Part shown: positions 1-64,000 of the stretch, in pieces | How the letters are laid out: every line of letters starts with the position of its first letter | Position numbering within the stretch: position 1 is the stretch's first letter | Assembly: GCF_902859745.1 (NCBI RefSeq) | Contig: NZ_CADIJW010000020.1 | Span: 1-64,000, forward strand | Reading direction: 5' to 3' | DNA: 64,000 bases | From: Achromobacter dolens | GTDB lineage: Bacteria > Pseudomonadota > Gammaproteobacteria > Burkholderiales > Burkholderiaceae_B | Program-made: the position numbers and the translations under genes | Notes under the pieces: model-generated | The model's database searches: none | Told to the model about the DNA's origin: nothing | Seen by the model: only the letters and a program-made list of their open reading frames with translations

Positions 1-181
1 GCAACTGGCTTCTGCCTGATTTGCACCGACTTACGCAAAATTCGCTGACCGCCGGTTCGAGAGAATCATCGCTGACTCACCGCCTTGCTGCCCTGCGGCA
101 GATTCGTCGCCATAGCGTCAAATCCGTTGCACTTGCCTGGCTTCGCGGCTCACAAAACTGCGTGAACTGCGAAGGAGCGAG

Positions 182-224
182 ACTATAGCACAGAAATTTG
201 GGCTGTCACGCCGGCATGACAGCC
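182..224 (-). promoter_or_regulatory. Leftward sigma70-type promoter, possibly of an rRNA operon lying left of the window
   Basis: Read on the minus strand there is a -35 GTGACA (204-209), a 16-bp spacer and a -10 TATAGT (182-187), followed by a CTCGCTCC discriminator. An 8-bp inverted repeat (GGCTGTCA at 201-208 with TGACAGCC at 217-224) overlaps the -35. The roughly 175 nt transcribed to the window edge carry only tiny open frames, which fits a long untranslated leader such as that of an rRNA operon. That identity is inference; the promoter elements themselves are visible. Confidence 0.5.
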
Positions 225-379
225 ATTTTGCAGAAAGATGATGATTTCCGGGGACGCACCCCGCATTTGCCATGGGAAAGCCATCCGTTCTGCGCCATCT
301 GCTCTACATGGAATGCGTATCACCAGGCCCGAGCCCTGCGCGAAGCACCCCGCGGCTGACGGCACCCCTGTAGCGCGCC

Positions 380-602
380 GAGATGGATATACATCTCCAC
401 TCTATATAGAGGCGTCTCGGTTCTCCATAGGGCCATATCCGTTTTCGCCCCTACGCCCAGGTGCAGTGGACCTGGCCGAGGGTTTCGCCTGATCGCGGCC
501 TATATAAGGAGGCGCCGTGGGCGGGGAACATCCGCCCACGGCCACGCGCTCTGGTCTCTCTATATATAGACATCCTATATGGAGGGGCCGATATAGAAGG
601 CC
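380..602. repeat. Cluster of TATATA-centred palindromes in a non-coding stretch
   Basis: This stretch lies between the leftward promoter and the end of the Lrp gene and has no convincing gene. It holds two perfect 12-bp palindromes, CTCTATATAGAG (400-411) and TCTATATATAGA (559-570), plus GAGATG-GATATA-CATCTC (380-397). Related TATAT elements followed by GAGG/AGG-type tracts start near 501, 576 and 591. An 11-bp perfect stem (514-524 with 532-542, 7-nt loop) sits between them. Such AT-rich symmetry is unusual in this GC-rich sequence and looks like a set of protein-binding sites. No function is assigned. Confidence 0.5.
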
Positions 603-633
603 TGATAGACACGAACGGACGCATCCCGCTCCG

Positions 634-1122
634 CTACAGCCGCAACTCTGTCGTTTCCTTGATCTGCTGCAGCGCGAAGAACGAGCGCATGTCGACCACC
701 GCCGGATGGCGCATCAGGGTGTCCATGGCGAACTTGGAGAAGTGCGCGAGGTCCGCGACCTGGATGCGCAGCAGGTAGTCCATGTCGCCGGACATGGCGT
801 AGCACTCGACCACTTCCGGCCAGAGCTGAACGTCGCGGGCGAAATCGCTCATGGGTGCGTGGCTGGAGCCGCTGTGCTTGTTCAGGCGGATGTTGACGTA
901 GGCCAGCAGGCCCAGTCCGACCTTCTCGGCGTCGATCAGCGCCACGTACTTCTTGATGAAGCCCTTCTCTTCCAGCCGCCGCACCCGCCGCAGGCAGGGA
1001 CTTGGGGACAGCGAGACGCGATCGGCCAGCTCTTGGTTGCTCAGGCGGCCATCCCGTTGCAATTCGGCCAGGATCCTTATATCTGTCCTATCAAGCTCCA
1101 TGTCAGACATTTTCAGCCCCAT
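634..1122 (-). CDS. Lrp/AsnC family transcriptional regulator
   Basis: A 162-residue regulator with an N-terminal AsnC-type winged helix (LDRTDIRILAELQRDGRLSN near residues 8-27, then the recognition helix SPSPCLRRVRRLEEKG) and a C-terminal RAM/AsnC ligand-binding domain. The start at 1122 is preferred because AGGA lies 8 nt upstream; an upstream TTG at 1140 is less likely and an ATG at 1110 is possible. It is divergent from the 4-hydroxyphenylpyruvate dioxygenase gene, so it probably senses an aromatic amino acid and controls tyrosine or phenylalanine breakdown. The family call is firm; the effector is inferred from context. Confidence 0.9.
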   Translation of the reverse strand: MGLKMSDMELDRTDIRILAELQRDGRLSNQELADRVSLSPSPCLRRVRRLEEKGFIKKYVALIDAEKVGLGLLAYVNIRLNKHSGSSHAPMSDFARDVQLWPEVVECYAMSGDMDYLLRIQVADLAHFSKFAMDTLMRHPAVVDMRSFFALQQIKETTELRL

Positions 1123-1133
1123 ATTTTTTATCC

Positions 1134-1152
1134 TGGGCAATATTATTGCTCA
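1134..1152. promoter_or_regulatory. Near-perfect 19-bp palindrome, candidate Lrp-type operator
   Basis: The core GCAATATTATTGC (1137-1149) is perfectly symmetric and extends to 19 bp with one mismatched pair. It lies between the divergent Lrp gene and the dioxygenase gene, immediately upstream of the regulator's ribosome binding site. The position suits autoregulation and control of the dioxygenase. Confidence 0.5.
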
Positions 1153-1266
1153 ACCTTGCCCCTTTCGCGACATGTTTGCAATTGTCTGCCTGCCTTTCCT
1201 CCCTACAATCTTCATCCTAGACTTGAACGACAAGTCGCCTCTACAACGACTCAAGGGAGCAGACTC

Positions 1267-2379
1267 ATGAGCAGCGCTTTCCAACCCTGGGACAACCCGA
1301 TGGGCACCGCCGGGCTCGAATTCATCGAATATGCCGCGCCGGACCCCGCCGCGCTGCGCAAGGTGTTCGAACTGCTGGGCTTCAAGGCAATCGCCAAGCA
1401 CCGCCACAAGGACGTGACGCTGTACCGCCAGGGCGGCGTGAACTTCCTGATCAACGCCGAACCCGATTCCTTCGCGCAGCGCTTCGCCCGCCTGCACGGC
1501 CCGTCGATCTGTGCGATCGGTTTCCGCGTGCAGGACGCGGCCGCCGCGTACAAGCGCGCGCTGGAACTGGGCGCGTGGGGTTTCGACTCGCACAGCGGCC
1601 CGATGGAACTGAACATTCCCGCCATCAAGGGCATCGGCGATTCGCTGATCTACCTGGTGGACCGCTGGAATGGCAAGGAAGGCCATGGCGGCATCGGCGA
1701 CATCAGCATCTATGACGTCGACTTCGTGCCGGTGGATCCGCAGAACGCGCAGGCCGACCTGAACCACCGCGGCGCCGGGCTGACGCTGGTGGACCACCTG
1801 ACGCACAACGTGCACAAGGGCCGCATGGCCGAGTGGTCGGAGTTCTACGAGCGCCTGTTCAATTTCCGCGAGGTGCGCTACTTCGACATCGAGGGCAAGG
1901 TGACGGGAGTGAAGTCCAAGGCCATGACCTCGCCGTGCGGCAACATCCGCATTCCCATCAACGAGGAAGGCACCGAGGAGAAGGGCCAGATCCAGGAATA
2001 CCTGGACCTGTACCGCGGCGAAGGCATCCAGCACATCGCCATGGCCACCGAGGACATCTACGGCACGATCGAGGCGCTGCGCGCCAACGGCGTGGTGTTC
2101 CTGGATACGCCGGAAACCTACTACGAGCTGCTGGATCGCCGCCTGCCCAACCATGGCGAGGACGTGGCGCGCCTGCAGAAGAACCGCATCCTGCTGGATG
2201 GCGCCCCCGACGGCGGCCTGCTGCTGCAGATCTTCACCGAGAACCAGATCGGCCCGATCTTCTTCGAGATCATCCAGCGCAAGGGCAACGACGGTTTCGG
2301 CGAAGGCAATTTCAAGGCGCTGTTCGAGTCCATCGAGCTGGACCAGATGCGCCGCGGCGTGGTGAAAGCCGTCGACTGA
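1267..2379 (+). CDS. hppD: 4-hydroxyphenylpyruvate dioxygenase
   Basis: A 370-residue Fe(II) enzyme that converts 4-hydroxyphenylpyruvate to homogentisate in tyrosine catabolism. It has the two-barrel vicinal-oxygen-chelate fold of the family. The three iron ligands can be placed by motif: His177 (in DHLTHNV), His256 (in GIQHIAMA) and Glu334 (in FFEIIQRKG). The C-terminal NDGFGEGNFKALFES segment is typical. AAGGGAGC precedes the ATG at a good distance. It is monocistronic, closed by the terminator at 2431-2455, and divergent from an Lrp-type regulator. Homogentisate dioxygenase is not in the window. Confidence 0.96.
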   Translation: MSSAFQPWDNPMGTAGLEFIEYAAPDPAALRKVFELLGFKAIAKHRHKDVTLYRQGGVNFLINAEPDSFAQRFARLHGPSICAIGFRVQDAAAAYKRALELGAWGFDSHSGPMELNIPAIKGIGDSLIYLVDRWNGKEGHGGIGDISIYDVDFVPVDPQNAQADLNHRGAGLTLVDHLTHNVHKGRMAEWSEFYERLFNFREVRYFDIEGKVTGVKSKAMTSPCGNIRIPINEEGTEEKGQIQEYLDLYRGEGIQHIAMATEDIYGTIEALRANGVVFLDTPETYYELLDRRLPNHGEDVARLQKNRILLDGAPDGGLLLQIFTENQIGPIFFEIIQRKGNDGFGEGNFKALFESIELDQMRRGVVKAVD

Positions 2380-2430
2380 CCGCTTCCCCCGCCAGCGCCG
2401 GTACCCACGTACCTGGCGCCGGCCTTGAAA

Positions 2431-2455
2431 CCTCGCCTTGCGCGAGGTTTTTTTT
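2431..2455 (+). terminator. Intrinsic terminator after hppD
   Basis: Stem CCTCGC/GCGAGG (2431-2436, 2442-2447) with a 5-nt loop and eight Ts. An AAA tract on the left side lets it also work for msrA, which converges from the minus strand. Confidence 0.85.
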
Positions 2456-2463
2456 CGCCTGCC

Positions 2464-3018
2464 TTATTTCTTCAGGCGATCCTGGAACTGCTTGCGGAAC
2501 TTGGCGACCTTGGGCGCGATCACGAACTGGCAATAGCCCTGCTCGGGATGCAGCGCGAAATAATCGCGGTGATAGTCCTCGGCCTGCCAGAAGCGCGCGG
2601 GCGCCAGCAGCTTGGTCACGATGGGCGCGTCGTAGACCTTCTGCGCCTCGACCTCCGCGATGACGGCCTCGGCCTGCTCGCGCTGGGTGTCGTTCTGCCA
2701 GAAGATGGCCGATTCGTACTGCGGGCCGATGTCGTTGCCCTGGCGCCCCGGAGTGGTCGGGTCGTGGGTGGCGAAGAAGACGCGCAGCAGGTCGCTGTAC
2801 GACAGCTCGGCGGGATCGAATTCGACGCGCGCCACTTCGATGTGGCCGGTGTCCTTGCCGCAGACCTGCTCGTAGCTGGGGTTGTCGACGTGTCCGCCGC
2901 TGTAGCCGGGCAGTACGCTCTTGACGCCGCGCAGGTCGGTGAAGACCGCCTCGACGCACCAGAAACAGCCGCCGCCCAGAACGGCGACTTCATTGCCCGG
3001 GGAGGGTTGTTCAGCCAT
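2464..3018 (-). CDS. msrA: Peptide methionine sulfoxide reductase MsrA
   Basis: A 184-residue enzyme that reduces methionine-S-sulfoxide in proteins, with thioredoxin as usual reductant. The catalytic GCFWC motif puts the nucleophile at Cys18; the family motif DTGHIEVARVEFDP follows, and a C-terminal GYCQF supplies a likely resolving cysteine. The start at 3018 has GAAAGGAAT upstream; the frame opens further upstream without family similarity. No signal peptide, so cytoplasmic. It is last in the minus-strand series ilvD, cytochrome c, msrA, 38 bp after the cytochrome. Confidence 0.95.
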   Translation of the reverse strand: MAEQPSPGNEVAVLGGGCFWCVEAVFTDLRGVKSVLPGYSGGHVDNPSYEQVCGKDTGHIEVARVEFDPAELSYSDLLRVFFATHDPTTPGRQGNDIGPQYESAIFWQNDTQREQAEAVIAEVEAQKVYDAPIVTKLLAPARFWQAEDYHRDYFALHPEQGYCQFVIAPKVAKFRKQFQDRLKK

Positions 3019-3056
3019 GACGATTCCTTTCCTGAAACTTTCCAGAGACGATACGA

Positions 3057-3375
3057 CTACTTCTTGGCCGGCGCCAGCGTCAGGATCCATTCGGCCAGCA
3101 GGCGGGCGTCTTCCTGGCTGACGTGGGTTTGCGCCGGCATCGGCACGGCGCCCCAGGCGCCGCGGCCGCCTCCGCGGATCTTGCCCGCCAGGTAATCCAC
3201 CATGGCATCTCCCTGCCCGGCGTAGCGCTCGGCCACGCTGGCCAGCGGCGGTCCGACGCGCTTGACGTCGACCTGGTGACAGGCCATGCAGGCCTTGCTC
3301 TTGGCCAGATCCAGGCCGGTGGTTTGCCCCTGGGCCGCGCCGGCGGCCAGCAGGCCGGCGGCGACCGCCAACAGA

Positions 3376-3392
<17 letters not shown>
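3057..3392 (-). CDS. Small class I cytochrome c (c551/c552 type)
   Basis: A 111-residue periplasmic electron carrier. A signal peptide (roughly residues 1-22) precedes the haem-binding CMACH (Cys35, Cys38, His39). The sixth ligand is probably Met85 in AVPMPAQ. The C-terminal helix ending in LAEWILTLA is typical of the c551/c552 fold. Its start lies inside the end of ilvD (17-nt overlap), so translation is probably coupled. The redox partner cannot be told from the sequence. Confidence 0.9.
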
Positions 3393-5061
<1,669 letters not shown>

Positions 5062-5235
5062 GGTCTGTTGTCTCCTGTCGGCCGTCAGGGCGCGGACATG
5101 GCGATCGCGCCCGGGTGGGTAGCCAGCTCGCTCGCGGGCGAGTCTCGGGATACACCGGCATGCCTGGGCTTGCATGCCGATCTACCGCGGGGCTCGCCGG
5201 TTATTATCATTCAACTTCATTGTGTCGGGCGGAAC

Positions 5236-6024
5236 ATGCTGCAATATCCAAAATTCGACCCCGTTGCCCTGCAGATCGGGCCCCTGTCCATCCATTGGTA
5301 CGGGCTGATGTACCTGGTGGGCTTCGCGCTGGTATACGTCCTGGGCCGGCGCCGCATCACGCGCGGCCATACCACCTCGCTGAACGTGCGCGACCTGGAG
5401 GACCTGATCTTCTACAGCGTGCTGGGCGTGGTGCTGGGCGGGCGGCTGGGCTATGTGCTGTTCTACAAGCCGAGCTATTACCTGGCGCATCCGCTGGAAG
5501 TGGCCTACCTGTGGGAAGGCGGCATGTCTTTCCACGGCGGGTTGATCGGCGTGATCCTGGTGATGCTGCTGTTCGCCCGCAAGAAGGGCCTGCCCTTCTT
5601 CGCCGTCAGCGATTTCATCGCGCCGCTGATCCCGCTGGGGCTGGGCTTTGGCCGACTGGGCAATTTCATCAATGGCGAGTTGTGGGGCCGCCCCACCGAC
5701 GTGCCGTGGGCGATGGTGTTCCCGAGCAGCGGCGACGGCATCGCGCGCCATCCGTCCCAACTGTATGAACTGGGGCTGGAAGGCATCGTGCTGTTCGCGC
5801 TGATGTGGTGGTTTTCGAGCAAACCGCGCCCCCTGGGCCAGGTGAGCGCGGTATTCCTGATGGGCTACGGAACGTTCCGTTTCCTGGTGGAATTCACCCG
5901 CGAGCCGGACAACTTCCTGGGCCTGCTCGCGGGTGGGTTGAGCATGGGACAGTGGCTGTCCCTGCCAATGGTCGCCCTGGGCGCCATCATGTTCGTGCTT
6001 ACTGCAAAACGATCGTCCCGTTGA
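5236..6024 (+). CDS. lgt: Prolipoprotein diacylglyceryl transferase
   Basis: A 262-residue inner-membrane enzyme that moves diacylglycerol from phosphatidylglycerol to the lipobox cysteine of prolipoproteins. About seven hydrophobic segments are present. The Lgt signatures are HGGLIG (His100) and [10 protein letters not shown] (Arg140, Asn143, Asn146), matching E. coli His103, Arg143 and Asn146 with a constant offset. ATG at 5236 is chosen because the family's N-terminus begins there; GGGCGG lies just upstream. The last 26 bp overlap the convergent SIMPL-domain gene. Lipoproteins Pal and the TAXI protein in this window would be its substrates. Confidence 0.96.
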
Positions 6025-6769
6025 CCGAAATGCTGACCGTGACGTCCCCCGCTTCCAGGGGGACGTCCGCGCTATAGCCGGCGCCGCCGGAGGCGTCCTT
6101 GGCCATGGCGCCCATCATGCGCGGCATCGGCGTGACACCGCCGGCGCCGCCGAGTTCGAGCTTGCTCAGGCGGTAGCCCGAGAAGCCGAAGGCGTTGGCC
6201 GCGGCCAGCGCGCGATCCTTGAAGGCCTGCGCGGCCTCCTTGAGCAGCTTGCGCTCCTCGGCCTCGCGCACTTCGCGCGACAGCGAGAAGCTGATGTTGG
6301 AAATGGCGGTCTTGTCGGACAGCTTCGAGGCCAGCGCGGCGGCGGCCGCAAAATCCTTCGATTCGAGAATGATCTCGCCCTGGCCGCGCCAGGTCGTGCT
6401 GGTCTTGCCCTTGCTGCTGCTGGTGGAATTGGGCCAGACGTTGAAGCTGCCGGTGCGCACGTCGACGCCCTTGGTGTCGCGCGCGCGCTTGGCCACGTCG
6501 TCAAGCATCTCGGTCAGCTTCTTGCCGGCGGTGGGCTGATCCGCCGCTTCGGTCTCGGCCGACAGCGAGATGCGCACCGTGTCCTGCTTGACCTCGGACG
6601 AGGCGGTGGCCTGCAACGTCAGTTCCGGCGACCGGTTGGCGGCGGATTCCGCCGTGGCGGGAGCCGTCGCCGGTGCCTGCGCAAAAACAGGCTGCGCCAG
6701 CGAGAGAGCGGCCACGGCCGCGCACGCCGCGCCAAGTTTGGTCAGCGAAAAAACGGGGGATTTCGACAT
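5999..6769 (-). CDS. SIMPL-domain (DUF541) periplasmic protein
   Basis: A 256-residue protein with a clear signal peptide ending near AQPVFA-QA (about residue 30), followed by the SIMPL/DUF541 domain (from [13 protein letters not shown] to the C-terminal [14 protein letters not shown]). The family is periplasmic or surface-exposed and has no agreed biochemical role; some members affect oxidative stress or signalling. It converges on lgt with a 26-bp overlap of the 3' ends. Its transcription would start in the gap downstream of 6S RNA. Confidence 0.85.
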
Positions 6770-6811
6770 GGACTGGTCCTATGAGGGAGGACGATGGGGG
6801 AGGTGCCCGGC

Positions 6812-6838
6812 GCGGACCTGCGCTCATGGCAGGTCCGC
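6812..6838 (-). terminator. Hairpin just downstream of 6S RNA
   Basis: A perfect 10-bp stem (GCGGACCTGC at 6812-6821 with GCAGGTCCGC at 6829-6838) with a 7-nt loop lies directly 3' of the 6S RNA. There is no U-tract, so it may be a processing or 3'-end structure rather than a classical terminator. Confidence 0.5.
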
Positions 6839-6844
6839 TGGGAT

Positions 6845-7030
6845 AGATGCCCCGCCTGTGCCGTCAAGGCCGGCATCTCGAACCCTGAGGTTCAAGGTGG
6901 TCGCGTTCCGAAGAGCGTCGGGTTCGTCTACGAGAGACAATCGCTCCAGCTCTGCACTCCCGCAACCAATATGCCATAAGACATAGGTTCAGAGAATGTA
7001 TGGCCAGGTCACGGACACGGCAGGGACAAA
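6845..7030 (-). ncRNA. ssrS: 6S RNA (regulator of RNA polymerase sigma70 holoenzyme)
   Basis: The minus strand contains CACCUUGAACC followed by AGGGUUC, closely matching the E. coli 6S 3' half, and then GGCGGGGCAUC near the 3' end (E. coli GGCGGCAUC). A closing stem can be drawn between CCCUGCCGUGUCCGU (7011-7025) and ACGGCACAGGCGGGG (6850-6864) with small bulges, giving about 186 nt, the usual 6S length. An apical GAGCG/CGCUC helix is also present. The position directly downstream of zapA is the conserved proteobacterial 6S location. Ends are approximate. Confidence 0.82.
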
Positions 7031-7074
7031 CTGAAAAACTTGAAAAAAAACTGAGTGAAAACCGCTTATGAACG

Positions 7075-7386
7075 TCAGAGCAGCTTTTCTTGCCCTGACA
7101 GCGCGTCGTCCAGGACTGCGTTCATGTCCTCGATTCTACGCTTGAAGTCGCCGACCGCCAAACCACCCAGCGGACCATCCGGCGCTTTCATGGCGAGCAG
7201 CTCGCCAGCGACCTGCAGCGCAGCCATGACGGCGATGCGTTCGTTGCTGGAGACCTTGCCGGTGCCCTGGATGCGCAGCATGAGCTGGTCGACGTGGCGC
7301 ACGGCGGCCAACAGCGTGGGCTTTTCCTCGGCCGAACACGCCAGCGAATAATCACGCCCGAGGATTGTTACGTCTACGCGTTCCAT
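7075..7386 (-). CDS. zapA: Cell division protein ZapA
   Basis: A 103-residue FtsZ-ring stabiliser. The N-terminal beta strands (MERVDVTILGRDYSLACS) are those of ZapA, followed by the helix containing VDQLMLRIQ and the C-terminal coiled-coil dimerisation helix. Cytoplasmic. Its ATG overlaps the stop of the upstream coiled-coil gene (ATGA), so the two are co-translated. 6S RNA follows, the classic zapA-ssrS order. Confidence 0.95.
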   Translation of the reverse strand: MERVDVTILGRDYSLACSAEEKPTLLAAVRHVDQLMLRIQGTGKVSSNERIAVMAALQVAGELLAMKAPDGPLGGLAVGDFKRRIEDMNAVLDDALSGQEKLL

Positions 7387-7832
7387 CAGTGTTGCTCTCC
7401 GGACGGCGCACCCGGCAGACGGGCCAGGACGGCGTCGATGCGCTCGCGGGCCGCGGCGGCGGCCACACGCAGGCGCTGTAGTTCGGTGTCGCGGCTCTGC
7501 AGGGTGCCCTGCATTTCGGTTTCCCGGGCCGCGAAGCGCGCCTCGAGCGACTGGCGCTCGGCGGTTTCGCGAGCGAGCTGTTCGCGCAGGGCCACTTCGG
7601 CCTTCTGCGCCTGCTCCAGCATCGCGGTGACGGCGCCGTCGTTGTCTTGCAGCTTGCCCTGCAGCACGGCGATGTCGGCCTCACGCTCGGCGGCGCGCTG
7701 CTTGAGCACACGCTGCTCGGCTTCGGTTTCATTCAGGCGCATACGCAATGCGTCACGCTCGGCATGCAGTTGCCGGGTGCGTTGCACCAGTTGCCCAATA
7801 CGGGCGGCGAGTTGGTCTAGGTCTTGCAGCAT
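7386..7832 (-). CDS. ZapB-like coiled-coil protein upstream of zapA
   Basis: A 148-residue protein, almost entirely alpha-helical coiled coil with heptad-like Leu/Ala spacing and many Glu, Arg and Gln residues. The start MLQDLDQLAARIG at 7832 fits the small coiled-coil family (ZapB-like, TIGR02449) that commonly precedes zapA; the open frame further upstream has no matching sequence. The ATGA overlap with zapA argues for a shared role at the Z-ring. Exact homology to enterobacterial ZapB cannot be judged by eye. Confidence 0.75.
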   Translation of the reverse strand: MLQDLDQLAARIGQLVQRTRQLHAERDALRMRLNETEAEQRVLKQRAAEREADIAVLQGKLQDNDGAVTAMLEQAQKAEVALREQLARETAERQSLEARFAARETEMQGTLQSRDTELQRLRVAAAAARERIDAVLARLPGAPSGEQH

Positions 7833-8314
7833 GGGCGCTATCGTAAACCATCCAGTGGGGAATCGGGCCGCTTCACGCAAGGTGAGAAACACGGCAATAT
7901 TCAGTAGGAAATGCAGGCGGCATTGCCGGCGGCGGGCAACATACCCGATCAGGCACAACTAGAAAAGTCCCTCGCGCCCGGCAAGCGGCAGATCAAGCGA
8001 CCCCGCTTTCGCATTTCTTTCTATCAACTTTCACTTAGCTTTCAAACAACCCTCAATCTGCCCGCCCCGTTACATCTGGGGATCGGGAGTTCCCCAATTT
8101 TAGGGAAAACCCCAGGCTTTCACCTAGCTTACAGGGTTTGCATCGTTGCGGGCGTCCATTACCATTCGCCCTTTCAAGAAGCCGCGCCGAAGCTTTCAGA
8201 AGAACACCGGGCACCGAGTCGTGCCTTTTTTGTGCCTGTCACATGGCTTTCTGCCAGTGCGGCGGACCACAAACCTCTTTTTATCTACATGCTGTAAACA
8301 GGAGCCAACCAATC
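7833..8314. other. Intergenic region upstream of the first tctBA pair
   Basis: About 480 bp, more AT-rich than its surroundings, with no convincing gene. It should hold the leftward promoter of the zap genes and the rightward promoter of tctB. A GGGGA/TTCCCC near-palindrome is seen around 8078-8096. Short open frames here lack codon bias or similarity. Confidence 0.5.
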
Positions 8315-8779
8315 ATGCAGCTACGCAATCGACAGGACTTCTGGTCGGGGGTGATGTTCATCGCCCTTGGACTGGGATTCGCCTGGCAAGCCAGCAGCTA
8401 CCAAATGGGTACTGCCGCCCGGATGGGCCCCGGGTATTTTCCTTTCTGGCTGGGCATTGTTCTCGCATTGCTGGGTGCCATCGTGCTGCTTGGCTCGATG
8501 TCGAAGAAGGCCCAGGAAACCCACGTCGACAAGTTCGACTGGCGCATCGTGTTCCTCGTGGTCGGATCCGTGGTCGTCTATGGCCTGGTCCTGAAACTGC
8601 TGGGCATCTATATCTCGGTGTTCCTGCTGGTGGTACTCAGCAGCCTGGCCAGCCACGAGTTCAGCCTCAAGGTCGCCGTCGCCAACGGCATCTTCCTGGT
8701 GGTGTTCTCGTATCTGGCGTTCGTCAAGGGGCTGGGGCTGATTTTCCCGCTGTGGCCGTCGTTTCTGGGCATGAACTGA
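8315..8779 (+). CDS. tctB: Tripartite tricarboxylate transporter small membrane subunit, TctB family
   Basis: A 154-residue inner-membrane protein with four hydrophobic segments. It is the small membrane component of a TTT-family carboxylate importer. The family motif MGPGYFPFWLG (near residues 37-47) is present. GGAG upstream supports the ATG at 8315; the open frame extends further 5' without similarity. It is followed 13 bp later by tctA. No substrate-binding TctC gene is adjacent, so a distant Bug-type protein would have to serve this pair. Confidence 0.88.
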   Translation: MQLRNRQDFWSGVMFIALGLGFAWQASSYQMGTAARMGPGYFPFWLGIVLALLGAIVLLGSMSKKAQETHVDKFDWRIVFLVVGSVVVYGLVLKLLGIYISVFLLVVLSSLASHEFSLKVAVANGIFLVVFSYLAFVKGLGLIFPLWPSFLGMN

Positions 8780-8792
8780 GGAGCAACCGGTC

Positions 8793-10298
8793 ATGGAATT
8801 GTTTGACAACCTGATGTTGGGTTTCTCGGTGGCGTTCACGCCCGAGAACCTGTTGTACGCGCTGCTGGGCTGCGTCCTGGGTACGCTGATCGGCGTGCTG
8901 CCGGGCATCGGCCCGGTCCCGACCATTGCGATGCTGCTGCCGATCACGTACGTGCTGCCGCCGGTGGCCGGCCTGATCATGCTGGCGGGTATCTATTACG
9001 GCGCCCAGTACGGTGGTTCGACCACGGCCATCCTGGTGGCATTGCCAGGGGAAACGTCCGCGGTGGTGACCGTGCTGGACGGTCACCAGATGGCCCGCAA
9101 CGGCCGTGCTGGCGCCGCGCTGGCCATCGCCGCCCTGGGTTCGTTCTTCGCCGGTTGCGTGGCCACGCTGCTGCTGGCCGCCTTCGCGCCCCCGCTGGCT
9201 GAAGTCGCCTTCAAGTTCGGCCCCGCCGAGTACTTCTCGCTGATGTGCCTGGGCCTGGTCGGCGCCGTGGTGCTGGCCTCGGGCTCGCTGCCCAAGGCGA
9301 TCGCGATGATCATCCTGGGTCTGCTGCTGGGCATGGTCGGCACCGACGTCAACTCGGGCGTGGCCCGCTTCGACTTCGGCGTGCCGGAACTGCAGGACGG
9401 CATCGACTTCGCCATCGTGGCCATGGGCGTGTTCGGCTTCGCCGAAATCATGACCAACCTCGAGCAGAAGGAAAACCGCGTCGACATCACCGACAAGATC
9501 GGCACCCTGTACCCGAACAAGCAGGAATTCAAGGAATCCGCGCCCGCCGTGCTGCGTGGCACGGCCCTGGGTTCGGCCCTGGGCATCCTGCCGGGCGGCG
9601 GCGCGGTGCTGTCGTCGTTCGCGTCGTACACGCTGGAAAAGAAGATCTCGAAGAATCCGGAACGCTTCGGCAAGGGCCATCCGGCCGGCCTGGCGGGCCC
9701 GGAATCGGCCAACAACGCGGCCGCGCAGACCTCGTTCATCCCGCTGCTGACCCTGGGTATCCCGGGCAACGCCGTGATGGCGCTGATGGTCGGCGCGATG
9801 ACGATCCACAACATCCAGCCCGGCCCACAAGTGATGACGAGCCACCCCGAGCTGTTCTGGGGCCTGATCGCCTCGATGTGGATCGGCAACCTGATGCTGG
9901 TGGTGCTGAACCTGCCGCTGATCGGCCTGTGGGTCAAGCTGCTCAAGGTGCCCTACCGCATCCTGTTCCCCGCGATCCTGGTGTTCTGCACCATCGGTGT
10001 GTACTCGCTCAACTACAACTCGTTCGACATCTTCACGACGGCCATGTTCGGTATCGTGGGCTATGTCTGGTCGAAGCTGAAGTGCGAAGGCGCGCCGCTG
10101 CTGCTGGGCCTGGTGCTCGGCCCCATGATGGAAGAGAACTTCCGACGCGCCCTGCTGCTGTCGCGCGGCGACTTCAGCACCTTCGTGACGCGTCCGCTGT
10201 CGGCCTCGCTGCTGGCCGTGGCGGTGTTCCTGGTGATCCTGGTGGCCCTGCCGGCGATCCGCAAGAAGCGCGAAGAGACCTTCGTCGAAGAAGATTGA
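8793..10298 (+). CDS. tctA: Tripartite tricarboxylate transporter large permease, TctA family
   Basis: A 501-residue permease with about 12 membrane segments. TctA signatures are present: GVLPGIGP (near residue 30), YYGAQYGGSTTAIL, and the related second-half motifs LPGGGA and PLLTLGIPGNAVMALM, which show the internal repeat of the family. GAGGAG precedes the ATG. It works with the upstream TctB to import a carboxylate driven by an ion gradient. The substrate is unknown. The terminator at 10343-10370 closes the unit. Confidence 0.94.
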   Translation: MELFDNLMLGFSVAFTPENLLYALLGCVLGTLIGVLPGIGPVPTIAMLLPITYVLPPVAGLIMLAGIYYGAQYGGSTTAILVALPGETSAVVTVLDGHQMARNGRAGAALAIAALGSFFAGCVATLLLAAFAPPLAEVAFKFGPAEYFSLMCLGLVGAVVLASGSLPKAIAMIILGLLLGMVGTDVNSGVARFDFGVPELQDGIDFAIVAMGVFGFAEIMTNLEQKENRVDITDKIGTLYPNKQEFKESAPAVLRGTALGSALGILPGGGAVLSSFASYTLEKKISKNPERFGKGHPAGLAGPESANNAAAQTSFIPLLTLGIPGNAVMALMVGAMTIHNIQPGPQVMTSHPELFWGLIASMWIGNLMLVVLNLPLIGLWVKLLKVPYRILFPAILVFCTIGVYSLNYNSFDIFTTAMFGIVGYVWSKLKCEGAPLLLGLVLGPMMEENFRRALLLSRGDFSTFVTRPLSASLLAVAVFLVILVALPAIRKKREETFVEED

Positions 10299-10342
10299 GG
10301 ACGGCGCCGCCGCATTGCGCGGCGGTTTCGCTCCCCACCCGA

Positions 10343-10370
10343 ACCCCCGGCTTGCCGGGGGTTTTTATTT
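10343..10370 (+). terminator. Intrinsic terminator after the first tctA
   Basis: Stem ACCCCCGG/CCGGGGGT (10343-10350, 10355-10362), tetraloop CTTG, then TTTTATTT. Confidence 0.9.
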
Positions 10371-10501
10371 GGGTTCGCGGTTGCGCCGGCGCCAACCGTA
10401 CGCGTTATAAGAAACTAATTGCTACAACGCAATACAGAGTGTGGATGCAAACGCCGGCATCTACGTTAAGCTACGGGTTTACCCCCACGCGATGATTCGA
10501 G

Positions 10502-12106
10502 ATGAATTTCGACTGGAACAACCCCTATCCCACAACGCGTACGCCGGTCTTCGCCCGCAACATCGTGGCCACTTCGCAGCCGCTGGCGGCGCAGGCCGGG
10601 CTGCGCGTATTGGCCGGCGGCGGCAACGCGGTGGATGCGGCCATCGCCGCGGCCGCGACGCTGACGCTGACCGAACCCGTCAGCAATGGCCTGGGATCGG
10701 ATTGCTTCGCCATCGTCTGGGACGGCTCCAAGCTGCATGGCCTGAACGCCTCGGGCCCGGCGCCGACAGCCTGGAGCCCCGACTATTTCCGCCGCCGGCA
10801 CCAGGGCATGATCCCGACCCGCGGTTGGGACAGCGTCACGGTGCCGGGCTGCGTGGCCGGCTGGGCCGCGCTGCATGAAAAACTGGGCCGCGTGTCGTTC
10901 GCCGACGTGCTGGCGCCCGCCATCGACTATGCCGAGCGCGGCTTCGCCGTCAGCCCCATGGTGCACCAGAAGTGGGCCGCACAAGCCGACGTGCTGCAGC
11001 CGCAACCCGGTTTCGCCGAACACTTCCTGCCGCGGGGCCGGGCGCCGCACATCGGCGAGCACTTCACGCTGAAAGGCGCCGCGGCGACGCTCAAGCGCAT
11101 CGCCGCCAGCGGCGGCCGTGATTTCTACGAAGGCGAAACGGCCCACAAGCTGGTGGCCCATGCGCAGGCCCACGAGGCCGCCATGACGCTGGCCGACCTG
11201 CGCGACTACGCGCCGGAATGGGTGACGCCCGTCAGCCAGGCGTATCGCGGCCATACGCTGCACCAGATTCCGCCCAACGGCCAGGGCATCGCCGCCCTCA
11301 TCGCGCTCGGGATCCTGCAGAACTTCGACCTGGCGGCGCGGCCGATCGATCATCCCGACACCCAGCATCTGTTGCTCGAGGCCATGAAGCTGGCGTTCGC
11401 CGATGTCTATGCGCACGTCGCGGACGCGCGCCACATGCGCGTGACGCCCGAACAGATGCTGCGCGCCGACTACCTGGCCGAACGCGCGCGGCTGATCGAT
11501 CCGAATGTCGCCCAGGCATTCGCCTGCGGTCATGCGCCGCAGGGCGGCACGGTCTACCTGACCGCCGCCGACCGCAGCGGCATGATGGTCAGCTTCATCC
11601 AATCGAACTACATGGGGTTCGGTTCGGGCGTGGTGGTGCCGGGCACCGGCGTCAGCCTGCAGAACCGTGGCCATTGCTTCAGCACCGAAGCCGACCACCC
11701 CAACGCGGTGGCGGGTGGCAAGCGCCCCTTCCACACCATCATCCCGGGCTTCCTGATGCGCGACGGCGCGCCGGTCATGAGCTTCGGCGTGATGGGCGGC
11801 AACATGCAGCCGCAAGGCCAGGTACAGACGCTGGTGCGCATGCTCGACTACGGCCAGCAGCCGCAGGCCGCTTGCGACGCGCCGCGCTGGAAATGGAACC
11901 AGGGGCTGGCGGTGGATGTGGAGTCCTCGATGTCCGCCGCCGTGGCGCAAGGCCTGCGCGCCCGCGGCCACGTGCTCGAGGGCATCGATGACCCGTACAT
12001 GGATTTCGGTTCCGGCCAGTTCATCTGGCGCCTGGGCGACCCGGCAGTGGATGGCTACGTCAGCGCCAGCGACAGCCGTCGCGACGGACTCGCCGCCGGC
12101 TTTTGA
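10502..12106 (+). CDS. Gamma-glutamyltransferase family protein
   Basis: A 534-residue Ntn-hydrolase. It carries the GGT N-terminal pattern (GGNAVDAAIAAA; EPVSNGLGSDCF) and the autoprocessing region GGTVYLTAADRSG, where Thr350 is the expected new N-terminal nucleophile of the small subunit. The C-terminal PFHTIIPGF and MGGNMQPQGQ segments are typical of the cytosolic YwrD-like GGT branch. No signal peptide is seen, unlike periplasmic Ggt, so it probably acts in the cytoplasm. A dehydrogenase gene follows 52 bp later, perhaps in one unit. Substrate unknown. Confidence 0.9.
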   Translation: MNFDWNNPYPTTRTPVFARNIVATSQPLAAQAGLRVLAGGGNAVDAAIAAAATLTLTEPVSNGLGSDCFAIVWDGSKLHGLNASGPAPTAWSPDYFRRRHQGMIPTRGWDSVTVPGCVAGWAALHEKLGRVSFADVLAPAIDYAERGFAVSPMVHQKWAAQADVLQPQPGFAEHFLPRGRAPHIGEHFTLKGAAATLKRIAASGGRDFYEGETAHKLVAHAQAHEAAMTLADLRDYAPEWVTPVSQAYRGHTLHQIPPNGQGIAALIALGILQNFDLAARPIDHPDTQHLLLEAMKLAFADVYAHVADARHMRVTPEQMLRADYLAERARLIDPNVAQAFACGHAPQGGTVYLTAADRSGMMVSFIQSNYMGFGSGVVVPGTGVSLQNRGHCFSTEADHPNAVAGGKRPFHTIIPGFLMRDGAPVMSFGVMGGNMQPQGQVQTLVRMLDYGQQPQAACDAPRWKWNQGLAVDVESSMSAAVAQGLRARGHVLEGIDDPYMDFGSGQFIWRLGDPAVDGYVSASDSRRDGLAAGF

Positions 12107-12158
12107 TTGCGTTAAGGTTACTGCCTCAGGTTTTCCTTTCCAACGCGGAGTTCCCTGC

Positions 12159-13064
12159 ATGGCATCGATCGGTACCAAGAGCTACGACGCAGTCGTGGCC
12201 CAGAAAGTCGCATTCCTCGGATTGGGCGTGATGGGCCTGCCCATGGCCGGCCATCTGGCCCGCGCCGGGCACGACGTCACCGTCTACAACCGCACGCCGT
12301 CCAAGGCGCAGGCCTGGGCCAGCGAATTTGGCGGCCACAGCGCGATGACGCCGCGCGAAGCCGTGGCGGGCGCACAGATCGTGTTTGCCTGCGTCGGCAA
12401 TGACGACGACCTGCGCAGCGTCACCCTCGGGCCGGATGGCGCATTCGCCGGCATGGCGCCGGGCGCGGTGTTCGTGGACCACACCACCGCCTCGGCGGAC
12501 GTGGCGCGCGAGCTGTACGCGCAAGCCAAGGACCTGGGCCTGAATTTCATCGATGCGCCAGTGTCCGGCGGCCAGGCCGGCGCCGTCAACGACGTGCTGA
12601 CGGTCATGTGCGGCGGCGAACAGGCGGTGTTCGATGCCATCAAGCCCGTGGCGCAGGCGTTCGGCCGCGCGGTGACGCGCGTGGGCCCCCCGGGAGCCGG
12701 ACAACTGGCCAAGATGGTCAACCAGATCTGTATCGCCGGCATCGTGCAAGGTCTGTCGGAAGCCGTGGCGTTCGGCCAGGCCGCCGACCTGGACATGAAA
12801 CTGGTGCTGGATGTCATCAGCAAGGGCGCCGCGCAAAGCTGGCAGATGGAGAACCGTGGCGGCACCATGGTCGACGACAAGTTCGACTTCGGCTTCGCGG
12901 TCGACTGGATGCGCAAGGATCTCGGCCTGGTGCTGGCCGAGGCGCGCCACAACGGCGCCCGGCTGCCACTGACGGCGCTGGTGGACCAGTTCTACGGCGA
13001 TGTGCAGAAAATGGGCGGCGGCCGCTGGGATACGTCCAGCCTGATCAAGCGCCTGCGCGATTGA
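12159..13064 (+). CDS. NAD(P)-dependent beta-hydroxyacid dehydrogenase
   Basis: A 301-residue enzyme of the 3-hydroxyisobutyrate / tartronate semialdehyde reductase family. The Rossmann motif GLGVMGLPMA starts at residue 21, the substrate motif DAPVSGG lies at 132-138, and the catalytic Lys185 is in GQLAKMVNQ. The start at 12159 has GCGGAG upstream; the longer open frame runs back into the previous gene. It oxidises a 3-hydroxyacid or reduces its semialdehyde; the actual substrate is not readable. The bidirectional terminator at 13081-13111 follows. Confidence 0.92.
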   Translation: MASIGTKSYDAVVAQKVAFLGLGVMGLPMAGHLARAGHDVTVYNRTPSKAQAWASEFGGHSAMTPREAVAGAQIVFACVGNDDDLRSVTLGPDGAFAGMAPGAVFVDHTTASADVARELYAQAKDLGLNFIDAPVSGGQAGAVNDVLTVMCGGEQAVFDAIKPVAQAFGRAVTRVGPPGAGQLAKMVNQICIAGIVQGLSEAVAFGQAADLDMKLVLDVISKGAAQSWQMENRGGTMVDDKFDFGFAVDWMRKDLGLVLAEARHNGARLPLTALVDQFYGDVQKMGGGRWDTSSLIKRLRD

Positions 13065-13080
13065 CCTCCCGCTCGACGTG

Positions 13081-13111
13081 AAAAAAAGCGGCCCCGCGGG
13101 GCCGCTTTTTT
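13081..13111. terminator. Bidirectional intrinsic terminator
   Basis: Stem GCGGCCCC/GGGGCCGC flanked by A7 on the left and T6 on the right. It serves the dehydrogenase on the plus strand and azoR on the minus strand. Confidence 0.92.
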
Positions 13112-13118
13112 CATTGCA

Positions 13119-13751
13119 TCAAGCCGCCTGCAGCGCGCCTCGCGCCGGGGCCAGGTCGAGGGCGTCGATGCGCTGGCGCGCCAGCGCCACGCCTTCGAGC
13201 GCCGCGACTTCGCCCATCGCCATGCCTTCGGCGGCGATGAACGTGACCTCGTTCATGCCCAGGAAGCCCAGCATCTGCCGCAGGTACGGCGTCATGGTGT
13301 CGTTGGGCGTGCCTTCGGCCTTGCCGCCACGCGCCGTCAGCACGAACACCTGCTTACCCTTCACCAAGCCCTCGGGAACGCCTTCCGGCGTATAACGGAA
13401 CGTGACGCCGGCACGGGCGACATGGTCCAGGTAGGTCTTGAACTGCGCCGGCAGGTTGAAGTTGTAGACCGGCACGGCGAACACGATGCGGTCCGCCCGC
13501 ATCAGCTCGGCCACCAGCGCGTCGCTGCGTTCGACGATGCGCTGCTGCTCGACGCTGCGGACGTCGGCCGGCGTGAACAGGGCGCCGGCGGTCGCGCCGT
13601 CGAAATAGGGCAGCGGCTCGGCGCCGATATCGCGCACGGTGACGACGGCGGCCGGATCGGCCTGCTTGGCGCGGGCAACCATATGGTCGGCCAATTGCTT
13701 GCTGTGCGAGCGCTCGCCCAGAATCGAGGACAGGATGACAAGGGTTTTCAT
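13119..13751 (-). CDS. azoR: FMN-dependent NADH-azoreductase
   Basis: A 210-residue flavodoxin-fold quinone/azo reductase. The N-terminal MKTLVILSSILGERSHSKQL forms the FMN phosphate loop; PVYNFNLPAQFKTYLDH (near residues 93-109) and the LTARGG loop are AzoR hallmarks. It probably gives two-electron reduction of quinones. GGAGATC lies 7 nt before the ATG at 13751; 16 extra upstream residues in the open frame look non-coding. It is divergent from a LysR regulator that very likely controls it. Confidence 0.94.
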   Translation of the reverse strand: MKTLVILSSILGERSHSKQLADHMVARAKQADPAAVVTVRDIGAEPLPYFDGATAGALFTPADVRSVEQQRIVERSDALVAELMRADRIVFAVPVYNFNLPAQFKTYLDHVARAGVTFRYTPEGVPEGLVKGKQVFVLTARGGKAEGTPNDTMTPYLRQMLGFLGMNEVTFIAAEGMAMGEVAALEGVALARQRIDALDLAPARGALQAA

Positions 13752-13846
13752 AACGTGATCTCCAGTGCGGACCGCGAAAAGCGCGCGTCCTGAATGCATG
13801 ACGTCACTGTAGATCGCTTAATTATTCACATAAACCCATGTATGAT

Positions 13847-13871
13847 GAACTATTCGTTCCAGGTATAGAAC
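13847..13871. promoter_or_regulatory. Interleaved GAAC/GTTC inverted repeats, candidate LysR operator
   Basis: GAAC-N5-GTTC (13847-13859) shares its right arm with GTTC-N8-GAAC (13856-13871), in the azoR-lysR divergent region just before the LysR start codon. Surroundings are AT-rich and suit promoters in both directions. Confidence 0.4.
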
Positions 13872-13875
13872 AATC

Positions 13876-14817
13876 ATGCAAGACCTAAACGACCTCTACT
13901 ACTTTTCCCAAGTCGTCGAGCAGGGCGGTTTCAGCGCCGCGGCGCGGGCGCTGGATATCCCCAAATCGCGCCTGTCGCGCCGCATTTCGCACCTGGAAGA
14001 AAGCCTGGGGGTAAGGCTTTTGCAGCGCACCACCCGACGCCTGCGCCTGACCGCAGCCGGCGAGCGCTACCTGCATTACTGCCGGGAAATGGCCGCCTCG
14101 GCCCGCGCGGCCGACGATGCCATGCGCCAGTTGCAGTCCCAGCCCGCAGGGCCGGTGGTGGTCAGTTGCCCGGTGTCGATCGCGCAAGACGTGCTGGCGC
14201 CGCTGCTGCCGGAATTCCTCGATGCCTGGCCGGCAATCTCGGTACAACTGCTGGTGACCAACCGCCGGGTCGACCTGATCCGCGAAGGCGTGGACCTGGC
14301 CTTGCGCGTGAGGACCAAGCTCGATACCGATGCCGAACTGGTGGTACGCCACCTGGGCACCGCGCGCGGCACGCTGGTGGCCAGCCCCGGCTACCTGCAG
14401 CGCCACGGTGCGCCCGACACCCCGCAGGACCTGGCCTCGCACACGACGTTGAGCTTCAGCGATCCGCAGAATGAGGTGCGTTGGCCGCTGCGGAACGACA
14501 AGGGCGAAGAGGTGCATATCGAACTCAAGCCGCAGTTGTCGTGCAACGACTTCATCGTGCTGGTGGAGGCCGCCGTGCGCGGCCGCGGCATCGCGCTGCT
14601 GCCGTCGATCGCGACCCAGGAGGAACTGCGCCGCGGCCAACTGGTGCCGGTCCTGCCGCAGTGGCAGTCGCCGGAAGGCATCGTCCACTGCATCTATCCG
14701 TCGCGGCGCGGCATGATGCCGGCGGTGCGCACCTTGCTGGATTTTCTGTCGCAGCGCCTGCCCCCCACCTACCAGCGGCTGGAGAAGCAAGGCGCCACGG
14801 CGCCTGCCGCTCAGTAG
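13876..14817 (+). CDS. LysR family transcriptional regulator
   Basis: A 313-residue regulator with an N-terminal winged helix (LYYFSQVVEQGGFSAAARAL, then PKSRLSRRISHLEE near residues 30-43) and a periplasmic-binding-like effector domain. It resembles the subgroup that governs adjacent quinone reductase or azoreductase genes. It is divergent from azoR over 124 bp, the usual geometry for autoregulation plus activation of the neighbour. Its 3' end overlaps that of the convergent reductase gene by 7 bp. Confidence 0.92.
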   Translation: MQDLNDLYYFSQVVEQGGFSAAARALDIPKSRLSRRISHLEESLGVRLLQRTTRRLRLTAAGERYLHYCREMAASARAADDAMRQLQSQPAGPVVVSCPVSIAQDVLAPLLPEFLDAWPAISVQLLVTNRRVDLIREGVDLALRVRTKLDTDAELVVRHLGTARGTLVASPGYLQRHGAPDTPQDLASHTTLSFSDPQNEVRWPLRNDKGEEVHIELKPQLSCNDFIVLVEAAVRGRGIALLPSIATQEELRRGQLVPVLPQWQSPEGIVHCIYPSRRGMMPAVRTLLDFLSQRLPPTYQRLEKQGATAPAAQ

Positions 14818-15740
14818 CCGCGCTCGCGCTCGACCACGCCGGTGATGGGCTCGCCGCGCATCAGCCGGGCGACCTTGCCAGCAATCTGCTCGATGCTTTC
14901 GTCGCGCAGCGTGCGGGCGGCGATGTGCGGCGTGACATGCACGCGCGGATCGCGCCAGAACGGATGGTCCTTGGGCAGCGGCTCGGTATGGAACACGTCG
15001 AGCGTCGCGCCGGCGATCTCGCCCTCTTCCAGCATCCGCACCAGGTCTTCCTCGACCAGGTGTTCACCACGGCCGACGTTGACCAGATGCGCCTCGGGCA
15101 GCAGTTGGCCGAGCGTGTCGCGGTTGAGGATGCCACGGGTGTCGGGCGTGAGCGGCAGCACGTTCACCAGGAAGCGAGTGCGCGCCAGGAAGGCCGGCAA
15201 CGCGTCCTGCCCGGAGAAGGACTCCACGCCGGGGATCTCGCGCGGCGTGCGCGACCAGCCCGCCACCGGATAACCGAACTCGGCCAGCGTCTGCGCCACG
15301 CGCGCGCCCACCTGGCCCAGGCCCAGCACGCCCACCGGCCAATCGGCCTGGCGCGTGCCTTCGCGGGTATCCCAGTGCTGGCGCGCCTGTGATTCGTCGA
15401 AGGCCTGGAAGTCGCGCGACACGCGCAGCAGCGCGTACAGGGCGTACTCGGCCATCTGCACCGACATGCCCGCGTCCTCGAGGCGGACGATGCGCACGTG
15501 CGGCGGGATTTCCTTCATCTTGAGCAAGGCATCCACGCCCGCGCCCAGATTGAACAACGTCTCGATGCGGGTCTCGTGCCGGAACAGTTCCACAGGAGGT
15601 TTCCACACCAGGGCGACCTCGGCGCCGGAGGGCGGGCCATCGGGATTCCAGACGGAAATGCGACAGCCGGGCATGGCGGCTTGCAGGCGCGGGACCCAGA
15701 CGTCGGGGTCGTGCAGGGGGCAGGCGAAAAGGATATGCAT
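14811..15740 (-). CDS. ghrA: Glyoxylate/hydroxypyruvate reductase A-type 2-hydroxyacid dehydrogenase
   Basis: A 309-residue D-isomer-specific 2-hydroxyacid dehydrogenase. The NAD(P) motif GVLGLGQVGARVA lies near residues 135-147; the catalytic Arg is in FNLGAGVDALL or LVNVGRGEHL, Glu in the TLDVFHTEPLP region, and His in HVTPHIAA. The GhrA type is suggested by length and by MHILFACPLHDPDVW at the N-terminus. It reduces glyoxylate or hydroxypyruvate. The start at 15740 is chosen because the upstream extension lacks similarity. Transcription comes from the region shared with the TctA terminator. Confidence 0.88.
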   Translation of the reverse strand: MHILFACPLHDPDVWVPRLQAAMPGCRISVWNPDGPPSGAEVALVWKPPVELFRHETRIETLFNLGAGVDALLKMKEIPPHVRIVRLEDAGMSVQMAEYALYALLRVSRDFQAFDESQARQHWDTREGTRQADWPVGVLGLGQVGARVAQTLAEFGYPVAGWSRTPREIPGVESFSGQDALPAFLARTRFLVNVLPLTPDTRGILNRDTLGQLLPEAHLVNVGRGEHLVEEDLVRMLEEGEIAGATLDVFHTEPLPKDHPFWRDPRVHVTPHIAARTLRDESIEQIAGKVARLMRGEPITGVVERERGY

Positions 15741-15801
15741 GGCGTAGATCCGGACAGGCTCGGGAAATCGCAAGCATGGGGGAAGACGGCGCACAAATCA
15801 A

Positions 15802-15827
15802 ACGGCCCGGCGTGAACGCCGGGCCGT
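15802..15827 (-). terminator. Terminator-like hairpin after the second tctA
   Basis: A perfect 12-bp inverted repeat, ACGGCCCGGCGT/ACGCCGGGCCGT, followed on the minus strand by TTTGATTTG. It lies directly downstream of the tctA stop. Confidence 0.75.
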
Positions 15828-15853
15828 GTCTGAAACGCGGAACGCGGAGCCGG

Positions 15854-17377
15854 TCAGGCGGCCTGGGTGACCTGCGGCTTGTTCTTGTTCTTGCCGCGGC
15901 GCAGGAAGGCCCACACCTGCAGCAGGATGAGCAGCGCGCTGGCGCCGATGAACCAGGCGCTGATCGGACGTTCGATGAACACCGCCAGGTCACCGCGCGA
16001 CAACAGCAAGGCGCGGCGGAAGTTCTCTTCGACCATGGGCCCCAGCACGAAGCCGAGCAGGATCGGCGCGACCGAGAATTCCAGCGTCATCAGGACGGCG
16101 CCGATCACGCCAAAAGCCAGCACTTCCCAGATCTGGAAGAGACTGTTCTGGGTGCTGAACACGCCCACCGCGATGAAGAACAGCGCCGACGGGAACAGGT
16201 AGCGGTAAGGCACCTGCAGCAGCTTGACCCAGACGCCGATCAGCGGCACGTTGAGCACCATGAGCAGCACGTTGCCAACCCAGAAGCTGGCGATCAGGCC
16301 CCAGAAGATGTCCGGATGCTCGGTGATCAGTTGCGGGCCGGGCTGGATGCCCTGGATCAGCAGCGCGCCCAGGATCAGCGCCATCACCGCGTCGCCGGGG
16401 ATGCCCAGGCTCATCGTGGGGATGAAGTCGACCTGCGTCTTCGAGTGCGACGAGGCTTCGGGCGAGGCCACGCCGGCGATCATGCCGGTGCCGAACTTCT
16501 CGGGCGTCTTGGAGATCTTGCGTTCCAGCGCGTAGGCCACGAAGGTGGTGATGGTCGGGCCGGTGCCGGGCATGGCGCCGAACAGCGTGCCCACGGCGGT
16601 GCCGCGCACCATCGGCCAGAAGGCCGTCTTCAGTTCCTGCTTGCTGGGACGCATGTCGCGCAGGCGCAGCTTGGCGCCGCTGCCGATGATGGTCATGCGG
16701 TTGACGCTCATCAGGAAGTCGGCCACGCCGAACAGGCCCATCGAGATCGCCACCAGTTCCAGGCCGTCGGACAGGTCGAGCAGGCCGAACGAGAAGCGGA
16801 TGGTGCCGGTGTTCACGTCGGTGCCGACCACGCCGCACATCAGGCCGAACAGCGTCATGGCCACGCCCTTGAGCGGCGAACCGCGCGACATGGTGGCGCC
16901 GGCCAGCAGGCCCAGCAGCATGATCGAGAAAATCTCGGTCGGGCCGAACTTGAAGGCGACTTCGACCAGCAGCGGCGAGGCGAAGATCATGACGATGATG
17001 CCGACCGAGGCCGCGAAGAACGAGCAGATCATCGTGATGCCGAGCGCCGTTCCTCCCTTGCCCTGTTTGGTCAATGGATACCCGTCAAGGCACGTCACCG
17101 CGTGCGGCGGGTGCGAAGGCAGGTTGAGCAGGATCGCGCCGATGGCGCCGCCGTACTGCGAACCGTAGAAGATGCCGGCCAGCATCAGGATGGCAGGCAC
17201 CGGCTGCATCACGTAAGTCAGCGGCAGCAGGATCGAGATGGCCGACAGCGCGCCCATGCCGGGCAGCACGCCGATGAGGTTACCCACCAGCACGCCGAAG
17301 AACGACCACATCAGGTTGTGGAGCTGGAAGGCGACGCCGAAGCCGTACCAGAGGTCGGTCAAAGCTTGAGAAATCAT
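15854..17377 (-). CDS. tctA: Tripartite tricarboxylate transporter large permease, TctA family
   Basis: A 507-residue inner-membrane permease with about 12 membrane segments. Motifs GVLPGMGALSAISILLPLTY and FYGSQYGGAIGAILLNLP mark the first half, and MPGTGPTITTF and MSLGIPGDAVMALILG the second. It is the carboxylate-translocating subunit and pairs with TctB six base pairs upstream. The nearby TctDE two-component system suggests citrate or a related tricarboxylate, but no binding protein is adjacent. Confidence 0.95.
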   Translation of the reverse strand: MISQALTDLWYGFGVAFQLHNLMWSFFGVLVGNLIGVLPGMGALSAISILLPLTYVMQPVPAILMLAGIFYGSQYGGAIGAILLNLPSHPPHAVTCLDGYPLTKQGKGGTALGITMICSFFAASVGIIVMIFASPLLVEVAFKFGPTEIFSIMLLGLLAGATMSRGSPLKGVAMTLFGLMCGVVGTDVNTGTIRFSFGLLDLSDGLELVAISMGLFGVADFLMSVNRMTIIGSGAKLRLRDMRPSKQELKTAFWPMVRGTAVGTLFGAMPGTGPTITTFVAYALERKISKTPEKFGTGMIAGVASPEASSHSKTQVDFIPTMSLGIPGDAVMALILGALLIQGIQPGPQLITEHPDIFWGLIASFWVGNVLLMVLNVPLIGVWVKLLQVPYRYLFPSALFFIAVGVFSTQNSLFQIWEVLAFGVIGAVLMTLEFSVAPILLGFVLGPMVEENFRRALLLSRGDLAVFIERPISAWFIGASALLILLQVWAFLRRGKNKNKPQVTQAA

Positions 17378-17383
17378 GACGCA

Positions 17384-17863
17384 TCAACCCCAGCGAAACA
17401 GCGGCAGCTGCAGTTGCAGCGCCCACCAGAAAACCACCACCGCGATCACGGACATGCCGAGCGACAGTACGAACGCCTGCTTGACCGTGTTCTTGCGGTC
17501 GCCCAGGGCGGAGATGAAGACGATAGCGAAGGTCGCTGGCAGCAGGCCGCCATAGTGGCCCAGCAGCAGGAACGCCAGCGTGCCCAGCAGGATGCAGGCG
17601 CTGCCGCGGAAATCCGGCAGGCCATGCGCGTGGCCGTCGCCCGGCGCCGGAGGCGTGGCCTCGCCGGAGCGTGCCGAGATGGCGATCAGGATCCCCGTCA
17701 ATGCGAGCAGGCCGCCCAATGCCGCGGGAAAGAACCCGGGGCCCATGTGGCTGAGCGTTCCAATGTGATAGTCCGTACCACCGTAGATCGCCCCCAATCC
17801 GACTAGGACCATCAGGGCGCCGCCGTAATAGTCCTTTCTATTAATTGTTTTTTGCACTTCCAT
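17384..17863 (-). CDS. tctB: Tripartite tricarboxylate transporter small membrane subunit, TctB family
   Basis: A 159-residue protein with four membrane segments and the MGPGFFPAALG motif (near residues 40-50). A strong AGGAGG lies before the ATG at 17863. It is followed by tctA after 6 bp. A 213-bp leader separates it from tctE and contains a 7-bp stem (17919-17925 with 17936-17942), so it may have its own promoter under TctD control. Confidence 0.9.
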   Translation of the reverse strand: MEVQKTINRKDYYGGALMVLVGLGAIYGGTDYHIGTLSHMGPGFFPAALGGLLALTGILIAISARSGEATPPAPGDGHAHGLPDFRGSACILLGTLAFLLLGHYGGLLPATFAIVFISALGDRKNTVKQAFVLSLGMSVIAVVVFWWALQLQLPLFRWG

Positions 17864-18076
17864 CCTCCTGAAGCAGGGCCGTGCGGGCCCCTGGGATGCC
17901 GCCCGGAACGAGCGCCACCCGGCCTTTTCAACAACAGGCCGGTTCGCAGGTTAAGGATGGAACCTGCTAATTCGCTTTCTATGCGCTGTCGAGTCCCTGA
18001 ATTCGGGGGTTATCCCTGATGGGAATCCACGAGCGGCGCTATGAAGGCCAGGGAGAAAGATTGAAAGCTTTGGCGA

Positions 18077-19609
18077 TTACTGGTCGCCGGTGAAGGGCAC
18101 TTCGGCAGGCCGGGGATATTGCGACACGGTGGTGGCCAGGGGCAGCCACACGACGGAGGCCAGGCCGACGCCGCCCTGCGCGTTGGGTTCGCCGTCGCGC
18201 AGATCGATGTCGCCATCGTTGCGGCGGGCGTAGGCGCGCGCGATCGCCAATCCGAGGCCGGAACCGGAGGATGTGACCGGTTTGTCCGTGCCGACCCGCT
18301 CGAAGCGGGCGAAAGCCCGCGCGCGCAGGTCCGGATCGAGCCCCGGGCCGTTGTCGGACACGGCCACTTCGGCGCGATCGCCGTGGCGGCCGACCGAGAC
18401 CGTGATGCGCGCCCCCACGGGCGCGTAGTGGATGGCGTTGTGCACCAGGTTGGAAAGGGCCTCGTGCAGCTCGGCCTCGTTGCCGGAGACCGGGACCTCG
18501 ACCTCGTGGCCCTGCTCGTTGGTGGCCTGCACCCACCCCAGGTCCTGCTGTTTCTCGTGCGCCAGCGGCAGGTACTGCAGCACCACCTCGCGCGAGACAG
18601 CGTTCAGGTCGAGCAGTTGGCGGGGCACCTGGTCGGCCTGGTTGGCATGCGCCAGCGACAGCAACTGCTCGGTCAGGCGGCGGGTGCGCCCCAACTGGTC
18701 GACGATGGCGCGCAACCCTTCCTGGGCCCGGGCCGGGTCGCGCTCTCGCAGGGCGTACTGGGCCTGGGTCAGCATGATGGCCAGCGGCGTGCGCAGTTGG
18801 TGCGAGGCGTCGGCCAAGAAGTGCGACTGCTCGTCCAGCACGCGGCGGTAGCGGGCGATGTGGTGGTTGACGGCGTCGACCAGCGGCGCCACTTCGCTCG
18901 GCACGCGCGAGGCGTCGAGCGGGGTCAGGTCTTCGGGCCGGCGGTTGCGGATGTCGGCGCGCAGCCGCCGCAACGGCTTCAGGGCCCAGGACACGCCCCA
19001 CCAGACCAACAGCACGACCAGCGCCAGCATGCGGGCGTCGCGCAGGATTTCCTGGCGGCGGGCGCTGTCTTCGGCCTCGATGCGCTTGCCCGTGCTTTCG
19101 GCCACCAGCACCAGCACCTGGCGGTGGACGCCCTGGTAGTACAGATCGCGCACCAGCGACACCACCCGTACCGGATCGTTGCGGTAGACCCCGTCGTAGA
19201 ACACCGGCAGGCCGTTGGAGCGCGGCCAGGTGGGCGGCCGCGGCAGTTCCGGCATGCCCAACAGGGTCTTGCCCTGTTCGGCCGGCACCGGCGACTCATC
19301 CGGCAGGGGCGGGTCGATCTGCTCGATGCGGAAATACTTGCGCAGGCCGGCCCGCGATTCCAGCATGACCTGGGCGTACAGCGGCGTGGCCACTTGCAGC
19401 GAACCGTCGGGCGCGAACTCCAGGCTGCTCTCGAGCACGCGGGCGGGTTCGAGCAGGGCGCTATCGTAGGCCTCGTTGGTGATCTCGGACAGGGTACGGT
19501 AGTCGTTCAGGCTGTCGATGACCAGCAGCGCCACCACGCCGGGCAGCAGCAGGATGATCAGCAGCGCGCGGATGCCGACTCGCGGCAGCCCTGGAATCCG
19601 GAGGCTCAC
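18077..19609 (-). CDS. tctE: TctE-type sensor histidine kinase
   Basis: A 510-residue inner-membrane kinase. One membrane segment lies near residues 13-31, a periplasmic sensor domain at about 35-190 and a second segment near 194-208. A HAMP-like linker is followed by the phospho-acceptor His270 in DASHQLRTPL. The ATPase domain has an N box (ALSNLVHNAIHYAP), DNGPGLD and GSGLGLAIA. It probably senses an external tricarboxylate and phosphorylates TctD, whose gene lies 7 bp upstream. The tctBA genes downstream are the likely target. Confidence 0.93.
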   Translation of the reverse strand: MSLRIPGLPRVGIRALLIILLLPGVVALLVIDSLNDYRTLSEITNEAYDSALLEPARVLESSLEFAPDGSLQVATPLYAQVMLESRAGLRKYFRIEQIDPPLPDESPVPAEQGKTLLGMPELPRPPTWPRSNGLPVFYDGVYRNDPVRVVSLVRDLYYQGVHRQVLVLVAESTGKRIEAEDSARRQEILRDARMLALVVLLVWWGVSWALKPLRRLRADIRNRRPEDLTPLDASRVPSEVAPLVDAVNHHIARYRRVLDEQSHFLADASHQLRTPLAIMLTQAQYALRERDPARAQEGLRAIVDQLGRTRRLTEQLLSLAHANQADQVPRQLLDLNAVSREVVLQYLPLAHEKQQDLGWVQATNEQGHEVEVPVSGNEAELHEALSNLVHNAIHYAPVGARITVSVGRHGDRAEVAVSDNGPGLDPDLRARAFARFERVGTDKPVTSSGSGLGLAIARAYARRNDGDIDLRDGEPNAQGGVGLASVVWLPLATTVSQYPRPAEVPFTGDQ

Positions 19610-19616
19610 GAGCGAG

Positions 19617-20303
19617 TCAGGAGTCGGCGGCTTCGCTGGCCACGCTTTCCAGCATGTAGCCCAGTCCGCGGACGGTCACGATGCGCACGTCGCTGCCGGC
19701 CAGCTTCTTGCGCAGGCGGTGCAGCACCACCTCGATGGCGTCGGGGTTGGCTTCGCTGTCGTGGGTGAAGACCTTGCCGAACAACTGCGATTTGTCCACG
19801 GGATAGCCGCTGCGCGTCAGCAGCGCCGCCAGGGCGGCGTGCTCGCGCGGGGTCAGGAACAGCAGGGAGCCGTCGAGCGTGAAGGCGCGGCTTTCGCTGT
19901 CGTAGGACAGCGAGCCACATTGCAGGCGCGGATGCTGGCGGCCGCGGCTGCGACGCACCAGCGCGGTCAGGCGGGCTTCAAGTTCTTCGAGGGCGAACGG
20001 CTTGGTCAGGAAGTCGTCGGCGCCCAGGTTGAGGCCGCGCACGCGGTCCTGCAGCGCGCCCTGGGCGGTCAGCAGCAGCACCGGGGTGCGGTCGTCGCGG
20101 TTGCGCATCTCGCGCAGCACCACCAGGCCGTGCTTGTCGGGCAGGCGCAGGTCCATGACGATGGCGTCGTACTCGGTGCCCGCCATGAACGCTTCGGCCG
20201 TGCGGGCGTCGGCCGCGTGGTCCGGCACGAATCCGCTCTGCGCGAGCGCGCGCATCAGCCAGGACGCCATGTCCCGTTCATCTTCAACCAATAATATGCG
20301 CAT
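19617..20303 (-). CDS. tctD: TctD-type OmpR-family response regulator
   Basis: A 228-residue response regulator. The receiver domain has the acidic pocket (Glu7, Asp8), phospho-acceptor Asp51 (VMDLRLPD) and Lys101 (LTKPFA). The C-terminal OmpR-type winged helix includes [13 protein letters not shown] and ends in TVRGLGYML. The start MRILLVEDE at 20303 is the family's; the extra upstream residues are spurious. The first 20 nt overlap the end of rppH. It pairs with TctE and probably activates tctBA. Confidence 0.93.
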
Positions 20304-20856
20304 GACCGTCCGTTCCTTCGGGCAAGTTCTCTGCCGCCCGCTGCCCATGCACGCGCTGACGCAGGTAGCGGGTTTCGTGGTGACGCCGAAAGAGGATTGC
20401 CGACAACTCGTTCAACGCCTGGGTATAGACGTCCCGCTTGAACTCGATCACGGCATCCAGCGGCACCCAGTACTGGCTCCAGCGCCAGGCGTCGAATTCC
20501 GGATGCTGCGTCGCGCGCAGGCATACGTCGCTGTCACGTCCCACCAGGCGCAACAAGAACCAAATCTGCTTTTGTCCTTTATAGTGGCCGCGCCACTCAC
20601 GCCGGACGAAGTGATCGGGCACGTTATAACGTAACCAATCGCGTGTACGCCCCAAAATACGGACATGCTCGGGCTTCAGGCCCACCTCTTCATGGAGCTC
20701 GCGATACATGGCCTGCACCGGGCTTTCGCCGTACTTGATGCCGCCCTGCGGGAACTGCCAGGCATGTTCCCTGATACGCTTGCCCCAAAAGACCTCGTTT
20801 CTGCTATTGACGAGAATGATGCCGACATTGGGGCGGTAGCCTTCGCGGTCAAGCAT
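20284..20856 (-). CDS. rppH: RNA pyrophosphohydrolase RppH
   Basis: A 190-residue Nudix hydrolase that removes pyrophosphate from the 5' end of mRNA and so opens it to RNase E decay. The complete Nudix box runs from residue 38 (GGIKYGE) to 60 (REL-EEVGL). The N-terminal [15 protein letters not shown] and the [11 protein letters not shown] segment are typical RppH. It is divergent from proS, a frequent arrangement in betaproteobacteria, and its tail overlaps tctD by 20 nt, making tctD potentially co-transcribed. Confidence 0.96.
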
Positions 20857-20921
20857 GGGCCACCCCCACCGAATTCAATACAATTACAGTCGATTATACG
20901 TATCTGCTGCCACCTTTAAAC

Positions 20922-22652
20922 ATGCGCGCATCCAACTACCACATCAACACCCTCAAAGAAGCCCCTTCCGAAGCGGAAGTCGCCAGCCACCAGCTCATGA
21001 CCCGGGCCGGGATGATCCGCAAGCTGGCGGGCGGCATCTACACATACATGCCCCTCGGCCTGAAGGTCATCCGCAAGGTCGAGGCCATCATCCGCGAGGA
21101 AATGAACGCCGCCGGCGCGATCGAGCTGCTGATGCCGGTGGTCCAGCCCGCCGAACTCTGGATGGAATCCGGCCGCTGGGAACAGTACGGCGCGGAACTG
21201 CTGCGCATCAAGGACCGGCACCAGCGCGATTTCGTGCTGCAGCCCACCTCGGAAGAGGTGATCACCGACATCGCCCGCAACGAGATCCACAGCTACCGCC
21301 AACTGCCGGTGAACTTCTATCACATCCAGACCAAGTTCCGGGACGAGCGCCGTCCCCGCTTCGGCCTGATGCGCGGCCGTGAATTCACCATGAAGGACGC
21401 CTACTCCTTCGACCGCGACGAAGCCGGCGCCCAGAAGAGCTACGACACCATGTATGCCGCGTACATGCGCATTTTCGGCCGCCTGGGCCTGGAATTCCGC
21501 GCGGTGGCGGCCGACACCGGCTCCATCGGCGGCACCCGCAGCCATGAATTCCAGGTAATCGCCGACACCGGCGAGGACCTGCTGGTCTACAACGCCGACT
21601 CCGACTACGCCGCCAACATCGAGCTGGCCGAAGCGCCCAGCCTGTACCCCACGCGCGGCGCGGCCACCCAGGCGATGGCCGACGTGGCCACCCCGGGCGC
21701 CGCCAAGTGCGAGGACGTGGCCCGCCTGCTGGGCCTGCCGCTGGAGCAGACGGTCAAGTCGATCGTCCTGGCCACCGACGGCGACAAGGGCAAGGTCGAC
21801 ATCTGGCTGCTGCTGCTGCGCGGTGACCACGAGCTGAACGAAATCAAGGCCGGCAAGCTGCCGGGCCTGGCCGGCTTCCGTTTCGCGACCGAGACCGAGA
21901 TCGTCGAACACTTCGGCTGCAAGCCGGGCTACCTGGGCCCGGTGCGCACTGCGCGCCCGGTGCACGTCATCGCCGACCGCACCGTGGCGAACATGGCCGA
22001 CTTCGTCTGCGGCGCCAACCGCGAAGACTTCCACATCCAGGGCGTGAACTGGGGCCGCGACCTGCCCGAGCCCGAACTGGTGGCCGACCTGCGCAACGTG
22101 GTCGCCGGCGACCCCTCGCCGGACGGCAAGGGCACGCTGTCGATCCAGCGCGGCATCGAGGTGGGACACGTTTTTTATCTGGGTAAAAAATACTCCGAAG
22201 CCCTCAAGGCGACCTTCCTGGACGAGACCGGCAAGCCAGCCGTCCTGGAGATGGGCTGCTACGGTATCGGCGTGACCCGCATCGTCGGCGCCGCCATCGA
22301 ACAGAACCACGACGCACGCGGCATCATCTGGCCGCGCGCCCTGGCACCGTTCGAAGTGGTGATCTGCCCGGTCGGCTGGGGCAAAAGCGAAACCGTGCGT
22401 AACACCTCCCTGAAACTGTACGAATCGCTGCTGGCGCGCGGCGTGGACGTCATCCTGGACGACCGCGATGCCCGCCCCGGCGTGATGTTTGCCGAGTGGG
22501 AATTGATCGGCGCGCCGCTCCGTGTAACAGTTGGAGAACGCGGCCTGAACGACGGTGTGGTGGAATTGCAGGCCCGTCGGGAAACCGAAGCGGCCAAGAT
22601 TCCGGTAGAGTCCGCGCTTGAAGCCGTGCTGACGAAACTCGACACGCTGTAA
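20922..22652 (+). CDS. proS: Prolyl-tRNA synthetase, bacterial type
   Basis: A 576-residue class II synthetase. Motif 1 and 2 regions ([36 protein letters not shown]) are evident. An insertion editing domain sits in the middle (roughly residues 225-390) and motif 3 is at [11 protein letters not shown]; a C-terminal anticodon-binding domain follows. The insertion domain deacylates Ala-tRNA(Pro). The Cys-tRNA(Pro) trans-editing protein is encoded 7 kb downstream. The ATG at 20922 starts the conserved [14 protein letters not shown] sequence. Confidence 0.97.
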
Positions 22653-22709
22653 ACCTTATAGCAACTACGGACTTTTCGCGTCCCGACCCGCATCATCGAA
22701 GCCCGCATC

Positions 22710-23132
22710 GTGACCGTTCCGAAGTCCGCCGAATCCCGCCTGCAGGTCCGCGTCTACTATGAAGACACGGACGCGGGCGGGGTGGTTTTCTACGCCAACT
22801 ACCTAAAATTCCTGGAGCGCGCCCGCACCGAGTGGCTGCGCGACCTGGGGGTCAACCAGTCCGGCCTGGCCGCCAGCGAGCAACGGCTGTTCGTCGTCCG
22901 CTCGCTGGACATGTCGTACCGCAAGCCGGCCAGACTGGACGATTTGCTTACCATACGCAGCCGGGTCACACGACTGGGCCGCGCTTCGATACACTTCGCG
23001 CAGCGCGCAGAACGGGACGGGGAACTGCTTGCCGAAGGCAATATCCAAGTCTGCTGCGTCGATGCCGTCAACATGCGGCCGGTGGAACTGCCGGCCGACG
23101 TCCGCGCCAAACTGGAATCAATTCAGGAATAA
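22710..23132 (+). CDS. ybgC: Tol-Pal system-associated acyl-CoA thioesterase YbgC
   Basis: A 140-residue hotdog-fold thioesterase. The catalytic aspartate lies in YYEDTDAGGVVFYANYL (near residues 14-30). It hydrolyses short-chain acyl-CoA or acyl-ACP and is the conserved first gene of tol-pal operons. The start is GTG at 22710; no strong Shine-Dalgarno sequence precedes it, so a slightly different start is possible. tolQ begins 2 nt after its stop. Confidence 0.92.
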   Translation: MTVPKSAESRLQVRVYYEDTDAGGVVFYANYLKFLERARTEWLRDLGVNQSGLAASEQRLFVVRSLDMSYRKPARLDDLLTIRSRVTRLGRASIHFAQRAERDGELLAEGNIQVCCVDAVNMRPVELPADVRAKLESIQE

Positions 23133-23134
23133 CC

Positions 23135-23815
23135 ATGCAAGCCACCAACGACATGTCGTTGCTTTCGTTGATTTCGCACGCCAGCGTGCCGGTGCAACTG
23201 ATCATGCTGATGCTCCTGGGCATCTCGATCATGTCCTGGACCTATATTTTCGCCAAGCGGCTGGCCATCAAGCGTGCCCATGCCCAGACCCGCCGCTTCG
23301 AGGATGACTTCTGGTCCGGTGGCGACCTGTCGATGCTGCAGCAGGCCGTGGCCTCGCGCCGCGACGAACAAGGCGCCCTGGCCCGCATCTTCGACGCCGG
23401 CATGACCGAATTCCTCAAGGCCCGCCGCGGCAACGCCAGCACCGACGCCACCGCCCTGCTCGACGGCCCCCGCCGCGCCATGCGCGCCGCCTACCAGCGC
23501 GAAATGGACGCCCTGGAGTCGCACCTGAACTTCCTGGCCTCGGCCGGTTCGGTCTCGCCCTACATCGGCCTGCTGGGCACGGTCTGGGGCATCATGCACG
23601 CCTTCATCGGCCTGTCGAACATGCAGCAGGCCACGCTGGCGTCGGTGGCTCCCGGCATCGCCGAAGCGCTGATCGCCACCGCCATCGGCCTGTTCGCCGC
23701 CATCCCCGCGGTGGTCGCCTACAACCGTTTCACCAACGACATCGACCGCATCTCGATCCGCTTCGACAGCTTCGTCGATGAATTCCTGAACATTCTGCAA
23801 CGGCAGGTGCGCTAA
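23135..23815 (+). CDS. tolQ: TolQ, proton-channel subunit of the Tol-Pal system
   Basis: A 226-residue inner-membrane protein with three membrane segments (around 15-37, 130-150 and 165-190) and a large cytoplasmic loop. The last two are the ExbB/MotA-like channel helices, including VSPYIGLLGTVWGIMHAF and GIAEALIATAIGLFAAIPAVV. With TolR it harvests the proton gradient to energise TolA. Stop and tolR start overlap (TAATG). Confidence 0.97.
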   Translation: MQATNDMSLLSLISHASVPVQLIMLMLLGISIMSWTYIFAKRLAIKRAHAQTRRFEDDFWSGGDLSMLQQAVASRRDEQGALARIFDAGMTEFLKARRGNASTDATALLDGPRRAMRAAYQREMDALESHLNFLASAGSVSPYIGLLGTVWGIMHAFIGLSNMQQATLASVAPGIAEALIATAIGLFAAIPAVVAYNRFTNDIDRISIRFDSFVDEFLNILQRQVR

Positions 23816-24273
23816 TGCCCTCGGTAAGCTCGCGCGGCAGATCCGGCCGCCGCATGAAGGCCGACATCAATGTGGTGCCGTACATCGACGTGATGCTGGT
23901 GCTGCTGGTCATCTTCATGGTGACCGCGCCGCTGATCACGCCGGGCCTGATCCAGTTGCCCTCGGTGGGCGCGGCATCCGATGTCCCGGTCAAGCCGCTG
24001 GAAGTCCAGATTTCGGAAGACGGCAAGATCGCGCTGCGCATGCGCGAGCCTGGCGCCACGCTGCAGGACATCGCCCGCCCCGAACTGGTGGCGCAGGTGC
24101 GCTCGCGCATCACCGCGGAAACGCCGGTGGTGATCGCGGCCGACGGCAAGGTGCCGTACGAGACGGTCGTGAAGGTCATGGACGAACTGCGTACCAATGG
24201 CATCACCCGCCTGGGCCTGCTGGTGGACCAATCCGCCGGCGGCAACCAGCCCGCTACCGCGAAGAAACGCTAA
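23815..24273 (+). CDS. tolR: TolR, proton-channel subunit of the Tol-Pal system
   Basis: A 152-residue protein with one N-terminal membrane helix preceded by MKADINVVPYIDVMLVLLVI. The aspartate in YIDVMLVLL (near residue 25) is the proton-relay residue of the ExbD/TolR family. The periplasmic domain runs from about residue 45 to 140. It overlaps tolQ and is followed by tolA after 39 bp. Confidence 0.97.
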   Translation: MPSVSSRGRSGRRMKADINVVPYIDVMLVLLVIFMVTAPLITPGLIQLPSVGAASDVPVKPLEVQISEDGKIALRMREPGATLQDIARPELVAQVRSRITAETPVVIAADGKVPYETVVKVMDELRTNGITRLGLLVDQSAGGNQPATAKKR

Positions 24274-24312
24274 CGCGACGTCCTCCGCCGGCGCCGCCGG
24301 CTTGCAACGCTC

Positions 24313-25434
24313 ATGACGCCACCCATCATTCGACACCACAGCGGCCCCCCGGCCACGCCGCCCAACAACGACAACCGGATCGCCCTGGTCCTGGCGTTGC
24401 TGGTGCACGCGCTGCTGCTGGCCGTGTTGATCTTCAACCTGAACTGGCGCACCGAAAACCCGGGGCCGGTGGAAGTGCAGTTGTGGGCCGACGGCAATTC
24501 GCCCGTCTCGCCCCCGCCGCAGCCACAGCCCGAACCGCCCAAGCCCCAGCCCAAGCCGCAACCCCAGCCGGAACCGGAAAAGACGCCGGAGCCGCCGCCT
24601 CCCCCTCCGCCGCCCAAGCCGGAACCGCAAGCCCAGCCCAAGCCTGACGAGGTGGATCCGGAAATCGCGCTGCAGGAAGCCAAGAAAAAGAAGGAGCAGG
24701 AAGAGCGGGCACGGCAGGCCGCCGAGGCCGCCAAGGAAAAGGCGCGCCTGGAGGAAGAGCGCAAGCAGGCCGAGCTGAAGGAAAAGAAGCGCCTGGAACA
24801 GGAACGCCAGGCCGCCGAGAAGGCCGCTGCGGACAAGGCCGCCGCCGAAAAGGCCGCTGCCGAAAAGGCCGCTGCCGAGAAGGCTGCCGCCGAAAAGAAG
24901 GCCAAGGACGACGCCGCCAAGAAGGCGGCCGAGAAAGCCGCCGCCGAAAAGGCCGCAGCGGAGAAGGCCGCTGCCGAGAAAGCCGCGGCTGACAAGGCCG
25001 CCGCCGAAAAGGCCGCCGCCGAGAAGAAGGCCAAGGAAGAAGCCGCCAAGAAGGCCGCCGCCGACAAGGCCCTGAAGGACGCGTTCCGCAACGACGCCCT
25101 GGGCGCGGCCGGCATTCCCGGCGGCACCGCCGACCGCAACCAGGCCGGTGGCGGGCGCGATAGCGGCTACGGCGCCAAGGTGCGCGCCTGCGTGCAGCCC
25201 GGCGTGGCCTACCCGCCGCCGCCGCGCAGCGGATCGGACAATCCGACGGCCCAATACCGGGTACAGTTAGGTTCTGACGGGAAGGTTAACGGGGTCACGC
25301 TGACCAGTTCCTCCGGCAACCCGGGCTTCGACCGCGCTGTCGAGACCGGCATCCGCCGTTGCAACCCCTTCCCCAAGCCTTCGACCGGCCGCTACGAGCC
25401 CATCATTGACGTTGTGTACAGAATGTATGATTGA
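24313..25434 (+). CDS. tolA: TolA, periplasm-spanning energy transducer
   Basis: A 373-residue protein. One membrane anchor lies near residues 22-43, followed by a Pro-rich stretch (about 64-110) and a long Ala/Lys/Glu helix with repeated AAAEKAA units (about 120-255). The C-terminal TolA domain runs from about 285 to the end ([13 protein letters not shown] to VYRMYD). It links the TolQR motor to TolB and Pal at the outer membrane. The repeat DNA is GCC-rich but clearly coding. Confidence 0.95.
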
Positions 25435-25450
25435 CAGGAGATTGCTGATT

Positions 25451-26773
25451 ATGACTCCCGCCCATAGCCGACGAGCTTCCCCCCTCGTTCTCTGGCGATC
25501 GTATGGATTCGGCCTGTTGCTGCTGGCGCTTGCCTGCCTGATGGCCATCAGGCCCGCCCAGGCGCAGTTGCGTGTCGATATCTCCGGCACCGGCGCCACC
25601 CAATATCCCGTCGCCATCGCCGATTTCGCGGTGGATGATGCCCACGGCCGCGCCCTGGCCGAAGTGATCCGCGCCGACCTGACCCGCACCGGCCAGTTCC
25701 GCCTCATCAACGCGGCCGGTTCGGGCCTGAACGTCGATTCGCCCATCGCCCATGACGACTGGCGCGCCAAGGGCGCCGACTTCATCGCCTATGGCAGCAT
25801 CGTGCGCGGCAACGACGGCCGCTACGACGTCCGCTACCGCCTGGCCGACACGGTCAAGAAGGGCCAGTTGGATGGCGTCGCGTTCTCCGGCACCGAGCAG
25901 GAACTGCGCCGCGTCGCCCACCAGATCGCCGACCGCATCTATGAAAAGATCACCGGCGTGCGCGGCGTGTTCTCGACCCGCATCGCCTACGTGCTCAAGC
26001 AAGGCGCCACCTATGAACTGCAGGTGGCGGACGCCGATGGCCAGAATCCGCAGGTCGCCCTGCGTTCGCGCGAGCCGATCATCTCGCCGTCCTGGTCGCC
26101 CGATGGCTCCAAGCTGGCGTACGTGAGCTTCGAATCCGGCAAGCCGGTGGTGTACGTGCACACCCTGGCCACCAGCGCCCGCGTGCCGGTCGCCAACTTC
26201 AAGGGCAACAACAGCGCCCCCGGCTGGTCGCCCGACGGCACCCAGCTTGCCGTGGCCCTGACGCGTGACGGTCTGTCGCAAATTTACATCGTTAGCGCGG
26301 CCGGCGGCTCGAATATGAAGCGAGTTACGCGTTCTCCCGGGATTGACACCGAGCCGAGCTTTACGCCGGACGGCCGTTCCATTATCTTTACCAGTGACCG
26401 CAGCGGCGGGCCGCAAATCTATCAAACCGGCCTGGACGGTGGCGATGCTCGCCGCCTCACGTTTAATGGTGGTTACAACATCTCACCCCGAATTTCCCCA
26501 GATGGATCGACGCTGCTGTACGTTGCCAGACGCGACGGCGCGTTCCGGATCGCATCGTTGAACCTGTCCTCCGGCTCGGAGAACTTGTTGACCGATGGTC
26601 GTGACGATCAGTCGCCAAGCTTCGCGCCGAACGGCATGCAAGTCCTCTACGCCGCGATTCAAAACGGCCGTAGCGTGCTTGCGGGCGTTTCGAGCGATGG
26701 CCGCGTACGGCAGACGCTTTCGGTACTGAATGGGGAAATACGTGAACCGACTTGGGGCCCATTTACCCGATAA
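25451..26773 (+). CDS. tolB: TolB, periplasmic beta-propeller of the Tol-Pal system
   Basis: A 440-residue protein. A signal peptide ends at about residue 38 (RPAQA-QLR). The N-terminal TolA-binding domain is followed by a six-bladed propeller with repeated SPDG and TSDRSGGPQIY-type motifs. AGGAG sits 8 nt before the ATG at 25451; 15 extra upstream residues in the open frame are rejected. It shuttles between Pal and TolA during outer-membrane constriction. Confidence 0.96.
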   Translation: MTPAHSRRASPLVLWRSYGFGLLLLALACLMAIRPAQAQLRVDISGTGATQYPVAIADFAVDDAHGRALAEVIRADLTRTGQFRLINAAGSGLNVDSPIAHDDWRAKGADFIAYGSIVRGNDGRYDVRYRLADTVKKGQLDGVAFSGTEQELRRVAHQIADRIYEKITGVRGVFSTRIAYVLKQGATYELQVADADGQNPQVALRSREPIISPSWSPDGSKLAYVSFESGKPVVYVHTLATSARVPVANFKGNNSAPGWSPDGTQLAVALTRDGLSQIYIVSAAGGSNMKRVTRSPGIDTEPSFTPDGRSIIFTSDRSGGPQIYQTGLDGGDARRLTFNGGYNISPRISPDGSTLLYVARRDGAFRIASLNLSSGSENLLTDGRDDQSPSFAPNGMQVLYAAIQNGRSVLAGVSSDGRVRQTLSVLNGEIREPTWGPFTR

Positions 26774-26804
26774 CACGTGTGACTCTCTTTGCAAAGGAAC
26801 TATC

Positions 26805-27305
26805 ATGAAGTCGCGCATTGCCAAAAGCCTAACCATCGCCGCTCTGGCCGCCACCCTGGCAGCTTGCAGCTCCGTCCCTCTCGACGATAAAGCGGGTCAG
26901 GGCGGAGGCGCTGGCCAAGGATCCTCGGCCTCCGGCCAGATCCTTGATCCCTTCAACCCCCAAAGCATCCTGGCGCAACAGCGCTCGGTGTACTTTGACT
27001 TCGACAGCTACACGGTGTCCGACCAGTACCGCGGCTTGGTGGAAACCCACGCCCGCTACCTGGCTTCGCACCAGCAGCAGAAAATCAAGATCGAAGGCAA
27101 CACCGACGAACGCGGCGGCGCCGAATACAACCTGGCCCTGGGCCAGCGCCGTGCCGACGCAGTGCGTCGCATGATGACCCTGCTGGGCGTCAGCGACAAC
27201 CAGATCGAAACCATCAGCTTCGGTAAAGAAAAGCCGAAGGCGACTGGCTCGTCGGAAGCCGACTTTGCGGAAAACCGCCGCGCCGATATCGTTTATCAGC
27301 GTTAA
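26805..27305 (+). CDS. pal: Peptidoglycan-associated lipoprotein Pal
   Basis: A 166-residue outer-membrane lipoprotein. The lipobox ending LAAC places the lipidated cysteine at residue 21. The OmpA-like peptidoglycan-binding domain includes VYFDFDSYTV, GNTDERGGAEYNLALGQRRA and ENRRADIVY. AAAGGAAC precedes the ATG at 26805. A strong terminator follows, so part of the transcription may stop before cpoB. Confidence 0.97.
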   Translation: MKSRIAKSLTIAALAATLAACSSVPLDDKAGQGGGAGQGSSASGQILDPFNPQSILAQQRSVYFDFDSYTVSDQYRGLVETHARYLASHQQQKIKIEGNTDERGGAEYNLALGQRRADAVRRMMTLLGVSDNQIETISFGKEKPKATGSSEADFAENRRADIVYQR

Positions 27306-27335
27306 GCTTTTCGTATAGTTAAGTGCCCCACCACG

Positions 27336-27375
27336 CGTCGGGACGGTCAACCGGCCGTCCCGACGTTTGTTTTTA
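27336..27375 (+). terminator. Intrinsic terminator between pal and cpoB
   Basis: A perfect 11-bp stem (CGTCGGGACGG at 27336-27346 with CCGTCCCGACG at 27355-27365), an 8-nt loop and then TTTGTTTTTA. It probably lowers, rather than abolishes, expression of cpoB and the ABC genes. Confidence 0.85.
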
Positions 27376-27391
27376 TCCCCCGGGAATTTTC

Positions 27392-28084
27392 ATGCGCGAT
27401 AACGTTCTGTCCCTGCGTCCCCTGATGGCGGCCACTGGCCTGGTGCTGGCAGCCCTGACGGCGCCCGCCCACGCTTTCTCCGATGATGAGGCCCGCAAGG
27501 CCATCCTGGATTTGCGCCAGCAGGTGCAGCAACAGAACGAGCAGAGCCAACGGGCCAAACTGCAATTGGCCGACCAGATCCAGGCGCTGCAGCAGGAAAT
27601 CGCCCAATTGCGCGACCAGCTCGAACTGGTGTCGCGCCAGCAGCCCAGCGCCAATAAGCCGGGCGGCGCGCCAGGCGGCGCCAACCCGCCGGGCGCCACG
27701 GCCGGCGACCCGCAGGAGCAGGCCGCCTACGACGGCGCCATCGACCTGTTCCGCAAGGGCCAGTACAAGGAGGCGTCCGAATCGCTGGCCGCCTTCACCG
27801 CGCTCTACCCCGCCAGCCAGCTCGCGCCCAGCGCCCAGTTCTACCTGGGCAGCAGCCGCTACGCGCTGAAGGATTTCAAGGGCGCCATCGAGCAATTGAA
27901 CGCCATGGTGCAGAAGGCCCCCGACAACGCCCGCGCCCCCGACGCCCTGCTGGTGATCGCCGGCAGCCAGATCGAGATGAACAACCGCGCCGGCGCCAAG
28001 ACCACGCTGCAGCGCATCGTCCGCGACTACCCGACCACGCCGGCCGCCAACACGGCCAAGAGCCGCCTGCAACTGCTGCAGTAA
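27392..28084 (+). CDS. cpoB: CpoB (YbgF), cell division coordinator of the Tol-Pal system
   Basis: A 230-residue periplasmic protein. A signal peptide ends near TAPAHA-FSD (residue 28). It is followed by a trimerising coiled coil (about 32-80, DLRQQVQQQNEQSQRAKLQL), a Gly/Pro linker and TPR repeats from about residue 108 (YDGAIDLFRKGQYKEASESL). It links PBP1B activity to Tol constriction in E. coli. Its stop codon overlaps the start of the ABC permease (TAATG), an unusual downstream neighbour. Confidence 0.93.
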   Translation: MRDNVLSLRPLMAATGLVLAALTAPAHAFSDDEARKAILDLRQQVQQQNEQSQRAKLQLADQIQALQQEIAQLRDQLELVSRQQPSANKPGGAPGGANPPGATAGDPQEQAAYDGAIDLFRKGQYKEASESLAAFTALYPASQLAPSAQFYLGSSRYALKDFKGAIEQLNAMVQKAPDNARAPDALLVIAGSQIEMNNRAGAKTTLQRIVRDYPTTPAANTAKSRLQLLQ

Positions 28085-29127
28085 TGGCGCAAGCCGCTTC
28101 AGCGGTCGCCGCCTACCGGCACATCCTGCGCCGCCGCGCGGGGCTCATCGCCCTGCTGCTGGCGGCGATTTGCATTGGGCTGCTGCTCGACTTCACACTC
28201 GGCCCCTCGGGCCTGGGCTGGGGCGAACTGTGGCGCACACTGAGCGCGCCGGCGTCGGCCGATCCGACGCTGCGCGTGATCGTGTGGGATATCCGGCTAC
28301 CTTACGCCCTCATGGCCGCGCTGGTCGGCATGGCGCTGGGCCTGGCGGGCGCGGAAATGCAGACCATCCTGAACAATCCCCTGGCGAGCCCATTCACGTT
28401 GGGCGTGTCGTCGGCGGCCGCCTTCGGCGCGTCGCTGGCCATCGTGCTGCACCTGGGCGTGCCCGGCATCCCCGACGGCTGGCTGATCGCCGGCAATGCC
28501 TTCCTGTTCGCCATGCTGGCGGCCCTGCTGCTGGACGGCGTGGCACGCCGGGGCGGCATCAACACCTCGGGCGTGGTGTTGTTCGGCATCGCCATGGTGT
28601 TCACCTTCAACGCGCTGGTGTCGCTGGTGCAGTTCACCGCCAGCGCCGAGGCGCTGCAGAGCCTGGTGTTCTGGACCATGGGCAGCCTGGCGCGCTCGAG
28701 CTGGACCACGGTCGCCGCGCTGGGATTGGCGTTCGCGCTGGCGCTGCCGCTGGCCATGCGCCAGTCCTGGAAACTGACCGCGCTGCGGCTGGGCGAGGAA
28801 CGCGCCGCCAGTTTCGGCGTGGACGTGCGCCGCGTGCGCGTGACGGCGCTGGCGCGCGTCAGCCTGCTGTCGGCGCTGGCGGTGGCGTTCGTCGGCACCA
28901 TCGGGTTCATCGGCCTGATCGCGCCCCATATCGCCCGCCGGCTGGTGGGCGAGGATCACCGCTTTTTCCTGCCGGGCAGCGCGCTGGTGGGCGGCGTCAT
29001 CCTGTCGCTGGCCTCGGTGGCGTCCAAGAACCTCGCGCCCGGCGTCATCGTGCCGGTCGGGATCGTAACCTCGCTGATCGGCATTCCATTCTTCGTCGCG
29101 GTGGTGCTGCGCCGGAGGCTGCCATGA
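28084..29127 (+). CDS. FecCD/BtuC-family ABC transporter permease
   Basis: A 347-residue permease with about ten membrane segments, of the family importing iron-siderophores, haem or cobalamin. The conserved DIRLPYALMAALVGMALGLAG, NPLASPFTLGVSSAA and FIGLIAPHIARRL (ATPase-contact) motifs are present. Its start overlaps the cpoB stop and its stop overlaps the ATPase start (ATGA), so it is tightly coupled on both sides. No substrate-binding protein gene is nearby, so the substrate is not deducible. Confidence 0.93.
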   Translation: MAQAASAVAAYRHILRRRAGLIALLLAAICIGLLLDFTLGPSGLGWGELWRTLSAPASADPTLRVIVWDIRLPYALMAALVGMALGLAGAEMQTILNNPLASPFTLGVSSAAAFGASLAIVLHLGVPGIPDGWLIAGNAFLFAMLAALLLDGVARRGGINTSGVVLFGIAMVFTFNALVSLVQFTASAEALQSLVFWTMGSLARSSWTTVAALGLAFALALPLAMRQSWKLTALRLGEERAASFGVDVRRVRVTALARVSLLSALAVAFVGTIGFIGLIAPHIARRLVGEDHRFFLPGSALVGGVILSLASVASKNLAPGVIVPVGIVTSLIGIPFFVAVVLRRRLP

Positions 29128-29927
29128 CGGGCGCCACGCGTGCGCCGGCGCTGGCGATCGACGGCATCAGCGCCGGCTATGGCGGCACGGACGTGCTGCA
29201 CGACCTGTCCTTGCCGCGCCTGGGTGCTGGCGAGGTCACGGCCCTGCTGGGCCCCAATGGCAGCGGCAAATCGACGCTGCTCAAGGCGCTGGCGGGACTG
29301 GTGAAGGTGCGCGCCGGACGGGCGCGACTAAACGACCTGGAGCTGGCGCGGATGGATTTCGCCACCCGCGCGCGCCATCTGGTCTATCTGCCGCAAAGCC
29401 TGCCGGCCGCCGTGCACCTGCGCGTGTTCGAATCGGTGCTGGTGGCGGCCCGCGCCAGTGAGGCCGAGGGTCCGCCGACGGACCTGCACGGGATCGACCG
29501 GCTGCTGGAAAGGCTGGGCATCGGCCATCTGGCGCTGTCCTACCTGGACGCGCTGTCCGGCGGCCAGAAGCAACTGGTGGGGCTGGCGCAGGCGCTGGTG
29601 CGGCGGCCGCGCGTGCTGCTGCTGGACGAACCGCTGTCGGCGCTGGACCTGAATTACCAGTTCCATGTGATGCGGCTGCTGAAACAGGAAACCGCCGACC
29701 ACGGGCTGATCACGGTGATCGTTCTGCATGACCTGAACGTGGCGCTGCAGCACGCCGACCGGGCGGTGATGATCCATGGCGGCAGGCTGGTTGCCGCGGG
29801 CGCGCCGGCCGACGTCATCACGCCGGCCGCGCTGGCCGCCGTGTATGGCGTGCGGGGCCGGGTCGAGGCCTGCTCGCGGGGACGGCTGCAGGTGCTGATC
29901 GACGATCTGGAGGCCGATCCGCACTGA
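29124..29927 (+). CDS. FecE/BtuD-type ABC transporter ATP-binding protein
   Basis: A 267-residue ATPase with Walker A GPNGSGKST (near residue 43), Q loop, signature LSGGQKQL, Walker B VLLLDEPLS and the switch His in VLHDLN. It couples ATP hydrolysis to the adjacent permease. The true start is the ATG at 29124, overlapping the permease stop; the longer open frame upstream is an out-of-frame reading of the permease. A weak hairpin follows at 29949-29966. Confidence 0.94.
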   Translation: MTGATRAPALAIDGISAGYGGTDVLHDLSLPRLGAGEVTALLGPNGSGKSTLLKALAGLVKVRAGRARLNDLELARMDFATRARHLVYLPQSLPAAVHLRVFESVLVAARASEAEGPPTDLHGIDRLLERLGIGHLALSYLDALSGGQKQLVGLAQALVRRPRVLLLDEPLSALDLNYQFHVMRLLKQETADHGLITVIVLHDLNVALQHADRAVMIHGGRLVAAGAPADVITPAALAAVYGVRGRVEACSRGRLQVLIDDLEADPH

Positions 29928-29948
29928 CCCCGCGGCGGCTTTCGTCTG

Positions 29949-29970
29949 CCCGCGCCAGGGCGCGGGGCTT
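29949..29970 (+). terminator. Possible weak terminator after the ABC ATPase
   Basis: Stem CCCGCGCC/GGCGCGGG with a very short loop followed by GCTTTCC. The T-tract is poor. It lies between convergent genes. Confidence 0.35.
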
Positions 29971-29981
29971 TCCAGGCTGCG

Positions 29982-30479
29982 CTAGGCGCGCTGCGCCACG
30001 TCCGCGACCGGCGCGCCGGTCATGGCGGCCAATTGCCGCGGCGTCAGGTTGAAGACCGCGTGCGGGTGCCCCGCCGCCGCCCACAGGCTGTCGTACTGGA
30101 ACAGGTCCTGGTCGAGCAGCATCACGGGCTTGACCGCGTGACCGATCGGGCAGACGCCGCCGATGGCGTAACCGGTCATCTCGCGCACGAACTTGGCGTC
30201 CGCCTTGGCCAGCGCGCCGACCTGCTCCGCGACCTTGGACTCATCGACGCGGTTGATACCGCTGGCGATGACCAGCACCGGCGCGTCGTCGGCGGCCCGG
30301 CGGAAGATGATCGACTTGGCGATCTGTGCCACCTCGCACCCCAGCCCCGCCGCCGCCTCGGCCGAGGTCTTGCCCGTCTGCGGTAGCACCACCACCGGCT
30401 TGTCATGGCCCATCTCGGCCAGCAGGCGGGCGACGCGTTGGGCGGACTCGGGAAGATCGGCGGGGGTGGCGAGGGACAT
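29982..30479 (-). CDS. ybaK: YbaK/EbsC-family Cys-tRNA(Pro) deacylase
   Basis: A 165-residue trans-editing domain homologous to the insertion domain of ProS. Recognisable family segments are GCEVAQIAKSIIFR (with the conserved Lys), FVREMTGYAIGGVCPIGH and VFNLTPRQLAAMTGA. It clears cysteine mischarged to tRNA(Pro). Members of this family differ in specificity, so a related misacyl-tRNA substrate is possible. The start MSLATPADL at 30479 is preferred; the extension to 30497 has no similarity. Confidence 0.88.
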   Translation of the reverse strand: MSLATPADLPESAQRVARLLAEMGHDKPVVVLPQTGKTSAEAAAGLGCEVAQIAKSIIFRRAADDAPVLVIASGINRVDESKVAEQVGALAKADAKFVREMTGYAIGGVCPIGHAVKPVMLLDQDLFQYDSLWAAAGHPHAVFNLTPRQLAAMTGAPVADVAQRA

Positions 30480-30620
30480 CTGGCGAACTCCGTTCAAGAC
30501 AAAAAGATCGGGAATCGAGTTTATCAGCCCGGCGAATGCCCCCGCCGCGGGCGCGGGCGTGCCGCTGCCGAGGGAGTGAAACGGCTAGAATGCGCGGCTG
30601 GCCTTCCCGACCCCGACCCG

Positions 30621-31430
30621 ATGCGTTCCGAACCCGTCCTGCCCCTGCAAAGCGCCGATATCGGCGGCTATGCCATGTCCTACACCGAATACGGCGAAGG
30701 GGCGCCCCTGGTGCTGGTGCACGGCTCGTTGTCGGACTGTCGCTACTGGAAATCGCAGATGGCGCCGCTGGGCCGTTCGTTCCGGGTGCTGGCGGTGAGC
30801 CTGCGCCGCTATTGGCCCGAAAGCTGGGATGGCGAAGGCGACGGTTTCTCGGTGGCGCAGCACGGCGCCGACGTGCTGGCGTTCATCGACAAGGTGGCGG
30901 GCGGTCCCGCCCATCTGGTGGGCCATTCGCGCGGCGGCCGCGTGGCCCTGGAAGCCGCGCTGGCCCGCCCCGACGCACTGCGCAGCCTGACGCTGGCCGA
31001 CCCCGGCCTGCCGCTGCCTGGCGGCGACGACGCCCGGGGCGGTTTTCGCCAGCGGGCGCTCGAACTGATCCGCGACGGCGCCGTGGAAGAAGGCCTGGCG
31101 CTGTTCGTGGACACGGTGACCGGGCCGGACACCTGGCAACGCATGGTGCCCTGGTTCAAGGAAATGGTGCGCGACAACGCCGGCACGCTGTTCGGCCAGG
31201 CCCGCGAGACGCCGGCCTCGCTGAGTCCGCAGGAGATTGCCTCGCTGACGCTGCCGACGCTGCTCATCGGCGGCGCGTTGAGCCCCGATCCCTACCCCGC
31301 CGTGCTCGACGCGCTGGAGAGCTGGCTGCCGCAATCGCGGCGGGTGGACATTGCCGGCTCGTCGCATGGCATGAACCTGGGCAACCCGCGCGCCTTCAAC
31401 GGCGCCATCGAATCGTTCCTGCGCGGCTGA
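30621..31430 (+). CDS. Alpha/beta hydrolase
   Basis: A 269-residue cytoplasmic hydrolase. The oxyanion region is VLVHGSLSD, the nucleophile Ser103 is in GHSRGG, and the probable catalytic His is in GSSHGMN near the C-terminus; the acid is likely in the GGALSPDPY strand. The fold resembles esterases and epoxide-hydrolase relatives. The substrate is unknown. ATG at 30621 begins the conserved region. It converges with an Lrp gene with an 11-bp gap. Confidence 0.85.
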   Translation: MRSEPVLPLQSADIGGYAMSYTEYGEGAPLVLVHGSLSDCRYWKSQMAPLGRSFRVLAVSLRRYWPESWDGEGDGFSVAQHGADVLAFIDKVAGGPAHLVGHSRGGRVALEAALARPDALRSLTLADPGLPLPGGDDARGGFRQRALELIRDGAVEEGLALFVDTVTGPDTWQRMVPWFKEMVRDNAGTLFGQARETPASLSPQEIASLTLPTLLIGGALSPDPYPAVLDALESWLPQSRRVDIAGSSHGMNLGNPRAFNGAIESFLRG

Positions 31431-31441
31431 GCGGCGCGCCG

Positions 31442-31912
31442 TCAGGGCTCGACCGACGGCGTGTGCTTGAGGCGCTTGAGCACGAAGGTCGAGCGGCTGT
31501 GCCGCACGCCGGGCAGCTTGTAGAGCCGCTTGCGCAGGAACTCTTCATAACCCTCGGTGCCGGCCACCGCGACCTTGATCAGGTAGTCGTATTCGCCCGT
31601 CACCAGGAACGCTTCCACCACTTGCGGCAGGCGGGTGATCGCCTCGCCGAAGCGCGCCAGCGTGTGATCGTCGTGGTGCTCGAGCGTGACCTCGATCATG
31701 ACCGTGTCGGGCAGGCCCAGCGCCTTCTGGTTCAACAGGGCCGCATAGCCCTCGATCACGCCCGCGTCCTCCAGCGCCTTGACCCGGTTCCAGCAGGGCG
31801 TGGGCGACAGGCCGACCTGCTCGGCCAGCTTCAGGTTGGTGAGGCGGCCGTCGGTGCGCAGCGCGCGCAGGATCTTGCGGTCGGTTTCGTCGATTTTGGG
31901 TGGCGTGGACAC
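31442..31912 (-). CDS. Lrp/AsnC family transcriptional regulator
   Basis: A 156-residue regulator. The DNA-binding part is DETDRKILRALRTDGRLTN followed by SPTPCWNRVKALEDAG, and a RAM effector domain follows (VVEAFLVTGEYDYLIKV). It is divergent from a DMT-family exporter, an arrangement typical of amino acid export control. Two adjacent palindromes spaced 20 bp centre to centre lie in the shared 246-bp region and are probably its operator. Confidence 0.93.
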   Translation of the reverse strand: MSTPPKIDETDRKILRALRTDGRLTNLKLAEQVGLSPTPCWNRVKALEDAGVIEGYAALLNQKALGLPDTVMIEVTLEHHDDHTLARFGEAITRLPQVVEAFLVTGEYDYLIKVAVAGTEGYEEFLRKRLYKLPGVRHSRSTFVLKRLKHTPSVEP

Positions 31913-31962
31913 GGGGCGGAAAATCCGTAGAAGAGACTATCCCTGCAAAAGCTGATTCTAGA

Positions 31963-31997
31963 GGATATATATTCCTTCAATACCGCCAAATTGGCGG
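31963..31997. promoter_or_regulatory. Paired palindromes two helical turns apart, candidate Lrp-type operator
   Basis: AGGATATATATTCCT (31963-31977, symmetric arms AGGA/TCCT) and CCGCCAAATTGGCGG (31983-31997, perfect) have centres exactly 20 bp apart, in the lrp-DMT divergent region. Two in-phase sites fit the multimeric binding of Lrp/AsnC proteins. Confidence 0.5.
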
Positions 31998-32158
31998 GAA
32001 TCAGGAAACCTATTTTCCCGACCCGGCCGTAGACTTTCCGTCAAGACGGGCATTACCCCGCCCGTCGGATCCAGCGCCCGCGCCGTGGCACAACCCGGCG
32101 CCGACGCCGGTGTAGTCCACCGCAGTGTGCCGCGCGCCGATCCGCGCGGCGGGAAATC

Positions 32159-33115
32159 ATGTCTCACGCAGCAGCAGTCCCCGCAAGAACCGGCCTGGGC
32201 CTGTCCGGCACCGCCATGCTCCTGGCCGCGCCGGCGCTCTTCGCCTCCAACATGGTGGCCGCCCGCTGGGCCCACGACGCCGCCCTTCCCCCCGTGTTCC
32301 TGGCTTTCGGCCGCTGGCTGATCGCCTTCCTGATCCTGTTGCCGCTGGCCGCGCCGGCCTTGCTGCGGCATCGCCAGGCGCTGTGGCGCGGCCTGCCCAC
32401 GCTGCTGCCGCTGGCGGTGCTGGGCATGGGCGTGGCGGTGGCGCCGCAGTACATCGGCGCCCAAAGCACCAGCGCCACCAATATCGCGCTGATCTTCTCG
32501 TGCAGCCCGATCCTGGTGGCGCTGCTGGAAGCGGTCATCTGGCGCAAGCCTCTCTCGCCCCTGCGCGCCGCCGGGCTGGCGCTGGCGCTGGGCGGCGTGC
32601 TGGTGGTGCTGACGCGCGGCGACGCCTGGGCGCTGGCGCGGCTGGCGTTCGGCCAGGGCGACCTGTGGGTGCTGCTGGCCGCCACCGGCTGGGCGCTCTA
32701 TACGGTGCTGCAGAAGCGCCTGGCGCAGCCGGCGGTGCCGGATGGCGCGCGGCTGGCGGCGATGATGCTGGGCGGCGCGATCGCGCTGGCGCCGTTCGCC
32801 GGCATCGAGGCCGCCACCGGCGCCATCCCGCCCTGGAGCGATCCACGGCTGGCGGCGGTCCTGCTGTTCCTGGCGGTCGTGCCGAGCCTGGGCGCGTATT
32901 ACGTCTACGGCCGGCTGATCAGCCGCGCCGGCCCCGCCACCGCGGGCCTGTCGATGTTTTTGGTGCCGGTGTATGCCGCGCTGCTGGCCTGGCCACTGCT
33001 GGGCGAGGCGCCGCAACTGTTCCATGCTTATGGCTTCGTGATGATCCTGCTGGGCGTGAAGCTGGCGTCCTCGCGCATGCGGACGGCGACGGCCGGCGCC
33101 GCCGCGCCGGCCTGA
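32159..33115 (+). CDS. EamA/DMT-superfamily exporter
   Basis: A 318-residue inner-membrane protein with ten hydrophobic segments in two EamA repeats (about residues 15-150 and 170-305). The conserved FSCSPILVALLE and the second-repeat AGLSMFLVPVYAALLAWPLLGE motif are present. Such proteins export metabolites, often amino acids; the divergent Lrp regulator supports that. Substrate unknown. It shares a bidirectional terminator with fusA. Confidence 0.9.
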   Translation: MSHAAAVPARTGLGLSGTAMLLAAPALFASNMVAARWAHDAALPPVFLAFGRWLIAFLILLPLAAPALLRHRQALWRGLPTLLPLAVLGMGVAVAPQYIGAQSTSATNIALIFSCSPILVALLEAVIWRKPLSPLRAAGLALALGGVLVVLTRGDAWALARLAFGQGDLWVLLAATGWALYTVLQKRLAQPAVPDGARLAAMMLGGAIALAPFAGIEAATGAIPPWSDPRLAAVLLFLAVVPSLGAYYVYGRLISRAGPATAGLSMFLVPVYAALLAWPLLGEAPQLFHAYGFVMILLGVKLASSRMRTATAGAAAPA

Positions 33116-33146
33116 CGTGCCAGCCTGAAGCGCGAGAAAGAAAAAA

Positions 33147-33167
33147 GGGCCACCGCGCGGGTGGCCC
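33147..33167. terminator. Bidirectional terminator between the DMT exporter and fusA
   Basis: Stem GGGCCACC/GGTGGCCC (33147-33154, 33160-33167). On the minus strand it is followed by TTTTTTCTTTCTC, a strong tail for fusA; on the plus strand by TTGTTA. Confidence 0.88.
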
Positions 33168-33188
33168 TTGTTACGAGCGATTCCGGAT

Positions 33189-35300
<2,112 letters not shown>

Positions 35301-35495
35301 GGCCTCGTTCCTTGCAGTAATCACCAGGAGTAGGCGGCAGGTCCGACCGGATACTGCCGCGGCGGGCGCCATGCCGCGTTGAGAGGTGTGCTCGGGTGTT
35401 GCGAAACCGCGCCCGCACTTATCCGTAAATATTACGCGCCGCGGGCCGGTTTACAAGCTTTAGCCATATGGGTCATAGGGAATGGCGCGGACAAG

Positions 35496-35519
35496 AAAAA
35501 GCCCCTCGCCAGGAGGGGC
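35496..35519 (-). terminator. Intrinsic terminator after the UspA gene
   Basis: On the minus strand the stem GCCCCTC/GAGGGGC (35501-35507, 35513-35519) is followed by TTTTTCTTG. It closes the UspA gene and separates it from fusA. Confidence 0.85.
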
Positions 35520-35580
35520 CGGGCCCGGCATCGGCGCCGGGAGGCCTGACAGCGGCCTGACACGGGCAACGAGGCCGGAT

Positions 35581-36045
35581 TTACTTCTTTTCTTCCTTGA
35601 CGCGGTACACCAGCACGGCGGTGCTGGCCAGCGACAGCACCTTGGCGGTGACGCTGCCCAGCAGCAGGCGCGACAGGCCGCTGCGGCCGTGGCTGCCGAT
35701 GAAGATCAGGTCGCAACCGGCGTCGGCGGCGGCCTGGACGATGCCGTCGGCCACGTTGAAGTTGGACACGGCGCGCGCCTCGGACTTCACGCCGGCGGTG
35801 TCGGCGCGGTCGGTGATCTGCTTGAGGTACTTGTCGGCCTGCTCGGCCGAGGCCTTTTCGTAGTCTTCGTCGGTGATGGCGTAGGCCGCGGCCATGCCGT
35901 CGAAACCGATGGTGGCGGCGAACGGCTGCGTCACGTAGAGGGCGACGACGTCAGCGCCCACCGAGCGCGCGAAGGAAATGCCGGCGTTGGCGGCTTGGGC
36001 CGACAGCGGCGAGCCGTCGGTGGGAATCAGGATCTTCTTGAACAT
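35581..36045 (-). CDS. Universal stress protein, UspA family
   Basis: A 154-residue single-domain Usp. The N-terminal KKILIPTDGS and the nucleotide-binding motif GSHGRSGLSRLLLGSVT (G-2X-G-9X-GS type) indicate an ATP-binding, FS-like member. Cytoplasmic stress or anaerobic-survival role in the family. AGGAGC lies upstream of the ATG. An FNR/ANR-like box is found 78-91 bp before the start codon, suggesting oxygen control. Confidence 0.93.
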   Translation of the reverse strand: MFKKILIPTDGSPLSAQAANAGISFARSVGADVVALYVTQPFAATIGFDGMAAAYAITDEDYEKASAEQADKYLKQITDRADTAGVKSEARAVSNFNVADGIVQAAADAGCDLIFIGSHGRSGLSRLLLGSVTAKVLSLASTAVLVYRVKEEKK

Positions 36046-36122
36046 CTTGCCTGCTCCTGTTTGAGAGGAAGCTCCATGCTACCGGAAACCCGCCAGGTTC
36101 ACATCAAGCGAACCCGGGGTCC

Positions 36123-36136
36123 TTGATGCGCGTCAA
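36123..36136. promoter_or_regulatory. FNR/ANR-like box upstream of the UspA gene
   Basis: TTGATGCGCGTCAA fits the TTGAT-N4-ATCAA consensus at nine of ten positions. It is centred 84 bp before the UspA start and overlaps the last codons of the DUF442 gene. A 7-bp inverted repeat (36102-36108 with 36122-36128) overlaps it. Confidence 0.5.
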
Positions 36137-36477
36137 CCCAGTTGCTGGGCGGCGGCGAACAGATTGGTGCAGCGGGTGCCGGTGCGGCAGTACGCCAGCA
36201 CCGGGCCCGGCAGGGTGCGCAGCAATTCGGCGAAGCGGACCACATCGGCGGCGGTCATGGCGCTGCCGACGACCGGCTGGTATTCGATTTTCAGGCCGGC
36301 GGCGGCGGCGGCCTTGGACACGTCGGCGGCGGTCGGCTGGTCGGGGCCGCCCTCGAAGTCGGGACGGTTGATGATGACGCTCTTGTAGCCGGCGGCGGCC
36401 ACGTCGGCCATGTCGTCGGGGCCCAGTTGCGGGGCGACGGCGAAATTCTCGGTGAGGGGTTTGATGGGTGCGGACAT
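36133..36477 (-). CDS. DUF442 / TIGR01244 family phosphatase-like protein
   Basis: A 114-residue protein with a tyrosine-phosphatase-type loop CRTGTR (Cys97, Arg102) after the PVLAY strand. This is the Blh-N/DUF442 fold found alone or fused to persulfide dioxygenase-like domains. Links to sulfide handling are known for some relatives, but the substrate here is unknown. The start MSAPIKPL at 36477 is preferred over the longer frame. It lies 46 bp downstream of the MocR gene on the same strand. Confidence 0.82.
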   Translation of the reverse strand: MSAPIKPLTENFAVAPQLGPDDMADVAAAGYKSVIINRPDFEGGPDQPTAADVSKAAAAAGLKIEYQPVVGSAMTAADVVRFAELLRTLPGPVLAYCRTGTRCTNLFAAAQQLG

Positions 36478-36523
36478 GGCGATTCCTTGATGGGGGTGAC
36501 TGCGTATTATTGTAGGAGCCGTT

Positions 36524-37957
36524 TCAGGCGAAAAGCTTTTCCAGCATATTCCACACGCCCCGGTCATCGACCATCGGCACCGAGAACCGCAACATGGTCG
36601 ACGGCCCCTGGGATGGCGAGAACAGCGTGCCGGGCGCCAGCAGCATGCCCTGGTCGGCGGCGGCGCGAGCCAGCACCTCGCTGTCGCGCCCGCAATCGGC
36701 CCACACGAACATGCCTGCCTGCGGCTCGTGCCGGATCGTCAGGCCGAGCTTCTGCAGGCCCTTCAGGCAGCGCTGGCGGGCCTCGTCCACCCGCAGCCGC
36801 ACGCGCTCGATATGGCGCCGGTACTGTCCTTCCATCAGCACCCGGTGCACCACCCGTTCGCCCAGCTCGGGCGAAGTCAGCCCGGCCAGCATCTTCAGGT
36901 CGGCCAGCTTCTGCAGGATGTCGGGATTGGCGGCCAGATAGCCCACGCGCAGGCTGGCCGCCAGCATCTTGGAATAGCCGCTGACCAGGATCACGCGATT
37001 GAGCCGGTCCAGCACCGCCAGCTTCATGGCGCCGCCCGGATGCAGCTCGCCGTAGGTGTCGTCTTCCACCACCATGAAATCGTGACGCTCGGCGATGCGC
37101 AGGATGTCGTAGGCGGCGCCCGCCGACAAAGTGTGGCCGGTGGGGTTGTGGACCGCGCTGTTGATGATGAACAGCTTCGGCTTGTGCTGCGCCGCCAGTT
37201 GCTCCAGCAAGGCGGTGTCGGGACCGTCGGGACCGCGCGGCACGCCGATCAGCCGGGCGCCGAAGGCGGCCAGGCGGCCAAAGATGACGAACCAGGCCGG
37301 ATCCTCGACCAGCACGGTGTCGCCGGGCTGCACCAACAGGCGGGCGATCAGGTCCAGGGCATGGGTGACGCCATTGGTGGTGAGCAGATTGCGTTCGGGA
37401 TGAGCGGGCACGCCGTCGCTCTGCAGCGAGGCGGCGATCTGCTGGCGCAGCGGCGAAAACCCCTGCGGATGGCCGTAGGAAACGAGATGGCCGCGCACCG
37501 AGCGGCCCACCGCACGCACCGCGCCCGCCACCATTTCGGGATCGAGCCAGTCGGCCGGCAGCAAGCCGGCGCCGCCCGGCATGCCTGGCCCGCCGCCCTC
37601 GCGGAACATGCTACGCAGCAGCCAGGCGATATCGACCCGCGCCGGCGGCGTGAAATTCTGCGTGGAAGCGGGCACGGCGACCGGGGCCAGCGGCCCGCTG
37701 CGCGCGCGCACGAAAAAGCCGGCGCCGCGCCGCGATTGGACCAGACCGCGCGCCACCAGCCGGTCGTAGGCTTCCACCACCGTGAAACGGCTGACGCCGG
37801 ACTGCTCGGCCATCTTGCGGATGGACGGCAGGCGCGTCCCCGGCCGCAAGCCTTGCTCGTCGATGCGCCGGGCCAGGCCGTCGGCCAATTGCGCCACCAG
37901 CGTGGCGTCGGCCTGGCGCACCGGCTGCCAGGGCATGGAAGGCGAAGTAACTGTCAT
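36524..37957 (-). CDS. MocR-type regulator: GntR DNA-binding domain fused to a PLP aminotransferase-like domain
   Basis: A 477-residue protein. A GntR winged helix spans residues 18-82 (TRLPSIRKMAEQSGVSRFTV). The remainder is a fold-type I aminotransferase domain with the conserved NPTGHTLS and the PLP-binding Lys330 in VSGYSKMLAASLRVGYL. MocR proteins use PLP as effector. It is divergent from a LysE exporter, with direct repeats in the shared region. Control of that exporter, rather than of PLP synthesis, is the natural inference. Confidence 0.92.
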   Translation of the reverse strand: MTVTSPSMPWQPVRQADATLVAQLADGLARRIDEQGLRPGTRLPSIRKMAEQSGVSRFTVVEAYDRLVARGLVQSRRGAGFFVRARSGPLAPVAVPASTQNFTPPARVDIAWLLRSMFREGGGPGMPGGAGLLPADWLDPEMVAGAVRAVGRSVRGHLVSYGHPQGFSPLRQQIAASLQSDGVPAHPERNLLTTNGVTHALDLIARLLVQPGDTVLVEDPAWFVIFGRLAAFGARLIGVPRGPDGPDTALLEQLAAQHKPKLFIINSAVHNPTGHTLSAGAAYDILRIAERHDFMVVEDDTYGELHPGGAMKLAVLDRLNRVILVSGYSKMLAASLRVGYLAANPDILQKLADLKMLAGLTSPELGERVVHRVLMEGQYRRHIERVRLRVDEARQRCLKGLQKLGLTIRHEPQAGMFVWADCGRDSEVLARAAADQGMLLAPGTLFSPSQGPSTMLRFSVPMVDDRGVWNMLEKLFA

Positions 37958-37999
37958 GGGGATTTCACCAGGCCAGCGGTTGAAGTGACATGTATAAGT

Positions 38000-38016
38000 G
38001 TACCGGTACTGTACCG
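38000..38016. promoter_or_regulatory. Direct GTACCG repeats and palindrome, candidate MocR operator
   Basis: GTACCGGTAC (38000-38009) is a perfect palindrome. Its GTACCG is repeated directly 11 bp downstream (38011-38016). It lies 43 bp upstream of the MocR start codon, in the region shared with lysE. Closely spaced direct repeats are characteristic of MocR operators. Confidence 0.55.
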
Positions 38017-38092
38017 ATAACTATGCGTAGAGTGACAGCAATGGCATCAGCCCGCAAGCCCCGCGGACCGCTCCGCCGCATCGCCATGGCAA

Positions 38093-38130
38093 GGCTGCGG
38101 CCAGGGCTGCCACGGGGACCGGCCGCAGCC
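38093..38130 (+). promoter_or_regulatory. Leader hairpin just before the LysE exporter
   Basis: A perfect 10-bp inverted repeat (GGCTGCGGCC at 38093-38102, GGCCGCAGCC at 38121-38130) with an 18-nt loop ends 21 nt before the ATG, followed by CTGTTTCATT. It could act as an attenuator or stability element. Confidence 0.35.
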
Positions 38131-38151
38131 CTGTTTCATTGGAGTCAAGAA

Positions 38152-38796
38152 ATGACGTTGTTCCCCGCCAGCCTGGCCGACGTGCCGCTCGCTTCCCTGT
38201 CCTTGCTGGGTCCCCTGGCAATGTTCGCCCTGGTCAGTTCGATCACGCCGGGGCCGAACAACGTCATGCTGGCCGCGTCCGGCCTGAACTTCGGCTTTCG
38301 CCGCAGCATGCCGCACCTGCTGGGCGTGAACCTCGGCTTCACGCTGATGATTTTCCTGGTGGGCGTGGGGCTGGGATCAGTGTTCCAACAGGTGCCGCAG
38401 CTTTACACGGTGCTCAAATACGTGGGCGCAGCCTACCTGCTGTACCTGGCCTGGAAGATCGCCAACTCGGGCGGCATGGAGGATGGCGCCGTCAGCGGCA
38501 AGCCGATGACCTTCCTGCAGGCCGCCGCCTTCCAGTGGGTCAACCCCAAGGCCTGGGTGATGGCCGTCGGCGTGATCGCCACCTATACGCCGCAGGCCGG
38601 CTTCTTCGCCAACCTGGTCATCGCCACGGTGGTGTGCGGCATCGTCAACCTGCCGAGCATCGGCATCTGGGTCACCTTCGGCACCGCACTGCGGCGCGTG
38701 CTGCACAAGCCGTGGGCGATCCGCGCCTTCAACGTCAGCATGGCGCTGCTGCTGGTGGCCTCGCTGTATCCGGTGGCGCTGGAAGCCTTCCACTGA
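38152..38796 (+). CDS. LysE/RhtB-family amino acid exporter
   Basis: A 214-residue inner-membrane protein with about six hydrophobic segments. The family signature SSITPGPNNVMLAASGLNFG is near residues 26-45, and FQWVNPKAWVMAVGVIATY is a second conserved block. It exports amino acids or related small solutes. TTGGAG precedes the ATG at 38152. It is divergent from a MocR regulator and ends 10 bp from lrgB. Confidence 0.92.
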   Translation: MTLFPASLADVPLASLSLLGPLAMFALVSSITPGPNNVMLAASGLNFGFRRSMPHLLGVNLGFTLMIFLVGVGLGSVFQQVPQLYTVLKYVGAAYLLYLAWKIANSGGMEDGAVSGKPMTFLQAAAFQWVNPKAWVMAVGVIATYTPQAGFFANLVIATVVCGIVNLPSIGIWVTFGTALRRVLHKPWAIRAFNVSMALLLVASLYPVALEAFH

Positions 38797-38806
38797 CGCG
38801 GCCGGA

Positions 38807-39499
38807 TCAGGCCCGCAGCGCCACCACCACGGCGGGCGTGACCAGCACGTTGAACAGCCCTGCCATCACCATCACCAGGCCGGCCACCGCGCCCTCTTCC
38901 GCCGCCAGTTCGCGCGCCTTGGCCGTGCCGGCGCCGTGGGCGCCCATGCCGAACAGGGCGCCCCGAGCCAGGGCTGAACGCAGGGGCAGCCAGCGGCGCA
39001 TGAGCTGGCCGATAGCCGCGCCGAAGACGCCGGTGACGATGACGAACACCGCGGTCAGGTCGGGTGCGCCGCCGACGTGCGACGACACCGCCACCGCGAA
39101 CGGCGTGGCCACCGAGCGCGGCAACAGGCTCAGCCGCAGATCCGGCGGCAGGTCCAGCAGGCTGCCCAGCAACCAGGCGCTGAGTCCGGCGATGGCGCTG
39201 CCGACCACCACCCCCGCCGCCAGCACCGGCCAGTAGCGGCGGATAAGCGCGCGCTGCTCGTACAGCGGCAGCGCGAAGGCAACGATCACCGGCCCCAGCA
39301 TCAGCATCAGCCAGTGCGAGCCCGACATGTAGTCGCGATAGCCGGTATGCAGGAGCAACGCCAGCATCAGCAACAGGGCCGGCGCCACCACCAGCGTCGA
39401 CGTCCACCAGTACGCATAGCGGCGATAGAACAGGCGTGCGCAGGCATAGGCCAACACGGTGGCCAGCGGCCAGAACAGCAGGTTGAATTCAGCCCGCAT
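38807..39499 (-). CDS. lrgB: LrgB/CidB-family membrane protein
   Basis: A 230-residue protein with many hydrophobic segments and LrgB features such as KSVATPFA-type LPRSVATPFAVAVS, TGVFGAAIGQ and GAHGAGTAKA. The family partners LrgA as an antiholin/holin-like or carboxylate (pyruvate, glycolate) transporter pair. Its first 11 bp overlap the end of lrgA. A LysR regulator is encoded upstream on the other strand. Confidence 0.92.
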   Translation of the reverse strand: MRAEFNLLFWPLATVLAYACARLFYRRYAYWWTSTLVVAPALLLMLALLLHTGYRDYMSGSHWLMLMLGPVIVAFALPLYEQRALIRRYWPVLAAGVVVGSAIAGLSAWLLGSLLDLPPDLRLSLLPRSVATPFAVAVSSHVGGAPDLTAVFVIVTGVFGAAIGQLMRRWLPLRSALARGALFGMGAHGAGTAKARELAAEEGAVAGLVMVMAGLFNVLVTPAVVVALRA

Positions 39500-39893
39500 G
39501 GCGGTTCATCCATCGGTAGCCGAGGTCGATCGTCAGCGCTGTGCCCGCCATGACCAGCGCTGTGCCCAGCAGGATCACGGCCAACAGCTTGGCGCCCAGC
39601 ACGCCCAGGAATTCGCGGTGGTCCAGCAACGACATCACCGCGGGCACGAAGAACAGCAGCATCTCGCCCAGCAACCAGCTCGCGCCCCGGTGCACGTTGC
39701 GAACGCGCAGCAGGCCCGAAGCCAGCAACGCCAGCACCAGCGCCATGCCGATGACGCCGCCCGGCACCGGCAGGCCGGCGGCATTGGCCAGCATCTGGCC
39801 CAACAGGGAAAACAGGGTGATGAGGACGATCTGCAGCAAGCGGCTGCGGCGCAGCAGGCTGCGCAGGAGAACGGGATAGCGTGGGCGAGACAT
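39489..39893 (-). CDS. lrgA: LrgA/CidA-family membrane protein
   Basis: A 134-residue holin-like protein with four hydrophobic segments. The family motif PGGVIGMALVLALLASG (near residues 45-61), LLGEMLLFFVPAVMSLLDH and the cationic N-terminus are visible. It is co-translated with lrgB through an 11-bp overlap and faces the divergent LysR (CidR-like) gene. Confidence 0.92.
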   Translation of the reverse strand: MSRPRYPVLLRSLLRRSRLLQIVLITLFSLLGQMLANAAGLPVPGGVIGMALVLALLASGLLRVRNVHRGASWLLGEMLLFFVPAVMSLLDHREFLGVLGAKLLAVILLGTALVMAGTALTIDLGYRWMNRHAG

Positions 39894-39953
39894 GGGTGAA
39901 ATTCCTTGGGATGGAAACGTTTTACGCCTGGCCAGGGCATAGATAAAATGAAT

Positions 39954-39966
39954 TTGATGAATTCAA
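39954..39966. promoter_or_regulatory. TTGA-N5-TCAA element, candidate CidR-type operator
   Basis: TTGATGAATTCAA lies 22 bp before the LysR start in the lrgA-lysR divergent region, amid AT-rich sequence. Its dyad arms and spacing fit part of a LysR site. Confidence 0.4.
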
Positions 39967-39988
39967 CCCATTCCAATCAGGCATAGTT

Positions 39989-40876
39989 ATGGATCTGCGC
40001 CCCTTGCGCGCCTTGGTGGAGGTGGTCCGCCAGGGCGGTTTTTCCCAGGCGGCCAAGGTCGTGTTCGCCACCCAGCCCACGGTCAGCAAGGCCGTGCGGC
40101 AACTGGAGGATGAAATCGGCATGCCCTTGCTCGACCGCCAGGCGCAGCCGCCGCGGCTGACCGAGGCAGGCGAGATCGTCTACCGGCGCGCGGTCAAGAT
40201 GTTGGCCGAACGCGACGATCTCTACGCCGAGCTGGACGAGCTGCGCGGCCTGAAACGCGGCGTGTTGCGGCTGGGCCTGCCGCCACTGGGCAGCAACGCG
40301 CTGTTCGCGCCGATGTTCGCGCGCTTTCGCAGCCGCTATCCGCAGATCGAGATCAGCCTGCTGGAACATGGCGGCCATCGGCTCGAGGAAATGGTGATGG
40401 CCGGCGAAATCGAGCTGGCCGCGTCGCTGCGCCCGGAATCCGGCGAACTCGATTGGCAGCCGGTGGCGCGCGAGCCGTTGATCGCGCTGTTGCCCGCCGA
40501 CCATGCTGGTGCGCGCGCCGCCGCTATCGACCTGGAACAACTGCGCGACTCGCCCTTCATCCTGTTCGAGACCGGCTTCGCGCTGAACCGCGTCATCCTC
40601 GATGCCTGCCAGCGGGCCGGCTTCACCCCGGCGATTGCCGCCCGCAGCGGCCAGACCGACTTCATCGCGGCGCTGGTCATGGCCGGCCTGGGGGTCGCCT
40701 TCCTGCCGCGCCTGAAGGCCAACGAGGAGCGGCATGCGGGCGTGGCGCGGGTGCCGTTGCGCGATCCCGGCACGGACTGGGAAATGGGCCTGGTGTGGCG
40801 ACGCGGCGGCTATCTTTCGCACGCCGCCCAGGCCTGGCTGGCACTGGCGCGCGAGATGCATCCGGATACCGCTTGA
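39989..40876 (+). CDS. LysR family regulator, CidR-like
   Basis: A 295-residue regulator. The winged helix (LRALVEVVRQGGFSQAAKVV; TQPTVSKAVRQLEDE) is followed by a LysR effector domain (RLGLPPLGSNALF to GLGVAFLPRL). It is divergent from lrgAB over 95 bp, the arrangement seen for cidR, so control by an overflow metabolite such as acetate or pyruvate is a reasonable inference. Family firm, effector inferred. Confidence 0.9.
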   Translation: MDLRPLRALVEVVRQGGFSQAAKVVFATQPTVSKAVRQLEDEIGMPLLDRQAQPPRLTEAGEIVYRRAVKMLAERDDLYAELDELRGLKRGVLRLGLPPLGSNALFAPMFARFRSRYPQIEISLLEHGGHRLEEMVMAGEIELAASLRPESGELDWQPVAREPLIALLPADHAGARAAAIDLEQLRDSPFILFETGFALNRVILDACQRAGFTPAIAARSGQTDFIAALVMAGLGVAFLPRLKANEERHAGVARVPLRDPGTDWEMGLVWRRGGYLSHAAQAWLALAREMHPDTA

Positions 40877-40947
40877 CGCGAGCCGTCAACAACCGCCGTT
40901 GTATGCTGGCGGCGGAACCGTGCCCGTCGGCGCGGGTCATATCCTCC

Positions 40948-41835
40948 ATGCCCGCCCTGCCCCGCCTCACCCTGCGCCGCCTGATCGGCGCCGCCGTGCT
41001 CGCCGCCGCCAGCGTGGTCGGCTGCTCGCAGCTCGACTCCTGGCAGCGCCAGACCATCTTCTCGCCGCAATCCGAGCCGCAGACATGGTGGCGCGAGCCG
41101 GCCAAGGGCACGCAGGTCTACGACCTGGCGCTGGCCAACGGCGACAAGGTTCGGGCCTGGTACTGGCAAAGCCCGCAGGCCGACGCGCCCACCGTGCTGT
41201 ATCTGCATGGCGCGCGCTGGAACCTGAACGGCAGCGCCTTCCGCATCGACGGCTGGACCCGCAAGGGCTATTCGATCCTGGCCATCGACTACCGCGGTTT
41301 CGGCGCGTCGACGCCGCGCCTGCCGTCCGAGGCCAGCGCGCTGGAAGATGCCATGGCCGGCTTGAAGGAATTGGCCCGCCTGCAACCGGACCCGGCGCGC
41401 CGCTTCGTCTATGGCCACAGCCTGGGCGGCGCCATTGCGATCAACCTGGCGGCGCGCCCGGAGCAACCGGACTTCGCCGGGCTGATCGTCGAATCCAGTT
41501 TCACCAGCATCAGCGCGATGCTGTCCACCATGAAGTGGGGCCGCGTGCCCGGCGCCAGCCTGCTGGTCACGCAACCGTTCGACTCGGTGCAGACGCTGGC
41601 GCAGCTCCACACGCCGATGCTGTTCATGCATGGCACCGCCGATCGCGTAGTGCCGCACACCATGAGCGACGAGCTTTACGCCGCCGCCCGGGGAGTGGCG
41701 CCCGAACTGAAGCGGCTGGTCAAGATCGAGGGCGCGACGCATTCGGGCGCGTTCCGCAGCGGCGAGCAATACGACGACGCCGTGAAGACCTTCATGCGCG
41801 ACGCCAGCCGCGCCTATCAACGCAAGGCCGGCTGA
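40948..41835 (+). CDS. Alpha/beta hydrolase, probable lipoprotein
   Basis: A 295-residue BEM46/YfhR-like serine hydrolase. The N-terminus has a hydrophobic helix ending in ASVVGC-SQ, a plausible lipobox with Cys27. The hydrolase fold follows, with YLHGARWN (oxyanion), nucleophile Ser in YGHSLGGA, acid in MHGTADRVVP and His in GATHSG. It would face the periplasm. An earlier in-frame ATG is possible. Substrate unknown. Confidence 0.82.
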   Translation: MPALPRLTLRRLIGAAVLAAASVVGCSQLDSWQRQTIFSPQSEPQTWWREPAKGTQVYDLALANGDKVRAWYWQSPQADAPTVLYLHGARWNLNGSAFRIDGWTRKGYSILAIDYRGFGASTPRLPSEASALEDAMAGLKELARLQPDPARRFVYGHSLGGAIAINLAARPEQPDFAGLIVESSFTSISAMLSTMKWGRVPGASLLVTQPFDSVQTLAQLHTPMLFMHGTADRVVPHTMSDELYAAARGVAPELKRLVKIEGATHSGAFRSGEQYDDAVKTFMRDASRAYQRKAG

Positions 41836-41873
41836 CCCGCGCGCCGCGCCACCACGGGCCGAGCCATCCGTCG

Positions 41874-41913
41874 CGCCCGCGGGATCGGGCGTGCACGCCG
41901 GATCCCGCGGGCG
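41874..41913. repeat. GC-rich cruciform-type inverted repeat
   Basis: A 13-bp perfect inverted repeat (41874-41886 with 41901-41913) encloses a 14-nt loop that itself holds the 12-bp palindrome GGCGTGCACGCC (41888-41899). No U-tract follows. It lies 39 bp past the hydrolase stop in the 270-bp gap before the lyase operon. Confidence 0.5.
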
Positions 41914-42017
41914 GGCGCGGCATTCCGCTGGCTCCCCTTCCCGCCCATTCCCCTGCGCCTTCGGGCGCCCACACCGTCCTCCCCGGGGAAACCCGCTCTC
42001 GGGAAACTCCCATATCA

Positions 42018-42048
42018 AAATATCTTCTAAATATATTTAACGGATATT
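42018..42048. promoter_or_regulatory. AT-rich nested palindromes upstream of the lyase-ABC operon
   Basis: TAAATATATTTA (42028-42039) is a perfect 12-bp palindrome. It is enclosed, slightly off-centre, by AATATC (42019-42024) and GATATT (42043-42048). This is a sharply AT-rich island 60-90 bp before the start codon and probably contains the promoter and operator, perhaps for the GntR regulator at the operon's end. Confidence 0.5.
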
Positions 42049-42107
42049 AGACTTTCTCCCACCCGCCGCCCTTCCTTCGCGGCGCCGGCCATCCGAGGAG
42101 AATCCAG

Positions 42108-43019
42108 TTGAGTAACGTGCGTTGGCAGGGCGTCTTTCCTGCCGTAACCAGTAAGTTCCATGCCGACGAAACCCTCGACTTCGAAGCGATGCGCAAGCAC
42201 TTCGGCTTCCTGATCGACAACGGCGTGCATGGCCTCGTCACCTGCGGTTCGCTCGGCGAAGCCAGCACCCTGACGCTGGAGGAAAAGCTGGCGGTGACGC
42301 GTTGCGCCGTGGAAGTCAGCGGCGGCCGCATCCCCGTGCTGGCCAACGTGTCGGAAACCAGCACCCGCGAGGCGCTGCGCTTCATCAAGGCGGCGGTGGA
42401 CCTGGGCGTGGACGGCTTCATGCTGATGCCGTCGCTCATCTACGTGGCCGATGCGCGCGAGGCGATGCAGAGCATCCGCACCATGGCCGAGGCCGCCGCC
42501 AAGCCCTGCATGATCTACAACAACCCGGTCGCCTACCGCGTCGACCTCAAGCCCGAGCACATGGCCGAGCTGGCCGATTGCCAATGGCTGGTGGCGATCA
42601 AGGAAAGCAGCGACGACATCCGCCGCGTGACCGACCTGCGCAACAAGCTGGGCGACCGCTATCAACTGTTCATCGGCGTCGACGACCTGTCGTTCGAAGC
42701 CCTGGCGCTGGGCGCCGACGGCCTGCTGGCCGGCCTGGTGACCGCCTTCCCGCGCGAGACCGTGGCGCTGTACGACCTGATGAAGGCCGGCAAGTGGCAG
42801 GAAGCGCTGGCGCTGTACCAGTGGTTCACGCCGCTGCTGCACCTGGATGTGTCGACCAAGCTGGTGCAGAACATCAAGCTGGCCGAGACCCTGGCCGGCG
42901 TCGGCAACGAGCACGTGCGTCGTCCGCGCCTGCCGCTGGTGGGCGCCGAGCGCGAGCGCTGCGCCGGCATCATCGAAGCGGCGCTGGCCAAGCGGCCGCG
43001 GCAATACCAGTCGAAGTAA
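42108..43019 (+). CDS. DapA/N-acetylneuraminate lyase-family aldolase
   Basis: A 303-residue TIM-barrel class I aldolase. The Schiff-base Lys165 is in LVAIKESSDD, the catalytic Tyr137 in IYNNP, and GSLGEASTL stands for the family GTTGE loop. It condenses or cleaves a 2-keto acid, but the exact substrate is unclear. The start is TTG at 42108 with GAGGAG 8 nt before. It heads an operon with a complete branched-chain-type ABC importer and a GntR regulator, so a catabolic role in 2-keto-sugar-acid or related compound use is more likely than lysine synthesis. Confidence 0.88.
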   Translation: MSNVRWQGVFPAVTSKFHADETLDFEAMRKHFGFLIDNGVHGLVTCGSLGEASTLTLEEKLAVTRCAVEVSGGRIPVLANVSETSTREALRFIKAAVDLGVDGFMLMPSLIYVADAREAMQSIRTMAEAAAKPCMIYNNPVAYRVDLKPEHMAELADCQWLVAIKESSDDIRRVTDLRNKLGDRYQLFIGVDDLSFEALALGADGLLAGLVTAFPRETVALYDLMKAGKWQEALALYQWFTPLLHLDVSTKLVQNIKLAETLAGVGNEHVRRPRLPLVGAERERCAGIIEAALAKRPRQYQSK

Positions 43020-43095
43020 ACGACCCAGCCCGAAGCAGGACCGGCGCGCCCGCAGGGCCGGGGCGCGCCATCCTCCCGCCAGCCTCTCGGACACC

Positions 43096-43843
43096 ATGCA
43101 CAGCGACATCATCCTTCAGACCCGGGGCCTCACCAAGGAATTCCGCGGCTTCGTGGCGGTCAACGACGTCAACCTGAGCGTCAGGCGCGGCGCGATCCAT
43201 GCGCTGATCGGTCCCAACGGGGCCGGCAAGACCACGGTCTTCAACCTGCTCACCAAGTTCCACATCCCCACGCGCGGTGAGATCGTCTACGACGGCGTCG
43301 ACATCACCGGCGAACGGCCGGCGCAGACGGCGCGGCGCGGCATCGTGCGCTCGTTCCAGATCTCGGCGGTGTTCCCGCAATTGTCGGTGCGCGAGAACGT
43401 GCGCGTGGCCTTGCAGCGCAAGCTGGGCGTGGACTATTGCTTCTGGCGTTCGGAGCGCTCGCTGGAGCGGCTGCATGCGCGGGTCGAGGAACTGGTCGAC
43501 CAGGTCGGCCTGCGCGGGCAACTGGACGTGGCCGCCGGCGACCTGCCCTACGGCCGCAAGCGCACGCTGGAGATCGCCACCACGCTGGCGCTGGAGCCGG
43601 AACTGCTGTTGCTGGATGAGCCGACGCAAGGCATGGGCCACGAGGACGTGGACCGCGTCAAGCACCTGATCAAGCAGGTCTCGGCCGGCCGCAGCATCCT
43701 GATGGTGGAACACAACATGAAGGTGGTGGCCGACATCTGCGACACCATCACCGTCCTGCAACGCGGCGAGATCCTGGCCGAGGGTCCGTACGCCGAGGTG
43801 TCCGCGAACCCCGCGGTGCGCGAAGCGTACATGGGAGCGGAAG

Positions 43844-43851
<8 letters not shown>
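43096..43851 (+). CDS. livG: LivG-type ABC transporter ATP-binding protein
   Basis: A 251-residue ATPase of the branched-chain (HAAT) importer family. Walker A GPNGAGKTT, a signature region LPYGRKRTLEIA in place of LSGGQ (normal for LivG relatives), Walker B LLLLDEPTQGM and the switch VEHNMKVV are present. The true start at 43096 follows a 76-bp gap; the longer open frame overlaps the lyase gene. It overlaps livF by 8 bp. Confidence 0.93.
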
Positions 43852-44563
<712 letters not shown>

Positions 44564-44649
44564 AGGCCGTCGCGCGCAGTTCCCCGTCATTGCAGTTCCC
44601 GTGTTGCTTCCGACCGCAGTCCCCCCATTCCCCTACGGAGCGTAGTCAG

Positions 44650-45855
44650 ATGAAATTGAATCGAATTGCAGCGGCGCTGTGCGCCATCGGCTTGGCGGGC
44701 GCCGCCCACGCCGAGACCGGCATCAGCGACGGCATCGTCAAGGTCGGCGTGCTGACCGACCTGTCCGGCGTCTATTCCGACCTGGCCGGCAACGGCTCGG
44801 TGATCGCGGCGCGCATGGCGGCCGAGGAGATGGGCAACAAGGTGCTGGGCAAGCCGGTCGAGGTGGTGGCCGCCGACCATCAGAACAAGCCCGACGTCGC
44901 CGCCAACCTGGCGCGCGAATGGTTCGACCAGGGCAAGGTCGACATGATCACCGACTTCCCCACCGCGTCGACCGCGCTGGCCGTGATGGAGATCGCGCGC
45001 CAGAAGAACCGCGTGACCATGCCGTCCGCGGGCCTGTCGACGGCGATCCTGGGCGAGAAGTGCTCGCCGCTGAACGCGCAATGGACCACCAACACCTACG
45101 CGCTGGCGGCCGGCACGGCGCGCGCGCTGGTCAAGGAAGGCAAGAAGAGCTGGTACTTCATCACCGCCGACTACACCTTCGGCCATTCGCTGGAGAAGGA
45201 CGCCACCGAAGTCATCCAGGAGAACGGCGGCAGCGTCGTCGGCGTGTCGCGCCACCCCTTCCCCGGCAACGATTTCTCGTCGTTCCTGCTGAAGGCGCAG
45301 GCCTCCAAGGCCGACGTGATCGCCCTGGCCAACGCCGGCAACGACACCGTCAACGCGGTCAAGCAGGCCAACGAATTCGGCATCACCAAGAAGCAGATCG
45401 TGGCGCCGCTGCTCACCTACATTTCGGACGTGCACAGCATGGGCCTGGCCAAGGCACAGGGCATGTACCTGACCGAGGCGTTCTACTGGGACTACGACGA
45501 CGCCTCGCGCGCCTGGGCCAGGAAGTTCTTCGAGAAGGCCAAGAAGATGCCGACGGCCTCGCAGGCCGGCGTCTACTCGGCCACGCTGTCGTACCTGAAG
45601 GCGATCGAGGCGGCCGGCACCGACGAGGCGCCGGCGGTCATGGCCAAGCTGCGCGAGATGACCATCAACGACGCCGTGATCCGCAACGGCAAGCTGCGCG
45701 CGGATGGCGCGCTGGTGCACGACATGCTGCTGTTGCAGGTGAAGGCGCCGGCCGAGTCCAAGGCGCCTTGGGACTACTACCACGTGAAGTCGGTGCTCAA
45801 GGGCGACGAGGTCTTTCCCAAGCCGCAGGCCGCCTGCGCGCTGAACAAGTCCTGA
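44650..45855 (+). CDS. livK: Branched-chain-type ABC substrate-binding protein
   Basis: A 401-residue periplasmic protein. A signal peptide ends at about residue 21 (GAAHA-ETG). The type I fold follows, with DGIVKVGVLTDLSGVYSDLAGN at the start and the usual YTFGHSLEKD and FPGNDFSSFLLKAQ segments. The ligand is likely not a plain branched-chain amino acid, given the lyase in the operon. GGAGCG precedes the ATG. A hairpin after its stop separates it from livH. Confidence 0.92.
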   Translation: MKLNRIAAALCAIGLAGAAHAETGISDGIVKVGVLTDLSGVYSDLAGNGSVIAARMAAEEMGNKVLGKPVEVVAADHQNKPDVAANLAREWFDQGKVDMITDFPTASTALAVMEIARQKNRVTMPSAGLSTAILGEKCSPLNAQWTTNTYALAAGTARALVKEGKKSWYFITADYTFGHSLEKDATEVIQENGGSVVGVSRHPFPGNDFSSFLLKAQASKADVIALANAGNDTVNAVKQANEFGITKKQIVAPLLTYISDVHSMGLAKAQGMYLTEAFYWDYDDASRAWARKFFEKAKKMPTASQAGVYSATLSYLKAIEAAGTDEAPAVMAKLREMTINDAVIRNGKLRADGALVHDMLLLQVKAPAESKAPWDYYHVKSVLKGDEVFPKPQAACALNKS

Positions 45856-45863
45856 CGCCCGCT

Positions 45864-45890
45864 GGCGCCGGGCGGCTTGCGCCCGGCGCC
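45864..45890 (+). repeat. Intercistronic hairpin between the binding protein and livH
   Basis: A perfect 10-bp stem GGCGCCGGGC/GCCCGGCGCC (45864-45873, 45881-45890) with a 7-nt loop begins 9 bp after the livK stop. There is no U-tract. Such structures often stabilise the upstream mRNA and raise binding-protein levels relative to permease. Confidence 0.6.
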
Positions 45891-45967
45891 GGTTCGATCC
45901 GCCCGCGGCGCGCGGCAACGCGCGCCTCCCGCAAACCGACGCGTCCCGTGTCCGATCGCCGCCCACT

Positions 45968-46870
45968 ATGTTCGACATCTCGCTTCCCGCCCTGCTCGCC
46001 CAACTGCTGGTGGGGCTGATCAACGGCTGCTTCTACGCCATCCTCAGCATGGGGCTGGCCATCATCTTCGGCCTGCTCAACATCGTCAATTTCACCCACG
46101 GCGCCCAGTTCATGATGGCGGCGTTCCTGGCGTGGATCGGCTTCACCCAGCTTCCGCAACTGCTGGGCCCGGGCGCGCAGATCAACTTCTGGGCGGCCCT
46201 GGTGCTGGCGCCGCTGATTGTCGGCGCGGTCGGAGTGGTCATCGAGAAGACGCTGCTCAAGCGGCTCTACCACCTGGACCACCTGTACGGCCTGCTGCTG
46301 ACCTTCGGCATCGCGCTGATGATGGAAGGCGGGTTCCGCTACTTCTACGGCATATCCGGCGTGGGCTACGAGCCGCCCGAGATCCTGCAGGGCGGCTTCG
46401 ACCTGGGCTTCATGTTCCTGCCGGCGTACCGCGCCTTCGTGGTGGTGGCGTCGCTGCTGCTGTGCCTGCTGACCTGGTACCTGTTCGAGCGCACCCGCCT
46501 GGGCGCGCTGCTGCGCGCCGGCACCGAGAACGCCCGGCTGCTGCAGGCCTTCGGCGTCAACGTGCCGGTGATGATCACGCTGACCTACGGCTTCGGCGTG
46601 GCGCTGGCCGGCGTGGCGGGCGTGCTGGCCGCGCCCGTCATGCAGATCAACCCGCTGATGGGCTCCAACCTGCTCAATATCGTGTTCGCGGTGGTGGTGA
46701 TCGGCGGCCTCGGCTCGATCATGGGCGCCATCGTCACCGGCCTGGCGCTGGGCCTGCTGGAGGGCCTGGCCAAGGTGTTCTACCCCGAAGCGTCCACCGT
46801 GGTCGTGTTCATCGTGATGGCGGTGGTGCTGCTGACGCGCCCCGCGGGCCTGTTCGGCAAGGAGAAATAA
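45968..46870 (+). CDS. livH: LivH-type ABC permease
   Basis: A 300-residue inner-membrane permease with about eight hydrophobic segments. LLVGLINGCFYAILSMGLAIIFGLLNIVNFTHGA is the LivH N-terminal signature (split here across residues 10-43), and NPLMGSNLLNIVFAVVVIGG a later one. It forms the translocation path with LivM. The 112-bp gap before it contains a hairpin. It is followed one base later by livM. Confidence 0.95.
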   Translation: MFDISLPALLAQLLVGLINGCFYAILSMGLAIIFGLLNIVNFTHGAQFMMAAFLAWIGFTQLPQLLGPGAQINFWAALVLAPLIVGAVGVVIEKTLLKRLYHLDHLYGLLLTFGIALMMEGGFRYFYGISGVGYEPPEILQGGFDLGFMFLPAYRAFVVVASLLLCLLTWYLFERTRLGALLRAGTENARLLQAFGVNVPVMITLTYGFGVALAGVAGVLAAPVMQINPLMGSNLLNIVFAVVVIGGLGSIMGAIVTGLALGLLEGLAKVFYPEASTVVVFIVMAVVLLTRPAGLFGKEK

Positions 46871-46871
46871 G

Positions 46872-47837
46872 GTGTCGCGCTTTCCTCTTTCCCTCCGCAT
46901 CCTGGCGCTGCTGCTGGTGCCGGCGCTGCTGGTTCCGTGGTTCCCGCAAGTGGTCTATCCGGTATTCGTGATGAAGGTGCTGTGCTTCGCGCTGTTCGCG
47001 CTGGCCTTCAATCTGCTGACCGGCTTCACCGGCCTGGTGTCGTTCGGCCATGCCGCCTTCTTCGGCTGGGCCGGCTATGCCGCGGGCGAAATGATGATCC
47101 TGTACGGCGCGGCCGGCCTGCCGCCCGAGCTGGCGATGCTGTGCGGCGTGGCCATGGCCGCCGCCATCGGCTATGCCATCGGCTGGCTGGCGATCCGCCG
47201 CACCGGCATCTATTTCGCCATGATCACGCTGGCGCTGTCGCAGGTGGCCTATTTCATGGCGGTGCAGGTGCGCTGGACGCGCGGCGAGGACGGCATGCAG
47301 GGCATTCCGCGCGGCAAGTTCCTGGGCCTGGTCGACCTGAGCGCCGACACCAACATGTATTACTTCACGCTGGGCGTGTTCGTGCTGGGGTTCCTGTTCG
47401 TCTACCGGGTCATCCATTCGCCCTTCGGACAGGTGCTCAAGACCATCCGCGACAACGCGCCGCGGGCGATTTCGCTGGGGTACGATACGGATCGGTGCAA
47501 GCTGCTGGCGTTCGTGCTGTCGGCCTCGGTGGCCGGCCTGGCGGGTTCGCTCAAGGCGCTGGTGCTGCAGCTGGTGGCGCTCAACGACGTGTCGCTGGCC
47601 ACCTCCACCGAGGTCCTGCTGATGACGCTGCTGGGCGGGATCGGCACCGTGTGGGGCCCCGTGGTGGGCGCCACGCTGGTCGTCAGCCTGCAGAACTACC
47701 TGGCCACCCTGGGCGATGTCGTCACCATCGTCATCGGGTTGATTTTCGTGTTGTGCGTGTCGTTCTTCCGGCGCGGGTTCGTCGGCGAATGGCTGGCCTA
47801 CACGCAGTGGCGCAAAACGAAGGAAAACAACCGTTGA
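46872..47837 (+). CDS. livM: LivM-type ABC permease
   Basis: A 321-residue permease with about nine hydrophobic segments. The LivM signature FNLLTGFTGLVSFGHAAFFG is near residues 47-66, and LGGIGTVWGPVVGATLVV is near the C-terminus. It starts with GTG at 46872, with AAGGAGAAATAAG upstream. Its stop overlaps the GntR start (TGATG). Confidence 0.95.
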   Translation: MSRFPLSLRILALLLVPALLVPWFPQVVYPVFVMKVLCFALFALAFNLLTGFTGLVSFGHAAFFGWAGYAAGEMMILYGAAGLPPELAMLCGVAMAAAIGYAIGWLAIRRTGIYFAMITLALSQVAYFMAVQVRWTRGEDGMQGIPRGKFLGLVDLSADTNMYYFTLGVFVLGFLFVYRVIHSPFGQVLKTIRDNAPRAISLGYDTDRCKLLAFVLSASVAGLAGSLKALVLQLVALNDVSLATSTEVLLMTLLGGIGTVWGPVVGATLVVSLQNYLATLGDVVTIVIGLIFVLCVSFFRRGFVGEWLAYTQWRKTKENNR

Positions 47838-48487
47838 TGGCAGGAGCAGAACCCAAACGGCGCGCCGCCGACGTCGCCTACGACCAGATCGAAAGCATGA
47901 TCGCCACCCTGCAATTGCAGCCGGGCAGCGCGGTCGTGGAAGCCGATCTGGTCGAAAAGACCGGCCTGGGCCGCACCCCGCTGCGCGAAGCCTTGCTGCG
48001 CATGGTGGCGGCCGGCCTGATCCGCCAGGAACCGCGGCGCGGCCTGCGGGTCTCGATGATCCAGCTGGCCGACCACATGGACCTGATCCAGACCCGCCGG
48101 GCGCTGGAGCAGCTGATCGCCGCCAGCGCCGCGCGCCGCGCCACGCCGGCGCAGCGCGGCCAGATCGTCGAATGCGCGACGCAGATGGTGCGCGCGGCCG
48201 AGGGCGGCAACCTGGACGACTACATGCAGGCCGACCAGTTGCTCGACCACGTCTGTCACAGCGCCTGTCGCAACGTGTCGGCGGTGAATGCGGTGGAACC
48301 GCTGATCATCCAGTGCCGCCGCTTCTGGTACGCCTACCAGCACGAGGGCGACATCGCCGAAGGCGCGCGCCGCCACATGGCCATGGCCGCCGGCATCGCC
48401 ACGGGCGACGAAGCGGCGGCCATCCAGGGCGCGGATTCGCTGATGGACTACCTGGAGATGTTTACGCGCAAGGTGATTGACGCGTAG
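47837..48487 (+). CDS. GntR/FadR-type transcriptional regulator
   Basis: A 216-residue regulator. The winged helix is YDQIESMIATLQLQPGSAV to GRTPLREALLRMVAAGL (residues 15-57), followed by an all-helical FCD effector domain with conserved His and Asp residues. It is the last gene of the lyase-liv operon, joined to livM by a one-base overlap, so it is probably the local repressor. Its tail overlaps the convergent PACE gene by 26 bp. Confidence 0.92.
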   Translation: MAGAEPKRRAADVAYDQIESMIATLQLQPGSAVVEADLVEKTGLGRTPLREALLRMVAAGLIRQEPRRGLRVSMIQLADHMDLIQTRRALEQLIAASAARRATPAQRGQIVECATQMVRAAEGGNLDDYMQADQLLDHVCHSACRNVSAVNAVEPLIIQCRRFWYAYQHEGDIAEGARRHMAMAAGIATGDEAAAIQGADSLMDYLEMFTRKVIDA

Positions 48488-48953
48488 CGCTCGCGGCCGG
48501 GGCGGCGGCGTCCTTGGCGCCGCGCGCCAGCCAGGCCAGGACGCGCGGGCGGGCGCGGTCGTAGCCCAGGTTGTAGAAGAAGGCGTACGGCAGGTAGAAC
48601 AGCACCAGCGCGATGTCCAGCACGAAGGCCTGCCACAGGCTGATGTTCAGCCACCAGGCGGCCAGCGGGATCACGATCAGGATCAGCCCGAGCTCGAAGC
48701 CGAACGCGTGGATCACGCGCACGCGCAGGTTGCGGGTGATGCCCAGGCGGTTCTCCAGGCGGTCGAAGCCGGCGTTGTAGATCATGTTCCAGACCAGCGC
48801 GACCCAGGCGATCACGGCGGTCAGCACGCCCATTTCGAACAGCGACTTGCCCATGGCCCAGGCGGCCACCGGCGCGCACAGGCCAATGGCGAGAATCTCG
48901 AACAGGAAAGCGTGGATGAAGCGCTCTTTGATGGTTTTCTTGGCTTGCGTCAT
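48462..48953 (-). CDS. PACE-family (AceI-like) multidrug/biocide efflux protein
   Basis: A 163-residue inner-membrane protein with four hydrophobic helices in two tandem bacterial transmembrane pair domains. The internal duplication is visible as RFIHAFLFE (residues 11-19) and RVIHAFGFE (79-87). Glu19 corresponds to the essential Glu15 of Acinetobacter AceI. The family exports chlorhexidine and short-chain diamines. It is divergent from a LysR regulator like aceI-aceR. A Lys- and Ala-rich tail ends the protein. Confidence 0.92.
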   Translation of the reverse strand: MTQAKKTIKERFIHAFLFEILAIGLCAPVAAWAMGKSLFEMGVLTAVIAWVALVWNMIYNAGFDRLENRLGITRNLRVRVIHAFGFELGLILIVIPLAAWWLNISLWQAFVLDIALVLFYLPYAFFYNLGYDRARPRVLAWLARGAKDAAAPAASATRQSPCA

Positions 48954-49030
48954 GACCCACCTCTGAGGTCGTTTGTTTCAGTGACCGGGGGATTTTCGAC
49001 GATATTTCCGGTACGATAAAGATAGAATCC

Positions 49031-49045
49031 ATCGGAAATTCCGAT
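49031..49045. promoter_or_regulatory. Perfect palindrome in the PACE-LysR divergent region
   Basis: ATCGGAAATTCCGAT is symmetric over 15 bp and lies 14 bp before the LysR start. A second TTTCCGGTACG element lies about 30 bp to its left. It is probably the regulator's own binding site. Confidence 0.55.
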
Positions 49046-49058
49046 ACAACACCCATCC

Positions 49059-49922
49059 ATGCGCCATTCCCTGGAATCCCTGGCCACCTTCGCCCAGGTG
49101 GCCGCCGAGGGCACCTTTTCAGCGGCGGCCCGCAAGCTGGGCAAGAGCCAGTCCACCGTCAGCGAGACCATCGCCAACCTCGAGGTCGACCTGAACGTGA
49201 CGCTGTTCGACCGCAGCCAGCGCCAGCCGTCCCTGACCGAGGCCGGCCAGGTGCTGCTGGGCCAGGCCTTGCAGGTGCTGGCGGCCAATGACCGCCTGAA
49301 CCGCAGCGCCAGCCAGCTGTCGGCCGGACTGGAGCCGCGCCTGACCGTGGTGCTGTCGGATACGTTTCAGTCCGAAACCTTTGAGAACATGCTCAGCCAG
49401 ATCGACCAGCGCTATCCGGCGCTGCGCTTCGAGTGCCTGATCGCGGAATACGAGGACGTGGTGGCGCTGGTGCAGCAGGGCCGCGCCCACCTGGGGCTGA
49501 TGGCGGCGCAGGAAAGCTATCCGCCCGACATGGCCCACGCGACGCTGCGCGAAGCGTCGGAGATCGTGCTGTGCGTGGGCCGCGGCCATCCGCTGGCGAC
49601 GCTTTCCGGGGTGACCCGGGACCACCTGAAGACCGAACGCGAGCTGCGCCTGAGCACCTATGAGCTGGACGACAAGGACCCCGCGCCGTCGCAGTCGACA
49701 TGGTCGGCGCCGGGCTACCTGATGCTGCTGGAAATGGCCACGCTGGGATTTGGCTGGACCGAGTTGCCGCGCTGGATGCTGCAGCGCTTCGGCCGCGGGC
49801 AACTGGTGGAACTGGCGGTGCCGGGCTGGCCGCGCCAGATCCGGGTGGACGCGGTGTGGTCGACCCGCCGCCCGCTGGGACCGGCCGGCGCCTGGCTGCT
49901 GCAGAGCCTGACGCGGGCCTAA
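49059..49922 (+). CDS. LysR family regulator, AceR-like
   Basis: A 287-residue LysR protein. The winged helix is LATFAQVVAAEGTFSAAARK-like (residues 5-24) and KSQSTVSETIANLE (28-41); a standard effector domain follows. It is divergent from the PACE efflux gene, as aceR is from aceI, so induction by diamines or chlorhexidine is the likely function. A perfect 15-bp palindrome precedes it. Confidence 0.88.
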   Translation: MRHSLESLATFAQVAAEGTFSAAARKLGKSQSTVSETIANLEVDLNVTLFDRSQRQPSLTEAGQVLLGQALQVLAANDRLNRSASQLSAGLEPRLTVVLSDTFQSETFENMLSQIDQRYPALRFECLIAEYEDVVALVQQGRAHLGLMAAQESYPPDMAHATLREASEIVLCVGRGHPLATLSGVTRDHLKTERELRLSTYELDDKDPAPSQSTWSAPGYLMLLEMATLGFGWTELPRWMLQRFGRGQLVELAVPGWPRQIRVDAVWSTRRPLGPAGAWLLQSLTRA

Positions 49923-49958
49923 TGTCGGCAAGCGTGGACGCCCTGGCGCACGACGCGC

Positions 49959-50777
49959 CTAGCGCGCGGTGTGCGGCAGGCGCGAAATGCGCACGCCGTT
50001 GGCGGCCAGCCAGTCGCCCAGCTTGGGGCAGGCCAGCACATCGTATTCGGCGCGGCGCTGGCGCGCCATGGCGCTGCCGCCCTGGCTGTCCTTGGCCGGA
50101 TGGCACATCAGCAGATCGCAGTCGCGGGCATTGAACAGCCAGTTCTGCAGCAGGTCGGCATAGCGCCGCTTGCCCCCCTCGAAACCGTAGACACCCAGCA
50201 GCCGGCGGTTGGTGCGCAGGCCTTCACGGTTGGCGCGGCGGCCCAGTTCGGCCGCGCCCAGCGCGCCGATGATGCGCGCCTTGAGCGATTCCTTCAGCGG
50301 AATGCCGCAAAGCATGCCGGGCGCCGTCTGGCGCAACCACGGCATGCGGGCGCCGTAGCGCTGCTTGAGCATGACCAGCAGGCGTTCGCGGATCACGGGC
50401 AACTGGTGCACGTGCTGATGGCCGTCGACGTAGTCGGGAGCGCGGCCGAAGGCTGCCTCAAAGGCGTCGAACTGACGCGCCAGGTGCTGGTCGACCCAGG
50501 CCGCATCCAGGCGCCGCAGATAGGCACGCAGGATCAACTTCGACAGCGGCGGCAGGTCGGCATCGAAACCATTGCCCAAGGGCTCGGTGAAGTTCACGTG
50601 CAAGCCGAGATCGGCGTCCTGCGCCGCCAGCCGCGCCGCATTGGCGCGGAAGGTCGGTCCCAGCGACAGGCAACTGACCGCGCTCAGCCGGCCCATGCCG
50701 GCGAGCGCGATCATGCCTTCATCAATATCGGCATTCATGCCAAAATCGTCACCGCAAATCACTATGCGTTTGGTCAA
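49959..50777 (-). CDS. ChbG/HpnK (YdjC-like) carbohydrate deacetylase, LgmC-like
   Basis: A 272-residue metal-dependent N-deacetylase. Metal and catalytic residues are in VICGDDFGMN, LGLHVNFTEP (His60) and DYVDGHQHVHQLP. The start is probably TTG at 50777 (TKRIVICGDD follows); the open frame continues upstream but is antisense to GtrA. Next to ArnT- and ArnC-like genes, it probably deacetylates an undecaprenyl-phosphate-linked GlcNAc, as LgmC is thought to do for lipid A glucosamine addition in Bordetella. Confidence 0.85.
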   Translation of the reverse strand: MTKRIVICGDDFGMNADIDEGMIALAGMGRLSAVSCLSLGPTFRANAARLAAQDADLGLHVNFTEPLGNGFDADLPPLSKLILRAYLRRLDAAWVDQHLARQFDAFEAAFGRAPDYVDGHQHVHQLPVIRERLLVMLKQRYGARMPWLRQTAPGMLCGIPLKESLKARIIGALGAAELGRRANREGLRTNRRLLGVYGFEGGKRRYADLLQNWLFNARDCDLLMCHPAKDSQGGSAMARQRRAEYDVLACPKLGDWLAANGVRISRLPHTAR

Positions 50778-50813
50778 GTCCTCACCCCGCTTTTTTTCAT
50801 CGACACGCCCCAC

Positions 50814-51209
50814 ATGCGCGCCCTGCTTCAGCAAGTCATTCTGTTCGTCTTCGTCGGATGCGCAGCGGCCGCCACCCACTGGGGCGTCGCGGTCGCCTGC
50901 GTCGAAGGCCTGGGCGCGGCCCCGCTCCTGGCCAACCTGATCGGCTGGCTGGTGGCGTTCGTGGTGTCCTTCAGCGGACACTATCGGCTCACGTTCAGAC
51001 ATTCGAAGACACCCTGGACCATAGCAGTACGTCGTTTCTTCTTCATTTCAGCCGCGGGCTTCATCATCAATGAATCCGCTTACGCCTGGTTGCTGCGGGT
51101 AACGGCCATCCGCTACGACATCCTGCTGGCGCTCATCCTGATCGGCCTGGCGGTGGCCACCTTCATCACGAGCCGGCTTTGGGCGTTCCGCCACAAGCCC
51201 GCTGCTTGA
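50814..51209 (+). CDS. GtrA-family membrane protein, probable lipid-linked sugar flippase
   Basis: A 131-residue protein with four membrane helices and the GtrA pattern (LFVFVGCAAAATHWGV, YRLTFRH, ITSRLWAFRHK). GtrA proteins flip polyprenyl-phosphate sugars. It is divergent from the deacetylase with 36 bp between start codons and overlaps the ArnT-like gene's 3' end by 44 bp. In context it would move the undecaprenyl-phosphate glucosamine to the periplasmic side. Confidence 0.88.
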   Translation: MRALLQQVILFVFVGCAAAATHWGVAVACVEGLGAAPLLANLIGWLVAFVVSFSGHYRLTFRHSKTPWTIAVRRFFFISAAGFIINESAYAWLLRVTAIRYDILLALILIGLAVATFITSRLWAFRHKPAA

Positions 51210-52755
51210 ACGCGGCGTCCGAGACCACCTGCCAGATCACGTATTTCACGCTGTTCGCCGCCGGTTCGAGGCCGGCCAGGGCGCGGTAGCTGCCCGCGTC
51301 CGACTTGGTGCCCCAGACCCAGTAGCGGGCGCCATCGGGCGCCGCGCACAGGCGGGCGTGGAATTCGTCGGCGCTGATCAGCACCTGCTTGCCCACCTGG
51401 GGCTCGAACTTGGCGGCGTCATAGAGTTCCTTGCGCCAGTTGTCGCGCACCGGCACTTCCGGATTGAGCCAGTCGTCCACCACCCAGGTCGGGTTGGGCG
51501 CCTTGGCGTACAGCGCCAGGTCGAACGGATAGGTGTGCAACGACACGAAGGTATCGGCAGGCTGAGCCAGCGAACGGATCTGTGCGGCCAGCGGGCCGGC
51601 GCTGCCACGGGCGGAGTGCGCCGCGATGCCGATGGCCAGCACACAGATGCCGGCGCCGACGGCCACGCAGATGCGCACCAGGCGCGGCGTCAGGACGTCG
51701 CTCTTCTGGCGCGCCGCGGCGACGATCACTTCCGCCAGCAGGAAGGCCAGCGGCGGCAACGCCGGCAACACGTAGCCGACCAGCTTGGAGTTGGGCAGCG
51801 AGAAAAAGCCTACCACCACCACGAACCAGATCAGCGCCAGGCGCCGCAGGTCGCGCTGGGGGCCCTCCGCCCAGAACGCCTTGCGCAAGATGCCGCCGCC
51901 CCAGAGGGACCACGGCAGGCTCAGGCCGACCACCACGGGCAGGTAGAACCAGAACGGCTGGGCGTTGTTGAAACCGGAGGCGGCGAAGCGCTGGAAATGC
52001 TGGTAGACGAAGAAGTAGTCGTAGAACCCGGGATAGCGGATCTGCATTAGCGCGAACCACGGCACCGCGACCACCGCAAACACCAGCAACGCGGGCGGCC
52101 AGACCAGCGCCCCCAGGCCACGCCAGCGGCGACTCCAGACCAGCCATACGAACAGGATTGCGCCCGGCAGCACCAGGCCGATCAGGCCTTTGGCCAGGAC
52201 TGCCAGGCCGGCCAGCGCGGCGGCGGCCAGCGACATCCAGCGATAGGCCTCGCCGCGCTCGACACGCAGCACGGTGTCGGCCGCGGCCAGCACGCACAGG
52301 GTGATCATGCCGGCGACCAGCATGTCCAGGTTGGCGAATTGCGAACCGCCGTAGAAGAACGGCACGGTGGCCAGCACCAGCGCGGTCAGCGTCGCGCTGG
52401 CGGCGTCGCGGTAACGGCGCACGAAGGCGTACAGCCCGGCAATGGCGGCCCAAGAGGCCAACAGCGACGGCAGGCGCGCGGCCCAGGGGTGCACGCCGAA
52501 CACCGTGAAGGACAACTCGGTCAGCCAGTAGTACAGCGGCGGCTTGTGGAAATAAGGCATGCCGTCGAGTAGCGGCACCATGTGCGAACCGCTGCGCAGC
52601 ATGTCCCAGGCGACGCCGGCGTAGCGGCCCTCGTCGGGCAGCGTCAGGGGCCGCACCCAGGCCAGGAAGGCCAGCCAGAAACCGATGGCGAGCAGGAACC
52701 TGCCCGCCGGCGGGATCCAATCGGAACGCGCCGGCTGTTGCATCGCGGCGGCCAT
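51166..52755 (-). CDS. ArnT-type lipid A glycosyltransferase (GT83/GT39), LgmB-like
   Basis: A 529-residue integral membrane enzyme with about 12 hydrophobic segments. The first periplasmic loop has PDEGRYAGVAWDML, and MPYFHKPPLYYWL follows, both typical of ArnT. A soluble C-terminal domain begins near residue 410. It transfers a sugar from undecaprenyl phosphate to lipid A phosphates. The neighbours suggest glucosamine, as with LgmB of Bordetella. The start at 52755 overlaps the stop of the GT2 gene. Confidence 0.9.
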   Translation of the reverse strand: MAAAMQQPARSDWIPPAGRFLLAIGFWLAFLAWVRPLTLPDEGRYAGVAWDMLRSGSHMVPLLDGMPYFHKPPLYYWLTELSFTVFGVHPWAARLPSLLASWAAIAGLYAFVRRYRDAASATLTALVLATVPFFYGGSQFANLDMLVAGMITLCVLAAADTVLRVERGEAYRWMSLAAAALAGLAVLAKGLIGLVLPGAILFVWLVWSRRWRGLGALVWPPALLVFAVVAVPWFALMQIRYPGFYDYFFVYQHFQRFAASGFNNAQPFWFYLPVVVGLSLPWSLWGGGILRKAFWAEGPQRDLRRLALIWFVVVVGFFSLPNSKLVGYVLPALPPLAFLLAEVIVAAARQKSDVLTPRLVRICVAVGAGICVLAIGIAAHSARGSAGPLAAQIRSLAQPADTFVSLHTYPFDLALYAKAPNPTWVVDDWLNPEVPVRDNWRKELYDAAKFEPQVGKQVLISADEFHARLCAAPDGARYWVWGTKSDAGSYRALAGLEPAANSVKYVIWQVVSDAAFKQRACGGTPKAGS

Positions 52756-53807
52756 CAGTGCGCGACCTTGTCGGCGCGGGCGGCCTGCCCCTGGCGGCGG
52801 CGCACGACGAACAGCGGGCGCCCCTTGACCTCGTCGAAGATGCGGGCGACGTATTCGCCCACCACGCCCAGCGAGATCAGATTGACGCCGGCGAAGAACA
52901 GCACGGCCGTCACGATGGTGGTCCAGCCGGACACCGGGTTGCCGGACACGAGGAAATCGATCACCAGGTACGCCGCGTAGGCCATCGCCAGCACGGCGAA
53001 CAGCACGCCGACGAGGCTGACCAGGCGCAGCGGCCAGGTGGTGAAGGCGGTCAGGCCGTCCAGCGCCAGCCGCGCCAGGCGCATGCTGCCGAAGCGGCTG
53101 TCGCCGTGCATGCGTTCGTCGGGGGTGTAAGGCAGCGCCTCGCCCTTGAAACCGACCCAGGCGTACAGCCCCTTCATGAAACGGGTGCGCTCGGGCAGCG
53201 CGTTCAGCGCGTCCACCACGTTGCGGCTCATCAGGCGGAAGTCGCCGGCGTGGGCCGGCACGTCCACGCCGCGGGCGCCGCTCAGCAGCTTGTAGAACCA
53301 GCGGGCGCCGGTGCGCTTGACCCAGGACTCGTCGCTGCGGGTTTCGCGCACGGCGTAGACCATCTCGGCGCCGGCGGCCCAGCGGGCCAGCATCTGCTCG
53401 ATCAGGGCGGGCGGATGCTGCATGTCCGCATCCAGGCAGATCACGACGTCGCCGGTGGCGCTTTCGAGCCCGGCGCTGAGCGCGGCTTCCTTGCCGAAAT
53501 TGCGCGACAGTTGCACGTAGCGGAAGCCATCGTACTGGGACCATTCGGCCATCAGCGCCTCGGTGCCATCGGTGCTGCCGTCGTCGGCGACGATGATCTC
53601 CCAGCCGGAGCACAACGCCGACAGCCGGCTGCGCAGCAGCGGCAGCAGCACGCGCAGGTTCTCGCATTCATTCAGGCACGGAATGACGCAGGTGACGCAG
53701 GCGTCGTACGGCACATTGGCGGCCGCCGTCCCCCAGACCGCTTCCATGGGAAACGCTTTGGTCAGGACGTGTTGCCCCTGGGGCTCGGACCGGAATTGGA
53801 TATGCAT
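52755..53807 (-). CDS. ArnC-type GT2 glycosyltransferase, LgmA-like
   Basis: A 350-residue inner-membrane GT2 enzyme. The catalytic domain has VIPCLNECENL, VADDGSTDGT and the metal-binding LDADMQHPP, then HAGDFRLMSRNV; two C-terminal membrane helices lie near residues 245-310. It attaches a sugar to undecaprenyl phosphate on the cytoplasmic side. The first 35 residues are poorly conserved and the start could be internal. It is first in the minus-strand pair with the ArnT-like gene. Confidence 0.9.
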   Translation of the reverse strand: MHIQFRSEPQGQHVLTKAFPMEAVWGTAAANVPYDACVTCVIPCLNECENLRVLLPLLRSRLSALCSGWEIIVADDGSTDGTEALMAEWSQYDGFRYVQLSRNFGKEAALSAGLESATGDVVICLDADMQHPPALIEQMLARWAAGAEMVYAVRETRSDESWVKRTGARWFYKLLSGARGVDVPAHAGDFRLMSRNVVDALNALPERTRFMKGLYAWVGFKGEALPYTPDERMHGDSRFGSMRLARLALDGLTAFTTWPLRLVSLVGVLFAVLAMAYAAYLVIDFLVSGNPVSGWTTIVTAVLFFAGVNLISLGVVGEYVARIFDEVKGRPLFVVRRRQGQAARADKVAH

Positions 53808-54041
53808 GATGCTCTGAAATTGGAATGCGGGACGTTATGCCGGGCAGTATGCGCAAGCCATCGTCGAATTTTCATCAAATGCCCTGGCTATAAGACTGGT
53901 CGCATTCCGGCGATTCTAGGCAGCGTGGCCGGCAGAGATATAAAGTCGCGTAAATCTCTGTCCCCGATTTGTTAAGAGACGTGAAGCGACGCCTTCCGGG
54001 CGTCGGTAAAATGCGGGAAGTTCTTGTTTTCACAGGGTGTT

Positions 54042-54560
54042 ATGCAATATCGAGTCCGCCCCATGCTGGCCGGCGACGTGGACGCCATCCTCGAAGTCCA
54101 GGCCGGCGCCTATCCGGGGTTCCTCCTGGAAAGCGCTGATTTCTTCCTGAACCGGCTGGCGCTGGCCCCGGCGCACTGCTGGGTGGCGCAAGCCGCCACG
54201 CCGCGGGACGGGCTGCTGGGCTATCTGGTTTCGTATCCGTGGGACGCCGGTCTGCCGCCGACCCTGGATGCGCCGCTGACCACGCTGCCGGAGCCCGCCG
54301 ACCACTGGTTCCTGCACGACTGCGCCGTGGCGCCCTCGGCGCAGGGCCTGGGCGTGGGCCAGGCCCTGCTGCGCACCGCGGCCGGGCGCGCCACGCAGGC
54401 GGGCCTGCGACGCGCCAGCCTGGTGTCGCTGGGCTCGGCCGTGGGTTATTGGCTGCGTCATGGCTATGCGCCGGTCGCCGGCGGCGGCCGCGATCTGGCC
54501 GCCAAGCTCGAGGGCTATGGCCCGCAGGCCAGTTACATGGCGCGCGCCTTTCCGTTCTGA
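54042..54560 (+). CDS. GNAT family N-acetyltransferase
   Basis: A 172-residue acyltransferase. The acetyl-CoA-binding motif A is VAPSAQGLGVGQALLRTA (near residues 101-118), with the following strand LVSLGSAVGYWLRHGY as motif B. The substrate is unknown. AGGGTG lies just before the ATG at 54042; an upstream TTG start is less likely. A TAAAAT -10-like element precedes it. gltS starts 66 bp later. Confidence 0.87.
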   Translation: MQYRVRPMLAGDVDAILEVQAGAYPGFLLESADFFLNRLALAPAHCWVAQAATPRDGLLGYLVSYPWDAGLPPTLDAPLTTLPEPADHWFLHDCAVAPSAQGLGVGQALLRTAAGRATQAGLRRASLVSLGSAVGYWLRHGYAPVAGGGRDLAAKLEGYGPQASYMARAFPF

Positions 54561-54626
54561 CCTCCCCCGGGGGGCCACGCGCGCCCGCCTCTCTCGTCCG
54601 TTGCCCCGCGAGGCACGAAGGTTTCC

Positions 54627-55835
54627 ATGATTTCACTCTCGCCCGTCCAATCCCTGCTGGCCTGCTGCCTGGTGCTGGCCATCGGCCGCGTCCTGACCAC
54701 CCGCATCGGCGTGCTGGCGCGCTACAGCATCCCGGACCCAATCGTCGGCGGTCTGCTGTTCGCGATCGGCGCCTACGCGCTATCGACCTGGGGCGGCCAC
54801 GCCGTGTCCCTGGAAACCAGCATCAAACCGACCCTGTTGCTGCTGTTCTTCGGCTGCATCGGCCTGACGGCGAACCTGAAGCTGCTGGCCAAGGGCGGCC
54901 CGCGGCTGATCGCCTTCCTGCTGGCGTTGATCCCCTTCCTGGTGCTGCAGAACGCGGTCGGGCTGGGCATGGCCTGGCTGCTCGACATGCATCCGCTGAT
55001 GGGGCTGCTGGGCGGCACCATCACACTGGTCGGCGGCCACGGCACGGGCGCGGCCTACGCCACCCGTTTTGCCGACGTCAACAATATCCAGGACGTCATG
55101 GCGCTGGCCATGACGGCGGCGACCATCGGCCTGGTGCTGGGCGGCGTGGTCGGCGGCCCCGTGGCGGAATGGCTGATGCGCCGCCACAAGCTGGCCGGCA
55201 GCCTGGATCGCCGCGCGACGGCGGGCCACGAGGCGCCCGACCTGACCGGGGCGCAACCGCCATCGACGGCGGCCTCGTTCATCACCTCGATGACCGCCGC
55301 CTTCGTCTGCCTGGTGGCGGGCGGCTACCTGGCCACGCTGGTGGAGGGCGCGCCGGTCAGCCTGCCCAATTTCCTCTGGTGCCTGGCGACCGGCGTGCTG
55401 ATCCGCAACGGCGGCGAGCGGCTGGGCCTGAAGCTGGATGACCGCGCCACCGAGATCATCGGCACCATCACGCTGTCGCTGTTCCTGGCCATGACGATGA
55501 TGACGCTGGACCTGGGCAGCGTGGCGCGGCTGGCCGGGCCGCTCGCGCTGATCCTGGCGGTGCAGACGCTGTTCTGCGCGCTGTATTCGGCCTGGGTGGT
55601 GTTCCGCCTGCTCAGGAGCGACTACGAGGCCGCCATCATGTCGGCCGCGTTCTGCGGCTTTTCGCTGGGCGCCACCGCCACCGCCATCGCCAACATGCAG
55701 GCGCTGACGCGGCGCCACGGCCCCGCGCCGCAGGCCTTCATCGTGGTGCCGGTGACGGGCGCGTTCCTGGTGGACATCCTCAACGTGATCGTCCTGACCT
55801 CGTTGATCTCCCTGCCGTTCGTGGGAGGGATGTGA
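54627..55835 (+). CDS. gltS: Sodium/glutamate symporter GltS (ESS family)
   Basis: A 402-residue inner-membrane symporter with about ten hydrophobic segments. The two reentrant-loop GGHGT-type motifs of the family appear as GGHGTGAAYATRF (near residue 135) and the related GFSLGATATAIANMQAL (near residue 350). It imports glutamate with sodium in known members. The following gene, for a TAXI-type substrate-binding lipoprotein, starts only 2 nt after its stop, which is unusual for a binding-protein-independent carrier. Confidence 0.93.
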   Translation: MISLSPVQSLLACCLVLAIGRVLTTRIGVLARYSIPDPIVGGLLFAIGAYALSTWGGHAVSLETSIKPTLLLLFFGCIGLTANLKLLAKGGPRLIAFLLALIPFLVLQNAVGLGMAWLLDMHPLMGLLGGTITLVGGHGTGAAYATRFADVNNIQDVMALAMTAATIGLVLGGVVGGPVAEWLMRRHKLAGSLDRRATAGHEAPDLTGAQPPSTAASFITSMTAAFVCLVAGGYLATLVEGAPVSLPNFLWCLATGVLIRNGGERLGLKLDDRATEIIGTITLSLFLAMTMMTLDLGSVARLAGPLALILAVQTLFCALYSAWVVFRLLRSDYEAAIMSAAFCGFSLGATATAIANMQALTRRHGPAPQAFIVVPVTGAFLVDILNVIVLTSLISLPFVGGM

Positions 55836-55837
55836 TC

Positions 55838-57334
55838 ATGCTCAAGCGCTTCTTCCTGCTGGCCCTGTGCCTGCTCCTGGCCGCCTGCGGCCGCGCCCCC
55901 GACGTCGATACGCTGCGCGCCGATGTCGAACGCGGCCTGGCCGCCACCTATGGCGCGGACCTGTTCCGCATCGATGAAATCAAGCGCATGGGGTCCGCCG
56001 CCGACAGCAATGCGCCGGCCGGCGAGACCCGCCGCGTGGTCTATTACGACCTGCGGCTGGAAGTGACGCGCGACATCGCGCTGGGCGCCTGGGACCAGCC
56101 TGGGGCCGCCGCGCTGGTGACGCTGCTGGGCGCGGGCCCGCGCAGTATCAGCGGTGTGAAATCCAGCGGCAACCAGGCCGGCGACCGGATCGTTGCGCAT
56201 GCCAGCGCCATCTACCGCAAAGCGGGCGAGGCCTGGGAGCTGGTGACGCCCGCCGGCTTCAAGGCCGCCGAAGCGCCCTCGCTCGATACCGGCGCGCCGC
56301 CGCCCGTGACGCAGCGGCTGCTCGAAACGCTGGACCAGATCACTCATTCGGTCGCCTACAGCGCCTCCAGCACGGCGCAGCACGTGGTGCAGCAGGAACT
56401 GGAGCGCTCCGTCGCCCGCATCAACGGCCGGCTGGCGCGCATGCAGCAAGGCTATCCGCTGGCCGGCGGCCCCGACCGCGGCGAGTACGTCACCTTCGCG
56501 CGGGCGCTGGGCGCGGTGGGCCAGGCGCGCCAGATCCGCGTCACGCCGCTGATCACCGGCGGCGGCGCCGAAAACATCGCCCTGCTGCGCAGCGGCGACG
56601 CCGTGGTCGGGCTGGCCCAGGCCGACACCGCCAAACTGGCGTACGAGGGCCGCGGCCCGTTCGCCTCGCAAGGTCCGTTCGCCGGCCTGCGCGCGCTGGG
56701 CAGCCTCTATCCCGAAATGGTGCATATCGTCGTGCGCGACGACGCCAGCCTGCGCGGCGTGCGCGACCTGAAAGGCAGGAAGATCGCGCTCGGCGCGGAG
56801 GGTTCGGCGGTGCGGGCCACGCTGGAGGCGGTGCTGGCGGCGCATGGCCTGCAGGCCGGACGCGACTACGAGGCGATTCCCACGCCTTTCACCGCCTCGC
56901 TGCCGGCGCTCAATGCCGGCGCGATCGATGCCGCGGCGCAGGTGATCGGCATTCCCGCCACGCCCCTGCGCGACGCGTTGACCCAGGCGCACCTGAAACT
57001 GCTGCCGCTCGATCCGGCCGCGGTCAAGGCGCTGGCCGCGCAGGACAACGGGCTGATGCCGCTGGAGATCCCGGCGGGCACCTATCCGAACCAGCCCGAC
57101 CCGGTCGCCACCATCGGCACCGCGGCGCTGCTGCTGACCACCTCGGCGCTGACCCGCGACGAAGCCCTGCAGGTGGTACGGGCGGTCTACCAGACCGGGC
57201 AGGACCTGCTGGCGGCCGGCTCGGCCCAGGGCGCCCAGGTAAACATCGCCAACGCCCGGCGCGGCCTGACCGTGCCGCTGCACGACGGCGCGGAAGAAGG
57301 CCTGGCCGCGCTGGAGAATGCCAAACCCCGCTGA
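55838..57334 (+). CDS. TAXI-family substrate-binding lipoprotein with an extra N-terminal region
   Basis: A 498-residue lipoprotein; the lipobox LLLAAC puts the lipidated residue at Cys17. Residues about 20-200 have no recognised domain and include a probable helix (QHVVQQELERSVARINGRLARM). A TAXI-type TRAP solute-binding domain starts near residue 204 (GYPLAGGPDRGEYVTFARALG) and continues through SGDAVVGLAQADTA, LKGRKIALGAEGSAVRATLEAVL and LNAGAIDAAAQ. ATG at 55838 has GGGAGGG upstream. No TRAP membrane subunits are present; the partner appears to be GltS. Confidence 0.88.
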   Translation: MLKRFFLLALCLLLAACGRAPDVDTLRADVERGLAATYGADLFRIDEIKRMGSAADSNAPAGETRRVVYYDLRLEVTRDIALGAWDQPGAAALVTLLGAGPRSISGVKSSGNQAGDRIVAHASAIYRKAGEAWELVTPAGFKAAEAPSLDTGAPPPVTQRLLETLDQITHSVAYSASSTAQHVVQQELERSVARINGRLARMQQGYPLAGGPDRGEYVTFARALGAVGQARQIRVTPLITGGGAENIALLRSGDAVVGLAQADTAKLAYEGRGPFASQGPFAGLRALGSLYPEMVHIVVRDDASLRGVRDLKGRKIALGAEGSAVRATLEAVLAAHGLQAGRDYEAIPTPFTASLPALNAGAIDAAAQVIGIPATPLRDALTQAHLKLLPLDPAAVKALAAQDNGLMPLEIPAGTYPNQPDPVATIGTAALLLTTSALTRDEALQVVRAVYQTGQDLLAAGSAQGAQVNIANARRGLTVPLHDGAEEGLAALENAKPR

Positions 57335-57376
57335 CGGCGCTTGCGCTTATGATGGCGCTCCCAATCAGGAATATCC

Positions 57377-57640
57377 ATGAACAAATTCGATCTGCAAAAG
57401 AACCAGGCGCTGAAACTGGCCGGCCAACTCAAGCAAGCCGGCACGCCCGACCGTTTCGGCGCCGCCTCGCAGGCGCCCGACCGCCGTGAACAGCGCAAGC
57501 TCGACCAGGCCGCCGGCCTGGTGCCGTTTCCGCTGAAGCTGTCGCAGGCCCAGGCGGACCAGTTGCGCGCGGCGGCCGCCGAACGCGGCCTGAGCACCAA
57601 CGACATCATCGCCGAGGCCTTGCAGAAGGCCCTGGGCTGA
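57377..57640 (+). CDS. Hypothetical small protein
   Basis: An 87-residue polar protein rich in Ala, Gln and Lys. Its C-terminal half ([33 protein letters not shown]) resembles a ribbon-helix-helix-like or helical dimer segment. Family not recognised. Its stop overlaps the start of the DUF188 gene (TGATG), so the two are translated together. Confidence 0.75.
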
Positions 57641-58107
57641 TGCATATCTGGGTCGACGCCGACGCCTGCCCCGGGGTCATCAAGGACATCCTGTTCCGCG
57701 CCGCGCAGCGCTGGCAGGTGCCCCTGACCCTGGTGGCGAACCAGGCGCTGCATACGCCGCCCTCCCCGCTGATACGCGCGGTGCAGGTGCCGCGCGGCTT
57801 CGACGTGGCCGATGCCTACATCGCCGAACGCGCGGCGGCCGGCGACCTGGTGATCACGGGCGACATCCCGCTGGCGGCGCAGGTACTTGAAAAAGGCGCC
57901 ATGGCGCTGAACCCGCGCGGCGAACGCTATTCGCTGGAGACCATCCGCGAACGGCTGGCCCTGCGGGACATGATGGAGGAATTGCGCGCGAGCGGCGTGG
58001 ACACGGGCGGACCGTCTTCGTTCAGCCAGGCGGACCGCAAGGCCTTCGCCAACCAGCTCGACACGCTGCTGGCGCGCGCGGCGCGGCTGGCCGCGCCCAA
58101 GGCCTGA
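57640..58107 (+). CDS. YaiI/YqxD family protein (DUF188)
   Basis: A 155-residue protein of the conserved UPF0178 family, with [18 protein letters not shown] at the N-terminus and [25 protein letters not shown] in the middle; acidic residues suggest a PIN-like nuclease fold. Function not established. Start ATG at 57640 overlaps the previous stop. Confidence 0.88.
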
Positions 58108-58135
58108 ACCGCGCAGGACCACGCGCCCGGCGGCG

Positions 58136-58303
58136 TCAATAGAACGTGATGTACGCCTTGTAGATGATGGTGCCGATGGCCGTGATGAGGCCGATGCCCA
58201 TCAACCCCATGCCGATGTTGCGGTCGCGCAATCCAAACCCGAGCAGCATGAGCGCCACGCCCGTGACGATGATGATCAACATGGTGTTGGTGCTGGGGTG
58301 CAT
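58136..58303 (-). CDS. Small membrane protein of 55 residues
   Basis: A minus-strand frame encodes a 55-residue protein beginning MHPSTNTMLIIIVTGVALML and ending KAYITFY. Two hydrophobic helices (about residues 7-24 and 30-48) are separated by a charged turn (LRDRNIG). GGGAG lies 6 nt before the ATG at 58303, and it fits cleanly between the DUF188 gene and the repeat region. It is not a recognised family. Confidence 0.7.
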   Translation of the reverse strand: MHPSTNTMLIIIVTGVALMLLGFGLRDRNIGMGLMGIGLITAIGTIIYKAYITFY

Positions 58304-58398
58304 GAAGGTCTCCCGGTAAACGACGCGTTTCGCGTCTCAGCCTGCGTTTGCCTTTGCTCTTGCTTTTGCATCCACATCCGGTTGCCGCGGCCCGACCA

Positions 58399-58480
58399 CG
58401 CGCTTTGGGCTCGCGCTTTAGGCTCGCGCTTTAGGCCGAGCTTTGGGCCGAAATTTAGGCCGAAATTTAGGCCGAAATTT
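58399..58480. repeat. Degenerate 12-13 bp tandem repeat, about seven units
   Basis: Units run CGCGCTTTGGGCT (58399), CGCGCTTTAGGCT (58412), CGCGCTTTAGGCCG (58425), AGCTTTGGGCCG (58439), AAATTTAGGCCG (58451 and 58463) and a partial AAATTT at 58475. The last copies are exact 12-mers. It lies in a roughly 270-bp non-coding gap between the small membrane protein and the tRNA terminator. Copy number is likely variable. There are no spacers, so it is not CRISPR. Confidence 0.8.
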
Positions 58481-58576
58481 GCGACTTCAGATTTCATCAT
58501 AGACAACCCGGGGCACGATGGCGCGCAAATCGGGCGGTCGCGCTTGCGGCATATCAAGGCGGCGCGCAAAACAAAA

Positions 58577-58600
58577 AAGCCAACCGGCTAAGGTTGGCTT
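58577..58600 (-). terminator. Terminator downstream of tRNA-Val
   Basis: On the minus strand AAGCCAACC/GGTTGGCTT forms a 9-bp stem with a 6-nt loop, followed by TTTTGTTTTG. It ends the tRNA transcript about 100 nt beyond the tRNA. Confidence 0.8.
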
Positions 58601-58702
58601 CATTGTCGTTCGGGTTTGCGACTTTGCTTGAGCAAAGCGCTTGCACCGGTCTCGAGTCGCGTCTGCCGGCTTTCAAGCCTGGCGATGCGCTTCGAGGGTC
58701 TT

Positions 58703-58777
58703 TGGTGGGTAGTACTGGGTTCGAACCAGTGACCCCTGCCGTGTGAAGGCAGTGCTCTACCACTGAGCTAACCACCC
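58703..58777 (-). tRNA. tRNA-Val (anticodon CAC)
   Basis: A complete cloverleaf on the minus strand, 75 nt with an encoded CCA. The acceptor GGGTGGT pairs with ACTACCC, the D arm is GCTC/GAGC, the anticodon stem CTGCC/GGCAG has loop TTCACAC (anticodon CAC, codon GUG), and the T arm is ACTGG-TTCGAAC-CCAGT. A terminator follows. Confidence 0.96.
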
Positions 58778-58838
58778 CGAAAGAGGCGAAATATTAGCAC
58801 GCTTTTTTGAAAGTGTGCAAGTCGCCGGGAAAAAACTT

Positions 58839-59561
58839 TCAGGCGGCCGCCACCGGCGCCTCGAGCTTGCGCCAGACGCACTCGCCGCCAACCGACTTGT
58901 CCAGCGCCGCCAGGTAGGTTTCGTGCTCGGCCAGTTCGGCCTCGCTGGCCTTGACCACCGGCAGGCCGGAGGCGTCGAACCTGGCCAGCACCACGCCACC
59001 GCCCGCGCCCGTGTCGTTGTCGTCGACGTCGATCAGCAGCGCGTCCTGGCCGCGGGTCATGGCCAGCCAGACTTCCGCCAGCAACTGCGAGTCGAGCAAG
59101 GCGCCGTGCAGCGTCCGGTGCGCATTGGAGATGCCGAAGCGGTCGCACAGCGCGTCCAGCGAGTTGCGCTTGCCCGGGAACAGCGAGCGCGCATGCAGCA
59201 GCGAGTCGGTGACCGTTTCGCAGTACTCGGTGATCGGGCCGCGGCCGGTCTTGGCCAGCTCGGCGTTGAAGAACTTCACGTCGAACGCGGCGTTGTGCGC
59301 GATCAGCTCGGCGCCCTGGATGAACCTGACGAACTCGTCGGCGACGTCGCCGAAGCGCGGCTTGTCGGACAGGAATTCGGTGGTCAGGCCGTGCACCGCC
59401 AGCGCCTCGGGGTCGCTGTCGCGGTCCGGGTTCAGGTAGATGTGCAGGTTGTTGCCGGTGGCCATCCGGTTGACCAGTTCGACGCAGCCGATTTCGACGA
59501 TGCGGTGTCCCTGGGCGGGATCCAGCCCGGTGGTTTCAGTGTCAAAGATGATCTGGCGCAT
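58839..59561 (-). CDS. dnaQ: DNA polymerase III epsilon subunit
   Basis: A 240-residue 3'-5' proofreading exonuclease. Exo I is IIFDTETTGLDP (Asp7, Glu9), Exo II lies near AHNAAFDVKF and Exo III-epsilon has HRTLHGALLDSQLLAEV (the DEDDh His and Asp). The C-terminal tail binds the polymerase subunit. The start MRQIIFDTE at 59561 follows the RND gene's stop by 4 nt, and its probable GGAATAG ribosome site overlaps that stop. tRNA-Val lies downstream. Confidence 0.96.
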   Translation of the reverse strand: MRQIIFDTETTGLDPAQGHRIVEIGCVELVNRMATGNNLHIYLNPDRDSDPEALAVHGLTTEFLSDKPRFGDVADEFVRFIQGAELIAHNAAFDVKFFNAELAKTGRGPITEYCETVTDSLLHARSLFPGKRNSLDALCDRFGISNAHRTLHGALLDSQLLAEVWLAMTRGQDALLIDVDDNDTGAGGGVVLARFDASGLPVVKASEAELAEHETYLAALDKSVGGECVWRKLEAPVAAA

Positions 59562-59565
59562 AAAG

Positions 59566-62500
59566 CTATTCCGACGCTTGGGCCGCGGGCGCCGACGGCG
59601 CCTGGCCATCCGCCGGGCCGGCCGGGGGATGCGTTGCGCTGCCGGCCGGGCCGGGTTTCCTGCGTGCGGTGGCGATCAGGGTGTAGGCCACCGGCACGAC
59701 GAACAAGGTCAATAGTGTACCCAGCATCAGGCCGCCCACCAGGACCCAGCCGATCTGCTGGCGCGATTCGGCGCCCGCGCCCGAGGACAGCGCCAGCGGC
59801 ACGGTGCCCAGCACCATGGCGCCGGTGGTCATCAGGATCGGCCGCAGGCGCAGCACGCTGGCCTCGGTCACGGCCTCGAACAGCGCCTTGCCCTCGTCGC
59901 GCAACTGGTTGGTGAATTCGACGATCAGGATGCCGTGCTTGGTGATCAGGCCCACCAGCGTGATCAGGCCGATCTGGCTGTAGATCGACAGCGTGCCGCC
60001 GGTCAGCCACAGCGCCAGCAGCGCGCCGGTCATGGACAGCGGCACCGACAGCATGATGATGAACGGGTTGCGCCAGCTCTCGAACTGCGCCGCCAGCACC
60101 AGGTAGATGAAGGCCAGCGCCATGGCGAACACCAGGTAGATGCTGCCCGACGAATCGCGGAACTCGCGCGACTGGCCGTCCAGGTCGGTCACGACCGTGT
60201 TGGGCAGCACTTCGCGCGCCACCTGGTGCATGTGGGCCAGCACCTCGCCCAGCGCGTAGCCGGGGGCCACGGCGGCGTCGATCTTGACCGCGCGCAGGCG
60301 GTTGAAGTGGTTCAGCGACTGCGGCGACACGCCTTCGTGCACGGCCACCAGGTTGTCCAGTTGCACCATGCTGCCGTCGCGCGCCCGCACGTGGATGCCG
60401 GAAATATCCGTGGGCGTGGCGCGGTCGCGCGGCGTGACCTGCACGATCACGTCGTATTGCTCGCCCTGGTCCTTGTAGCGGGTCACCTGGCGCCCGCCCA
60501 GCATCGATTCGAGGGTGCGGCCCACGGTGTCGACGTTGGCGCCGACGTCGGCCATCTTGTCGCGGTCCACCCGCACCCGCAGCTCGGGCGTGTTCAGGCG
60601 CAGATCGGTGTCCAGGTTGAGCAGGCCGGGATACTTGCGCAGCTCCGCCAGGAACACTTCGGTCAGGCGCGACAGCTCCGCGTACGAGGCCTGGCTCATG
60701 ATGATGAACTCGACCGGCTTGGAACGCGCCGACTGGCCCAGCGACGGCGGATTGGTCGGGAACGCGCGCACGCCCGGCAGCGACGAGAACAGCGGCTGCA
60801 GCTCCTGGGTGATGGCCTGCTGGCGGCGGCCGCGCTCTTCCCAGGGTTTGAGGCGCAGGATGGCGGTGCCATCCGTGACCGTGGGAAAGCCCACCGTGAC
60901 CTGGCTGCCGCTGGCCTCGGGAATGGCCGCGTAGAACTGCTCGATGCCGAGCATGCTGTCGAGGGTGTAGTTCAGCGTCGCGCCTTCCGGCGCGCTGACG
61001 ATGCCGAACACCACGCCGCGGTCCTCGACCGGGGCCAGCTCGCTCTTGACCACCTTGAACAGCACGCCGCTGCCAGCCGCGACCGCCAGGCCGATCGCCA
61101 CCACCACCCAGCGATGGCGCAGCGACAGCGCCAGCGCCCGCCGGTAGCCGTTGCTCATGGCGTTGAGCCAGCCTTCGATCAGGTTGTACCAACGGCTGTG
61201 GCTGCTCTGGTGGCGCAGCAGCACCGAGCACATCATGGGCGTCAGCGTCAGCGCCACGAAGCCGGACACCAGCACCGCGCCGGCCAGCGCCAGCGCGAAC
61301 TCGATGAACAGCCGCCCGGTGCGGCCGGTGGCGAACGCCAGCGGCGCGTACACCGTCACCAGCGTCATGGTCATGGCCACCACGGCGAAGCCGATCTCGC
61401 GCGAGCCGCGCAGCGCCGCTTCCTTGCGCGGCATGCCGTCCTCGATGTGGCGGTAGATGTTCTCCAGCACCACGATGGCGTCGTCCACCACCAGGCCGAT
61501 GGCCAGCACCATGGCCAGCAGCGTCAGCGTGTTGATCGAGAAGCCGAACAGGTACATCAGCGCGCAGGCGCCCACCAGCGACACCGGGATGGTGACGATG
61601 GGAATGATGCTGGCGCGCAGGTTGCGCAGGAAGAAGAAGATCACCAGCACCACCAGGACGATGGCTTCGCCAATGGTGTGGAACACCGAGTCGATGGAGC
61701 GCTCGATGAACACCGACGAGTCGTAGGCGATGGTCAGCTTCATGCCCGCGGGCAGGTTCTCGTTCAGGCGCGCCACTTCCTCGCGCGCGGCCTTGGACAG
61801 CTCCAGCGGGTTGGCGGTGGACTGGCGCGTCACGCCGATGTTGATGGCCGGCTTGCCATTGAAGCGCGACAGGATGCGGTCGTTGGCCGCGCCGATCTCG
61901 ACCTTGGAGACGTCGCGCAGCCGCACCGGATAGCCCTTGACGTTGGCGACGATGACATTCTCGAACTGCGCCGGCGTCTGCAGGTCGGTGGACGACACCA
62001 CCGAGAACTCGCGCGCCCGCGACTCGATGCGGCCGGCCGGGATCTCCACGTTCTGGCTGCGCAGCGCCGATTCCACGTCCTGCACCGTCAGGCCGTAGGC
62101 GGCCAGCTTGTCGCGGTCCACGTAGATGCGCATGGACGGCAGGCGTTCGCCGAACACGCGCACCTCGGCCGCGCCGGGCAGCACCGACAAGCGGGTCTTG
62201 ATGTAGCGGTTGATGTAGTCGGAAGTCTGGATCGCCGAATACGCGCCGGACTCGACCGCGATGTAGATGATGGGCTGCGAATCGGCCTCGACCTTGCCGA
62301 TGATGGGCTCGTCGATTTCGTCGGGCAGGAAGCGGCGCGCGCGCGAGACCTTGTCGCGCACCTCGGCCGCCGCCGCGTCCGGATTGCGCGACAGGTTGAA
62401 CTTGATGTTGATCAGGCTGCGCTCGGAGCGGCTGCGCGAGGTCATCACGTCCACGCCCTCGATGCCCGCCAACTGGTCCTCCAGCGGCTTGGTCACCTGC

Positions 62501-62682
62501 GACTCGATCACCTCGGGCGAGGCGCCCTTGTAGGTCGTGTCCACCGACACGATGGGCTCGTCGATCTTCGGATATTCGCGCACCGTCAGGCGCGAATACG
62601 AGATCAGCCCGATCAGCACGATGACCAGCGATAGCACCGACGCGAACACTGGCCGCTGGATACAGGTTTCCGAGATACGCAT
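59566..62682 (-). CDS. RND efflux pump permease (AcrB/HAE1 family)
   Basis: A 1038-residue inner-membrane transporter with 12 hydrophobic segments and two large periplasmic loops. The proton-relay pair Asp400-Asp401 lies in AIGLVVDDAIVVLENI in the fourth membrane segment. It exports drugs or other hydrophobic compounds with the adaptor encoded 30 bp upstream. No outer-membrane factor is in the window. The Ala/Pro-rich C-terminus is long and low in similarity. dnaQ starts 4 bp after its stop. Confidence 0.95.
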   Translation of the reverse strand: MRISETCIQRPVFASVLSLVIVLIGLISYSRLTVREYPKIDEPIVSVDTTYKGASPEVIESQVTKPLEDQLAGIEGVDVMTSRSRSERSLINIKFNLSRNPDAAAAEVRDKVSRARRFLPDEIDEPIIGKVEADSQPIIYIAVESGAYSAIQTSDYINRYIKTRLSVLPGAAEVRVFGERLPSMRIYVDRDKLAAYGLTVQDVESALRSQNVEIPAGRIESRAREFSVVSSTDLQTPAQFENVIVANVKGYPVRLRDVSKVEIGAANDRILSRFNGKPAINIGVTRQSTANPLELSKAAREEVARLNENLPAGMKLTIAYDSSVFIERSIDSVFHTIGEAIVLVVLVIFFFLRNLRASIIPIVTIPVSLVGACALMYLFGFSINTLTLLAMVLAIGLVVDDAIVVLENIYRHIEDGMPRKEAALRGSREIGFAVVAMTMTLVTVYAPLAFATGRTGRLFIEFALALAGAVLVSGFVALTLTPMMCSVLLRHQSSHSRWYNLIEGWLNAMSNGYRRALALSLRHRWVVVAIGLAVAAGSGVLFKVVKSELAPVEDRGVVFGIVSAPEGATLNYTLDSMLGIEQFYAAIPEASGSQVTVGFPTVTDGTAILRLKPWEERGRRQQAITQELQPLFSSLPGVRAFPTNPPSLGQSARSKPVEFIIMSQASYAELSRLTEVFLAELRKYPGLLNLDTDLRLNTPELRVRVDRDKMADVGANVDTVGRTLESMLGGRQVTRYKDQGEQYDVIVQVTPRDRATPTDISGIHVRARDGSMVQLDNLVAVHEGVSPQSLNHFNRLRAVKIDAAVAPGYALGEVLAHMHQVAREVLPNTVVTDLDGQSREFRDSSGSIYLVFAMALAFIYLVLAAQFESWRNPFIIMLSVPLSMTGALLALWLTGGTLSIYSQIGLITLVGLITKHGILIVEFTNQLRDEGKALFEAVTEASVLRLRPILMTTGAMVLGTVPLALSSGAGAESRQQIGWVLVGGLMLGTLLTLFVVPVAYTLIATARRKPGPAGSATHPPAGPADGQAPSAPAAQASE

Positions 62683-62712
62683 GAGGGGCCGCCGTTCGCT
62701 GGGAAGATGGCG

Positions 62713-63801
62713 TCAGGCGCCGTTTTTTACGATCTGCACCGGGCCGCCATCGGTGACGCGCTGCAGGCCCGACACCACCAGCTCGTCGCCGGCCGCCACG
62801 CCCGTCAGGATCTCGACCTTGCCCTCGCGGCGCTCGCCGATGGTGACTTCGCGGCGCTCGGCCACGCCGTCCTTGACACGGTACACGTACTGCGTCTCGC
62901 CGGACGGCGACAACGCCGCCTCGGGCGCGACCAGCGCCTTGTCCTGGTTGAACAGCAGTTGCACGCGCGCGAACATGCCCGGACGCAGCAGCGAATCGGC
63001 GTTGGCCACGGTGGCGCGCAGCAGGATGGAGCGCCCGCCCGCGTCGACCAGCGGACTGACGGCATACACCAGGCCGGGACGTTCCTGGCCGGGCAAGGCG
63101 TCCAGCCGCAGCGTGAGCTGCTGGCCCACGCCGACCTTGCTCAGATACATCTCGGGCACACGGAAATCCACCTTGAGCGGGTCGATCGCCTCCAGCGGCG
63201 CCAGGTCCTGGCCCTGGTTCACATAGTCGCCGACCGACACGCTGCGCAGGCCGGCGAAACCGGCGAACGGCGCGCTGATGGTCATCTTGTCCAGGCGCGC
63301 CTGCGCCAGCGCCACCGCGGCCTCCTGCACCTTGAGCGTGCTGGCCGACTCGTCGCGCGCCTGCTGGCTGACGAAGCCCTTGGCCTGCAGCGCCACGGCG
63401 CGGCGATAGTGGCTCTGCGCCAGCGCCAGGTTGGCGCGCGCCTGCGCCAGTTCGGCGCGCGGCACGGAATCGTCCAGGCGGATCAGCGCCTGGCCGCGCT
63501 TGACCGGCTGGCCTTCCTTGAACTCGATCGACTGGATGCGGCCGGCCACTTCGGGCCGCAGCATCACGGCCTCATCCGAGCGCAGGCTGCCCACCGCCGA
63601 CAGGCCGCGGGCGAACGGAATTTCCGTGACGGCGGAGACTTCGACCCGCACTGGAGCCGCCTTGGAGACGGGTTTGGCGGGCGCGGCGGCGCTGGCCGCC
63701 GGCGTGGCGGCCGGCGCGAGCCAGCGCGGCACGAATACGCCCAGAGCGGCCCCCGCGGCCACTCCTGCCGCGATGGCGGCCAGCAATGCAGCTTTTTTCA
63801 T
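62713..63801 (-). CDS. RND efflux periplasmic adaptor subunit (membrane fusion protein)
   Basis: A 362-residue adaptor. An N-terminal membrane anchor (about residues 5-28) and an Ala/Pro linker are followed by a lipoyl/biotinyl-like domain (RPEVAGRIQSIEFKEGQPVKRGQ) with a short coiled coil, then beta-barrel and membrane-proximal domains (LRPGMFARVQLLF, GLQRVTDGGPVQIV). It bridges the RND permease and an outer-membrane channel. No strong ribosome site is seen before the ATG at 63801. Confidence 0.93.
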   Translation of the reverse strand: MKKAALLAAIAAGVAAGAALGVFVPRWLAPAATPAASAAAPAKPVSKAAPVRVEVSAVTEIPFARGLSAVGSLRSDEAVMLRPEVAGRIQSIEFKEGQPVKRGQALIRLDDSVPRAELAQARANLALAQSHYRRAVALQAKGFVSQQARDESASTLKVQEAAVALAQARLDKMTISAPFAGFAGLRSVSVGDYVNQGQDLAPLEAIDPLKVDFRVPEMYLSKVGVGQQLTLRLDALPGQERPGLVYAVSPLVDAGGRSILLRATVANADSLLRPGMFARVQLLFNQDKALVAPEAALSPSGETQYVYRVKDGVAERREVTIGERREGKVEILTGVAAGDELVVSGLQRVTDGGPVQIVKNGA

Positions 63802-64000
63802 GCGAATGTGGCGGTATCGCGGCGCGTGCCAGGCATCCCCCGCTGGGACGGCGCCGCAGGAACAGGATCAAGGGTTGGCACTTTAGCACCGGATTTACAA
63901 CCTGGAACAATCCTGAAGCGCGCTGAAAGCACTAAACCGGCCGACCCAGGGTATTTCCCGATGCGGGCGGCCACGCCCGCGCATCCGCATCGGTGAAAAC
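63802..64000. other. Region upstream of the RND operon, to the window end
   Basis: About 200 bp with no convincing coding sequence. It should hold the leftward promoter of the pump genes, but no clear elements stand out by eye. No regulator gene is visible before the window ends. Confidence 0.4.

What the first reader, a model, noticed from the sequence alone, without database searches (positions are those of the whole stretch)
54627..57334. GltS symporter translationally coupled to a TAXI-type binding lipoprotein
The gltS stop is 2 nt from the start of a TAXI-family substrate-binding protein that carries a lipobox. TAXI proteins are known as partners of TRAP membrane subunits, and none is present here; GltS is known as a binding-protein-independent secondary carrier. 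The pair suggests a binding-protein-assisted form of GltS. I infer this only from adjacency and coupling.
Basis: partly seen in the sequence, partly recalled or inferred. Interest (0 to 1): 0.72.

Follow-up and report, generated by a model that had tools for sequence, protein, structure and literature searches.

The report
Glutamate carrier with its own scoop
Two adjoining genes in this Achromobacter-like genome appear to make a membrane glutamate carrier and a tethered glutamate-catching protein that feeds it, an arrangement already described in the whooping-cough bacterium in 2025, although uptake by the pair has not yet been measured.

Summary
gltS (54627-55835) is followed after 2 nt by a TAXI-type lipoprotein gene (ATG 55838-57334), with a ribosome-binding site inside the end of gltS and no TRAP permease gene on the contig. 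That paper says the functional coupling still needs experimental proof. The window's proteins are 78% (GltS) and 68% (TAXI) identical to a locus that shows BP0403's printed features, and keep its two tested glutamate contacts. My census: 32 of 124 Pseudomonadota gltS loci have the TAXI gene, and these 32 are exactly one clade of the GltS tree; 66 of 75 named TAXI loci have gltS directly upstream. One thing I did not see in the parts of the paper I read: five GltS residues (Asp120, His122, Tyr144, Asn153, Gln155) occur together in every readable GltS beside an elongated TAXI (32 of 32; 65 of 65 named) and in none of 130 other GltS-type sequences. They are candidates for the docking site. Verdict: a member of a described system; transport dependence undemonstrated.

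The parts
54627..55835 (+). gltS, Na+/glutamate symporter of the ESS family, 402 aa; carries the five-residue fingerprint Asp120, His122, Tyr144, Asn153, Gln155
   Evidence: TIGR00210 387 bits over cut-off 311; PF03616 E 7.8e-110; only gltS found in the genome; fingerprint
55824..55829 (+). GGAGGG, probable ribosome-binding site of the lipoprotein gene, inside the last codons of gltS (Gly-Gly)
   Evidence: read directly; the motif class is in the last 15 nt of 28 of 32 linked and 1 of 92 unlinked gltS genes
55838..57334 (+). elongated TAXI-family substrate-binding lipoprotein, 498 aa (alternative GTG start at 55832 overlapping the gltS stop)
   Evidence: TIGR02122 202 bits over cut-off 84; 68% identical to the B. 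pertussis-type protein of L105; model mean pLDDT 81, pTM 0.63
55838..55888 (+). lipoprotein signal peptide and lipobox LAAC, lipidated Cys17 (lipidation inferred)
   Evidence: sequence; Cys aligned in 31 of 32 linked homologues, the 32nd (L108) cropped by my script and showing LSAC
55889..56248 (+). N-terminal alpha/beta domain (residues 18-137), no Pfam match; boundary carried over from BP0403
   Evidence: 82 of 120 aligned residues identical to L105; domain HMM in 32 of 32 linked regions, 0 of 92 unlinked, 66 of 66 named elongated loci, 0 of the other 9; modelled as helices and strands at 23-135
56249..56452 (+). helical, proposed dimerisation domain (residues 138-205), with Leu199 equivalent to BP0403 Leu201
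   Evidence: 57 of 68 aligned residues identical to L105; modelled helices 157-171 and 178-204, stretches 139-162 and 171-175 under pLDDT 50; role of Leu201 from PMC12344293
56453..57331 (+). TAXI substrate-binding domain; Tyr217 and Gln261 are the equivalents of the glutamate-contact residues Tyr219 and Gln263 of BP0403

Best explanation
The two genes encode the parts of a binding-protein-assisted secondary glutamate transporter, the TAXI-GltS system. The lipoprotein is anchored to the outer face of the inner membrane, probably as a dimer held by its helical middle domain. Its C-terminal TAXI domain captures L-glutamate at sub-micromolar concentration. It docks on the GltS dimer, possibly through its extra N-terminal domain and the GltS fingerprint residues, and hands the glutamate over. 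GltS then carries it inward with Na+ by an elevator movement. Translation of the lipoprotein is coupled to that of gltS. Shown here: gene content, coupling geometry, domain content and TAXI fold (model), conserved ligand residues, and the exclusive association on the GltS tree with its fingerprint. Shown in print for the orthologue: L-glutamate binding, dimerisation and the effect of the key residues. Inferred: docking, hand-over, Na+ coupling and elevator motion in this pair, and dependence of uptake on the lipoprotein.
For: Family assignments. Orthology: L105 shows the printed features of BP0403 (503 aa, the printed signal peptide from residue 2 on with a GTG first codon, Tyr219, Gln263, Leu201), and the window is 68% (TAXI) and 78% (GltS) identical to it with the three residues kept. 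L-glutamate Kd 180 nM, dimer and AlphaFold 3 complex in PMC12344293. 32 of 124 Pseudomonadota gltS loci have the TAXI gene, all on the same strand just downstream. In the tree of 124 the 32 are exactly one side of a branch (SH-aLRT 92); in a bootstrapped tree of 102 rows a set of 32 linked rows and nothing else has support 96/90. 66 of 75 named TAXI loci have gltS upstream, and those 66 are the ones with the N-terminal domain. No TRAP permease by phmmer in 124 gltS regions, against 5 of 8 conventional TAXI loci without gltS. Other neighbours recur in only 24-25 of the 66. Fingerprint Asp120/His122/Tyr144/Asn153/Gln155: 32 of 32 linked, 0 of 92 unlinked, 65 of 65 readable named loci, and in L327 of another clade.
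Against: No uptake measurement exists in what I read; the paper states that coupling needs experimental verification. GltS works without a binding protein in other bacteria, so dependence cannot be assumed. Linkage could reflect a shared need for glutamate rather than contact. In the four Kinetoplastibacterium-type genomes the key glutamine is proline, so the ligand may differ there. GltS beside conventional TAXI in Bacillota lacks the fingerprint, so it does not mark TAXI partnership in general. My model is of the lipoprotein alone; no model of GltS or of the complex was obtained.
Confidence: 0.86

Rival explanations
1. GltS and the lipoprotein are two independent functions kept in one operon. 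GltS transports glutamate alone, while the TAXI lipoprotein is a periplasmic glutamate sensor or buffer, or serves another membrane partner.
For: Most sampled GltS have no TAXI neighbour: 92 of 124. Co-expression alone would also favour linkage.
Against: One-to-one matching of TAXI linkage with one GltS clade, a GltS fingerprint that follows the elongated TAXI even into another clade, ribosome-binding sites inside gltS, TAXI directly upstream of gltS in 6 Bacillota genomes, and published TAXI-GltS fusions (PMC12344293; not re-found by me).
Confidence: 0.09
2. The TAXI lipoprotein is an orphan TRAP receptor that feeds the TRAP permease encoded elsewhere in the same genome.
For: The genome has nine DctM matches, one of them next to a conventional TAXI gene on contig C29.
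Against: That permease already has its own conventional TAXI (C29:5583-6527 beside C29:3674-5023). phmmer finds no such permease in 124 gltS regions. The extra N-terminal domain occurs only beside gltS in my sets: 66 of 66 elongated named loci, 0 of the other 9.
Confidence: 0.03
3. The pair is chance synteny inherited within Achromobacter and relatives.
For: 25 of the 66 named linked loci are titled Achromobacter.
Against: The flanking GNAT, ribbon-helix-helix and YaiI genes were found in only 24, 25 and 25 of the 66, all of them Achromobacter, while gltS is in 66 of 66. The pair persists in Cupriavidus, Pseudomonas, Pigmentiphaga, alpha- and deltaproteobacterial MAGs and 0.8-Mb genomes.
Confidence: 0.01

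Closest known systems
TAXI-GltS system of Bordetella pertussis, BP0402/BP0403 (PMC12344293, Commun Biol 2025)
   Same: Gene order, coupling, lipobox, elongated three-part TAXI protein, glutamate-contact residues Tyr219/Gln263 and interface Leu201 (Tyr217/Gln261/Leu199 here), no TRAP genes beside the pair
   Different: 32% (TAXI) and 22% (GltS) of aligned residues differ from L105, my stand-in for it; no biochemical data on the window's proteins in what I read
TAXI-TRAP binding proteins, e.g. VcGluP of Vibrio cholerae (PMC11574862, passages read; PDB 8s4j)
   Different: Conventional size, without the extra domains; works with a fused TRAP membrane protein rather than GltS (from the papers)
GltS without a TAXI partner (ESS family, TCDB 2.A.27; E. 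coli GltS is the known example, recalled and from PMC12344293)
   Same: Same symporter family, NCBIfam TIGR00210
   Different: No TAXI within reach in 92 of 124 loci; lacks the fingerprint, e.g. Trp 67 or Phe 21 of 92 at Tyr144 and Gly 83 of 92 at Asn153
TAXI-GltS fusion proteins of Lachnospiraceae (reported in PMC12344293)
   Same: Same two modules in one polypeptide
   Different: TAXI at the N-terminus of GltS; the window has separate genes in the opposite order. No fused frame among the Bacillota matches

Membership tests
TAXI-GltS system (BP0402/BP0403 type) | ESS-family gltS gene | tested here: met
   TIGR00210 387 bits, cut-off 311
TAXI-GltS system (BP0402/BP0403 type) | adjacent TAXI-family binding protein, coupled in translation | tested here: met
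   TIGR02122 202 bits; 2-nt gap, overlapping GTG, ribosome-binding site inside gltS. Coupling itself is inferred from geometry.
TAXI-GltS system (BP0402/BP0403 type) | lipoprotein signal and elongated architecture (N-terminal domain, helical domain, TAXI domain) | tested here: met
   LAAC lipobox; 82/120, 57/68 and 189/292 aligned residues identical in the three published segments; model with alpha/beta 23-135, helices 157-204 (partly under pLDDT 50) and TAXI fold 197-496
TAXI-GltS system (BP0402/BP0403 type) | glutamate-contact residues Tyr219 and Gln263 | tested here: met
   Tyr217 and Gln261 in the window; Tyr in 32 of 32 and Gln in 28 of 32 linked homologues, the window included
TAXI-GltS system (BP0402/BP0403 type) | no TRAP membrane component with the gene pair | tested here: met
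   no DctM match on contig C20; none by phmmer in the window or 124 gltS regions
TAXI-GltS system (BP0402/BP0403 type) | L-glutamate binding and dimerisation | not testable with these tools
   shown for BP0403 (PMC12344293)
TAXI-GltS system (BP0402/BP0403 type) | glutamate uptake through GltS assisted by the binding protein | not testable with these tools
   stated as needing verification for BP0403 too
TAXI-TRAP transporter | TRAP membrane component encoded with the TAXI protein | tested here: not met
   no DctM match on contig C20; none in the window

The most novel reading that the evidence does not exclude
GltS proteins that work with an elongated TAXI receptor form a separate, receptor-dependent kind that can be told from the GltS sequence alone. 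The five residues Asp120, His122, Tyr144, Asn153 and Gln155 shape the docking or hand-over site, and four of them were acquired again in a second GltS lineage (L327) that took on an elongated TAXI. GltS carriers thus acquired TAXI receptors at least three times, and in the trypanosomatid endosymbionts the receptor has since changed ligand.
Probability: 0.4. Interest if true: 0.65.

Novelty: already known. Interest (0 to 1): 0.4.

Why it matters
By the 2025 paper's account, TRAP and TT transporters were the only secondary carriers known to use a soluble binding protein before. TAXI-GltS would be another, and would let the question of what makes an elevator carrier able to accept a binding protein be tested by comparison. 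The census adds a concrete handle: a GltS clade matched one-to-one with the receptor, and five residues that predicted the elongated receptor without exception in the sets examined. For the window alone the gain is a correct annotation.

Tried and rejected
Considered and rejected: TRAP orphan receptor, chance synteny, independent operon mates (see rivals). Published fusions: no fused frame among the Bacillota matches (open frames up to 526 aa for full-length ones), so the fusions are cited from the paper only. No sigma-70-like promoter or terminator-like site in 53900-58300, which says little at this G+C. The fold look barely tested the model before residue 197, so nothing is said of relatives of the N-terminal domain beyond the PilO likeness reported in PMC12344293. 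The GltS model was never accepted, so the fingerprint residues are not placed in space or relative to the membrane.

Mistakes corrected: one search aligned a wrong frame of L105 and was ignored. Searches used the TRAP protein in a wrong frame or strand; only one search is used. The lipobox pattern picked an upstream Cys in some rows; one search replaces it.

Rows dropped before the counts: two pieces of a broken gltS in G055, the fragment in G094 and five matches under 30 bits (G004, G046, G076, G099, G108), two fragments in G441 and the weak or partial matches in G347, G428 and G468. Eleven top-scoring loci (L047-L057) were searched with about 1.5 kb flanks or less, the rest with up to 3 kb. 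Four of the 124 regions have a flank under 1400 nt; in L084 only 34 nt are visible downstream, so its 'unlinked' label is unsure. Of the 41 genomes with a match, 16 are over the cut-off; of the 25 below it, 8 were fetched and 17 were not. Several of the Bacillota and Desulfobacterota regions are cut on one side by the contig end (L308, L320, L322, L324, L325). In the trees near-copies were left out, also long-branch rows. From the seven full-length matches other than G521 were examined with 1.5 kb flanks; three partial ones were not. Named loci overlap the census genomes in part (for example L111 and L214), so the two sets are not independent.

They raised the best explanation from 0.85 to 0.86, lowered one rival from 0.1 to 0.09, and raised the novel case from 0.35 to 0.4 (interest if true 0.6 to 0.65) and the interest from 0.35 to 0.4, because of the fingerprint.

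Full report

It is already in print. A full-text search for gltS with TAXI returned 6 papers, one of them on this very arrangement: Jaques et al., Commun Biol 2025, PMC12344293, of which I read the outline and abstract, whole-text parts 1-3 of 7, and sections 17 and 18. It describes BP0403 of Bordetella pertussis as a lipoprotein of three parts, dimeric through a helical middle domain, whose isolated TAXI domain binds L-glutamate with Kd 180 nM (Tyr219Ala and Gln263Ala weaken binding 167- and 250-fold). The gene follows gltS with translational coupling and has no TRAP gene beside it. The paper also reports conventional TAXI genes next to gltS and TAXI-GltS fusions in Lachnospiraceae, and states that functional coupling still needs experimental proof. 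Searches for 'BP0403' and 'TAXI-GltS' each found only this paper. A search for later work listed 10 papers (listing only), none of whose titles or abstract starts reports uptake by such a pair.

The window pair is the same system. That it is the B. pertussis complex is my inference. Against L105 the window lipoprotein is 68% identical (338 of 497) and GltS 78% (312 of 400). The three published segments align with 82 of 120, 57 of 68 and 189 of 292 identities, and the three residues are Tyr217, Gln261 and Leu199.

Own genome. One gltS was found. Two TAXI proteins exceed the cut-off: the window's, and a conventional one on contig C29 beside its own TRAP permease. The genome's other TAXI is thus already paired.

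Census in Pseudomonadota. gltS was sought in 121 genomes of the family (58 with a match) and 398 of the phylum (62 with a match). I took 124 regions: 60 from the family, 52 plus 11 top-scoring loci from the phylum, and the window. A TAXI gene lies within reach in 32 of 124, always on the same strand just downstream, and all 32 carry the extra N-terminal domain, which is in none of the 92 others. In 31 of 32 an in-frame ATG or GTG lies from -4 to +14 nt of the gltS stop; L090 is the exception. A purine-rich motif sits in the last 15 nt of gltS in 28 of 32 linked and 1 of 92 unlinked genes. phmmer found no TRAP permease in the 124. One unlinked region, L084, shows only 34 nt downstream.

Tree. 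On a GltS tree of 124 rows the 32 linked rows are exactly one side of one branch (SH-aLRT 92). In a bootstrapped tree of 102 rows a set of 32 rows, all linked (31 of these plus L328), has support 96/90. No sampled member of that clade lacks the TAXI gene.

Fingerprint. Asp120, His122, Tyr144, Asn153 and Gln155 were picked from the comparison of 32 linked with 92 unlinked GltS. All five are present in 32 of 32 linked and 0 of 92 unlinked rows, and in 65 of 65 readable named loci with an elongated TAXI (L202 is cut short; the named loci overlap the census in part, and include L253, the same locus as L327). They are in none of 27 further regions outside the two elongated ones, L327 and L328, nor in seven loci of the phylum of G521 or four more Bacillota loci: 0 of 130 in all. 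These 130 include weak matches and the six Bacillota GltS with a conventional TAXI, so the fingerprint marks the elongated receptor, not TAXI in general. L327, a deltaproteobacterial MAG whose GltS falls with L153, L149 and L155 (100/96), has all five, while those three unlinked kin share only Tyr144. Of their genomes, G127 has one conventional TAXI about 11 kb away and G456 and G438 have none. Holding the 33 elongated-linked rows as one clade is disfavoured but not strongly (AU p 0.029). Convergence, local gene conversion or loss in the L153 group could each explain this.

Named loci. A scan of genome contigs with an alignment of six elongated TAXI proteins matched 207 stretches, 96 of them relatives, of which the best 80 gave 75 loci. 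In 66 gltS lies directly upstream, and these 66 are the ones with the N-terminal domain; the helical domain is recognised in 65, not in L253. In 63 of the 66 a start lies from -4 to +14 nt; L215, L226 and L253 are the exceptions. The other nine are one contig-edge fragment (L257) and eight conventional TAXI genes, five of which have a TRAP permease within reach; L256 and L262 lie near contig ends and L263 shows none. As a synteny control the window's GNAT, ribbon-helix-helix and YaiI neighbours were found in 24, 25 and 25 of the 66, all Achromobacter. The scan favours relatives of the query, so these are not frequencies.

Other phyla. In the phylum of the Thermosyntropha genome (I call it Bacillota; 398 genomes, 41 with a match) 3 of 25 fetched gltS-like regions have a conventional TAXI directly upstream of gltS. 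Three more such loci came from two family searches, where L333 had no TAXI within 1.5 kb. In the phylum of a Desulfobacterales MAG, 2 of 297 genomes had a full gltS and neither showed a TAXI, one of them cut off just downstream. In the phylum of G521, seven further full-length matches showed none. Linkage needs three changes on the tree; well-supported branches force three, and the bootstrap range is 3 to 3. Three recruitments is the simplest reading; losses or transfer are not excluded.

How it most likely works. The lipoprotein catches periplasmic glutamate, docks on the GltS dimer and passes it on; GltS imports it with Na+. Binding and dimerisation are shown for the orthologue; docking, hand-over and dependence are inferred. 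Against a uniform glutamate role, Gln263 is Pro in the four 0.8-Mb, 30-33% G+C genomes of genus g7, one of which (L111) lies on a contig of the same length as a named Candidatus Kinetoplastibacterium crithidii contig (L214). In VcGluP the equivalent Gln contacts the ligand's amino group (PMC11574862, passages only), so a ligand change there is plausible.

Verdict. What remains open is the uptake experiment; the GltS fingerprint gives it a sharper target.

Noticed in passing
A paper search for Kinetoplastibacterium with glutamate and symporter found none.
   Followed up: partly
L309, L310, L314, L332, L334, L347: In six Bacillota genomes a conventional-size TAXI gene lies directly upstream of gltS, the reverse order of the window, as in the published fusions; their GltS lack the fingerprint.
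   Followed up: partly
L327 (= L253): A deltaproteobacterial MAG pairs an elongated TAXI with a GltS of a different clade that nevertheless carries all five fingerprint residues; its nearest unlinked kin have only one of them.
   Followed up: partly
window 57377-57640 and 57640-58107: Small ribbon-helix-helix-like protein overlapping by one base with a YaiI/YqxD (DUF188) protein; found beside the pair only in the Achromobacter loci.
   Followed up: partly
G000:C29:3674-6527: The same genome holds a standard TAXI-TRAP pair on another contig, a useful internal control.
   Followed up: yes
G518, G519, G520, G522: The four genomes of conventional TAXI loci that were searched have no gltS match.
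   Followed up: no
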